64,000 nt of DNA from Cyclospora cayetanensis. Its lineage: Eukaryota > Apicomplexa > Conoidasida > Eucoccidiorida > Eimeriidae. The notes under the pieces are model-generated. The model had not been told where the DNA came from. It did not search any database and was given only the letters and a program-made list of their open reading frames with translations. Numbering within the stretch: position 1 is the stretch's first letter; every line of letters starts with the position of its first letter. The stretch covers positions 1 through 64,000 of the forward strand of contig NW_020312568.1 in assembly GCF_002999335.1 (NCBI RefSeq). The letters run 5' to 3'. Position numbers and translations under genes: made by a program. Below are positions 1 to 64,000 of the stretch, piece by piece.

Positions 1-3000
1 TTTCCTACATCTGGAGCGCTACATCCATTGCAGACGACTTTGGCGCAACCAGGTATTGTAAGTGTGAGAGTAGGCTTGTCCTACGATCCACTAAGATTCA
101 GCCTGCGTTGTCCGATGTGTTCATTCCTGCCCTCCTCTTTGCTTGCTGGGAAGGACGAAGAGGTACGTACCATGGCAGCGCAATGGAAGTCCGTGCCTGC
201 ATCCCAGGCAGCTCCACTACTCTGCACACGGTTTCACATGCTCCGACCGTCGAAACACTCAGCCACCACGCAGTGCGCAAGATGCTTCTACAGCGTATGG
301 ACCCGACTCCATGCTCTGAGGCCTACTTAACAATACAGCGGTAGAAACTGCAACGCGGCCTGATAAATTTCAAATCATGGTTTGCGTGCTGGAGACCATG
401 ATATCATTTCGAGTGCAATGGATTACTGCCTAGCAATGCTACGCTCCATAGTCCAGCAACTAGAAAAAACCCAGAATGCATGACCCATTCTGGCCGTTCG
501 GCAGAATCGGCGAATAGGCTACACTGTGAATGGCTGCTGCTGTTGGATTTTCGTACGCGCCAGTCGGCCTATTCAGCAGAACTGCCGTAGCGAAAACGTA
601 GTTTAACTGTGAGTGTAGGATCCGCTACGATTTCGCCAGCCTCGTCCGCTTGCCTTTGCTTGCTGGGCCCTCAGCTGCTGCCCTTTGTAATCCCACTCCG
701 CGAAGTGCTGGATCGACTAAAATTGACACAGCAAGACTCGCACAATTGCATTGCCAATGCAGGCTCGCCTGCAAGGTTCTATGCAGAGCATGCTATGCTC
801 TAGAACCCAGCAAACAACTAGTTCTGAAAGCATTGGAAGAATGTCCTTATGCATTCACTGGAGACAACTAAAATGCCCATGGGTTCTGCTAAAGCAAGAG
901 ATGAAATTAAACAACAGCAGCGTGCCTAATATATCTGCTGGGCACACGTACACGGGGACACTGAACAAACATTTTCAGTGGTCATGCAATCGTTATACAC
1001 CCGTTTTGGTGAAACCGACTACGTGACCGTTTTCCCACACATGCAACATGGGACCCAATGTAACATGGACCGTTTTTTTATGGAGCACCTTTAAGCTATT
1101 GCTCTGTTTCGTATGTGGTTGCTTCTTCAACTGGCATGCAAGTCCAGGCATGCTACCCTTTTTTGCCTGAAGGTCGCTTCCTGATCTACGGCTTGCGCTC
1201 AGCTACTCTGTAATGGAGCCCACTTGCTGTTATGAGCCCGCTGAGCTTTACCACCGCGGTTGAGCTGTTGTTGCCGCTGTAACACGTGGCAGTGTCTGCA
1301 CTTTGTGGCCTGCTCCCGTTACTCCTCGTGCTGCACCCCGGGGGGTGCTTACCAGAACTCGCACGAGTTCCAGTTGAACTTGGAGGCGAGGCAGTGGTGA
1401 CAAAGGCGTGTGATGCTTCTGATTATCAACACACTCACTCCAGGTGTCACCGGCAGTAAAGTTTGTTCCAAGGCTAGCTTCTAAGGATCGTCCCTCACTT
1501 TTAAAATACAAGTAACACACGTGATTCAATAAAATATGTCGGTGGCTTTAGTAGAGAGAGGACAGAGCGGTCGACGGAGCGGATTGACATTCCCAATGGT
1601 ATGTATGCTCTTGCACTGCTTACGCGAAGATAAGCGTCCCATTTTAATTCGCAGTAAAACTGATTTGATAAGGAATTCTGGACAGTGGGGCCATACGTTA
1701 ACCTTGAGTTTCGGTGGGTGGTTTGACATGCTGTACGCTAGCTCGTTATTCACGGTATACCCACGGCTCTAAGTAAGCAAAAAAAACAGGAAAACAGCCC
1801 TCTTCGAAGTAGGAACCTGTGTCTGCACCCACGTTTCGTCCTTCCTGCATTTCAAATGCCATGCAGTCCATCGTGAACTCGATTCTGTACGTGTTTATTG
1901 ATGCCATAGCTTACATCTTGGCTGTTCGTGTCATACATGTACTGTAGACTAAAATCTGACTAGTGTAGTCTATCCATCTGAGGATCAGTGAGCAGCTAAT
2001 CCGTGTTGGCATATCTAAGGTATTGTAGGGTGCTGTTCGCTCAACGCAAAAATACGCGATGTCGTGCTCGTGTGCTTTAGATGCTCTGTGCAACTAGCTT
2101 TGAAGACTCACAGTGACCCGGCATGCAGCTATGGCCGCACTGGCTGCCCCCCTGCCCCCTCCTCAGAGTGACGAGAGGGGCGGGTTGGGGAAAGAGGGAG
2201 TGCTTTAGGGGGGGAAAACCTCAATTTCCGACTCTAGAAACAATCTTCGTCGCTACTAAGCCCCTCTACGCATACCTTAGACAAGGGGAAATGTGCACGC
2301 TCGCAATACATTCACATGCGGGAATGAGATAGCATTCGACAGCATAATCTTCGTTGTTGCCAAAAGGTCAAAATTCTACGCCTAGTGGCTTGCGTCTGCT
2401 TGACGGTAAAACAATAAGCTGTAACTCAATATTTTCACCGTGGCCGCTTACTTCTTTTGTTGACGTGAACATCCCATTTGCATGGGTTGCTATGCAATAA
2501 TAGGGCATAAGGAGGTTTTAATAAAGCAGAACGTGCAGTGCAGCCTACTAATGAATCGCTTGCGCTCTTCGGACTTGTGCACTATCTTGCCACACATTCT
2601 AGAGCAACAATGTACTTGCACCCAGTGCCACTTACAGCAAGCGTTTGAAATTCACCCACCCTGAGACATTACTCTAATACACTACTCGCCCAGTCTCTGC
2701 TGTGAAGTACACCACATCATGGGTGTATGAGCTCGCAATATTGAGGTGCACCTAAGCGCCGCAAAGCACCTAGGGTAAGCCACGTAAAAGAAGCCAAGGG
2801 CGCTGAAATGCAGTCCGGGTGAGGTAGAAATTAAGAGGAGGCCAAGAGGCCTTTCGCCCCGCACAGTAGAAACGGTCCACAGTGATTGCTAGCAAACCAA
2901 CACCATCCCTCGCCATCTCCCTGTCCCCTACTATATGGGGTCTTCTTAGTCTGACGGGTAATAAATATGTGTGCATTCCTGTTGCAGGCCCAGCGTCTTA

Positions 3001-3296
3001 AACCCGAATAGGGGGGCTCTACGCAAACTGGTTGCATCCCATAGATGAGATTCCCGCCGAATGGGCAGCAGTCTCGAGACAACCGCTACACCCTCTCATG
3101 CGACCGCAAATACCTACCACCATTAAGGCTGGTTCGGCGCTTCTTCAAGCCTGCTGCCGCTGCTAGTCCTGGTTATTCTGCAACTAATATACAGGGAGCT
3201 CCCAAGTGGATTACAGGCTAGCACCATTCTTTGCGGCCCAGCATGGCCTCGTGTAGGCTGCGTCACCAGAAAAAGGGTCCCTCAACAGTTGTTATC
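1..3296. other. Gene-poor left flank
   Basis: No open frame on either strand resembles a known protein family, and none is long (the longest are about 90-100 codons, mostly without an ATG start). Base composition is closer to even than in the GC-rich genes to the right, and I see no long tandem array, tRNA-like fold or CAG tract. A stretch at 2136-2215 is rich in C then G runs. The region probably contains the 3' flank of NOP58, which ends at 3297 on the minus strand, plus intergenic DNA. An unrecognised lineage-specific gene split into small exons cannot be excluded. Confidence 0.5.
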
Positions 3297-6200
3297 TTAG
3301 TCTTGTGCCTCCGCTTTTACCTTTTTCTTCCTCGGAACCTCGTCAGTCGCTTCATCAGCCCCGAACCCAACATGCTTCATGTGCCTCTTCGGAGCATCTG
3401 GTCCTAGGACTACGTCCGTCGAAGCGTCATACTTTCTGGCCATACCGTTAGTCGCGCGGTGAGGCTCATAGCGCTGGAAAGAAGGCTTGGCCCCAGGCTT
3501 ACCTCCAGCTGCACAACCATATCGAAATAACACAAAGCCTGGAACCCAATATCCGAAATGCCATCCATTCCACAAGTTCAAACAGCAAGTAGTAAGCTCC
3601 AAGCGCCCTTCACCACGAAAGCTGAATCTCACCGCTCGAGAGTTGTTGCTCGAGTTGTTCGAGTTTATTTTCCACGTAGCGCCTGCATGCAATCGCTACC
3701 GACGGCTCCGCAGGCGCGTGGTTGCCTGCAGCGGCCACGGGATCTGTTCCTGCTGCTGTCTCTGCGGCTGCTGTTTCTGCAGCCTCGGTTAGCGCGTCAA
3801 CTCGGACGCAGAGCGAGAGCTTAGCTGCCAGCACGCGAGATATCTTTCCTGTGAGCCAATACACGCATCGGAGGATTGACAACTAATGCAAATTCCACAA
3901 TCAAAGAGCTCCGATGCGAGAAGGCAGCCCTCTCAGAGATAAAGCAGGGAATTCTAGGGCGCCTGAAAGAACGAGTGTCCACTGGACTCGCCAGCAAGAG
4001 GGTGAAACAACACAAGGCAGCATTTGGGAGGCTACACGAGCGAGAAGAAAAAGATGCGAAGCGCCGACACGCAAGAACGATATACTTTAGTCTCATGCAG
4101 CTCGTGAGTCCCCATTTTCTGGTTCCGACATTTGTCGCTCTCGCACAAATAATCGGTTTACCCTTGATTTTAGGTGTCGCCTGTCCCACTAGGGCAGCAT
4201 GATATATGATGCCGTATTTAGGGGTGTTGGACTTCGTCTTGAGCGCTCTAAACAGCGCCTTTTCGGCACCAAGAATCTGCAGCGTCGATGCTGGCTGCTT
4301 GGATAGAGACAGCAGACTGCCACTGTGAGCCATCAACCGAGCGCCAATGACTTCGCCTACCTGGAGACAGGAAAAGGGGGACGCAGACGCACCACAGAAA
4401 AGGAGCATGAAGCAGCAGTTTCTCTCCCCCCTTTCCTCTTGCGTGTGGACGTGCAGCAGAGAGGGGCAGCGAAAGCAAAGGCCCATGCAACTGCGCAGCG
4501 GAATATCCAAAAGTAGACGCGAGAGCCTCTGCATGCCTCAATTTAGCGCTCGTGCTTCTACATTGCCCATCTCCCTCGTCTACAACATAAGCCCCCTAGT
4601 GCTATTTATATCCCAATGCGAAAACGGCCTGTCAGGCCCGTCGCGACAATCTGCGCCTTGAAAGCTCTTCCAGCCGGCATACAGCCTTTGCTTACCATGT
4701 GCGTCAGATTTGGAGCCACAGCCTTCATTCTAAGCTTCAGGTACTCAGCAAGGTTGGCACGATATTCGACAAGCTCTTCGACCCTTGACGCTAGAGAAGT
4801 GATGTGGAGCAAATCATCGTCTGTCATTTCTGTCCCCATAGACGTCTCGGCAGACATACGCACCTCGGAGCATATCTGCAAGATATACACATTCAAGGTG
4901 CAGGACGCAATATACTGATAGACGTGGTGAACGCTCTTAGCCTCTCGCTCTCTCTAAACATACATACGTGTAATACGTATCTACGGTGAGCTGTGGCTCC
5001 TAGGGATATACACCCAAGTAGAGACTAGCGCGGCACAAACGCAAGAACGGCACCCTAAGCAGCTGCGCAAAAACCTAGACGCAAAAATGATTAGATCATT
5101 CTATACGACTCGCTGAGTTCTGCCATCCAGTGAAAAAATCTGCGTCTTTGATGCCCGCTTTCAAGCCCCCCACCCTCTTCGACTTTCCTAGCAGATGACT
5201 CACCTCATCAGGTAAAATCGATTCAAGATCTGCATGTTTGGTGTTCGTCCTAAACCCGATAAGCTTGACGGCTTTTGCAAAGACGAGGTTGTCCGTTATA
5301 ACTTTCGCTAGCTCGGGGAAGTGCCACCCATACCACTCCTTCAAGCGCATTGCAAAGTTGTTCAGCTCTTTGTCGAGGTCGTCTAGAAGGGCTGCATCAT
5401 GAAAGCATGAAGCAGCAGAAAATGCACAGAAAATCCCGATGCCGCGTGCTGCTAGAAGCCACTAGAAACGGCCCCTCTGAAGACCCCTCGAGAGTGCCCC
5501 CCGCGGCACAGCGCCATTACAATCTCGAAGAGGCTACGAGAGGACGACAGGAAACACCAATCTTGAAACCTTCTACAAAAAGTGGGATCGCTTGCTCCTT
5601 ACCAACAGCTTGAATGATCATAGTGTCGAGTTTCTCTGGACTGAAACGAAGCTTGAATCTATTTAAAGAGTGCGATAGAGACATCGCCATCTGCTGACGA
5701 TCTGTGCATCGGGAAGCATACACACAAATACAAGTTTCAAGTGCTGAGTGGCTTTCAGGCAGGACTGGCTCCATGGTGCCGACTAAGAGGCCGCAGATCT
5801 TGGCTATGGAACCTGTCGCCAGCCTCATAGATGTGTATATACACCCGCCCCCACCCCTCGCCTCTCGGCACCCTGTCGCAAGAAAAAATCCTCTTGATCA
5901 AGATTCAATAAGACACAGGGGTCACTAAAGAAAAGATTACCCTCCTGGTACCGCTCCCTAGAAGACCACAGCACTGAAGAGCGAAGTGCCGTGCAAGTAA
6001 TCGTTGAACTGACCCTTTTCCTCGATGCCATCCATGAGAGCTGCGAACTGCTCTTTGATGCCTCTGATTATTTCGTGAGTCTGTGGTGAGAAAAGAACTT
6101 CTAAACCCAATTTATTCTTGATCGCAACCCCCAACGCCTTGTCCGCTACAACGAGCTTGCTGCTCTCGCCCTCCGCCTGGAGAAGGTTCTTCTTGAGGAA

Positions 6201-6428
6201 CTTCTTCAGACCCTTGCCAACCTTCGAGTCTACTAAAGCGAGCACCTCCTCAGTCGCCTGCTTGGTATCCTTGAAGCGAGAAAATGCGTGCAGCTCGACA
6301 ACCCGCTGAGCCGCCTCTGGGGATGCAAAATGCGCCTGAAGGGCCTCAACGTCCGAAACCTCCAAAAGCTTCCCCTTCTTTATACGGAACAGGGCGAAGC
6401 CTGCAGAGGTTTCTAGCAACGCCAACAT
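3297..6428 (-). CDS. NOP58: Nucleolar protein NOP58 (box C/D snoRNP core)
   Basis: NOP58 is a core protein of box C/D snoRNPs, which guide 2'-O-methylation and processing of rRNA in the nucleolus. The N-terminus ([14 protein letters not shown]), the coiled-coil region, the hallmark [11 protein letters not shown] block and the Nop domain ([18 protein letters not shown], then [16 protein letters not shown] and [15 protein letters not shown]) are all present in family order. A Lys-rich tail ([12 protein letters not shown]) ends the protein. Seven exons join in phase: 6428-6014, 5701-5603, 5391-5204, 4875-4696, 4360-4162, 3848-3633, 3508-3297. This gives 1509 nt, or 502 aa, a normal NOP58 length. 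All introns read GT-AG on the minus strand, and the first donor is the weaker GTCAGT. The start is the first ATG and opens directly into the conserved N-terminus. The gene is divergent from FAB1 and shares about 1.1 kb of upstream sequence with it. Confidence 0.97.
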
Positions 6429-7540
6429 CTTGCTGTCGAGTTACCAAGCACCCGAGGCTGCCGTCTTCCTTGCGTTCGCTGAGCCCTTTCAGCTACTTCG
6501 TCGCACTTATAGCGATCTCGTATGCCCCCGGTTTACGACGAACTCCCGAAGTCGCCTCAGACTACGGCGACGAGTTCGCAGAACCGTGTGGACTGTCACC
6601 GCCGTCCCCCTCACTGCCGCTCGCGCGCTGGCTCCCTGCGGCTGAGGGCAGACGGCCCCACAGGGCAGATCAGAATGCTAAGAGACGCACAATGGCGATC
6701 GAAACACAGAATTCGCCGAAAAGCTGTGCAACTGAAGCACTCAGAAGATCAACAGACCACAGCGGTGCGGGGCCGTGGCAGCGGCGCCAGCAGCAGCAGC
6801 GGCTGCCGGAAGAGAAGGGGCAAAGAGTGCGAATACAGCAGCGCGATTCGAGGAACGCTGCAGTTCGGCCCAAAAAAAACTTATTGCAAAGAAACGGACA
6901 AGAAGCACAAAACGAAGCAAGGGGCTCCATGCCTCCCGATGCCGCAGGGCTTGTGGGGATGACACTCTCTCCCTGCAGCGGCAGCCTTGGTGGCTTCATG
7001 AGGGGGCCCCTTGCTTCTGCGATGGCTGATCTCCGGAGGCGTGTCGATATCCAAAAGCGCCTCCTTCTATTAGCGCGACGAAGAAAGGGAAAAAATTGAC
7101 ACAACAGGATGGCTGTGCATATGATCAGTGCTATCAGCCTCCAAAAATCCGATCTCCCCCTTCGGCGTAAGGGGCCCCCGATCCCCGGGATTGCAGCAGG
7201 AACGCGGCAAGAGGCCCTTGTAGAGCTGAGGAGGGGCCCCCCGGTTTGTAGGCCTTCCGTCGGTGGTGGCTATTTAAGGCCTGTTTTACTCGCCTGATTT
7301 CGAAATGTCACACGAAGAGATGTGCAATACCAGCGTCGAGAAGCCTGCATCAACATCAAAAGTTTTGAGCTCCAGCAGCCGATGCTCAAAACTCGTCCCT
7401 CCGCGCTCATGAGATCTTCGCCCTTTGCCCGTAATGTTGGCTTTCAGTTGGCGATCTGGGATTTTCGGGGTGGTGTAGAGGCTTCAGACTATCAATGAGT
7501 TTCTGTCTCGCAGCGTGTGCTTGGTCCTACCCCAGAGGCA
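6429..7540. promoter_or_regulatory. Shared upstream region of NOP58 (-) and FAB1 (+)
   Basis: This 1.1-kb interval separates two divergent genes and should hold both promoters and 5' UTRs. Several overlapping GC-driven open frames cross 6430-7100 on both strands, but none has family resemblance and they contradict one another. I treat them as non-coding. GGGGCCCC-type palindromes occur near 7000 and 7170-7240. A pyrimidine-rich stretch ending in CAG at 7513 could be the acceptor of a 5' UTR or short first exon of FAB1. No TATA box is claimed. Confidence 0.5.
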
Positions 7541-10500
7541 ATGGCGCTGTGGCTCCGCGACTCGGAAGCTAGCGAATGTTACCGCTGTGGCGTGTCCTTC
7601 TCAGCCCTGATCCGCCGACACCACTGCAGACAATGCGGTCTAATCTTTTGCTGGCGCTGCTGCTCCCTATGCAGGGAGTCGAGGGGCCCTCATGCGGAAG
7701 GCGCTCTGAAGCTCTGTCTCGCGTGTCTTTTTCAGAAGAAGCGACAGATAAGGCTGTTGACCCCCTTGTGTCAGCAGCAACAAGATCTGGACGCAATGAC
7801 GGAATGGATGCAACACGCATGGGAATCTTCCACCGGGGGCCCCATACATGACTCGGGCTGTCTTGACACCCCTAACCCCATGGTTCCCCTGCCTCCTCCA
7901 GCTGATGCTGGTGAGACGAGCCGTTGCAGTCACACGAACTCGCAGGAGAGGCTTTCAGGGGCTTCGAGGGAGGCTTGCCCCAACGGCCTGCATGCGATGC
8001 GTCTGCTGAGAGAAAGTGTTTCTGCACACTGCATGCTGGAAGGCATCCCCGCAGCCGCCGTGACAGTACTGCTGCACCTTGTCGTTCGCGCTATCTCCGC
8101 CGTGCAGCTACCCCCCTCTGCTGCTCGCTCCCTTGGAGATGCCGTTTACATTTGCTGCACCAGGGGTGAAGACATCCGACAGTCGCACACGCTCTCTGGT
8201 CTAGCAGTCCCCTTGATGCTGCAGCACAAGCAGCAGCAGCAGCTGCTGCCCATGCGAAAAGCTCGGCTCCTGCTGCTGGCTGGGAATTTAGACATGCAGC
8301 GCAAATGGGGCTTTAAAGACTTCCCGGGGGCCAGTGTTCCGGTGCTCCAAGGGGGCCCCCTTGGGGGCCCTGGGGGGCCCCCTTCCGATGAGGGGTTTGC
8401 TCGGCTCGAAGTCGAGAAGAGACGGCGAAGCCTCGCATTACAGGTGCTGCAGCGACAGTTGGCCTTGCTGCAGCCCGACGTTCTGCTGCTTTCCGGAGGT
8501 GTTTCTCAGTCGCTGTCAATCTACTTGGCTAGTCTTCGGGTAGTCGTAATACCGGGTGTCTCCGTTGCCAACTTGGTGAGGGCGAGCAGGGCCATAGGGG
8601 CCCCCCTATGGGCGTCTCTTGAAGTTGCAACGACCTCTTTGCTGAAAAACGAGAAAGCCTTGGGCTGGTGCTCCGTAGAGTGGGGGCCCCCCGCCCCTGG
8701 CGCGTCTGCACACCTCATTCTCTCCGACTGCCCCCCCTTCCGCCTCTGCACGATCTGTCTTGTCCTCCCGCCATCGGCAGACGCTGCGCGGGCTGCTGCG
8801 AAGGCGTCTGTAGCTCTGGCAGCAGAGCCGCTCACAGCAGTAGCCGCTGCAGCCGCAGCAGGGGCTGCCGCGCAAGAGCGAGCAGCGCAGAGGTACAAAA
8901 GGGTTCTTTGGAGGGCCCTTTGGACTGCTTTTGGCCTGCAGCAGCAACTCAAATTCGTTGCTGCATGCTGCTATCCAGGGAATCACCGTCTCTGTCCGTC
9001 ATGGGTTCAGCAGGCAGAAGAGATGCTGCTGCTGCTGCGATCGTCTGCAGCAGAGTATCCGCATGGGTGCTTACAGGGTACGTGGAGGGGAGGCTCTGCG
9101 GAAGGGGCACCGCTGAAGGACGGGAAACAAGCGTGCGACGACGATACAGACACAGCAATCAAGCAGCTGCAAAGGCCCAATAGTGTGTTCTGCCGTGCAA
9201 TTGCTGGCGATAACCGCCTAGAGAACATTGCAGCAGTGCTAAAAAAGGAGTTTCGGGGGCAGACGCTAGTGCAGTGGCTGCGGTCTTGCGGTTCCTCGTT
9301 GGGGTCAAGAAGCCCCATGGACCTGGTCCGTCGGCTGCTGCAGTGTATGTACACCGAGACACACCCGCGGCAGAGCTCGAAGGAGCCTTCAAACGCGCCA
9401 GCCGTAGCAGCAGCAGCAGCGGGAAATCACGGCAATGTCGCTGGTTCAACGCAGCTACAGTTCCTAATGCTGGTGGATGCTGCAGATTCTCCAAAGGGCA
9501 GTGATGGACCGCCAAGAGTTTCCCAGGAGGACCTCTGCTTCCCAGATCACCTCCGCGTCACCCCTCCCGGCAGGCTCTGCTGCAGTGCAGAGGCCCCCCA
9601 GCAATATGAGGATGCGAATTCTGCTGCCTTCGGCGCAGACGGTGCGGAACCTGGAGATGCCGATTCAACTTGGAGTCGCCTCCTGGAGGAGGCCTTTCTC
9701 CTGGAGGCGCAAAGGCCCTCCTACGAAATCAGCTGGAGCTGCCGGTTACAGCATTGCTCCTCCGGATATGCGGGGGCCCCTAGTCCCCCATGTGTGCTGT
9801 CTTTCAACCCCTTTGGCGCGACGCTAGGCGAAGTCCTATGCAGCTGGACGCGCTTTATTCTGCAGCAGCCTGGTGCGCGTCGCTGTCCAGCCGGAGATGC
9901 TAGATGCAAGCGGCCGCTCTCCGAGCACACGCTCGCTTTTTCGCGCGATACTAACCGCGTTCTCATCACCTTCACTGTCAGTGTTGCTCTGCAGATCCTC
10001 AGTGCTGAGCCAGAGGCTTCGTCGTGCCCCCAGATAGCCGACTGCCGATTCACGGCAGTCCCTACTTTTAAGTCCTCGAATTTGACTGCTGCTGCGTCGC
10101 CGAACGTGTAGGCGGCTTCCTGCCGCGGAACGTAGGGTCTGTATACAGAGGGCTTGAGTCGAGCTTCGCTCTCTCCTTGCTAATGCATGCTGCGGCTGCT
10201 TCGCAGGAAGGACTCCCCGCGCACCCTGGGGGGCCCTCTCATGTGTCCAGTCCGATCCTGCGGTGTAGCAGGATTGACGGATCCCCTAGTCTGTCTTCGG
10301 GGCTTCCTGATGCAGCAGGAGCATCAGCTAGAGCAGCAGCACCAAGCAATCCGGTCAGTCCGCATGCGCCTCGGGCTGCCGCAGCGTCTAGCGAGGCAAG
10401 TTCTTCTCCAGCATCAAAAGATCTCGACGCAGCGACAACAGCTTCAGGGGTGCACAAGGGAGCATGCACAGGTGGGTCTGCCCAGTGTGCAACTTGGTGG

Positions 10501-13500
10501 CAAACTTGCAGCCGATGTGGAGGCTCTCCCCTAGCACCGCCAGAAGAGATTGGGCGCTTCGGGGATATCCCATTTGTCCAGCTCCTAGAGCTGCTGCTTA
10601 CGGACGAAACCTTGCGCGGAGACGGCACCTGCAGCGGGACGCTTATTCTCCAAAAGCAGCAAGGCCTACAGCTGCAAGGGCAGCTGGCGGCAGGCACTGA
10701 ATCGTGGATTCCTTCCGGGTGCTCGCATTTGGTATTTAGGGATAGGACGTTCCACTTTGTCTGCGGAAATGTTGTAAGGCGCACCCTCCCCGGCTGCTGC
10801 TGGTGATCTCCCTCGTGTATTGGTGGCGCTGCTGATGGCGTTGCCTCGGAGGCGTGTGCTTGCAAGCGAAGTTCCCTGGAGTAAATGCGTATGAACAAAC
10901 CTGATGGCTTTTATAGAACGAGTCTCGCAGCCCTGTGTCTGACGCTGTGATGTAACCTCGTTTCCGTCGTATATGTATGTGTATGTGCTAAGATTTGTAT
11001 GCTCCCCTCCTATGTATCGCTTCCGCCTCAGGGTATGTCCTGCAAGCACCAGAGCCGAAGACTTTATTCCATATGCCGTCAAGGGGGTTCCCATCTGCTC
11101 CTCACTCCCGTCGCAGGGGGCCCCCCGGACTGCGACCCGACGCTAAGCTCGGATGAGGACGCAGCAGAGGGGCCCCCAGCAGAGGGGCCCCCAGCAGCAG
11201 CTGCAGAAGTAGCGCCAAGACTCCCCGCTACCACTGCCAGCTTTTCGAGTCTGTCTGGCCCTGAGCAGCATGCAGACTTGTGCATGAGTGGCGGCATCTG
11301 CTCCAAGGCGCGTCTGCTTCTGCAGGTGGCGGCAAGACGCCTGGGAAAAGCTGTCGTTGGCAGTCCCCAGGGGGCCCCCCACTTGGGGCCCCTTGACTGC
11401 AGTGCTGGGGCGACACCTTCGGGGGGCTTTTGTTGCTTAGAAAAGGCCATACAGAGGACTTTTGAGGCGGCTCTGAATGCAGTCCGTGATAGAAAGGCAA
11501 GTTGCAGGCATGCAATTTGCGATAGTTTTTTAGCAGCAGCAGCAGCAGCAATGGAGGGAGCAGCAGCCCTTGCACCCTGACAGTTGTCACCATAGAAACA
11601 GCAGCCTGAATAGGAGCAGCTACCCTTTGACCCGTCAAGCTCGTTTCCCTTGGGAAGGCGGTGCGTCACGGTTCGGTGGCCTTTTAAAACGTCTATCGTA
11701 TGGTTTCTGCGGCGTTTTTGCAGGCGTCTTGGGCAAGACGAGGGGTGGATTTTCTGTTGGTGTCTGCTGCTGCAGTGCAGCAGCAGCTGGTAGCCGTGGA
11801 TATGCAGGAAGGGGTGGTAACGCAGAGCGGCTCCTTTGCAGCGTCTTCCACGCCTTCTGCATCTCCTGCTCTTCCCAGTTCTGCGGATTCACCGGCACGA
11901 CACCCTCCTGGCGACGTAGCCTGGGAGCTTTGGACTGTGCTCTCTAAGCTGCTGCTTACCCTTCGACGCGAGCTGGGCGTGCTGCAGGAAGAACTGCAGC
12001 AGGCAGCAGCAACATTGACCTTGTTTTGGTGCTCGTTGCAACAGGTTGTGGAGGCGCATGCGGGCCCCCAGAATCAGCAGGAGCATGGTGGTTGCTGCGA
12101 AAGGCAGCCGAGCTGCTCAGCCTCTAGAGGGCAACACGAAAGGAGTCCAGCAAACGCAGTGCAAGCACGACGGAAGTGTGGCTGTTGGTGGGCGGCCCAA
12201 AGGCTACTGCAGGTTTGTGACTTTTCGTGGAATTCTCTCGAGAGGATTTTTAGGCAGCGCTTTACCGCTATCCTCCGGAGCTTCTCCTTTGCCGCAGAGG
12301 CGGCCTTGCAGGAGTCGTCCCTGCCGAACGCCTCCGCTTGTCTCCCCAGGCCCTCTGCCAACGACACCACGGTGTGTGAGCGAGCATCATCTTCTGTCGG
12401 ACTTGCTGGTGGGCTTGCAGGCGAAGGGCAGGCCCTAGAGCTCAGAGGTTTCGTTGTGCTAGAGAGCACAGCAAGGCTGTGTGCAGGCAAGGCCTTCCCT
12501 TTGACGCGGCGCGCAGCGGAACGTCCCAAGGGATCAGACGCGGGAGGGGTAGCACCGGCTGCAGCATCCACAGCACCTCCAGTCAACAAGGCACCAGCAT
12601 GGCAAGAGAGCAGTCGATATTTGAGCCCCGCGATGCAAGGGGGTCACCAGCAGCTCCAGTCCGTACAGGAGGCCCCTACTGCTGCAGTGCAGGCGTGCAG
12701 ATTTGCAACAAACGGATTACGTACGACATCACCGACGGCAGTCTCAGGTGCAGGGGCAGAGGCAAGCCCGCGGTGTCAGCAGCAGCGCAGCATTTCGTGC
12801 GAAGTCGTGTGGCGTCTACGCCGCAGGGAAGAGGTGCTCAAGTCCAGTGCGCGAATGAACACGCGAGCACTGTCTCCAATGAGGCTGCGTGACGGCGAAG
12901 AAGCGGCCTCAAGGCCTGTTGCCAGAAGTCCAGCCCCACAGGTGGTAGAGGGTTCAGGGTCGTCTGGAGCCACAATTGGAGGCGCAGAAGGTTCTAGAAA
13001 AAAACGCGTATCTGCTACTGCGCAAGCTGCACCAAAAGCCGTGCATTTTTCGAGGAGTTCTATCAGCGGTACAGCTGCCGCCATGGAGCCATTTGACGGT
13101 TCCCTTCGGGAGGGGCCCTGGAGGCCCCTCAAGTTGGGGGCCCTTCGGGCTAGCGCACCGGTACAGCCGACTCTACGGGGGGGTGTTCACGACACCGCAG
13201 TTAGAGAGCCATGGTTGCATGCGGTGGATTCCTTCTTTGGCGGCGTGCGCGAGGAGGCTGATTGTCTGCAGCATCTGCATCAAGTGACACGAGAAGCTGT
13301 GCGGGCACTGGAGGCATCCCTGTCTTCGGTGCTGGAGGAGGCACGCGTGATCGATCCCAGCGCTCAAGAGGGCCTCCACGGCTGCTTGAACTCGCAGGAG
13401 GCTGGAGATGCAGGGTCGCTCATCGCTGCTGCCATCCTCAGCAGACACGCGGCGCTGCAGCTGCAGCGGCGATGGGCAACTGATTTCTCGAATGTGTGTG

Positions 13501-16500
13501 GCGGCTGCTGTGGGGGCTTTTGTGGACGCTGCACGCGCGCGTCAACGGGTTCCAAATCTCCGGAGGCAGAGAGCACCACCTCTCTCAAGGCATGCAAATG
13601 CTGCCAGGGGACTTGCCCGGGTGCTCTGCACCGCGCACGAAGTCGAGCAGCGGCCCTAGGCAGCAACACGGGGATGCGAAGGTTGCAGGATGGTGGCCTC
13701 TTAGGAAGTGGTGGGTGTGCTCATGGCTGCTTCCTGCTTCCGTCTGCGCTGCGCAGTCTTCTTTCGGACCAGGCAGAGGGCCTTTTGAAGGATCACGAAG
13801 CCTCAGAGTGTTTGCCCAAAAGGAAAAGCGGCGCAGAGTTGCCAGCGTTCGCAGTGTCTGCTCCAGCGAGGGATGGAGATGGGGAAGTGCCGGTACCGCA
13901 CACTGACGCGTCTGCTGAAGCCGTTGGTCTCCAGCAAGGGGACTGCTTCAGTTGCTGTTTGTTTGTACCGCCATTGTGCTCCGCGCAGTGGCCTGTTGCA
14001 CGCGGGGCGGAGCCAACAGGACGCAGACCACGACTTGTCGCTCTTTCTTCAGAGGACGATTTGGAAAGAGTTCGTTTGGGCGGGGGGGGCCCCTTTGAGT
14101 CGACAAACAGGCCTGTGGCAGCGCTCTCGCAAGTACAGAGTGCAAAAGAAGATAGCTTGCTAGTGCTTCGCGACGTGCTTGAGGCGCCAACGGACGGTAC
14201 AGACCCGCATATCGTGGTGCAACAACTCGGAAGGGATCGAAGTCATACAGTGACTCTGTTCTTCGCTCCGCAGGTCAGTTCCGAGGGGCCTCAAGACAAA
14301 GACACTGTGCTGTCTGGCTGAAAATCACTTTGCTCGGGGTAAAAGATACTCAGGGGGCTTCAAGGGTGGGTTGCTCTACCGGAGAGTCTAATGGTGGGTA
14401 ATCTCTAAGCGTACAGATAACTGGAGCGGCATCTAGATCACTGCCTCCTGCTGTTGTATGAGGCTTGGCTCCTGCAGCCTTCGCTGCCGGCAAACAGGCG
14501 CTGCAGATGTTGGGCCTTTCTGTAGTCTGATATGTGCAGTCAGTTGAATCGTCTCTTTTCGCTTGTTTGTTTGTGTATGGGTTTCAGTTCCACGCGTTGC
14601 GGCATCTTTTATGCAGCGACGATCTGCAATTTTGCTGTTCGATAAAGCGGACGAGGCCAGTAAAGCTCTATGGGGGCAAAAGCGGAGCGTCCTTTAGCAT
14701 CTCCTCCGATGGGTTGGTTAAAGCCCTAAGCTTCACGCTGCGTATTTTGATGAGTCTAATGATATGAAGTCGTGTAGCTTAGTGTAGTGGGGTATGTCCG
14801 ATGCGCTGGTGCTCTTCTTGGTTGTACAAAGGCCACAGAGCCTCCTCAGCACACAGCCAGTCTCTCTGCTGCCGTGTATATCTGTTGACTGCGGCTCTGC
14901 ACTATTCCATCTGCTTATATGTCAGGCTGTATATTCTCAAGGAGATAAACCGCCACGAGCTCAAGTTGCTTCTAGCACAGGGAGATGCCTTCTTCCGTCG
15001 TTTCTCCGGGGCACTCTATGGATCCAGACCGTCTGCCCTTACGGCTCTCTTTGGCCTCTTTCAGCTCACGACAACCGCCAGCACAGAAAAAAAGTATTTT
15101 GTTGCAATGCGGAACCTCCGATTCAGGGAAGGAGGACACCCGAAGGGACCTGTGAAGGTCTTTGACCTAAAGGGACTTGGGTGGCAGCGCTATGTTCCTG
15201 ACAAGGAAGCAACCACGTGCAGCACCACCCGAAGTAGTGGTGATAGTGCTAGCACTAGAAACAAAGGAGCTGACGCTGTAGTGACAAGCCTAGGTGTAGC
15301 AGCAACTGGACGCAACGCACAAGCAGCAGGCACCGCGATGCCCGCAGAAAGGACAGGCACTTCTATGGGGCCTATAGCAGAGGAGCAGACAGGCAGCTGC
15401 GCAGCGTCAGGATCCTCCTTAGGAGCACCGGGAGGCAGGGAGAAGACGCGCATACAATCAGGTAGAGGAAGAATAGATTGGAACTCGTGAAATCGAATAG
15501 ACTGGAGCTCGTGGAATTCGTTTTAGAAGTACTCTTGGCACACAGATATGCTGAGAGCGGTTCACAGACTTAAAATAGCAAGCCAGTGACAGACAGATAG
15601 GCTTGTTAGTGTGTGATATGTCCTTTCTACGTCTGCAGATGAAACTCCATGTCTTGCGCTGCCTGCTACCCTGGCATGCGCCTTATCGGCGTCTGGTGCC
15701 TCGTCTGTCGCAGTATCGGAAGCAACCGCAGTGGTAGCAGCAGGAGAGGCTCCAGAGTCCTCGTCTGCGCAGGCTGCATTAGAGGGCGTACCTGTACTGT
15801 GGGATCAGAATTTACGGGAATATTCTGGTGGATTTGCGCTGTGTTTAATTCCTCCTGACAATACCACGCTTATGGCCGCTCTGAAAGAAGATCTCGAGCT
15901 TTTGCAGCGCCTCGAAGTCGTCGATTACTCTCTGCTGGTGGTGCTGTACGAGGAGACTGGGGAGCTTTGTTTCGGGCTCATTGATTTCTTCCGTCGATAC
16001 ACCTGGGATAAGCAGGTAGAAAACATTGGGAAATCTATTGCCTACATGACCAGCGGACTCCAACCGACTGTCCTCTCGCCTGCAGACTACAGACAGAGGT
16101 TTGCAGAAGCCCTCGGCGGATTCTTCACAGCTGCAGTCCCCGCAGCGCCGTTCCCTCCTCGAGAATCCTTTGCTGCTCTCATAAAGGGACTGTCACGGAG
16201 CAGCTCTACATCGAAAGCTAAGGAAGATAACGCTGCAGATGCCGCTGTCCACGTTGCAGCTCCTAGATATGGCCGACCAGGGGTAACAAAGGAACAGATA
16301 GAACGTCCTCGTGGCACTCCTGCAACAAATGCTGACCTCGCGTCTGCTGTGTTTACGCTGACTGCGGGCTTCCCAGTATTGAAGGACGAATTGCCATTGC
16401 GGACGGCTTCCAATTCGCCTCCTAGGAACCGGGCTCCTTCTCCTGCGGCTTACTTTAGAAGCATTATCCTAGACCAGCAGCTGCGCGATTCTGGAGGAAA

Positions 16501-16597
16501 CATTCCGTGGCCGCCTCCAGTGCAAGAGGAAAAAGCACAGCCTCCACAGCAGGTGTATGCTCACAGGAAGTCGGAGGAGTCTGTGCTCAATCGCTGA
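7541..16597 (+). CDS. FAB1: FAB1/PIKfyve-type phosphatidylinositol-3-phosphate 5-kinase
   Basis: This enzyme phosphorylates PI3P to PI(3,5)P2 on endosomal membranes. Domains occur in FAB1 order. First is a FYVE zinc finger at 7550-7720 (WLRD, then RRHHCRQCG and paired CxxC). Next is a CCT/TCP1-like domain around 8260-8640 (PDVLLLSGGVSQ, VVVIPGVSVANLVRA), then a Cys-rich domain ending at 10773 (CSRCG, then HLVFRDRTFHF). A long disordered stretch covers 11.7-14.2 kb, and a PIPK kinase domain follows. In the kinase the Gly-rich loop GGKSGASFSISSDG, the Lys of LYILKEI, DLKG, VDYSLLV and LIDFFRRYTWDK are all visible. C-terminal exons join in phase: one ending at 14273, then 14588-14712, 14926-15461 and 15639-16597. 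Borders between 9970 and 11750 are unresolved. The start is taken as the first ATG; an upstream spliced exon is possible. A low-complexity insert of about 120 residues follows DLKG. Confidence 0.9.
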
Positions 16598-19500
16598 GTG
16601 CTGCAGCATCTAGCGGCAGGCATCTAGCATGCTCTACATAGTTTTCCCTGAGTTGCTGCTCCCTTCACAGTGGAAACAGCCGCGCGTTCAGTACTACTTT
16701 CGGGGTTAGCGGGTGCTCTTACGTAGGACGCACACTAGGCGTGAGGAAAGTTTTAAATCCTGGGCAGACTCCTACATTTGGGGGACCCTGAGAGGATCTA
16801 TTGCCCAGCTTATGTTTGTTGCGTCACAAAAAACTTCATTTTTTTGTCCTTTCTACTTCCGCTTTTAGATTTTAGAGCGCACTCTGTCTTCGAGCACACA
16901 GACAGGGGACCCTAGGGATGGCCCCTCAGGAGGCACCTCAGTGCTTTCGACTCTATTAAGCCGCATTGTTTTGGGAAAAAATAGCGTCTACAGGCCAGTC
17001 CTGCTATTTGGTGACGCCCCCTCCGGCTAACTGTCGGTCCCCGTGCAGGCGTCACGAAAATCACTAGGCCTGTCTAATTCGAGGCATTGGAGGACTTGTG
17101 CGCAGCAGCAGGTGCGTCCGCTACTACAGCGACGCTTTGCGTTGTATCAGGCGGCTGGTTCAGTGTTTTCTTGTTTTTCTTGCTACCTAGTTGATTGTTT
17201 CCCTTGAGTCTCTCGCGGAGAACCTCGAGCAGGCGCGGCGCAACCACGGAGGGCCTTGTCATGAAGGTCACAAGAAACACACATCGGCAAATGAATGCAT
17301 GCAGGTAGAATTGGCGTGAAAAGACCCCACCTAGTTGCACCCACACTACCGCGACACAGACACACACACAGACACACAAACACACACACAAACACAGACA
17401 CGGCGGCAAGGCAGGACAAGCTTTGAGGAAACGTAAGAACGGGTGCGGAGCCACTTTGGCTTAGCAGCTTTGTGAGCTGCTCCTTTAGATGTAGGGGGCA
17501 TTTTTACCTTCCCGCAACAACTTGTACTTGGCCCCTAATGGAAACGGTTCCTAAAGGAGATCCTGGTGGCTTGAAGACGTTTCTTGCCGCTGCGCACACG
17601 ACTCGGCACTGTTTCTCTTCTCGCCCTTTTGAGAAATACGCCGCACAGTGAGCAGCAAATGACAAGGCCTCCGAGAAAAGGCTCTTTGAAGGCCTGTTGC
17701 ACGAACTCTCAGAGGGCCATCGCAACAAGACGTGGGCACCAGGGAGACCCTCCGCATGCAACCAGAAATCGGAGGGCAGCGCCACTGAAAATGTGAGATG
17801 CTCGTTCTGCAAAAATAAACAGACGAAGGAGGACAAAGCAAGAGGCAAGGGGGAAGGTTACGGGGGAAGAAGGCGCTAAGAGAGAGCGCAAAAAGACTTG
17901 TAGAACGAGTTAGGCTTTAGTATCGAGAGAGCTTCCAACAGCGGCCCTGCTTAGGGTGGCACGTCGATAGAAGGGTTGTCACACGTAGAACACAACCAAG
18001 GCTTGGGGGATCAAGACGCCGCGTAGGCTTACAGGCCGGCATGCAGGGGGGCAGAAAAAGGATAGAGGACAGCGAGGAAGGAAGGGGAAGGGGTGACAGC
18101 TGAGTGCACGGAAGACGAGAGTGCTGGGAGAGTGGGGTTTCTTTGGGGAAGAGGCCAGACATGCGGAAGGCGACTTTTTTGGATTCGAGACGGCGTTCGC
18201 ATGCAAGTTATACCTGTTTCGCATTCCGACCGATAAGAACAATGGCGCTATTAGGGTCACCGGGAACGACTTCGAGCCGCAGAAGGCCTCGCGAAAGAGC
18301 GTTTTGCTTCTGTGATCCCTGTCTTTTCTCAGACTTCGATGCATGTGCAAGGGAGACCCGTGGTGTCGCTGTCGCCTGCAGAAAGTGGCAGCAGCAGCAT
18401 GCACCCGACCGTTGAATCGTCAGGCGAGGGCATCGGAATTCATGGAGGCACTTTGCAGTAAAACTCTAGAGGAGAGGCAGAAGGCGAGCGAGCCGCAAAA
18501 GAAGATCTGGGAAAAGCAGAGGCCAAGGATCCGGGGGAGGGGCTGATATGAGACCTGCTGCTCGCTTGAGTGTTCGCAGTCTGTGGGAAGCTTTTCACGG
18601 GCGGAGCTCTGTGAGGCAGTAGCGCAATGCCGAAAGAAGTCGCTGCTTCCAAGCCGTATCCAGCGGCTCCGGGGAGCGGCTGTCCTTGAGGGGGAGCCCG
18701 ACCAAAGGGACAGGGGATTCGCAGAACACGAAGGCAAAACAAAAGCAAGGCGATTCGAAGAGAGTGAAACAACAGTCTCGCTGTCTGGAAGGGAGGGCGG
18801 CGCGTGAGCGGGTGTTAGGAAAAGCAGACGCCTCCCCGAGGCAAGTGACCCCGGACCATTGAAGTGCCTCAGGCACGTCCTGAGAACTACCTGAGACCAA
18901 CAAGGTGCGTGCTGCATTGCATTGGGTAGCGGCGAGAGAAACAGGGAAAAGGCGACTCGTGCGAAGCAGCTGAGGCGCATCTGCAGGGACGGCGAGACAG
19001 CGCGTGTCTGAGGCACCACCTGCACAGAGGCAGAAAGGCCCTTAGGGCCTCGGTTGGAGGGGCACGATCATCGGTTTCCAGCAGGATTCAAGTTCCCAAA
19101 GAAAAGCAAAGCGTTTACGTCCCCGTATTCCAAGTGGCTATGCACTTCGATGCTTGAGGAGGGGCCCAAGGGCAGCTGTAGCCTAGCGATGGTGGGGGGA
19201 CCTCCCGGGAGGATGGGAGGGTGGGCGGTAAGGCAGCTAGCGGTGGGAACTGGCCGCAATGCGATAAAAGCTCCCCAAAGAAAAAACAACCACTCTTCGA
19301 AACCAACTTTAAGGTATCCCCCTGATAAGCACGGCTACCCCCGCGTGGTTTACTCGAGCTTCACTCGGAGGACCCCAAGGCATCCACCGACCCTGTTTAC
19401 AGTCTCCTAGTCTCGAAAGGCTTGCTTACAGGTTACACAGTGCTCACGCCAATTGGCGAACGCAGAATGGTTCATTGTGAATCGTAACTGTGGAATCTCG

Positions 19501-19879
19501 CTTCTGAGCAACTGTCTTTCGGTTCCGAGACCTCCGAAGAAGAAGGCAAGAACGAGAGAGAGATATATAAAGGGCAACCGAACCGCTATCCGCAAGCCTT
19601 GCCGCTTTTTCACCCTCGTTAACCCCGTCCGGCAAATGCCGTGTTGGTGTTCTACACACACTTCCACTACGCGGCACTTTGAACCCCTCAGGGAGATGGG
19701 AGCGACCGATCCGCGAGGCCTAAGGCCACATTTCTAGCGGGGTGGCATCTGTAATCCTAGGCGTGCATATGTATGCATATATATGTATATATGTATATAT
19801 TTATCGGCATCGAGGCTTTCAAGACTTTCCCGACACTCAAGGGCTTTGGCGCTTGGCCGTAATACTTCGTAAGAACAAG
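16598..19879. other. Gene-poor interval between FAB1 and gyrA
   Basis: No confident gene lies here. An AC/CA microsatellite sits at about 17350-17400, and an ATGTATATAT-type repeat at about 19765-19805 just upstream of the gyrA start. Open frames between 18420 and 19030 are shadows of one another without family resemblance. A weak candidate for a small minus-strand gene at 17074-18400 is listed separately. The rest is probably FAB1 3' flank and the gyrA promoter. Confidence 0.5.
17074..18402 (-). CDS. Possible small minus-strand gene, weak SRP9-like pattern
   Basis: Two separated minus-strand segments look more protein-like than their surroundings. One (about 18310-18214) reads LLRLEVVPGDPNSAIVLIGR and ends at a GTATAA donor-like site. 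The other (about 17335-17074) reads FLVTFMTRPSVVAPRLLEVL, then a basic tail GSKKNKK and a stop. The pattern of a beta-hairpin, a third strand, an amphipathic helix and a basic tail recalls the small SRP9/SRP21 family. The similarity is weak and by eye only. No convincing start codon or complete exon chain was found. Treat this as an unverified candidate. Confidence 0.2.
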
Positions 19880-22800
19880 ATGGTCGTGCTTGGGGGGCTG
19901 TGCTGCCTCCTTGCTGTCGCCGTGGGTTGCGTGCCTCGAATTGAGGCTTTTCTGTCTGCGCCGCAGCGCTGCTGCTCTGCGGCCGTCTGCACGCCTGGAC
20001 TGGGGAAAGTCTGCCCCCTCAGTTCCCCCCTGCATCTGCCTTTTACGAAAGAAACGGCAAACAGCGGCGTGCGCGCATCGCCTCTAAATCGAAAGCCAGC
20101 CCTCTCCCACTCTGACTCTGCCGAATCCGCTTCTGCCCAACCAGGCAGCACTGCGGCCGTAGCAACAGCAACAGCAGAAACAGAGGGAAATGAGGGAATC
20201 CCCCGAGAGTTTGCAAACGAGCTGATAGAGAGCTTTGGACTCTATGCCGTCTCCACCATTCATGCAAGGGCTCTCCCAGACACCCGGGATGGTCTCAAAC
20301 CGGTTCACAGACGGATCTTGTTTGCAATGCAGGTACCACACATACACACACACACATGCACGCAAGAACATTTATATATACATATATATGTATGTTCAGA
20401 GGCTTAGATATCTGTCTGCATGTCTACGTGTCTAGACACACACATGCCGATAGGATGCAAAGTTCATGAGGAACCCGTTGAATACACCAAACTCAGCAAC
20501 GAGGCCCTGATGAGGCCTTGCTGGCTTTATTAACAAGCTCTACCGTGTCAAAGCCTTTGGAGTCCAGGCAGACTATCTGGAATAGTAGATCTCCGATTGC
20601 ATGGGCGTTCATGCTAAGGTGTCCACCTGGGTCCGCGAAAAAATGTTGTTCCTGCAAATGGAGGGCTCAACGAAGATGTGCGCGCTTCCGAATGTATATA
20701 GGATCCAGGCGCTTCTCGGCTTTTTGATGGGTTGGATTGCTTGAGGCTCAGTCGAAGCGCTACGCTGCCGGCACCAGGCGGGGTGTCTGTACGTACAGGT
20801 CTGTGTGGAGCGTGTGCCTGCGTTCGGTGTCGCAGCAACTAGGCCTGAACCATAGTGGGCCGTTCAGAAAAAGTGCAAGGGTTGTAGGAGAAGTTCTTGG
20901 AAAATTTCATCCGCACGGAGACAAAGCCGTCTATGACGCCCTCGTCAGGTGCTGTGACAGCGCTTTCCCAGCTAGACAAGCGGCAGTGGCTATAGCGGCA
21001 GCGGCCTTGGCAGCTGCACTGTGGGGTGGTTCGCTCGAGCAACTGTAGAGGGGCGGCTCACACTGGTCAGCGCAAAGCCGAAAGGCTGCAGCCATGCGGT
21101 AGAGCTGCGCATCCTCCGCAGCGAGATGCGCATTTACGCGCTTACGGTTTTTGGTCTGCATGCAGGCTGGCGCAGCCGTTCGTCTCGCACTTGCCGCTTG
21201 TGGAAGGCCACGGAAACTTTGGCTCGGTGGATGGAGATCCCGCGGCTGCAATGCGATACACGGAGTGCAGGCTCTCCGCCTTCTGGTATGCCAGAATCTA
21301 GAACCTGTGGGAAAGTCTGTAATGCGCGAGTTCTTTGGAGGAAGGGGGAAGAAGAGACGAGGGGGTGTTGGGCCCTCGTGTGCCGATACATATTTGCATA
21401 TGTATATGTGTGTATTCAGCCAGGACGCGCTCTTTAAGGACTTGCACACGTCGGCGTGTAGCTTTCGCCCAAACTTTGACGCAACGGAGGTGCAGTGCCA
21501 ACCTCGCTTCCCGCTGTCTCTGCCCGCGAAGGCCTGTGCCCTCTTTTTGCCAATGACGTCAGGGGTGTATTTTGAACCCTTCGGGTTGTGTGGGGTCGAA
21601 GGCATTGGCCTCGTAGCAAGTACGGTGCCGGATGTTTGTACCTGGGGATATCGAGGATCTCTGCGCATGCAGATATGGCAGCTTAGGGCCTGCCGATGAA
21701 GCGCTATACCTATTTGAAGTCCTTGAAATAACATGTCGCTGCAGGTAGAGCCGGAGTGTCTGCCTGCCCGAGTTCCTCTCTTACTGCTGCAAGGGACGGC
21801 GGGAGTTGCAGTGGGCCTGGCAACGAGCCTGCCGCCTCATAACTTGAAGGAGGTCGTCGCCGCTTGCATCGCGCTTATCGAGTGCGTTCACACTCGAAGT
21901 CGGCCCTCTTTCGAGCGTCTCCTTGCTGTCCCTTGAGAGTACAGTAGCTCCCAGTGTAGCTCTTTCTCACCGCATTTCTCGCTCAATCCGTGGCAGCCAT
22001 TTCCTGCTGCTGCTGCCGCTGCAGTAACCGGCGCCTTCCCGACAGCTCGCTATACCGCCTTCTACCAGCACCCGACTTCCCCACAGGAGGCTTGCTGGTG
22101 GAGGGTAGCGCAGCGGCTTTGGCTTACAAGGAGGGTCATGGCTCGCTGCGCCTGAGGGCAAGGGGCTTCTTGGAACAAAAAACCAAGCCGAGACATTTCA
22201 CAGCCAGACAGAAACACGAAGGACACGATGAGGCTGACAGCGAACACACCCAAATCGTCGTCACTGAACTACCCTACGGCGTGAACAAGGTACCTGAAGC
22301 TATTAACAATCACTCGCAGAACGCGAAGTACGCGAAGGCCTGTGTGTGTATACGCCACCCTCCATCGCCTCCGCGTTTGCATGCTCCTTCTGTTTTTCTC
22401 ACTTTCCCTGTCCTTCTGCGTCCTTGCCGCTCTGCTTCTACGCTCGTGTTCGGAACGTCTCTCTGGGTGCTTGTAACTGCCAGATTTTCTGCTTCCATAT
22501 ATCTGCTGCGCATGCATGCCAGGGAGAGCTTGTGCGTCTGGCCACAAGACTGGCTGCAGACCGGCTGCTTCCCGGCGTTGCTGGTGAGGCGACACTTCAA
22601 GACTTGAAATAGAGGGATTCTCAAGGCAGCCCATTCCCTAGATAGAGAGAGCCACCAGCCGCAGTATCCTGGTGCCGGCGTCTTGCCGTCAGGGTATAGA
22701 GCTGCGAGTTCAGGCTTAAGGATTCAAGTGCAGTGCGAGCATCTACGGAATGCGCAGCCGTACGAGATGAGAGCGACTTTTCCGGAATTCGCGTTGTCTT

Positions 22801-25800
22801 CGAGCTTTCGCCTGAAGTGCCTCCCCGTGAGGCCTGGAAACACTTGCTGGCACGGACGCCGCTTGAGGTGTCTGTACAGTGTAACTTTGTGGCCCTGAAA
22901 GACGGGAAGGAACCTCAGAGGCTTTCTCTTAGGTAAGCCCTTGGTGGCTTCACTCATATATGCATACTGTTCAGTTCGGAGGCGTCTTTTTCCACAGCCG
23001 GATCAGGGCCGCAACGTTTGAGACTTTGAATGCGAGATGCATGCACCTCGCAGGGGACTTTTAGAGGCGTGGCTGGAGGCGAGGCTGAAGGCTGTGCGCG
23101 CGCGCACTCAACGGGAAGAGGAGTTGCTGCTGGAGGAGCAGCACCTATTAGAGGGCCTGACAAAGGCCGCAAGCTGCAGCAATGAGATCATCAAGCTGCT
23201 GCAAGACAGCGCGGATGCGGCTGAGGCAACTCAAAAGCTTACAGGTATCGTCAGTACTGAGGGCTTCCATACTCAAGGAAGGGGGGAGTTGTACTCCGCA
23301 CTGCTCAAGAGCCGGGTGTATACATGTGCATGTATTTACATGTGTATTCCTAGCCTGGCAACAATGCGGGTGGCCCCCGACTGTGTGTATCTACCCGGAA
23401 GCATTTAGCGTTGCTATCTCTACAAGCCTCCGAACAGTTGCCAGCATGCTTCTACCTGTTGTGCGCGCGTGACCCAGGTGTAGGCGTAACAGATGTGGTG
23501 CCTCGCACTCTGTGCCTGTGTGTTGCGAGTGGCTGTAATCCCGCAGAGCGTCCGTTTGCGTTCACGGAACGCCAAGCTCAAGCATTGCTGCGCATGCGTC
23601 TCTCCAGTTTGCTGCGGTTACAGCAGCAACAGCAACAACAGAAGCTCGAAGAGACGCGCCAGAAGGCCGTAAAGCTTCGGCACCTCCTTTCGGATGATAG
23701 GGAGCTGTATGGAGTTATCAAGGAGGAGCTTCTTGAGGTGGCCACGAAGTATGGAGTACCAAGAAAGACGCGATTCCTCCGAGGGGGCCCCCCGGGGAGT
23801 TCGCAGGCCATCGATGCTGATGCCATCCTTAATGGGGGGAGAGACGAGAGTGCAGAGACACCCAAGGATACAAAGAGGTATACTTCGCCTAAATAAAGCA
23901 CCGCGTGCGTCTGGAGGGGGACACAGTGTCATGCACTTATGGATGCTGTTGTTCAAAGAATGACATGTCGGCGTCTGCATAGGGAGGCCTCTCTACGCTT
24001 AGGGGGCCTCCAGTGGTCCTGCACATTCGTGCTCCTGCGGAGAGCACGGCTCCCCATATTTTTCGAGACAGGATTTGCATGCGACTTCATGTCTTCGTGC
24101 TTGAATTGTCGCTTATCCGGATAAAGGCCAGCACTCCGCTGACGGTGCAACGTGACTCGTGCCTCGGAATGTACCTGGTGATGCTCTGCTGGACCTACGC
24201 ATGGAGACTCCGCGTGACAACACACTGCATGCGTCTGCATGAGCGTGGGGAAAACCGCTACTTATTGCCTGTTTGTGCTGCTGTATTGCGTTCTGATGAT
24301 GTGTGTGTCTTCCTGAACAGCTACCTGCTACTCGTCACTGAGGGCGGCCTGTACAAGAGAATCCCTGAGGCTGCGCTTAGCCTCCAACGCAGAGGCTCGA
24401 CGGGCCAGCGCTGTCAGAGTGCGGGGGGAGTACGTGCAGCTGCAGGCACCAAGTGGACAGTTGAGGCTTCACAGTCGCTAGACACTACCAGCCGGAGCAG
24501 CAGCAAGATGAGCGCCGTTGTAGCAGCAACGGCGTGTCGAGACAGCGACTGGCTTATGCTCATCTGGAGAGACGGGCGGTGCCTGTCTCTAAGGGGCCAG
24601 CAGCTGCAACGTCATGGTCTAAAGGCCTCTGGGTCGCCCCTTGCTGCTGCAGTCTACAGCTCGCGCCGTCGCGTTACGGGCAAGGCAGCAGCGGCAGATG
24701 GTACAGGGGAGGCAGGAGATGTGGCAGGAGAGGGGCTGTGCTGCGTGGTGCAAGTGAACAGCGGCGAGACAGACGGCCGGCTGGTAGTCGCTACGCAGAA
24801 GGGCCTAGTGAAAGCTGTACCTCTGCGCCTGCTACTGCCCTCTGGAACGGCGAGGAAGCAGCGCCTCAGACGACTGCTGGCCCTCCGACGTGGAGATCAG
24901 GTTGCAGGCTGTGTAACTATATCGGAGGGTGGGCAGCAGAAGGGGGCAGCAGAGAACCAGAAAGAGACAGAGGCGGCAGCAGCGGAAGCGCAAAAAGGCT
25001 GCTCCATTGTAATCGGTAGGTTGAAGCACTGGTGAGGTTTTCTTGTTGCATCCCGTATTCAGGCAGGGGCACCATTGAATCTTGCTCGCTGGTCACACCC
25101 CAGTATCTCCTCTAAACGCGCATGGAGGTAAGGACCTTATTTTACCGGATCGCGGCATACCAGGTGCCTCCGCCTTCCACACGGTTCCCTTTCTTCTTAG
25201 GAACCGCCCACGGCTGCGCCTTGAGGTTTGACGGACAGGCTCTGAGGGACGCAACGCCACTCTCCCATGGCATCAAGGGCATCACACTCAGGTAAGCCCC
25301 CGTAACCCTTTCACGTAAAGCGCTGCATGCATGTGGGGCCCTGGAAGGAAGGAAAATGGCTCAGAGGGTGCTTTGATAGGGTGCCGGGGAGACTTAGTGT
25401 GCGGGAAAGGACAGAGGGAGCGAACTGCTCGACGGACGATACCCCTAGAGCGCTGAGGAGGCAACTGCTCCCTCGCCAAAGGAGGGCAAATGTGTCTTTC
25501 GTGAGGCGTTTTGTGGGGCCGGCGCAGGAAGGGAGACAGAGTAGTGGCGGTAACAGCGGTGCCTTCTGAAGCCGAACCCGCGAAAGGCCATCTGCTTCTC
25601 GTCACAGAAAGGGGACGCGGTAAGGCAGCAAAACGTACAGCCGAATCTCCGCCTCAGCCCATCCCCTGCCTGCCCTTGTCTTGCTCTCCTTTTCTGTGCA
25701 CTCCCTACGCCTCAGGGCCTTTTTCGTTGCCTCTATCACTATCCGCTTGCGCATCATGCTCTATGGATCTTTTTTCTGAAATGTTTTTCGCTGCCTAGCA

Positions 25801-26512
25801 GCTCCCTACCCCAGCGGCTTCCCGCCTCGAAAAGCCCTTGCCCCGTAATAGGCGGCAGCGTGAAGGCGGGAGGCGAGCTCAGCAGCGCACCGTTCTTCGG
25901 TTGCCTTTGCTCCGTTTGCACTCAGGCAAGCTTCTTAGCCTCAAGCATCTCAAGCTTCAGAGACGGGGAGGCACTGGCAGCTCTATAATCCGGCTGCAAA
26001 GCCCGAAGGGGCCCCCTTGTGAGGGAGCCTCTGGAAAAGAATCGTCAGAGGGCCTTAAGGACGAGGCTGCAAACGGCCCCACAGAGCAGCCAGCTGCCCT
26101 TCTCCTTGGGGAATCTAAGGAGAAGGGGTTCGCGCTGAAGAAGCGCAAACTCGCTCACGACGAGACGCGCGAAAGAGACAGCCTATGCGCTTTGCGGTGG
26201 GTTGGGCAATCGCAGCGCTCTCCCCACCAGGAGGTTGCCATCTTGAGCCGAGGCGGTTTCCTCGCGCGGCTAGAGGTGGCTTCTGTCCCGTTACACAGCA
26301 ACAAGCGCTCGAGAGGTGCAACCCTCCTGAAGCTGAAGGAGGGGCAGCGGCAGGCAGCTGACGCTGCTAGTGCAGCTGTGCTGCTTTACGAGCAGCCCCC
26401 CCGCAGGGGGGAAAGTGACGATGCCAAAAGAAAAGTGCAAACCGAGGAAGGCACGACAATGCCTTCGCCCGCTGCAAGGGCGGATGTTGGTACCCTATCT
26501 GAGAACTCTTGA
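19880..26512 (+). CDS. gyrA: DNA gyrase subunit A, apicoplast-targeted
   Basis: GyrA is the breakage-reunion subunit of type II topoisomerase gyrase, here presumably supercoiling apicoplast DNA. The start ATG opens a hydrophobic signal peptide ([16 protein letters not shown]) followed by a Ser/Ala-rich leader, as expected for bipartite apicoplast targeting. GyrA then begins at [20 protein letters not shown]. Catalytic Tyr is in AAAMRYTE (codon 21257-21259). Tower, coiled-coil and C-terminal propeller domains follow. Exons join in phase: 19880-20332, 20836-20948, 21166-21285, 21420-21489, 21745-21881, 22025-22289, 22523-22583, 22758-22932, 23054-23244, 23547-23877, 24321-25015, 25201-25291, 25528-25619, 25926-26512. 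The total is 3381 nt, 1126 aa, longer than the bacterial protein because of the leader and low-complexity inserts. Oddities are Lys at the position equivalent to E. coli Ser83 and a degenerate GyrA box. It converges on the transhydrogenase-like gene. Confidence 0.97.
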
Positions 26513-27076
26513 AATGTTTGTTTTAATGTGGCGGAGTACTGAGGCGGAGTGTATCGCAACAAGCACTTGAAGGTCAGCTAGCGCCAGGCAGGGGTCCCTT
26601 TGGCTCCCTGCCTTCCTCCCAGCGTCCCCGACGCGGAGGCGCAAACCTTGGGCCCTTCAGTCGCGACACTGCACTGTCGGCAACGGCATGCATCCCTCTT
26701 AAAGTAAATACAGCAAACACACGGAGGGTGGGGGGGAAAAAACCTTTTGCCAACCTCCACGGAACGAACAGGTAGAAACGGAAAAATCTACGTTTGGTTC
26801 CCGGCAGAGCGACCCCGTGGGAGATCCTGGCAGCCTGCCGAGATCTCGGTAGTCCTTTGCGCCTTACACAGCGCGGAGGGGGTGCGCAGTCAGGGGGTTG
26901 TTGGATAGCCCTCATGCGGTGGCTCGTGACAGTGCCATGTCAAGCCCCCTGCCTCCTTGGAAAACGGAATGGCACAGCGGGGTATCAGCAAGCATATACA
27001 TACATTGGCAGCGTCGCGCAGGAGACCCCTTTCGACGGCTGCTCGCCGAGATGGTCGAGCACCCCCGCACCCACGC
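26513..27076. other. Convergent intergenic region
   Basis: This 560-bp stretch lies between the 3' ends of gyrA (+) and the transhydrogenase-like gene (-). It should hold both 3' UTRs. I looked specifically for transmembrane exons continuing the minus-strand gene and found none: the minus-strand frame at 26574-26915 is basic and Pro-rich, without multiple hydrophobic spans. Confidence 0.6.
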
Positions 27077-29263
27077 TTAGTCCTCGAAGAATTTGCTTCC
27101 GAGATCTGCGAAAGAAAAGGGCCCTGCTTGAAGCAGCGAGTCTGACCGCGATGCCGCGTTTGACGTAACTTGGGAGACGGTGCGCTCTCCCCGGAAGATT
27201 CCCCAGTGCTGCGGAGGAAGAACCGCCCCTCCCTCCACCAGCACGAGGCGCCTGAGCACAGGATCCTCGAGAGACATCCCGCCCTCATGACGCGTCGTCT
27301 CGAGCTGCTGCAGGAGGCTGCAGACCGCTTCGGATAGAACCCGCGTTGCCTGACGGGGCATCGCGTACTCGAGAGCACTGCCGTTCAGAATAGTGACTCC
27401 ACGAGGAGGCCCCTCTCCAGCGGGGGGGGCCCCCTGGGGGCCCCCCTGCACCGACCCGAACCATCGGGTAGCGGCCTCTGGGTGCCCCCCCAGCAGATCG
27501 ACGATCACAGCTCCCGCCTTCATCCCGCGCATCCACTCTTGCGGCAGCAGTTTCGGAGGGGGATCCCCCGCGGCGCTGTCAGGGCTGCAGATCACAATGT
27601 CGCTCTGCTCGGTGAAGCGTCTCAAGCGCTCCCGCAGCTCCTGAAACTCCTCCAAGGCTCCCCACGAAGGCACTCCGCACAGAATCGCCAGGAAAGTTGC
27701 CCCCAGCGACTCGACGAGCGGCTTCACAGAGAGGCTGGGATCGACCACAAACACCTTTGCCCCCGCCCGGTAGGCAGCCGCGGCTGCATGCAAAGCCGCA
27801 GTGCCCCCCCCCAGCACGAGCACCAAGGCGGGATCTATCCGGCCCGCTGCCGTCGTTAGTCCCTTGACGAGCCGCGGCAGCGCGTACAGCGCCTCGATGA
27901 CTGCCCTGTATCCCCGGAGCGCCTCCAAACCCGGACTGGTGGCGATCCCCCTCGCTTGGATCGCGGGAGAAGAGACTGCCAACGTGACAACGAGCCAGTT
28001 CAGCTCGGCAAGGAGAGACAGTAGGGCGGAGCACCGGCCTGCGGGATGGCAGCACAGGAGGAGGCGGCTTTTCGCCCCCCTTCTCGCGCTGCCTGCTGTT
28101 CCCTGAGGATTTCCCCCGCCGGGTGCTCCCTCCCGCTGCATGGCTGCGGAGTTTTCCGGCAGAGCCGTTGACGAGCTCGACCGCTCCGAGAAGGGCAGGA
28201 AGCACTCCAACGGGGGGGTCGAAGGGTGAATCACGACGTCTGCCACCGCGAGGATCTCCTCCGCAGTGCCCAGCTGTGCGCCGAACACCACATACTCCTC
28301 GTCGGCGTAGGGGCCCTCTGACTGCCCTGCGCTTTCCAGCAACACCGCGAACCCCATCTGCCGCAGCCGCTTCACACCCGGAGGGTCCAGAGGTACAACA
28401 ACCCCACCCCCAAGGCGCTCGCGCAACACCCCGACCGTCTTCTTGGGAGCTGGCCACGCACGGCTCTCCGTGTCTGCGCATGCAAACTCCTCTTCGATCC
28501 TGAGGGGCGGCCAGCTCCGAAGTTCGCCGGATTTTCCCACTCCCAAATGCCGAAGCGCGTTGTTCAGGCTCGAGAGAGACTTCTTTGCTTCCCCCGGCAC
28601 AACCGACACCTGCGGATTGAGAAAAACGGGGTTGTTGCGCCGGCTGCCAGGGGGCCCCCGGGGGCCCCTTGAGCGCATCAACGCGAAGACGCGGGGAGAC
28701 CTCCACACCTCGATGATGGCGCCATCCATCGGCCTCATTCTCTCTAGAAGCAGCGGATTCACGATGTCGTTGGCGCCCACAAGCAGGGCGAGGTCGTAAA
28801 GAAAGATGGTAGCATTTGCCTCTTCTCCCGTTATGATAAAGTGGGAGGGAACCTCTTGCAAGTAAAGGGATATGTGGCCTGTTAAGCGACCCGCAATAGG
28901 ACTCACGGCGAAGGCGACTCTTGCGCCGCAAAGCAGCAGCTTGGCGATTTCGGTCAGCTCTGCAAAGCAACGGCTCAGAGCGAAGCCATACCCCGGCACA
29001 ATAAGGATGCGATGCGCCTTGGAAAGGGCTGCAGCCAACGCACTTATGTCCGAGATATGCCAGCAGCCCTCGAATCCATGCGAATCGCGACGGTGGTGCT
29101 GCTGCTTCGTGGGAAGCTGCCGCTGCTTCTCATGGCTGCCGCGATGGCGCTGGTGGAAACGTTCTTGCTGCTGCTGCTGCGGTAACGGCTTGGAATGAGT
29201 GGCGCTGGAGGAGGTAGGAGCCATGCGGGGGGAGAACGGGGAAGAGGAGCCTAAGAGCGGCAT
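27077..29263 (-). CDS. Transhydrogenase-like protein: domain III + domain I, no membrane domain II
   Basis: NAD(P) transhydrogenases couple hydride transfer between NADH and NADP+ to proton movement through membrane domain II. This uninterrupted 728-codon frame first carries domain III, the NADP(H) half: VPGYGFALSR at about residue 90, IAGRLTGH, VGANDIVNP, NPVFLNPQ and GEAKKS. Domain I, the NAD(H) half, follows (GVLRERL, LEALRGYRAV, VLVLGGGTAAL, VVDPS, MRGMKAGAVIVDL). This III-then-I order is known from single-chain Eimeria and Entamoeba enzymes. No hydrophobic spans occur in or around it, so domain II is missing. Motifs are degraded: the family KRS plus GYAG loop reads MRS then RGPPGSRR, GxGxxG reads GGGTAA, and the RxxRAQ region is not conserved. 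The N-terminus is Gln/His-rich. Start is the ATG at 29263; 29224 is an alternative. It may be a catalytically dead paralogue. The gene is intronless, unlike most neighbours. Confidence 0.88.
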   Translation of the reverse strand: MPLLGSSSPFSPRMAPTSSSATHSKPLPQQQQQERFHQRHRGSHEKQRQLPTKQQHHRRDSHGFEGCWHISDISALAAALSKAHRILIVPGYGFALSRCFAELTEIAKLLLCGARVAFAVSPIAGRLTGHISLYLQEVPSHFIITGEEANATIFLYDLALLVGANDIVNPLLLERMRPMDGAIIEVWRSPRVFALMRSRGPRGPPGSRRNNPVFLNPQVSVVPGEAKKSLSSLNNALRHLGVGKSGELRSWPPLRIEEEFACADTESRAWPAPKKTVGVLRERLGGGVVVPLDPPGVKRLRQMGFAVLLESAGQSEGPYADEEYVVFGAQLGTAEEILAVADVVIHPSTPPLECFLPFSERSSSSTALPENSAAMQREGAPGGGNPQGTAGSARRGAKSRLLLCCHPAGRCSALLSLLAELNWLVVTLAVSSPAIQARGIATSPGLEALRGYRAVIEALYALPRLVKGLTTAAGRIDPALVLVLGGGTAALHAAAAAYRAGAKVFVVDPSLSVKPLVESLGATFLAILCGVPSWGALEEFQELRERLRRFTEQSDIVICSPDSAAGDPPPKLLPQEWMRGMKAGAVIVDLLGGHPEAATRWFGSVQGGPQGAPPAGEGPPRGVTILNGSALEYAMPRQATRVLSEAVCSLLQQLETTRHEGGMSLEDPVLRRLVLVEGGAVLPPQHWGIFRGERTVSQVTSNAASRSDSLLQAGPFSFADLGSKFFED

Positions 29264-30600
29264 CCTGCTCGTACAGGCAACGAGAACGTAGGGCGACCTA
29301 CCCTGAACTCTGGCACTACGGAACCTCCTGGGCAAAGGCTCGAGCTAGCCGTTTTCCTACATAGCAGGAAAAGGCAGCCGCATGCTTTGGGAGTCTTGCT
29401 AGAGAGAGAGGGAGCAACGGACAGAGGGCCCTTAGTCGTCCACCCCCGCACCCCCGGCCAGTGGGGCCCCTTTTTAATGAGAGATCTGCCTTTCAGAAGT
29501 ACTCATTTTCAAGAAATCCTGTCGAAATAAACTCTTCGTAGCATATACAGACACAACGCACTGCATGGCTTGGAGTACGCTAGTCAGGGCAGCATCGACC
29601 GCTGCCAAACACCTCGAAATCCAACCCTTTTGCTGCACACCCGCGGACATAAAGGGTAACGTTTGCGCGGAAATTGCATTTCTCGTCGTAAACCGAGAGA
29701 ACGCGTGAATATTGGGAGGTATACAAAAAGGGGCTTCGAGGGCGCCGCTTTTGATACCTTGCAGGAAGCATTCATACAACAGCAGGGAGGCCTCTCATCG
29801 GTAATCCGAAAGGCTGCTAGGGGGCCCTCAAACGCGTATGCGCAATGATTGAACAATGGAAATACACTCTGTGCGCTTACATATAGTCGTTTTTAGGTAT
29901 ATGCACGCTTTTTCATCATGAGTTGTCCATGGTATAACCCTGTATGCATGGCTGCTTGATTCCCCTGTGCGGCGCGCATTTCTGCAAAGCCCTTCTTGTG
30001 AGAGGAACCCCGACTCGAACGCATTGATCGCGCGCACACACGCACATACACCGACACACAAAGACACACACAGACATACACATTTGCATTCCTGTTGCTA
30101 GCTCCTTGTTGGCGCCTCCCCTCGCCTTCCCCAACACTCCCTGCCCGCTGGACGCCCTCTGCGGAGGACCCTTAACCTGCAGAACTGCCCAGAGACATCT
30201 TTCGCTTTGCGTCTCCCCCACGACACGCTATGGACATCATAGGGGGCGGCAGCACGACGACCGAAGCCGTTGCTTCATGGTAGGCTGCCTGTCTTTACAC
30301 TATGCCCTGCTCCCAGCCCCCAACCTTCCGATTTTCCCCCCGATTTCCCCCCCTCCGTTTTCCCCCTCCGCTACGTGTTGCCGTATCACCCTTGAGACCC
30401 CGTGAGGTGTCTACGCACCTCAGAAAGCTGGGGCGTTTCTGCGCTGTCAAACTCTCCCCATGTTTCCTCCTGCACACACGCCGAGCTCAAAAAACAGCCT
30501 CCGCCGATCTACGTTTCGGAGTCTCACGCCAGGCCCCTGCTGCTGCATATAGCTTTCCTTAACTCGTCTTCACCAAGGAGGCTGGAGAGAGCGGTGGAAC
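29264..30600. promoter_or_regulatory. Divergent upstream region with AC microsatellite
   Basis: This lies between the divergent transhydrogenase-like (-) and CASP (+) genes. It holds an AC-rich microsatellite at about 30030-30085 and a pyrimidine-rich tract at 30305-30370. A possible minus-strand donor/acceptor pair (GTAGGT near 29302, CAG just before the ATG at 29263) could mark a 5' UTR intron. Short frames at 29474-29860 have no family resemblance. I found no transmembrane-coding sequence that could supply the missing domain II. Confidence 0.45.
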
Positions 30601-30676
30601 GGCTCGCCTCCAACATCTTGCCACGGAAGTCTTCGGTTTTTTTTCTGCGCGCCTCAGGATTTCTTGCTGGCAGGAT

Positions 30677-33600
30677 GTCCGCTCCTTCGCACCCTTTTGC
30701 GACGAGATCGAGAAATCCAAGCGGGCCGCAGTCGAGAGCAGAAAAAGGCTTGCCAGCGAGACCAAGGGTGTGACATTACTCACACACACAATCACACATA
30801 CACACACACAAACACATACAAACACGAACACACACAAACACATACAAACACGAACACACAAAAACACATACATACACACAAACACACACAAACACACCCA
30901 CCCACAAACACACACATATTCACACAAAAGCACAAACACACAAAAACACACACACACAAATACGCCAATCTCTGGGGCATTTTGAACGCATCACCACCTT
31001 CCCTCCTTCTTGAGGATCTCCTCCTTCTCGAGACGCAAAAGAGAGCATCCATACAGCCCTCTGGTAGTGACACCCTTCTGGGTCGCCTCGAGTGTCTCGA
31101 GGCGACCATGCAGGCGCGCACTATTTCCTGAATTTTTAAATTCGCCATGCGCTCTCACGCGGTGCCGTGTAGTCTGTGAGGAATTCTAATTGCGTTTCCC
31201 TCGCATGCCTTCCTGTGCGCAACATCTCCTTCTCCTCCTCAGTTCACCGTCGCCTCTGGTCGTCGCTCATCGCCGCCTCCTCCGAGAGCACACACGGAGA
31301 GGGTCGCCCTCCTTCACCAGACAATGCGGAGGAAGACCAGGAGTCTGCATGCCCGCTTCGCATGCAGCCCCCCCACTCCCCGAACGGCCCCTCCGAGACG
31401 CCGGCTGCTGGCGAGCACCTCAAAAGCGCAACGGAGCAGCTCCTCAAAGGGTACCAACAGGAGGTAGATTCCCTCACCAAGCGAGCCAAAGCAGCAGAAT
31501 CCGCCTTCCTCAGCCTCCTGCAACGCCTCCTCCAGCAACCGGGTATCGTACACGCCTCAAACTATATATCTACGTGCACTTATATTTGCATGTATAGATG
31601 TGTATGTATATGTACACGTATGTGTATAGATGTATAGTGTATGTATGTGTATACGTATCTGTATAGACGTATATGTATGTATGTGTACATGGACGTATGT
31701 GTGTGTATATAGATGTATGTGTGCGTATAGGTGTAGGCAAAATTGTTTATACAGATCCACACGTATACACGCATACAAGCACCCAATTAATCACGCATAC
31801 ACGCGTAGCAACACACCCATACATATATACATAGAGAGCCACTGCTGCTATTATCTGTTCTTTAGCAGCGCCATAGCGCCATCGGCAGCGTAGGGTGATG
31901 GTTTTTGTGATTTGCGTTGCCAGATCTGATGGTGATCCTAAGAGATTTGGAAGCCACATCAAAGCTGGCGGCTTCTGCACCTTCAGCCTCCGAATGCGAG
32001 TCTCTGAAGAGACAGCTGCAGCTCCAGGCAGACGCAGCCAGAGAGCTGGCAGAGAAGAATGCGAAGCTGGAGAAGGAATACTTTGTGTGTTTTGGCCTCA
32101 AGGGCCTTCCTACTTCCCAGCATGCATGCGATGCCACTGAAGAATAGCACAGCAGTATTTAGGGAAAATAGCGGCGTCGGAGGCGCTGGTTGTTCTTCTT
32201 TTCACGCATTTCTCTTAAACGACCTGCGCGAAATCTGTGCAAAAAGAGATTGAGCTCGATACTGTATTGGCGGTTTAGTAACGCCTGTTTCAGTGCCTTG
32301 TGTGGTGATGGTGGCTGCAGGAGTTGGAGTGTGAGATTCAGCGGGCAAAAGACCAAACGATAACCGTGCGGCTGCTAGAGCGGCAAGTGCAACAGCAGCA
32401 GCAGCAGCTGCAGCAGCAAGAGCAGCAGCTGCAGCAGCAACAGCAGCAGCTGCAGCTGGCTCTTGCTGAAAACGCCCAGAGCAGCGCGAAGAAGCTCCAG
32501 GCTGTAAGGCCTTTCCGTCGTGTGCCTTGGCATGTTGACTTTAATGCTTGGACTGTTCAGACACTCGAGGGCGCACGATTTGTTTGGGGAGGGGTGTATG
32601 GGAGGCACTATCGGATACGTGGATGGCTGCGTTTGTGATTGACTGCATCCGGTATGTTTGCGTTCAGCTGGAGGTTGCAGAGCAAACCCATCAGCTGGAG
32701 GACGCTCACCAGCAAATTGCTCGGCTGGAGAGGCGGCTGCAGCAGCAGCAGCAACAGTTCGTGTCGGTAAGAAGGCGACGGGCGTTTTTTGTAGCACTGC
32801 TTTTGCTGTAGAGGGTAGAGCAACTTTCCGTTGCGCCTTGCTTCGTCACCTTGCTGCAGGTGCACTGGCGCATCGCGCAGAGAGCTGAGAGCTCCTTCGG
32901 CGCGGAGAAAAATCTCCTATGCGGGATAGTCGTGGGGTGAGGGGGGGAGTGAAGTGCATCACAGTGGAGAGCTTATCTTGTGGAAACCTCTTGTTCGTAC
33001 TCGGACTGTTCAACCAGCAGCATCATGTGTCGGTGTTGGGGGATGCAGACTCAAGAAGCGCTGGAGAGACAGGCACACGCCTTAGCGGCAGAGCTGCAGC
33101 TTCTCACGGAAGCCCAGCAGCGAGAAGTACCCAGAGAAGGAGGCAAAGGCAATAGCGTGGCAGCGCATACAACCAACGCACTGGTAAGATCGCCAGTGCA
33201 CGAGAGTCATGACCAGGGGCAAACAGCGTAAGGCTGCGCTTCTCGACACACAGCGGCGCTGTCCTCTTGCGTGAACCGGCATCTTCATCTTCCGAACTGT
33301 GCATGTTTTGAGTGGCCGCTTCGTCGCAAGCGCCGCCGCTGAACCCAGCGAGCTTCGACGTTTAATGAAGGCGAAACAGAAACAGAGAGAGGAGAGAGAG
33401 TAATAAAAGGAACAGCGCGGGAATGGCACGTTGCAAGAATCACGGCTCCCAAGGCTGGCTCGCTGGCTTACGTTCTTTGTCTTTGTTGCTGTGTGTGTGT
33501 GGATCGACTGCTTTGAGGCCTTTAGAAAGCATTGCAGTCTGCGCAAGGGCGGATAAAGGAGCTCATGGAGACAGAGAAGAGGCTTGAGGCGGATGTTCAG

Positions 33601-35505
33601 CGCGAGCAGCAAATGTACTGACACCCGCACAGCCCATGTCATAGGAGAAGGAGCAGCAGCTGCAGTAGCAGCAGCAGCAGCAGCAGCAGGCAACTGCAGG
33701 CAACTGCGGCTAGCCAGTGTATGCAGGTGTCTGTGGATGGAGGGCCTCGTGTGTGTGCCTGTGCATGTGCAGTCAGGTGCACTGACATGTGCAGAGTGTG
33801 GCATATATAGATACATGACGATACACATAGACATGTATATGTGGAATATATTCGTATATCTGATACGCATGTGTGCTGGACTCCTGCTGCCCTCCAGGCG
33901 ATCCCGACTGGAGGAGGCGCATGCCAAGGCTCTTGCTGCCGCCTCTAAGAAAGCCGAGGATCTTGGCATGCGTCTCGTGAAGCTGGAGGTAGAACTGGCG
34001 CAAAGGGCAAGAGGGGTATTACCGGCACCCCGCTGTGCTCGCTCCCTGTTTAGCCTCTATTGTGGTGTATGTGTGTATGCCGCTCGCGCGTTGAGTGCTC
34101 CAGAAAGACAGCTGGGGGTGTTGTACTTTCTTGCCTCCGCCCCCGCCCCCCTGGGGTTTTTTTTCGATCCCTCTCCCTCCTGTGCATGCGCTCTTGTTGG
34201 GAGGCGAGCAGCAGCCCGCACGGTGAGTGCTGTGCGTCCTTGGTGTGCCTCAGGCGGAAGTGCAGGATCTGCACCGCGAACGGCTTTCAGGAAGCTCCGG
34301 GAGGCTCCCTGTGGGCTCTTCTGCCAGTTCTGGGTTGGCAGCGGATCCGCGCGATGCGCTGTTGTCAAGTCTCCGGGATGAGAACGCGCGTCTGCGAGAA
34401 GAGCTGAAAGCTGCGCAAGAGGCTGCCGAAAAAGCCTCGGAGGCGAGGTCTGCTCGACTTGACGGAGTTCAAGCCCTTGAACCCAGCCTTCACGCGCTTC
34501 ATCCTGCTGCTGCCGAAGCCGCGGCTTCTGGGGGGGCCCCTCCTACGGCGGGTTCTGTGGGGACGGGCGTCTTGCAGCTAGTTGTCGCCCAGCGCGAAGC
34601 CTACAAATCTAAGCTTGCTGAGACCGAGCAAGTGCGCATAGACCCTTCCGACGTTCTAAAAACATGCCTTTTTTCACTGAATGAACCAGAGGCTTGGCGC
34701 CACCCAGCGCGAATTCCGATGCCTTACACAGCCCTCCTGCGCCTGCTGCGATGCGTGGTGTGCGGACTCCCTCTCTGTGCTGCAGGAGAGAGACTCTTGG
34801 CGCGCCGCAGCGCTGAGTGAGCAGCAGAGCCGTGCGGCACTCGCCGTCGAGAACTACAGCCTCTCCTGCGCCCTGAGGGAGGGGGGGGCCTCGCACCCAA
34901 TTAACGCCCCAGAGGCGAACCTGGTGGCCCTCCGGGGGGCCCCCGGACCTTCGGGGGGCCCCCCCCCCGCCGTGGAGATACTCGGGGCCTACAGCGACGG
35001 GGAGGGGGCAGAAAGCCTCAGCGAGGAGACTGACGGCGCAGCAGCACCCCTGCCCTTTGTGACAAGCCTTGGGCAACGAAGGCGGCAGCACAGGAGTCGG
35101 CGAGGCCCCCCCTCCTTCGTAAAAGGCGTCATGGCCGTGGCAGACTGCGTGGCAACTGCTGCTGCAGATACAGCGCGCAGCATTCTGGGTTCCCGGGGGG
35201 GCCCCTGCGCAGACACCCGGGCCTCGCGCACCCCGGATTCGACAGCAGACGGCCGCAACACGCCGGCGCGGGGCAGCGGACGCCTCCAGCAGCAGCAGAA
35301 CTGGCAACATCTGAGTGTTGGCGAGAGGGTTGTTGTCATTTGGGGCCGCATGCTCCTGTCCTCGAGAGCTACGAGAACTTTCGCGCTCATCTACTTCACT
35401 TTGCTACACACGTTGGTCTTTCTAGTCCTCTTCTTCGCAGCGGACTCCGCCTCGAGCGCAGGAGGCGGGGGGCCCCCAAACGTGCACGCGTATCTCAACG
35501 AGTAG
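30677..35505 (+). CDS. CASP/CUX1-type Golgi coiled-coil membrane protein
   Basis: CASP proteins are tail-anchored golgins that tether vesicles within the Golgi. The N-terminal family block is visible as [20 protein letters not shown] followed by [14 protein letters not shown], then [12 protein letters not shown]. Gln-rich coiled coils follow ([11 protein letters not shown] at about 32370). Near the end, [20 protein letters not shown] and [20 protein letters not shown] match the conserved CASP C-terminal anchor. Exons in phase: ?-30767, 31243-31542, 31924-32084, 32321-32503, 32668-32766, 33049-33183, 33538-33614, 33898-34015, 34254-34631, 34786-35505. The 5' end is unresolved: an upstream segment near 30560 ([13 protein letters not shown]) may be the first exon. 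Introns carry AC and TG microsatellites and a CAG tract. The protein is shorter than animal CASP in its mid-region and has a Gly/Pro/Ala-rich insert at about 34880-35300. Confidence 0.88.
30779..30965 (+). repeat. AC-rich microsatellite in CASP intron
   Basis: About 185 bp of nearly pure A/C sequence built on ACACAC, ACAAACACATAC and CACAAAC units. It lies in the intron between the exon ending at 30767 and that starting at 31243. The plus strand is essentially free of G and T. The minus strand reads as hydrophobic Val/Cys/Phe frames that are artefacts of the repeat. Confidence 0.95.
31556..31835 (+). repeat. TGTATG/ATACAC-type microsatellite in CASP intron
   Basis: An imperfect TGTATGTGTATA-type repeat runs to about 31735 and is followed by an ACGCATACAAGC/ATACATATATAC-type segment. 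The two halves are partly complementary, so the intron transcript could fold back. It lies between the exons ending at 31542 and starting at 31924. Confidence 0.85.
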
Positions 35506-36219
35506 CGCGATCCCGGGGGGAATCCACCGGTGTCTCCCTGCCCCCCCAACACCCTACAACAACCCCACTACAACCCCCGCAGACACATTCATCTAGGGTG
35601 CTAGGGTCTGTACACCCGACGGGGCAGGCGGGGGAGGACGAGACCCCCCGGCGTTTAGATAGCGCCATCTGTGCACACCGCTATTTACACTCGAAAGACT
35701 CTTGCCCTCGCATTTAGGGAATCAGAGAGCCCTTTTACTTGCGTTGCATGCAAAGCTGAAACCCCACTCGCCAAGTGGCGATTCTAAGGACGCATTGTAA
35801 GCAGTGTTCCTACCCCATAGACCCCCTAATGAAAAAAAGGAAAAAGCTGCCCCCCATGGCAAGCCAGAAAACGCAACGAAAAAGCTGCACGGAAACTCCT
35901 GAGGATCAACGACAGATAAAAGCCCCAAAGCCACTGAACAGGGGACGCGTACCGGCGCAACCCGGCCGGCCTCCCTTCTTTAAAGCGCAGGGGGGCCCCG
36001 CCCCCTCGCGCATGCACGACAGTCTCTTGCAGGGCCCTTAGTGTCGCCGGCTCGGCGCAGCAGATCGTTGTGTTTGGGATATGCAAGGCAAAGAGACACC
36101 TTGTTAGCGATAGAGGAAGGCGAACGCGGCTGCGCCGCTCACGCAGCGCGTTCAAGTGTATCGCTGCACGCCAGGAGAAAGGCGTTCGCTGGAAAGTTTA
36201 GCAGGGAATGAAATGAGGT
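35506..36219. other. Convergent intergenic region, CASP and PHD genes
   Basis: This 0.7-kb stretch separates the 3' ends of two convergent genes. It contains C-rich runs near 35540-35580 and a GGGGCCCC palindrome at about 35991-36000. No supported coding sequence is present. Confidence 0.5.
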
Positions 36220-39200
36220 TTACGGGGAGGCAGGGGCGATTTCAGTCCCTACGGTAAACTCCTCACGAAGGGCCTTACAAATGTGGCAAATAAATTCGTT
36301 AGGGCCAGCGCCGGGTACAGTGCAGCCCTTATGAACACCTGCACGTATGTACATACACTCGAGAGCCCTGAGCGTGATAGTGCCACTGCACTTCACTTGG
36401 GAGTTTTCCACGAACGCTTGTCTCGGGCATATCAAGATAATGATAGACGAGCAGTCGCTCGCAAAGAAAAAATGCCGGGGAGCCCTCACAGGAGCTCACC
36501 TATTCTGCAGTCGACGCAGTAGACTCTCTTGCTGGCCCCCTTTCCCTCGCACTCGAGAGGCTCTACACAAACCTCGCAAAGCTTGTTGGCGCTGTTCTTC
36601 TTGCTGCATGCGGCGTAAATTCCCTCAGCCGTCTGCGTGCCATGGAGGACAGCCCTCCCCCTCTTTACGCGCAGATATCGTTCTTTGCATTCTGGGCAGA
36701 TGCGGCTACGATTCGAGTAAAAACAGGATATATCCTGACGCGCAGAGCACCGCAAACGCCAGCATGCAATGCAGACGCCAAAGGGGTCATCTTGAGGCAG
36801 AAGCACGCAGGCTGCGCTGGCCGCCTTCCGGCAAGCGAGCAGCTGCCATTACAGGGAACACACCCCAATTTTTGCCGGCAGAAAAAGCAGCATATTTCAC
36901 GCACTTTCCCCCAAGCCTCTTGCTGCTTCGCTTACTCCCCCCGTTCCCTTCCCTTCCCTCAACTCCCGCCCCCACTACTAGGCCTGCCAACGCACCAACG
37001 CTTCTTCTTCAGACAACTGCCGCCTGCAGCAGCTGCAGTAGCCGCAACCCTTGCAGAACCAGTCACCGTCTGGCACCTGCATGCCACATCCGTAAACACC
37101 AAACCCCGCCCCTTTTCTGCGGCAAGCGAGCACTGAGATTTGAAACGAGAATGCCTTCCTTAGCAACACGCTTGGGAGCAAGGCGACAGCGCGAATACGC
37201 GGCGGGATACCGCACGAAGCTTTCAGAGGCAACACAGACACCACCACTCCAACAGTGCGAGGAGACGCCACACAGGCAGCACCGCAGCTAACCGCAAAAG
37301 CTCCACAACAACACACCTCCACGGCAACGCTGTACACTCATCCCTCCTAACATGCACAACCCACCCTCCTCCCCTCGCGATCATTTTCATTCGAACCTGA
37401 AGCACTGGCGGAGAGAGACACTCCATGTGGAATGCCCGATCACAAGCATCGCAAATCAACATCGTCTCTTCATTCTTATTGGACAGGCATATCTCGCAAA
37501 TCTGAATGTACAGCGCACGCACAGCTGGTGACGCCCTCCGTCATCTCGTGCGAATAGGCTGACAAGGCGATGATAGTGATGGAAATGCAACAGCAAAAAC
37601 AGCATCCCGTCAGGGGAGCTCCCCGACAGCTACGCAGGCCTATTCATCGTCTCTGTTCAATTCGTGAAAGCATCGCCATAACAAATTTCCTCCACCCCTT
37701 TTCTGCATCTCTTCTTTTAAACAGTCACCCTCGGCATACAGACAGACAGACAGACAGAGAGACAGACACATATGATTGCGCTATCCTCCGCTTTCGCGCA
37801 TCTTCTCTACGCTGTGACTGCGACCCGCCTTCCCCGCTGTGCCTTGCGCATCAACCCCACGCGGTTCCCCCCTTCCCTTATCCCTCTCTATCCACAACTC
37901 GACCCTGCATGCGCTAGCCGAGATGCCGATGCTGGCTGGGCCCCACCTTGCAATCCGCACACTGCCACGGAAATCGGGTAACCATGTCAAAGTTCAGCGG
38001 CGGCTCGCAGCAGCTGCGCGCAGAAAACGTGCATGCAGCCCGTACAAAGCGTTCTAGTGTACAGACAGAGATAAACACCTACAAAGCGTTCTAGTGTACA
38101 GACAGAGATGAACATCTACAAAGCGTTCTAGTGTACAGACAGAGATGAACACCTACAAATAGTTCTAGTGTACAGACAGAGATGAACATGTACAAAGAGT
38201 TCTAGTGTACAGACAGAGATGAACATGTACAAAGAGTTCTACTGTACAGAGATAAACACCTAAAAAGAGTTCTACTGTACAGAGATGAACATGTACAAAG
38301 AGTTCTAGTGTACAGACAGAGATGAAGACCTCTCTTGTGCAGTGTTGTAGAGTGAAATTTGCAGAGCCGCTTCCCAGGATTCAGAATGCCATTTGTGTAT
38401 GTCTGGGAAAGGCGCTACTCAGCCAGCCAGCCATGGTCGGCTAGCGGACCCCATCGCAAAGAGGGTAGCTGCTGAATGGCAGCCTTTGCATCGCACCTTG
38501 CATGGAAACATCGCCTGCACTTGGAGCATATGAGAAGGCCTTTGAGGTCAGAGTCGTTCCTGCAGTTCTTCTGATGACACCACACGGCAGGCCTCTCGTC
38601 GACCTCTTCTTCTCGAGAAGTTTCAATACCTGCTCCGAACGCATGCAGCAGGAATTCCTGAGTAAGCACGCCGCCGCTCCTCGGCGTACATACACCCGAA
38701 CTCAGATCTCCACTGCCCCCCCTGCACACAGAGGGGCTTCCCTGTTCTTCGTCCTCTTCTCCTCTGTTGGGGTTGTAGGCGTCCGGCAGGAGGGTAAACG
38801 CTCCGACGCATGCAGACGCTGGCACGCCACTGCATGCATCGGAAGCCCCAGCTGGCCAGACGCTGCAACTTGGGCAGCGCAGCTCGCCTTCAGCTTTCAC
38901 CACTGCGAGACACACACAGAGAAGAGACACCCCATGACAGCAGCTCCCTGCTCCGCAGAAGCTGCTCGCCCGTCTGCAGAGAGCCGTCCTGCGCGCTTGC
39001 GTGTGCGTGCGAACCTTTCTTCTCGCAGGCGCCGCAGTATTCCCGTCGGCTGCTTCGCCGGATGCCTTCCTGATACAGCTCCCTCTCCTGTTGCACAAGG
39101 CACTGAATAGCTTTCAGTACCGCCAACTGCTGCTCCACTTCCCCTGCAGCGGCGGAATTCGCAGCGGTAGCCGGGAGATCAACGGGGCGTTCCGATCCAG

Positions 39201-39276
39201 AGGCGCTCCAGGGGCCCCTTCCATACGGCAACGGAGAGAAAGCTCTCGCACAAGAGTCGGCGAAGTAATTCTTCAT
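36220..39276 (-). CDS. Double PHD-finger protein (DPF/MOZ-like tandem PHD)
   Basis: PHD fingers read histone-tail marks; tandem PHDs of this style occur in DPF and MOZ-type chromatin factors. Exon 1 (39276-39015) starts at ATG and ends in a zinc ribbon half, CGACEKK, completed in exon 2 by ELRCPSC. Exon 2 (38902-38497) leads into PHD1 (LLICSKCRRCFHA). Exon 3 (38013-37947) gives NFDMVTRFPWQCADCK. Exon 4 (37501-37397) gives PHD2 (CEICLSNKNEETMLICDACD, RAFHMECLSPPVLQ). Exon 5 starts at 37076 with VPDGDWFCKGC and more Cys pairs. All five join in phase. Two further Cys-rich exons lie near 36840-36500 (VCIACWRLRC, RICPECKERY, KLCEVC, RVYCVDC) and before the stop at 36220 (FICHICKALREEFT); their borders are unresolved. 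The intron after exon 2 holds a minisatellite. The gene is divergent from the CCCH gene across 400 bp. Confidence 0.78.
38040..38325 (-). repeat. Minisatellite of about 37 bp in PHD-gene intron
   Basis: About eight head-to-tail copies of a unit containing GTTCTAGTGTACAGACAGAG, then ATGAACA or ATAAACACC and TACAAAG. Most copies are about 37 bp. Two copies near 38235-38290 lack an internal GACA and read CTACTGTACAGAGAT. The array lies in the intron between exons 2 and 3 of the PHD gene, just upstream of the exon 3 acceptor at 38013-38015. Confidence 0.93.
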
Positions 39277-39675
39277 TTTGGGGATAGTGGACAGCCTGGA
39301 GTCGCGAAGGAGGGTGCGGGTGTCGAGGGAACTACGAATGCGCGTGCTTCGCACGCGTAGGCCACTGCGGGATGCGAAGGACGCGAGCTACTGGCAGCGG
39401 CAGTGTCACATGAGCGAACAACGATGAAACACAACAATTCGAGCCATATCTGAAACAGCGGACGAAATGAAGGCTTGGGAGCTACAGGGCAGCGGTTCTT
39501 AGGGACGAGCTGCGTGGTTATATCGGCCCGGGATTTGAACATGCGCTGCTTCAGACGGCAGCGGTGTCCAGTCCGGGGGGTATATATTGCGCTTGCTGCG
39601 TGATGCTTGAGAGAAATTGATTCTTCTTTCAGCGTGCCTTTGCCATTCTTCTTGCCGTTCATCGCGACGAATCCA
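39277..39675. promoter_or_regulatory. Short bidirectional promoter, PHD (-) and CCCH (+) genes
   Basis: Only 399 bp separate the predicted ATGs of two divergent genes, so the promoters must overlap or be shared. A TATATAT stretch occurs at about 39580-39590, but no core element can be assigned with confidence. Confidence 0.5.
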
Positions 39676-42093
39676 ATGGTGCGCCGTAAGCACCACGGCG
39701 GTCGGCATTCCAGGTGTTCGTACACCTCAGAGTGCACCAGCCGTAGCGACAGCGGCAGTCCATCTTCGCGCTCTAGAGCCCCCCGATGTCGGCGAACGAG
39801 CAACTCTAGTGAAATGCACTTAGTCCGTAGCTCTAGGCGCCCCAAACACTCCCGACACCACAGGAGAAACAGGAACCCCGAAGGGAAAACAGTAGCCGAG
39901 GCGGGCTTAGCAGCCGCTGCGGACGATACTGCGTTGCTGACACAAGTCGCCGCGCTCAAAAAGAAGGTCCAGTGCAGGGGAATCGCCTCCCCAGGGGTGT
40001 ATGGGGGCAGCGTGCAGCAGCCGATGCACTTGCACCCAGCAGGTAGCTGCCACCAAGAGTACCCACCCCAACAGCAACAGCCCCAGCAGAGCCACCCGCA
40101 TCATGTACACCATCATGCTACCCAGCGACTTCTGCTGTCTCCTAGCCAGCTCTCGTGGATAAGGCCTCCCGACAAGGCAGTGCTCGAACCTACGATGCCT
40201 GCTCGACCAACTTCCCTCTCCTCAGCATCAGAGACTTCGCCTGCCTGTCCATGTGTCAGCACGACCGCCACAGACCAGGCGCCATGCAAGCATCAGCAAG
40301 AGCAGCCCGAGAACCCACAGCAGCAACAGCTCTTGCAAGAAAAACGGCGGAGGCTTTTTGAAGCCTTAGAATCTCGTAGAGCTCTGAGGCATCGCCTCGC
40401 AATGCGCTGGATCCGTGACAAGAACTGGAATAAGCTCATTGCGAGTTCTTCTCTTGGTACCCCGGCAAAAGCTTCGCGTTTGTCGGGTTCTGCTCCCGCT
40501 GGAATGGCGCAGCAGCAGCAGGAGCACAGCACACTGCCAAGGACTGTACCTGCAGCAGATGTCAACTTCGTCTGCCGAGATGCAGCACCACCATCAGCCT
40601 CATCCCCCTTACCAGCACCTCCAGCAAAGGCCTTCTTCAAGAGATGGAGTTTTCTAAATCCACACAACCGAACTGGGGAAGGCCTGTATCGCTCTCATAA
40701 GTTGACGTTCTGCAAATTTTACAGACAAGGTCCCTATACACAGGTTTTTATGTAGCTAGATCTCTTGTTAAGTGTCTTCGTTCAGCTTCTTCTGCGGCTA
40801 CACCTGCTGCTGCTCTACTGTCCCCTTGTTACTTTCCTCGTTCGGAACGCTGCTGCTGCAGGCTGCTGCAACAAAGGGGAAAGCTGCCCGTATTTCCACG
40901 ACCAAACGCAAAGCCGCGCATGCGCGCTTTACCTTAAAGGCAACATGAGCCACATCATAGCCATGCCAGAACCTATTAGCCCTTTCCTTAGAACCTCCTG
41001 CAAAGTTGTTTTCTGTGCTGAGCTTCCTCAAAGGCCCTATTTCCCCCCTTCGACTCCAGACCAGGGAGCCTCTCCTGCCTGCTCGACTGACGCGCATGCA
41101 CCTGCATTTCCTCGAGTTTCAAGTCTCGTGGTGGTAATCGTTGCTTCTGCGAACGCGAGCTGCCTCTACGCCTGATGACACTGTCTCTCTCTTTGCCCTC
41201 AGGTCTATGTTTCGAGCGTTCGTGCAGCCTGCTTCACGTTGCTGAGCTTGTTCCTGTATGCGGCAAATTCCTCCAGGGTGCGAGTGACTGCTTGCGCAGA
41301 GCTGCCCGTTCCAGCTTTCTTGGCGTTGCTGTTTCTTCAATAAAAGCCGTGAAAACGGCAAGCTTCCCCTTCAATGGCCGTTCAGCATGTCTTAAGGGGC
41401 TGCGGATGATGGTGTCTCCCTCTAGTCCTCCGGAGCTCTGTGTATATGTCTGCATGTATCTGTGGCTGTGTGCGCGCTGCCTTTCCTTTCTCCTGTCAGG
41501 CCTCTGTATTCTGGGTGCTCAGTGCATCTACAGGCACGAAGTCGATGAGCATACGCAAAAGGAAGCTGCTGTTGCCGTATGCCCGCTGCTACGGATGCTG
41601 TCTGTTGCTGGTGCATGCGCTGCCTTTTGAACGATTGCTGGCTTGCAGCCCGTCTTCGATGGCTCGCGACCAACACGGCCTTTTAGGTGCACCGGCATCT
41701 GGGTGGTGGTAATGGTGGGGTTGTTGTTATTATGTGCTACAGGGTGCTCGCGAGGGCTCTAGCAAGACCTACGCGCAGAGGAGAGGCCCGCAGGGGCCCT
41801 CTGGGGACTTGGGGGGGTCTACGACTCTTGGGGGGGCCCCCTACAACAGCAGCAAACTTGACTCTAAGACGGAAGGCATGGAAAAAAAAGTAAAGGGAGG
41901 GGTCACTCCCTGCCCTCGGTACTATGCTGCTGGACATGTTCCACTGGTTGGCTCGAAGCAGGCTGAAGAAGCTTTATCGGGGAGTTCCCCCGAGGAGAGA
42001 GTGCAGCCTAAGGAGGGCGTCTCTGCCCAGACCCCTCCGGTGCAAGGCGGTGAGAGTATGGAAGACTGGCCAGAAGTCTATCTGCCGCTTTGA
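39676..42093 (+). CDS. CCCH zinc-finger protein, ZC3H3-like
   Basis: ZC3H3-type proteins bind RNA and act in mRNA 3' processing and export. The N-terminal half is Ser/Arg- and His/Gln-rich (basic Ser/Arg stretch, then runs of Gln and His), followed by a basic helix (QEKRRRLFEALESRRALRHR). Three CCCH fingers are assembled across introns. Finger 1 is CKFYRQG + CCNKGESCPYFH (CX7CX5CX3H). Finger 2 is CALYLKG + LCFERSCSLLH (CX7CX4CX3H). Finger 3 is CGKFLQG + LCILGAQCIYRH (CX7CX5CX3H). Each finger is split at the same place, after the Gly of KG/QG. Exons: 39676-40729, 40862-40939, 41203-41277, 41500 to about 41577, then a last exon from about 41746 to 42093. The intron after 40939 appears to be GC-AG. 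The start ATG is the first in frame after the putative promoter. Confidence 0.83.
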
Positions 42094-45000
42094 AGCGAGG
42101 AGGCCTCTAGAGCTGCTTGCTGCTGCCGATACTGTGCATATGCCTTGCGTTCTAGAGCGAGGTTTAGTGTGATCAAAATGCAGCCAAGACGCTGCCGATG
42201 GAACGTAGATGAGCGGTAACGGTGGGGCAAAGGGCTACGCCTTCTTTTATTGACTAGGCTGCTTTTCATGATCATATCCTTGCCTGTGGCGGTTGATGCG
42301 TGTATTTATTTGGAGGGATGTATATATATATATGTATATATATATCCCTCCAGACCCCTTCTGTCAACTCCTGCGTAATCGGCCCCTCTGCCCCTTGTGC
42401 GCGGGAGATTCAAGAGCGCTTCAAGAGGAGCTCATTCAGAGCATACACATGTGCATCAAATGTACATATTTATAGATATGCGTTATGTCCGCATTCCTGA
42501 GCGCTGTCACCGCTGTGTCGGGGCTCTCCTCAAGCGGATACTGTGCCGTCTCCATCTGCTGTGACGTGGACGCTTGCCGTAGCGTCATGTTGCACCTGTG
42601 TTCTGAGATTCCCGTGGGGTAGTAATATAGAGTCACCTCTGCTGGCTCCGGTTTCTTTGGAAAGGTTGTCGGCTTCTCGGCTCTCGCGGTCTGGACTCAC
42701 GCGTAAATGAGGTCTACAGTTTTTCAGCGATCCCTTCCATCGTGGCGGGGTTAGAATGCATGTGTATGGCTCTGTGTTGATCTGCCCGCCCTTCAGTCTC
42801 TTCGAAGGTTAGATGGACGGCCCTGTCTCGGAGGGGTCCTGCGTGGCTGCACCGGGAGTGTTCGTGTGTATTTATTTGCATGCGTGTATCTACCTCGACA
42901 CGTAGCGCCCCTAGATGCGTAGCGTTGTTGCAGTGCCGTTGATACGTAGGATCTTTGCTGTGATAAGGCGGCCCTAGAGGAGCTGGAAAGAGCAGCTTTT
43001 TTTCCTCCTCATTCCCACAGCCCCTGTGAAGCCGCTCTAAAGGGGGAATGAGGGAGAAATTACGCCTTGTAGATTTTAGAATCACAGGCCACCTGCCCAA
43101 ACGAGCGGCGTCCGGCTGACGCCGCTCAAGACCCCTGAAGGGATTTTGTTTGTCTCAAAAACCTCTATCTACACAGTGGTCCTTTTCTGCGTAGATCGCT
43201 GTCTCTTTTTCAGTTTTTTCCCTTTTAGCACACAGGATTTGGCGTACGACACATGCGATGCCCATAATCACCTGCTTTACTCTCAGAGGGCAACTGCTTG
43301 TGTTGCTCTTCGAGTTAGAGTGTGGCTGTTAGGTTGTGCACTGCGCGGCTGGCTTTCCCGAGTCTGCGTGCAGCCTGTTTGCCGCACCTAGCCAGCTCAT
43401 CATACCGCAAGGAGACACACGGTCCCCTCTGCAGTCAGCTTGTGCTGCTATTTCGGAGTTCGGTGTGTATGCCCTCCGCACAAAGCAGGGAGCATCCGCA
43501 GCTTTGAACTGAGACGCCCGTCCCTGCTCTGTTTCGCGTCCACCAACACGAGACTGGGGGCTTCTTGGTGACGACTTTACACGCCACTGAGAGAAAGAGC
43601 AAGTTGGCAGTCCTTCTGGGTGTGTTCAGGCACGTGATTCTCTGGGGATGGGCAATCAGGGAAAACGGCCCGCTGTCTCGCGGCGCCTTCGTGCTCCACG
43701 TTGGGAGTTCTGCATTTTGTGAAATGCGCACCCGGTGTATGCGTATCTCCCCTTCTGGGGTGGTTAAGTATCTTCCCTATGCATCGCTGTAAATATGATA
43801 CGCATAACACAGCTTCTAGACTTCTCGCTTTTATTTTCCATATGTTCCGTACTGCTAAGATTTTTGCCTGACTTGTGTATATCATGCCGCCATGCCAAGG
43901 CGTACAAGGGGACGAGCGTTGAATCCTCGTTTTACCCGCCTCCCTACAGGCGACCATCAGGTTCAGACCTTCCTTCTGGGGAACAGCGTCTGCCGTTTCA
44001 CGTGTTTGTAGAACTACAAGGTATCTATAAATCCAAAAAATGGCCCCCCACTAAATGGTCCTGCTCCCTTTTAGCCTCCCGTAGCAATTCGGCAAGAACT
44101 ATTTTCCAAGAGTTGGAAAGTCAGCACCGCTTTAGAAGGCCTTGCAGACTCTGATGCCACAGTTTTTTCGTACTACCTCCCGGTAAGAACAAGTGTATAT
44201 GGATTGAAAAGGAGCAAGCCTGTCCATACATAGTGTGAGCATACATGCACAGTCGTACATTACTATTCACGTAAACAACAGATAGGTTTATGTATTACGG
44301 ATGTCCCTTTTCATGGAAAAACTTGGATCAAAAGATGAATGCTGTGGCAGGCGAAAGTGTAGCACAACAGGAATCAGTTGACTGGCTGCTTGCAATTCGT
44401 AGCACACAAACTTTTGCGTTGCCGCTTTTCATTTACTTTATGTGTATGCAATAGGATTTAGTTATGTCATGGCTAATCGGCTTGGTCGCTCCTGTGCATG
44501 AGCTGTTGCACTGCACAGGGAAAAACATCAAGATTAAGAGCTTAACGCTGTGTACCCGTGTGCCAAGTGCTATGTGCGGCGGCGTGCAGATGCATGCCTA
44601 GAGTGCCCCTGAAGTTGTAGCTGGTTGCAACGCGGTTGCCGTACCTTCCCTCGAACCGAAAGCTGTGGGATGGCCGCAAGAGATAGGCAGCGCTCTTATC
44701 AGGGAAAGGAAAATGGGTTTTTTGGCATGCTTTGATAGACTTTGGGCGCTGATTGATCTGCACAGACTGACTAGTAGATTTGGAACACATGGTGCCGTAC
44801 TGGCTTGGATCACTAGGGACTGAACTTTGATGCATTTTCCAGAGGCGGTAGAGGCAGGTGCCCGAAGCACTATGCCTCAGCGTGTGTCTTCTAGGACGTG
44901 AGACACAAATCAAGGAAATATGCCAAAAGCTGTCCAAAGGGTGAAGCCACTCTGTGTGGGCTTCAGGCGACAGCGCCACTAGCACCACACAAAAATGAGT

Positions 45001-45410
45001 GCTGCTATTGCAGGCGATGCCTCTTTAGCGTCCAGAAGAGTCTAGAGCGCCGTCCAATCTCGACAACCAAAGGCCGAATCACTCAAATAGCCACAGGAGC
45101 GCTGCATACCAAGGAGAGCCACTCAAGGCCTACGAGGAAAAAGGCATATGTACAACCAACATACAAGGACATATGTAATGCTCTAGCACCAAAATAAAAT
45201 GACACATGAAAAAACACAACAGGCAATCTTGGAGAACGTGTGGGGAGATAAACTGTCTCGAGTTCTCCTCATTAGTGACCCTCTTCCAACGGGCTTGTAC
45301 CCACAGGACGTGCCTCCGAGATCTTACAGAAACCTAACCGTCTATCTTAGCTGTTTTTCTTGTCGGTCTATCACTCACGTTCCTTTTCCTCCGAAATATT
45401 CAAGGTGACG
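42094..45410. other. Gene-poor interval with palindrome
   Basis: No confident gene. Short frames at 42290-42480, 43146-43390 and 43795-44154 have no recognisable domain, and splice-compatible chains could not be built. A strong AT-rich palindrome lies at 42311-42352. From about 44160 onward the sequence becomes more A/T-balanced. One or more lineage-specific genes may hide here. Confidence 0.45.
42311..42352. repeat. Near-perfect AT-rich inverted repeat (hairpin)
   Basis: TGGAGGGAT at 42311-42319 is answered by its exact complement ATCCCTCCA at 42344-42352, and the intervening sequence is alternating TA with one GT interruption. The whole 42 bp can form a long hairpin or cruciform. It lies 218 bp downstream of the CCCH gene stop. 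Confidence 0.9.
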
Positions 45411-45731
45411 ATGGCAGCAGTGATCCCGGCGTTTCGCGTTGTGCATGTGGTCTGTTTCAAGTTCAAGCCGGACACTCCACCCTCTGCGCTTCTAAATATG
45501 GCTACAGAAGCCGAGGCCCTACCCGAGTGCATCAAGGGCATGCCTTTTGCCATTTCTTTCCGGCCAACCTTCACTCATGAACGTGCTAGGGGATTCACCC
45601 ATGTTCTGTACTCCCAATTTAGCAACGCCGAAGACCTCAACAGATACTCAAGTCATCCAGCTCACACAAGCTTTGTCGCCAAATACAAACCATTCTTCGA
45701 GGATGTTATGGCCGTAGACATCGAGTTATAA
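45411..45731 (+). CDS. Dabb-domain (stress-responsive A/B barrel) small protein
   Basis: This 106-residue single-exon protein matches the dimeric alpha/beta-barrel (Dabb) fold. It starts with a short leader and then a beta strand, VVHVVCFKFKPDTP. The central part is FAISFRPTFTHERARGFTHV followed by LYSQFSNAEDLNRYSSHPAH. It closes with FVAKYKPFFEDVMAVDIE. The family is small and usually dimeric; members include stress-responsive proteins and some small-molecule cyclases, so the exact role is not inferable. The ATG at 45411 is preceded by a stop-containing region and opens directly into the fold. It is well isolated: no other protein gene is supported within 3 kb on the left or 1 kb on the right. 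Confidence 0.85.
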   Translation: MAAVIPAFRVVHVVCFKFKPDTPPSALLNMATEAEALPECIKGMPFAISFRPTFTHERARGFTHVLYSQFSNAEDLNRYSSHPAHTSFVAKYKPFFEDVMAVDIEL

Positions 45732-46757
45732 CCGCATGCATGCTCCTGTTCAAAGCTACTTGGGACGCTTGAATTTGGTTGCACAGTCCCGAAGAACCAC
45801 ATAGGCTACATCAGGAAATGTGAATCGACTACAGGATGCTCCATAAGAACCTTTGACGGCCTTGAAAAGGTGGACGGGAGCCGTCTACGGCGGTGCAGGC
45901 CATCCTCAGGCCTTCCCAGCAAGAAACACTGTTAGAACAGGAGAGAATCAGTTCTGAAATAGTGTTTGCGCAACTAATTTACAAAGTCTACGGCTTTTTC
46001 ATGACGACTATTTGCCCCGCATGCCGCTTCCACCAGCACATGTGCGATTTGCTCTTTAGGGTGTAAGGCTCTACTGAAGCGTTTTTTGCCATGGCGTACG
46101 CGCCTAACCATGGAGCGCAGTCTGCTTAAGACGTTCAGGGTATTGGCTTGCGGACGAGCTCAGTATCACTAGCCTTGTAGATATCTACAGCAAGCGGTCT
46201 CGGTCTGCCCGTTTAGTTGTTTTCGGTGCTTCCGGCTAAAACGAAGCAGAAGGGTTTGTAGCACCTGGCTAGTAGCGCTTCGGTGGGGTAAGAGCTCCGA
46301 TAAGAGCTTTGGCCTCTTTAGCGATGAAGCGCATTGGAATTTACGACATCATCTGGAAGGCCCTCGCACGTTGTCAGCCCTTCGATGCTTTTGCCCCCTC
46401 GCACAATGGATATGAGACCATGCGTGTTTTTTTCCGACGTATGGGAGCTGCCGCAATGAACTCTCCATAGAAAAAAGTGCCAAGCTGGAACCGGTGACGA
46501 CAAATGTGACGGTACTTGCCCATGGGCTTCCATTCTCGTGTGAAGAAAGCTCTCTCATGCTTTTAACGCTGCCCAGTTTTCAACTGGAAGATGGCGAGCC
46601 CCCTTCCCTTGCCACAATGCCGAAACAGACGTCTTCTGTCATGCGATTTCCTCTCCATCTTCCTCCCTTTCTTCCTGCAAAAAAGAGTCATGAGGGCGAG
46701 CTTTTTTATAGGACTACGTGTTTGAATGTCTGTCTTTAGAGGCCTCTATGGCCCAAC

Positions 46758-47550
46758 CTAGTTTAGGGTGAACGTATGCGTGGGAAACTGTGTCTCAAGG
46801 GCGGAAACGCATTCTTCAGCTCTGAGTCTCAGGTGGTTATATGTACCTCTTTTCTCCTCAATTTGTCTGCGAGCTGGCTCCCTGTCAAACTCCTGAATAG
46901 AATCCGAAAAATCTATTGTTCACCATAATGATCGCCTTACTTTTCAAAGCCTCTTCATAGTCCAACTGTAAGCAATTTCCGATTTCCAGTGTTTCGTACC
47001 TTTTGGCATGAGCATATATCTTACCTCCCTAGCAAAATCTGCTTCTGCTTCCATGGCATTTCGTTGTTCCTCCTCCACACCTTCACGGTACGCCTCGAGA
47101 GGGAGCTTTTCCTTCACAGCTGAAAAAGTACACCCATAATAAATTTACGGAACAATGCACGCCACGGCAGGAGTAAACTCAGCGTGCATTTCGTCACTGA
47201 GAATTTGGTGGCTGGGGGTCGTGAAGTTCACTTTTGTAGTCAGTGGCTCCTTTTGCTCAGATTCATGTGCTATGCGCCCCTCGCCTTTATTCAACATTTC
47301 ACTCCCTATCTTTCCTTTTGTCATACCCGGGGTTTGGTTATGAACTAAGCGGACGTTCTGTGCATCCACCTTTGGTATTCGTTTTAGCCCTGCTGCTTCA
47401 GTAACTTCGACTTTAGGACGACTTTTGCAACCAAGAGGCTTGTTGCTGCTTTCAATGGACAAACGAAAGTGCAGTTTACGTGTAGTGTTCGACGATCGCA
47501 GAGATGATGGACGAGGGAGACGGCACTTCCAGGGCAGACTGCCGCGATGC
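46758..47550 (-). CDS. Possible small minus-strand gene, unknown
   Basis: Three minus-strand segments look like exons with charged, helix-prone sequence. About 47120-47036 reads KEKLPLEAYREGVEEEQRNA and ends at a GTAAGA donor. About 46968-46920 reads LDYEEALKSKAIIM after a TTACAG acceptor. About 46893-46758 reads EFDREPARRQIEEKR after a TTCAG acceptor and ends in a stop. A longer upstream open segment (47550-47145) could be the 5' exon but lacks an ATG. Phase is only satisfied if an unusually short 31-nt intron is used, so the model is doubtful. No known family recognised. Confidence 0.25.
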
Positions 47551-49010
47551 AAGAGTGGTGTGGAGCGGAGACGCAGGCATCGTCAGAACACAAAGAAATA
47601 CTAGAAAGAATAAGAAATTCATGGAGGAAAAACGCATTTTCCGCCCCTTGAGGTTTATCATAGGCTAGTTTGTCCATGGATACGGGGAAAACCGCTAGTA
47701 CAAGGCGCCTGAAGGTGCGTTGGCACTCTCTAATGTGTAGGTACGTGTGGGAGTACAGCAAAGGGAGCAATCCTTAAAAGTATTCCTTTGCTCCAAGAAT
47801 CTCAAAGGAGTGATTACATTTGCAAAGGCTTCACTTCTTTGAATGACTTGAGATGGCTCACAAACAGTGTTTTGCCCAAGAAGAAGTTCATGACTTGGTT
47901 CAAGAATCTAGCTTGAGTATTGTTTCTCGCGGAAAACCGTGATTGCATTAGAGTTGGAGTAGGGAATGTCCATTGTGTTGCCATCTTGAAGCTGAAGAGC
48001 TGGATTCGTGTGGAAGGAAGCGAGAAACAACAATCTGTAGCAATCATGGCGGGAACCCATGCCAAAGATTGTGGCCCGCATACATTATCCCTGCGATATC
48101 AATGCAGCAGTCATATTCTCGTACTTTTCGACATGTGAATACCCGCCATAAACAAATTTTCAGTGGATAAATGCACCATGGGGATTCCCGGTGGTGTATC
48201 TAAATGTTTGCCAGTAACATGACCGTGACATTACCAGGTCACATGCCAGCTGTTCCCTTTTGCGGTGATTCCCTTGACCCAAAGAGCACTGTACTCTCTT
48301 ACTTCACAGATTTCTGGATTGCCTTCCTTCGGCACTATCCTTGTACAAAAGAGCCGTTTGAACTGCGGAGAATGTTTGTTGGAGCAATTATTGCACTAGA
48401 GATGGGAGAATGTTAGACACTATGGAGACTCCTTCAATCTGCATTTGCTTCCGGTGTGCTCTTTGATTTTATAATGTGCATGTGGCCACTGTTCTGGTGA
48501 GATCATTGTGTAGATTTCGTTATGGCCCTGTGCCTTGTACTTTGTTCTATGACAATGGCAAAGTTAGCCGGCCGGCAGAGTGGAAGACAATATAATGCGT
48601 ACTGCGCAATCAATAGTGTGCAGAAGCAACAAAGGGTTAAAGCGATGGCTGAAGCAAAGTGATGACAACCTTTTGCATTCATATTTAATCATCTTCCTTT
48701 CGGGTGTATCTGCTTTTTCAGCTGGTATTGCTTCAGTAGTTCTTTTCAAGGTAACGCTTCTATAAACTAAATTAACCTATTATGGTATAGTGCTTTGATA
48801 GCCTTCTTGGTTTCATATTGCTCCGTCACTATGACTGCCGACCCGCAGAAACGTTGCTACGTGGCGCCGAGACGCCAGAATATTGAGGAAAGAGCTGAGC
48901 TCGAAGGGCAAACGTAGGGTTTGTCTTAATATCCTCGTTTCTAGGGACAAACAATAAGCAAAATTACTAAAAGTAATGAATACAATGCATCATTCGCCCG
49001 AAACAGAAAA

Positions 49011-49081
49011 GGGCGCGCACGGAATTGAACCATGAACCTGCCGATCTGCAGTCGGCCGCTCTACCATTGAGCTACACACCC
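49011..49081 (-). tRNA. tRNA-Cys (anticodon GCA)
   Basis: The minus strand folds into a complete 71-nt cloverleaf. The acceptor stem is GGGTGTG with CGCGCCC (two G-U pairs), the D stem GCTC/GAGC, the anticodon stem GCCGA/TCGGC with loop CTGCAGA (anticodon GCA), and the T stem CATGG/CCGTG with loop TTCAATT. No intron is present. A TTTT run follows immediately on the minus strand and would serve as a Pol III terminator. The internal A box (TAGCTCAATGGT) and B box (GGTTCAATTCC) are recognisable. No 3' CCA is encoded, as expected for a nuclear eukaryotic tRNA. Confidence 0.96.
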
Positions 49082-50395
49082 GCAGGCGGAGCTTGAGTTC
49101 CTTTGGATTAGCCCAATAGCAATCGGAACAAACGAAGAATGGAAAACGCGCATTTCATAGAAAAAAAGCGAGTGTACTTGTTTATCCTTTTCGTGTGCAC
49201 TAGATTTACGCAGCATCTGTACACTTTGCGAACTGGGGCGTCCTCAACGATGCCCTCCCTCTGGGCTGACCTCATGGATTCAAGTTTCGCGCAGCAGTGT
49301 ATACACAGCATATAAATGTACATAGAGGTTAAGCAGTAGCAGTCGATTATTCGTCTCATAAAGACGTGCCTCTACGGAATGCATCAGGTCATCAGTAAAA
49401 TTTTAGAGCCAGCAATGCGCAATTTCGCGCTGCACCACCCCATAGGCAGTTTAGACTGTGCCCATTGAGATACCAAAAGTGAAAGGAGTAACAGTAGTTA
49501 CGCTACACGACTAATGGTATGAACAGACAATTGCGGAGTCACAACTGGCGTGAACAACAGCAGCAACTGCGGAAGTAGTGGGTGCGTTGTTGCGCCGGAA
49601 AAGGTTTTGGTGGAAGAAGAGCAGTAGCTGGCCCCAATCGTACAAAGAACTCGGCCTAGGGCTAATCAGCGACTAAAAGCAGACTCGCTTAGGAACCACT
49701 TAAAGAAAGAACCGTTGCTTGTAGATAGCAGGAGGGACTGGTAGAAAAGACAACACATCTGTGCATAAATAGCAAGGGGATGCAGAAGAAGCGCCTAGAA
49801 CACAACGAAGCACAGCTCAATAAGCATACCTCAGAGGCGCGTTCACGAGAGGTACGCAGGGAGAGAGACAATGTACTAGGAGGGTGCAGCCCATCAATCG
49901 TGCAAGACACTTGATGATTGAGAGGGTCGCCTACAGAGAAAAACCGAGGCAAGAGCACGCGCTTTTTGCTTTCTACTGCGCTTGTTGCTCCCTGTATCCT
50001 CGGTAGAGTTTATGTGGTGGATGCTCTAAAGAAAGCGATGGTCTGGCGTGCATTGACACCGTCGGTTCGACGCCTCTTGCATGCATGCACGAGTTGATGC
50101 CTCACGTTGGGCACCCATACACAACTAAACAATTTGTGCTGCGTTTTACTGATATCAACGTGCAGAAATATCCCAAGATACCTTGAAACAAACAGCCTGC
50201 TGCGCACACCTGTACTCACATTTGTACGTATGCATTTATACACCGTGAACGACGAAGCAGACCAATCCAAATTTGCAAACTGCGACAGCCACCAGGTGCA
50301 GCCTCCCCGGCACCTGCAGCCTAACGCGCCCCCACTGAGGGAATGGGGTGATCCAGGAAGGGACATAAAAACAATCCCGCTTGCCATCGGAGACT

Positions 50396-51360
50396 TCAGT
50401 CCATGATATCAAAGACTTCCGTCTCTTCATCCTCCTCTTCAACGCCAGCCGCGACTGGCGAGTCGGCTTTCGAAGACGGCCGAATCGCAGAACCGGCAGG
50501 CGCTGCACGCTGCTGTCTCCTTAAGTTGGGAACTCCTACTCCTACCGCAACCCGCGAAAAAGCAACTTCCATGCTCCCCACTTCGTCAGACTGCTGCCCT
50601 CTAGCCGCCTCCATCGGCGACGCTGACACACCTCCTCCGCGAGCATGCGTTCCCTTGGCTCCGTTACGAACTCCAGAATTTCTTCCGTTGGAAACGCCAG
50701 CACTGGCGGGCTTCAGGTAGAGGGGCAGGAAGGCGTATTGCTCTGCAGTGGCTTGAGGATCAATGTGGTCTCTCGCGCTGCTCCTCGACATGAGAATGTG
50801 TGTGCCATCGTCCCCCTGCTCAACCTGAGGCAAACACACAGCCAGCAGCGGGAAGGCCAAGCCACCAAACAGGAAAAAGAAGCGCTAAGAACAAAAAAGG
50901 AATCAAATTCTTTGCACATATTCAGACTCACACACACGCTGTGGTAGACCTGACGGAGATGGGGAGGAAGGAAGAAAGAAGGGAAGGAACGAAGGGGGAG
51001 GAAAAAGGGGAGAAGATTAATGCAGACAGCCCACAACGCACGCACCAGCAGCACACATACATATACATACACATACATATATATACACATACATATACAT
51101 ACATATACATATACATACATCCATACACATGGACATACATACATATAGATACACATACATACATACATACATGCACACACACACACATATACATACATCC
51201 ATACACATGGACATACATACACACATACATACTTGACCCACCTGAATAGAATGCCCAATATGGAGAGTTTGAAAGCGAGCACCCTCCACAAGGAGCTTTT
51301 CCCTCCAATGTGGATCGTGATGTAGCAAACCTAGTGCTTCTAGCTTCTCTGCACGGCGCA
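50396..51360 (-). CDS. Unrecognised minus-strand gene, two 3' exons
   Basis: Two exons join in phase. The first (about 51360-51242) follows a GACACAG acceptor and reads LRRAEKLEALGLLHHDPHWR, then LHIGHSIQ before a GTGGGT donor. The last (about 50831-50396) follows a TTGCCTCAG acceptor and reads VEQGDDGTHILMSRSSARDH, then a low-complexity Gly/Ala/Arg region and an acidic tail EEEDEETEVFDIMD before the stop. The intron holds an ACATACATATATAC microsatellite. The conserved-looking block suggests a real protein of unknown family. Upstream exons are unresolved; an ATG at 51814 on the minus strand is a candidate start, which would place the gene tightly behind the NAPE-PLD-like gene on the same strand. 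Confidence 0.5.
51050..51235. repeat. ACATACATATATAC microsatellite
   Basis: About 185 bp of ACATAC, ATATAC and ACACAC units, with a 28-bp motif containing CATCCATACACATGGACATA occurring twice (about 51118 and 51197). It lies in the intron of the unrecognised minus-strand gene. A second, shorter TATATACATATG repeat lies at about 51640-51685. Confidence 0.92.
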
Positions 51361-51823
51361 GCCTGTGTCAGAAACCGCAGACGGAGACTCCGCAAGCGAA
51401 GAGCATGAAGATGCGCGGAGAAACACGTGGCATGCACATGCGGAGAGAATCCATTTCTCGATCCCGATTCTCCCCCTCTGCCTCGAAATAAGGGGCACTA
51501 CTAAAAACAATTTTTCCTCGCGCCAACGCTGGCGGGGGGAAGGCAACCGGCAGCGGCCCCTGTGTGTGCCGTTAGAGCTAAAAATTAAAATGCACAAGAA
51601 GGAGGTTCAGTTCAACAAAGCAGACACAACAAGGCGCGCTATATATATATATACATATGTGTATATATATGTACGTATATATATCCACATCGAGCTCCCA
51701 TAAAGGGTGCAAAATACGTATTCCCGCCAACCCTCTTTTATTTCTTCCTCTCCTTCCCACTCCCTCCCCTCGTCTTGCTCGCAGGCTAGTACGCACGACT
51801 TTTTCGCCAAGCATGCTGAAGAA

Positions 51824-54800
51824 TTACCTCCTTGCGTTGCTGGGGTGCAGCAGAGGGTCGCTCCACAGAGCTACCGGCTGCAGCGTGGATCTGTAGAAGT
51901 GCCCAGGGAAAATGGCTTCCCGCATGTTCGTTGGGCGTCTTCCCCGTCGCAGCACGCTCAGTGGATTCTCCAGCAAATGGTCGATTGCATCTCGGAGTTT
52001 CGAATGCGGTTGCCGCCGCTGCAGAGAGGGTGTCTGAGCCGGAGTGTCTGCGGCTTTAAGCCCAGTGCCTTTTGCTGCTTCTCCGTCAGCTTCTCGTGTG
52101 GTTCCCCGCGAAGAGGAAGGCGCGTCATCCGCAGCGGCTGCAGCGCCTGCCGCAGTGGCTGCAGCGACTGTGGGCGCTGCTTCGAGCTCTGGTTCGGGTT
52201 CGAAGAGGACGCTTGCCGTAAGCGTTGAGCCGGCAACGAGTGTGTCGGTTTCCTCCTCTCTCGCAGTGGATGCGCCCTCCGCACTCGCATCTGCGCTGCT
52301 GCTGCTGGGGAAGGGAGCGGCGTTGCTGCTGGTGACTTTGCTCGAGGCGTCCTTCTTGCGAGCAGACAGAGGCGACTTCTTCTTGGCGCCTGCGTCGGCG
52401 CCGCTGCCCGCCCTCTCCCCGCTGCCTGCGGCGGCTTCTTGAGTCGCTGCCTTCTTCCCGCGCTTGCCGTCTGGCACTGCAGCCTCCTTTGTTGCAAGCG
52501 GCTTGGGAGCGTTCGGCGGAATATCCGCAGAAACACCCCCCCCACTCGCCCCCCCCCCCTCAGCACCGGCAACAAAGCCGCCGCCAGGAACTGTCTCCCC
52601 ACGGCAAACCCCCACGGAGACACCGAGCAAGGCGCACTCCAGCTCCAACATGGGGTCGAAGAAATTTTCTGCCGAGAGCCGCATCGTTCCCCAGTGCACG
52701 CCGACGCCGACTTCCGCTCGGATATCCTTGAAGAGCATGAGAGCCTCCTGCGGATTGACGTGCTGGTAGCGCAAATCCTCGTTCGGCTCGTAGGCGCCGA
52801 TCGCCAAAGCCGCCAGATGGAACGGACCCAAGAGGCGACCTACCTTGCGAAACTCGTCGAAATCTTTCCTGAAATAACTCGTGTCGCCGCCGTAAAAAAA
52901 GTTGTGACGGGGCCCTTTGATGGCGAATCCCCCCCAAAGGGAGGTGTTGTGATCAGCCTTGGCTGGGCTTCGCCCGCTCCAGTGAACGTTGCCAACGTAG
53001 GTGATGGTGAAGCGATCTACAGCCGCCTCGCTCGCGCGCGCCTCGCCGAGCGACCCCTCAGCGCCTGCGGGGGGAGCTCCCGCGAGGCGACTGGCGCGAA
53101 ACTGCTGCATTCCCCCCCCCGCCCCCCCCGCTCCTGCGTTCATGGGCAGCCTCCCCCCCCCGAGAGAGCGATCTTGAGCCGCGCTCCGAGCATCCACGCC
53201 GCTCCCGAGAGGCGGAGCTCCGCCCCCCGCCCCCCCGTTAGCCGGAGCTGCTCCTCGCACCGAGCGATGCATGGGCGGCATCTTCTTCTTGCTCGGCGTT
53301 GAAGGCATCCCCTTGTCTCCCCCCCTGTCATGACCAGAGAACCTCCCGCTGCCACTCCCCTCCGAAGCATGCAACGCGCCGCTAGAGGGCCCCTGCCACC
53401 CGCTCTCGTCGCTAGAGGGAGCGCCGCCACCATTCGGCGAATGCGCCTGCGAGAGAGCGTCGCCGGCAGCCGCCGGCCTAACCCACACCCCGTCGCTGCA
53501 CGCATACTGCCCGTTCCGCGGCATGCACGAGAGCGTTCTGCTTTCTCCCCACGTGAACTCGCACACGCGTTGCGGCGAGCACCCGTGTTTCACGAGGAAC
53601 CACGCAACCCCTTCGGGAACATACCACATCAAATGCTTAAAACGCTCCTTGTGCGTCCTACACAAGTGCTTAATGTCGCGCTCCATGATGTGGTCTTGGT
53701 GATTGTGAGACAAGATGACCAAATGCAGATCGGATGGCAACTCGCTAATGCGCGCAGGGGCAGGTCGAAGCCGCTCCCCCAGACTGCCACACAGCTTCGA
53801 ATTCACGAAATTCAAGAAACGCTTCGCCAAATCACTCATTGCACCCACAATATCCTCCCCCAAAACAGGATCTATCAACACGTTCAAACCGTCGATCGTC
53901 ACAAGCCCCGACGCATGCCCCAGCCAGGTGTATCGCACCCCCGGTTCTGCACCCAAGGAAGGCGCCCCTGGACCGCCATAAATATCCGTAAATTTTGGTT
54001 TCAGAACTGGCAAATGCGTTTTTAGAACCCTAGGAGGTGGCTTTCGCGCGACGCGATGATGCTTGATCCACTTGGGGAGCCACTTCAGCTGATCCGCCAT
54101 GAGCCAGAGCTGCTCTCGCTCCTGCTTCGTGAACACCGACCACGGATACAGGTAGTGCCCGTCCACTTTGACGGCTCGCGTGAGCTTGTGCGGATGCACT
54201 GCGTCTGCCAGCTGCTTGTATGCTCTTGAATACGCCTCCGACATAGACAAGTGCCGGGGTGTAACGCCAGCCCGCGCCTCCTCCGCTAGAGAAGAAAACA
54301 CGGGAGAAAGCGCGGGAAAAAAAGGGGAGTTTCCGCTCTTCTCGATCGCGCTCTGCAACAACTCCTTTAGCCCAAAACCCCCTTGCTGCAGCAGCAGCGA
54401 GCGCAACGCTCGAGGCAAACGAATGGTCTGCTGCTTCACGTTCTCAACAACTGACCAGCCTTCCTCCAATAACACTTCACGCAGCTCCCGCCCTGACGAC
54501 GCTGCTTCAGCGTCCTCTGAACTGAACTCCGCGGAGACTGTGGAAATCCGCTGGCGCCTCTCTTCAGAGAATTCGCGCGAATCTGCTCGCCTTCGAGCCG
54601 CTGCTGCTCTTGCCTTCAAAAGAGAATCCAATGCCTTCCACGACAGACCCGCAACAGCCCCCCCAGGAGCTGCCGCTGCACGCCGCCTCTGCTGCTGCTC
54701 GAGTTGCAACAACAGCAAGACGCGCTTAATAGCGTCTTCCTCACGAGCTGCAAATTGCCGCCACGCAACGCCATCCGATTCCACAGAAAAGGCGTCCACT

Positions 54801-54838
54801 TGAGGCTCCGGCAGAGGTCTTAGCAGCAGTCCCTCCTC

Positions 54839-54887
<49 letters not shown>

Positions 54888-55228
54888 GCCAGTCTCCCCG
54901 CAGCAGAAGACCAATAGGGAAGCCATGCCCCCACTGCTGCTGTGGCTGTGGCTTTTGCTGCTGCTGCTGTTGCGCGGATGGCGTCTACCGACAGCTCCTG
55001 CTTCAGAGTCTCTCCTCTCCACAAGAGCAGCAGTAACAAAAGCAATCCTCCTGCCACTGCACTGGCGATGGCGCGCTTATTCACATTCGAGAGCACCCCT
55101 CTTGTGCCCCCTGCGGTTGCCCCTTCAGCTGCTGCTGCTGCCGCTGCTGCTGCTGCTGCTGCTGTGTTTTCGGTTACGGCGGGAGCGGGAGCGGGAGCGT
55201 CGCTTTCTGGTGCTCTAAAGCCTTCCAT
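51824..55228 (-). CDS. NAPE-PLD-like metallo-beta-lactamase-fold phospholipase, membrane-anchored
   Basis: NAPE-PLD hydrolyses N-acyl phosphatidylethanolamine at a di-zinc centre. This intronless 1134-codon frame begins (ATG 55228) with an Ala-rich leader and one hydrophobic span ([18 protein letters not shown], about residues 52-69), then a poly-Gln tract. The fold starts near WLGHASGLVTIDG. Zinc ligands are visible in SHNHQDH (about residues 506-512), the His of NVHWSGR (about 748), GGDTSY (about 781) and VHWGT (about 845). AIGAYEP and YQHVNPQEA also match the family. Two features depart from it: a low-complexity insert of roughly 180 residues between TWGESRTL and FTITYVGN, and an Ala/Ser/Lys-rich C-terminal tail of over 250 residues. 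Vertebrate NAPE-PLD has about 390 residues. All catalytic motifs look intact, so activity is plausible, but the substrate is inferred. Confidence 0.88.
54838..54888 (-). repeat. CTG/CAG tract coding poly-Gln
   Basis: About seventeen consecutive CTG/CTC triplets on the plus strand, read as CAG on the minus strand, encode a poly-Gln run in the N-terminal region of the NAPE-PLD-like protein. Similar but shorter tracts occur at about 55130-55165 (read as Ala) and in several other genes. Confidence 0.95.
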
Positions 55229-58200
55229 TTTCCGCGTGGGGAACGAAAAACGGCGAGGCTTGTAAAGCCTCAGCGGCAGCTTCCAGATCCCACAGGGGCA
55301 GGAGGGGTTGCTGCACGTCGGTGAGGCTGCCACTGCTCGCCTGAAGAGGCGTCGCAGAGGGAGCGATGGCAGACAGAGTTGAGAAGACGCCGAGTGCCCC
55401 CCTCGACGTCCAATTAGACACGTTCTGTGCGGCTTCTGCTCCGGCTAATCAGAGCCTGCCGTCGCGAGACAAACGGGAGGATGCACCATTCGCTAGGGCG
55501 GAAGTATCGCTGCCTGTGTCTTAAGGCATAGGAAAAATCCATTGAAAGAAATCCACAAAGCAGAGAAAATCCCGCCTCCGACGGGCAAGGGAGCTGGTGG
55601 TAGGGTGCGAGCAGGGCCTTACTGCACCCGCGTGTTTCCCACCGTCTTTAAGAAGGGGGATCGCTCTGCGTTCAGAGAGCACCGCCTTCTAAGTATTCCT
55701 CATTCTTAATGAAGAAGGCATTTGCCATGAAAGGAAATGATGCCACGCCTTCAAAGGTGCCGTGCCAGAGACGCCGCGCGGCTGCGGCTTCCTTTCAGCA
55801 GTCCCCGTTCCGATCGGTCCGGGAGATCGAAGGGGGTGGTGCATGGCACCTTGCTGGGGGAGCAAATTACTGTGATGGGCGAAGTTTAGAGAATTTAGAT
55901 CGATAAGACGCCGGGAAATTCTTTTTGAGGCTTGCTTGCGCCGCAACTTTAAGAGCAACACCCGCAGCAGAAGGCGGCAGGCAAGTCCGCCTAAGCCGCC
56001 GCTACAGAGAACGCATGCTGGAAAGCTGGCTTAAGTGGTGCCTCCAGGAGATGCTGCTGCTTCTTCCTACTTCTGATTATGCTTGTTGTGACAGCCTGCC
56101 TCTGGGGAGTGCGAGGCGGCGCGGCTACTTAGAACGCAGAGCAGTCATGGGCCAGGCGGTTACTGGGGCACCTGTATGTACACTCGAGGGTGTTGCATCC
56201 AGTGTTGAAGCCGCGCTGCTTTGTGCCTTCGTCCTCCGGACGGCTCCCTGATGGATGTACCCGTATCCACAGGCTTGCACAAGGGTTTAAGGGGAGAGGG
56301 TGGGGGATGTTCTGGGGGGAAACGCGCGCCTTGTCGCCAGCGTGCACCTTGAAAAGCCTGCACTTGCCACAAAATCGCCGCTATTCTCGTGTGGCGCACC
56401 GGCATACACAGACGGCTCATTGGCTCTGGGCCTGCCCTCATCAAAACAGCTCCCGTGGGCTGTATGCGCAGGCTCAGGTCCTACTGACGCTGCAGCCTGC
56501 GGGATTGGAGGAGGAACACCTTTCCTCCTGGCGCGTTGCAAAGGAAGGCGCTTCAACATCACGGCAGGCCAGTGTGCGGCCCTTACGGACGCCTTCCCAG
56601 CTTGCTTGGAAAGCACGCTCGGCGAAACAAAAGCTGATCAACCAGTGGCGAGCCTGGCAAAGTGAGCGCTCTAATGTAGTCTTCACCCACGCAGATACGC
56701 GTGGCCTTTTTGCAATGGGCAGCCGTCTATGCGTAGCTGCACTGCCTACGACGAAAACGAGGTGCTTCTTGCTCTGTGAAGCTGTAAACGCGCATACCCG
56801 AAACTAGTGAGCACAAAAAGTGCAGTTTCGCTTCAAAAGTCTATGTAGGGGAGATACGTACCGCCAGTCGTACTACAAAGTTTTCAGAAAACTTTAGATT
56901 GATTTTCAAAGAGCTACGACCTTATTCCCAAGCCCCAACCACTCTAAACTCCGGACAGGAGGAGAGGGGGCATGGAGCGGGGAGAGCTACACCAAGGTGC
57001 TTTCCACTGTATTGAATCCATGCATGAAAGCATTAGAAAGAAGTGACAAGTTGATTTTGTATTTGTATGCCTACTAGCGCACTGCAGAGACCTGTTGCAT
57101 CGAGCGAAGAAGAGTTGGCATGGAATAATAAGTCTTGCAAGGCGTTAAACCAATAAGAAAGGCCAATTCTTTGATGCCCAGTGTATAATGTTTCCTATTT
57201 CAGAAAACAAAGCGCAGCTCAACGATCAGGCAGCCCATTCTTACTTGTCTTTTTGCGCGGCAGGGATGGGAAACCAGTTGCAGCAGGCAGGTAGAGGGAG
57301 GGATGTACCGTAGCGAGTGAGGCTACGGGTACACCCTTTCTTGTACACTAGTTATATTTACACCCTGTTGAGTCTAAGCACCCGTCTCTGAAATTGCACT
57401 TTTGATCTGACAACCCTTATACGAAGAGAGGCTGCAATAGCTGAGCGAAGCTGCAATATCTCTCTGTCTCGCTCTTTGTCTCTGTCTGTCTGTCTCGCTC
57501 TGTCTCTGTCTGTCTCTCTCGCTCTGTCTCTCTCTCGAGCAACCTGCCTTCCTGCAGCCAGGATTTCGGCGCTGCATTTTTTAGAGTTACCAGCAGTGCA
57601 GCGCGCTGCACAGCTCGGCGTATGGCTAGCTACGCTGCGAATGCCAATCCAGCGGAGTGGCGCAGGGGACCAATAAGGAGCGCTCGCAGGCCTAAGACTC
57701 CATGCCTGACAAGTTCGCGCCGTCTGACTAGGTAGCTAGCTAGTCAGCTAGCTAGCCCGCGGTGCTTGTTGAGGAGCGCTAGAAGGCGTTGCACATGCCC
57801 AGCGCGTCCGCAACGGAGCATTCAGGCCAGATAAGGCTTGTGCAACTGGCTCTCTTTCTCTATATATATATCTATATACACATCTATATATACATCTATA
57901 TATACATCTATATACACATCTATGTACATACATCTATATATATATATATATCGGCCTCCCCATGGTACACATAAAACCATAGTGCACAGCAGCCACAGCT
58001 ACAGGGCAACTTTTCTGCGCGGTCGAACTCACGAGCTCGTCACGTGGGAAGCCTGCAGTTCTCCCTCAGTGTCGCTACAAGCGTGATGCTAATCAACACA
58101 CCCCAGACAGCCGCTCTGCTCATGAGCCCTAGTAATATCCGGCAGCAGAAGAGGAGAACAAGTGAACTGCTGAAACAGGGACCCTTAAAAAATGCCGCAT

Positions 58201-58491
58201 GCTACGGGGGAGCGATTCGCATATCTTCATAGCGTATACGAGTGTGCGGCAGATACACATGGCAAGCGTACATGCATGCACTTATGTATATATATAGTCA
58301 CATGTGCACATACACAACGTATGGGGCTTGTTTACTGGCGCATGCGCCTACGGGCTGCGGGCTGCGTGCTGCTGCTGCTGCATACAGACAGACGAAATAC
58401 GGGAAATAAAGGGAGGCTGTCGCCCACAACGCTCAATGCACTATTGTTTTTTCGGCTGCTGATTAGCGCCGAAAAAGTGTGCTTTGAGCGC
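55229..58491. other. Gene-poor interval with several simple repeats
   Basis: This separates the 5' end of the NAPE-PLD-like gene from the 3' end of VPS34, both minus. Overlapping open frames at 55925-56810 on both strands lack ATG starts and family resemblance. Simple repeats are a TCTGTCTGTCTC tract at about 57455-57535, a self-complementary GCTAGCTAG cluster at 57729-57757, and a TATATACATCTA repeat at about 57860-57950. The promoter of the NAPE-PLD-like gene should lie in the left part. Confidence 0.45.
57860..57950. repeat. TATATACATC-type tandem repeat
   Basis: About nine imperfect 10-bp units of the form CTATATATACAT or CTATATACACAT, ending in an alternating TA run. Not within a recognised gene. 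Confidence 0.9.

Positions 58492-64000
<5,509 letters not shown>

Follow-up and report, generated by a model that had tools for sequence, protein, structure and literature searches.

A single intronless frame on the minus strand of the window (the whole stretch of DNA analyzed, 64 kb in length) probably encodes a protein that binds nucleotides and has taken on a new function rather than a dead relic. In our main reading, to which we assign a probability of about 0.55, this protein is a soluble, refunctionalized pseudo-transhydrogenase that descends from a retrocopied group I enzyme, would still bind NADP(H) and would no longer perform normal hydride transfer. Judged by sequence, Eimeria-type coccidia have a second, soluble transhydrogenase paralogue beside the normal membrane enzyme, and it is conserved in the sequences of at least seven species.

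The frame (27077..29263, minus strand) starts with an ATG at position 29263, ends with a TAA at 27077 and comprises 728 amino acids plus stop. When the surrounding 3 kb were shuffled (300 base shuffles), the longest stop-free run had a mean of 188 and a maximum of 412 codons. Pfam searches matched the C-terminal part of PNTB (domain III) to residues 70-235 (E 5e-29), AlaDh_PNT_C to residues 454-682 (E 5e-27) and AlaDh_PNT_N to residues 278-348 (E 3e-6), the latter with 28.1 bits and thus slightly below the curated cut-off of 30.4. The original prediction of one open frame joining domain III and then domain I, i.e., the beta-alpha order, was therefore borne out. Both domains (PNTB C-terminal and AlaDh_PNT) lie on one chain, as expected of a transhydrogenase, the best sequence matches of the protein are solved transhydrogenases (6qti, E 6e-40), and a tblastn search with a canonical domain III-domain I stretch against the window yielded a match in a single piece, from 29011 to 27227. 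The alanine dehydrogenase family, in contrast, lacks domain III, and the similarity of the protein to it is weaker than to PntA. Two AlaDh_PNT-type genes of the same assembly, L020 (contig C7) and L021 (contig C246), are alanine dehydrogenase-like and gave no domain III match; contig C363 contained one short match.

The protein begins with a Ser/Gln/Arg-rich, disordered extension (residues 1-64, 29072..29263; pLDDT ~32), which replaces the membrane helices of the beta-subunit and contains no hydrophobic segment. It is followed by domain III with its NADP(H)-binding fold (residues 70-238, 28550..29056), a linker (residues 239-274, 28442..28549) and domain I with two Rossmann subdomains (residues 275-686, 27206..28441). 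At the C-terminus, the motif FRGERTVS (27173..27196) takes the place of the alpha-subunit membrane helices. All these features lie on the minus strand, and structure modeling predicts the folds of both domain III and domain I for the window copy.

Convergent with the frame, DNA gyrase subunit A-like pieces were found on the plus strand at 23411-26512, with the gyrase A C-terminal repeat scoring above and DNA_topoisoIV below the cut-off; presumably, this gene encodes the apicoplast gyrase. Further features of the window are an open stretch of 870 codons that includes a FYVE zinc finger (7499-10108, plus strand, E 8e-13), a tRNA-Cys (GCA) on which Rfam and ARAGORN agree (49010-49081, minus strand), an open stretch of 1205 codons whose metallo-beta-lactamase superfamily domains have an RNase Z-like layout (51830-55444, minus strand; Lactamase_B_2, E 5e-23), and the start of a PI3/PI4-kinase domain (60694-62139, minus strand, E 1e-6).

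Protein searches, in which about 8000 candidates sharing most words were scored and 120 matches listed, revealed six relatives of the same build (P0002-P0007) with 41-54% identity to the window protein among the matches listed. They include proteins from E. necatrix, E. stiedai, E. media, E. flavescens and E. acervulina, the sixth being P0002, and domain III precedes domain I in all of them. After these six, the score fell in one step from 451 to 156 bits, and ordinary enzymes followed. Fragments such as P0088, P0092, and P0094 (437-485 residues) are likewise devoid of a membrane Pfam domain. The database name of the E. necatrix protein is 'Protein NNT-1, related', and no description of a transhydrogenase without domain II in Eimeria was found in the titles and abstract openings of the open-licence literature. 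Relative to the literature searched, membrane-free transhydrogenase domains that have lost both active-site loops and are conserved among Eimeria-type species would thus be new. The immunodominant 'transhydrogenase' of three chicken Eimeria is given as 92.9-94.5% alike between the species (PMC5471023) and was therefore taken for the canonical enzyme. The transhydrogenase mentioned in RNA-seq work (PMC10818985) might be either copy.

The state of the nucleotide and catalytic sites was read from an alignment of 28 sequences, among them the seven soluble members and 11 canonical rows. In domain III, the GxGxA nucleotide loop, GYGFA in the window copy (28979..28993), is retained in all seven members. 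The original prediction had described the KRS/GYAG loop as damaged, which holds in part: the segment reads MRS followed by RGPRGPPGSRRN (28634..28678), and none of the seven has the Lys of KRS or the Gly-Tyr pair of the lid formed by loop E, but the Arg (7/7) and the Ser (6/7) of KRS are still in place. Residues 201-208 of the window copy, in the lid region, are predicted with pLDDT values below 50. The Arg of HPVAGR is retained in five members and the full GANDxVNP in three. As loop D is altered in four of the seven and the HPVAGR Arg is lost in two, some of the species may have a protein that binds NADP weakly.

For domain I, the prediction had listed the P-loop sequence GGGTAA (27794..27811) as a lesion. 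The sequence is indeed present, but it still conforms to GxGxxA, a known Rossmann variant, and is private to the window species: the first two glycines are conserved in all seven members and the third, an Ala in the window copy, in the other six, which read GxGxxG. The substitution should thus be tolerable. The ribose Asp is also retained throughout (7/7). Domain III itself carries a Gly-X-Gly-X-X-Ala/Val motif, as stated in PMC5026163. The reported loss of the Arg/Gln cluster, on the other hand, was confirmed: Arg127 and Gln132, both present in 11 of 11 canonical rows, occur in none of the soluble proteins, and Asp135 occurs in three (R. rubrum numbering from PDB titles, assigned to the motif according to residue spacing). 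In the former hydride-transfer loop (residues 432-443, 27935..27970), Arg127 is lost, Gln132 has become Arg438, and a new Arg438-Gly439 pair is found in all seven aligned members. None of them has the mobile loop, which reads GGYAREM in the coccidian enzyme, or its GGYA core at the corresponding site (27641..27664). Altogether, Arg127 and Gln132 as well as the lid of loop E and the mobile loop are lost in 7/7. According to PDB titles, R127, Q132, D135, and S138 were targeted by depositors through mutant structures. Mutation of Arg127, Gln132, and Asp135 slows hydride transfer. Since domain I no longer has its residues on the nicotinamide side and the lid is lost, the usual hydride transfer appears unlikely, while the retained motifs on the ADP-ribose side and the KRS Arg point to binding of NADP(H), perhaps also of NAD(H).

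The same retained P-loop and ribose Asp would fit a working enzyme as well, either a soluble uncoupled transhydrogenase or another NAD(P)-dependent oxidoreductase, whose active site was rebuilt with Arg438, His492, Trp534, and Pro561 as replacements. Several of the family's 28 new invariant residues are located at the old active site, and among the 11 canonical rows the mobile loop has diverged in one, the full-length enzyme of Cryptosporidium felis (P0035), so that loss of this loop alone is no proof of inactivity. Nevertheless, we regard such an enzyme as unlikely, since every member is without Arg127 and Gln132, without the mobile loop and without the loop E Gly-Tyr, and since precisely R127, Q132, D135, and S138 were singled out by the mutant structures.

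A full-length transhydrogenase was found on contig C185 of the same 43.2 Mb assembly, where PNTB and AlaDh_PNT_C matched in pieces. A gene model built by spliced alignment with the Toxoplasma protein has 1018 residues, 19 introns (51-65 bases each) and intact motifs (KRSMAAGYA, PRVTRAQKLD, GAGVAGLQA, and GGYAREM); the E. mitis protein also matched a piece lying farther upstream, which suggests at least one extra exon and at least 20 in all. Within the stretch homologous to the frame, the C185 gene contains seven introns and the window copy none. Since the window copy is intronless while the parent-type gene is intron-rich, a retrocopy origin is suggested by the missing introns together with the tree described below, although intron loss without retrocopying may also account for such a copy. 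A spliced transcript of a group I beta-alpha enzyme would have been copied back into the genome, and both membrane ends of the copy would then have been lost, leaving the soluble domain III-domain I chain. In beta-alpha enzymes domain III adjoins domain I, so that shedding both ends would yield exactly the chain seen in the window.

The existence of a true enzyme in the same genome also allows for a regulatory partner, which would pair with the C185 enzyme via domain I and modulate it, for example in refractile bodies. The segment KGLTTAAGRI (residues 467-476, 27836..27865), in which all ten residues are invariant in the seven members, forms a strand-turn-strand in the structure model (strands 469-471 and 474-476) and is taken here to be the swapped dimer hairpin of domain I. 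A swapped hairpin dimerizes known domain I, as a structural review describes (PMC5742237), and PMC7054674 places the Eimeria transhydrogenase in the refractile body. Against these points stands the divergence of the soluble domain I, which shares only ~24-31% identity with that of C185, and we therefore hold such a partnership to be decidedly unlikely.

Phylogenetic placement was based on a main tree of 37 rows, limited to the region spanning domains III and I. In this tree, the seven soluble proteins formed one clade (support 100/100), and this clade together with the enzymes of Toxoplasma (P0032), Besnoitia (P0031), E. mitis (P0200), and C185, which were assigned to group I by their closeness to the Eimeria enzyme, was split from the other 26 rows at 100/97. 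A full-length tree of 36 rows was concordant (99/94), and a placement outside coccidia plus Cryptosporidium was rejected (p 0.018). In the best tree, the soluble clade lies outside the canonical coccidia (78/88), with p values of 0.059 for a placement with Eimeria group I and 0.29 for one with Sarcocystidae; owing to the long stem branch, more than one place among the canonical coccidia is conceivable. These trees, which were built without any Sarcocystid group II sequence, indicate that the soluble clade belongs with coccidian group I. According to a 2023 survey (PMC7614955), the ancestor is inferred to have had a second beta-alpha nth lineage and Eimeriidae have a single nth gene, of group I. 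The soluble family might accordingly be imagined as a descendant of group II nth, retained by Sarcocystidae and reportedly lost in Eimeriidae, but this is very unlikely, since the trees favor group I and a grouping with the rows that we call 'group-II-like', a label coined in this analysis, was rejected (p 0.009), Sarcocystid group II itself being absent from the trees (none was among the 120 matches listed of the 8000 candidates of the protein search). The same survey states that its sequences were screened for membrane topology, a step that would remove the soluble family from its count.

The absence of domain II from the frame and its flanks, as originally claimed, rests on tblastn with a positive control and on hydropathy. 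Domain II pieces of three coccidian enzymes, searched against the whole 64 kb window, yielded either no match or noise (E no better than 0.11), and the same queries matched contig C185. In a simple hydropathy analysis, each of the seven soluble proteins showed no or one hydrophobic segment and each of two canonical enzymes showed five, in agreement with the soluble protein that had been proposed; a membrane domain II with a proton path was detected neither in the frame nor in the window. The PF12769 profile gave no match in the whole assembly but also missed the canonical C185 exons, and its absence is weak evidence because the canonical E. mitis protein P0200 lacks PF12769, too. A possible splice acceptor, seen by eye immediately upstream of the ATG, might hint at an incomplete gene model with exons for membrane helices up- and downstream of the frame. 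We consider this highly improbable given the domain II searches of the window with their working control and the predicted proteins of six relatives, which are likewise without membrane helices.

Several observations argue that the family is constrained. From 50 (domain III) and 46 (domain I) columns invariant in the canonical enzymes, 21 and 20, respectively, are retained in all seven soluble proteins, and 12 in each domain are lost in all of them. At 28 of the 151 columns invariant in the soluble family, the residue is found in none of 12 canonical rows. The C-terminal pattern [FLI][RK]Gx[RK]T[LIVF]S occurs in 7/7 soluble and 0/6 canonical proteins tested, the pattern having been drawn from the same seven. 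With these new invariant residues and the common C-terminal pattern, the family looks rebuilt rather than decaying. Under neutral substitution at 0.2 per site, about eight stops were expected in the 621-codon core, and none of 200 simulated cores stayed free of stops; together with the conservation in seven species' sequences, this supports the earlier view that selection maintains the frame. Conversely, the term 'relic' had to be given up, as the frame is neither broken nor unconstrained in these sequences of different species and has its own 28 invariant residues. Despite rapid evolution and lost motifs, a pseudogene is hardly credible, because the seven long open chains keep 41-84% pairwise core identity and new invariant residues where neutrality would predict stops.

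The closest known system is the apicomplexan group I beta-alpha enzyme, which shares with the soluble family a single chain in which domain I follows domain III, the folds, the nearest position in the tree and the GxGxA, KRS Arg, GxGxxG, ribose Asp, and TAAG hairpin motifs. The soluble family differs from it in having a new C-terminal motif, in lacking domain II and in having lost Arg127 and Gln132 along with the mobile loop and the lid of loop E, and the window copy differs from the C185 gene by having no introns. The recombinant Rhodospirillum rubrum complexes of the type (domain I)2-domain III (1hzz, 1u28, 2fr8 R127A, 1nm5 Q132N) are laboratory pieces, whereas the window protein is a natural fused chain that lacks the residues mutated there. 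Another chain with domains I and III and without a membrane Pfam domain is P0086, a predicted protein of 568 amino acids whose contig, 1.86 Mb long, is presumed to be bacterial. In contrast to the window protein, it has the opposite order (I, then III) and retains PRTSRAQ and GGYA of domain I. Going by its sequence, P0086 is a possible natural soluble transhydrogenase. Among the best 80 of 188 relatives in prokaryote genomes, most match its domain I part only; L093, considered as a similar fusion, turned out to be two adjacent genes.

For the soluble pseudo-transhydrogenase that we favor, a sensing, buffering or regulatory task is proposed. The structural review gives the NADP(H) affinity of isolated domain III as below nM, partly via the loop E lid, and the values of the intact E. 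coli enzyme, 16 and 0.87 uM, as far weaker (PMC5742237). Without domain II, a soluble protein would hold NADP(H) stuck unless the lid were gone; loss of the lid would permit free exchange without a membrane domain forcing release, and such exchange would suit a cofactor sensor, a buffer or a regulatory subunit. Likely surfaces for contacts and regulation would be the hairpin, with its invariant residues, and the RTxS motif gained at the C-terminus. The fullest version, a retrocopy-derived, freely exchanging NADP(H) sensor that pairs with the true enzyme and controls it via the hairpin and the RTxS tail, is speculative and quite improbable. With the soluble family, the published inventory, which lists one nth for Eimeriidae and argues about coccidian evolution from this count, gains a second gene that lacks the membrane part. 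The family also offers a natural experiment with transhydrogenase nucleotide domains freed from the membrane, bearing on whether it is the lid of loop E that keeps NADP(H) locked in domain III when this domain is isolated, a role that the structural review leaves open (PMC5742237).
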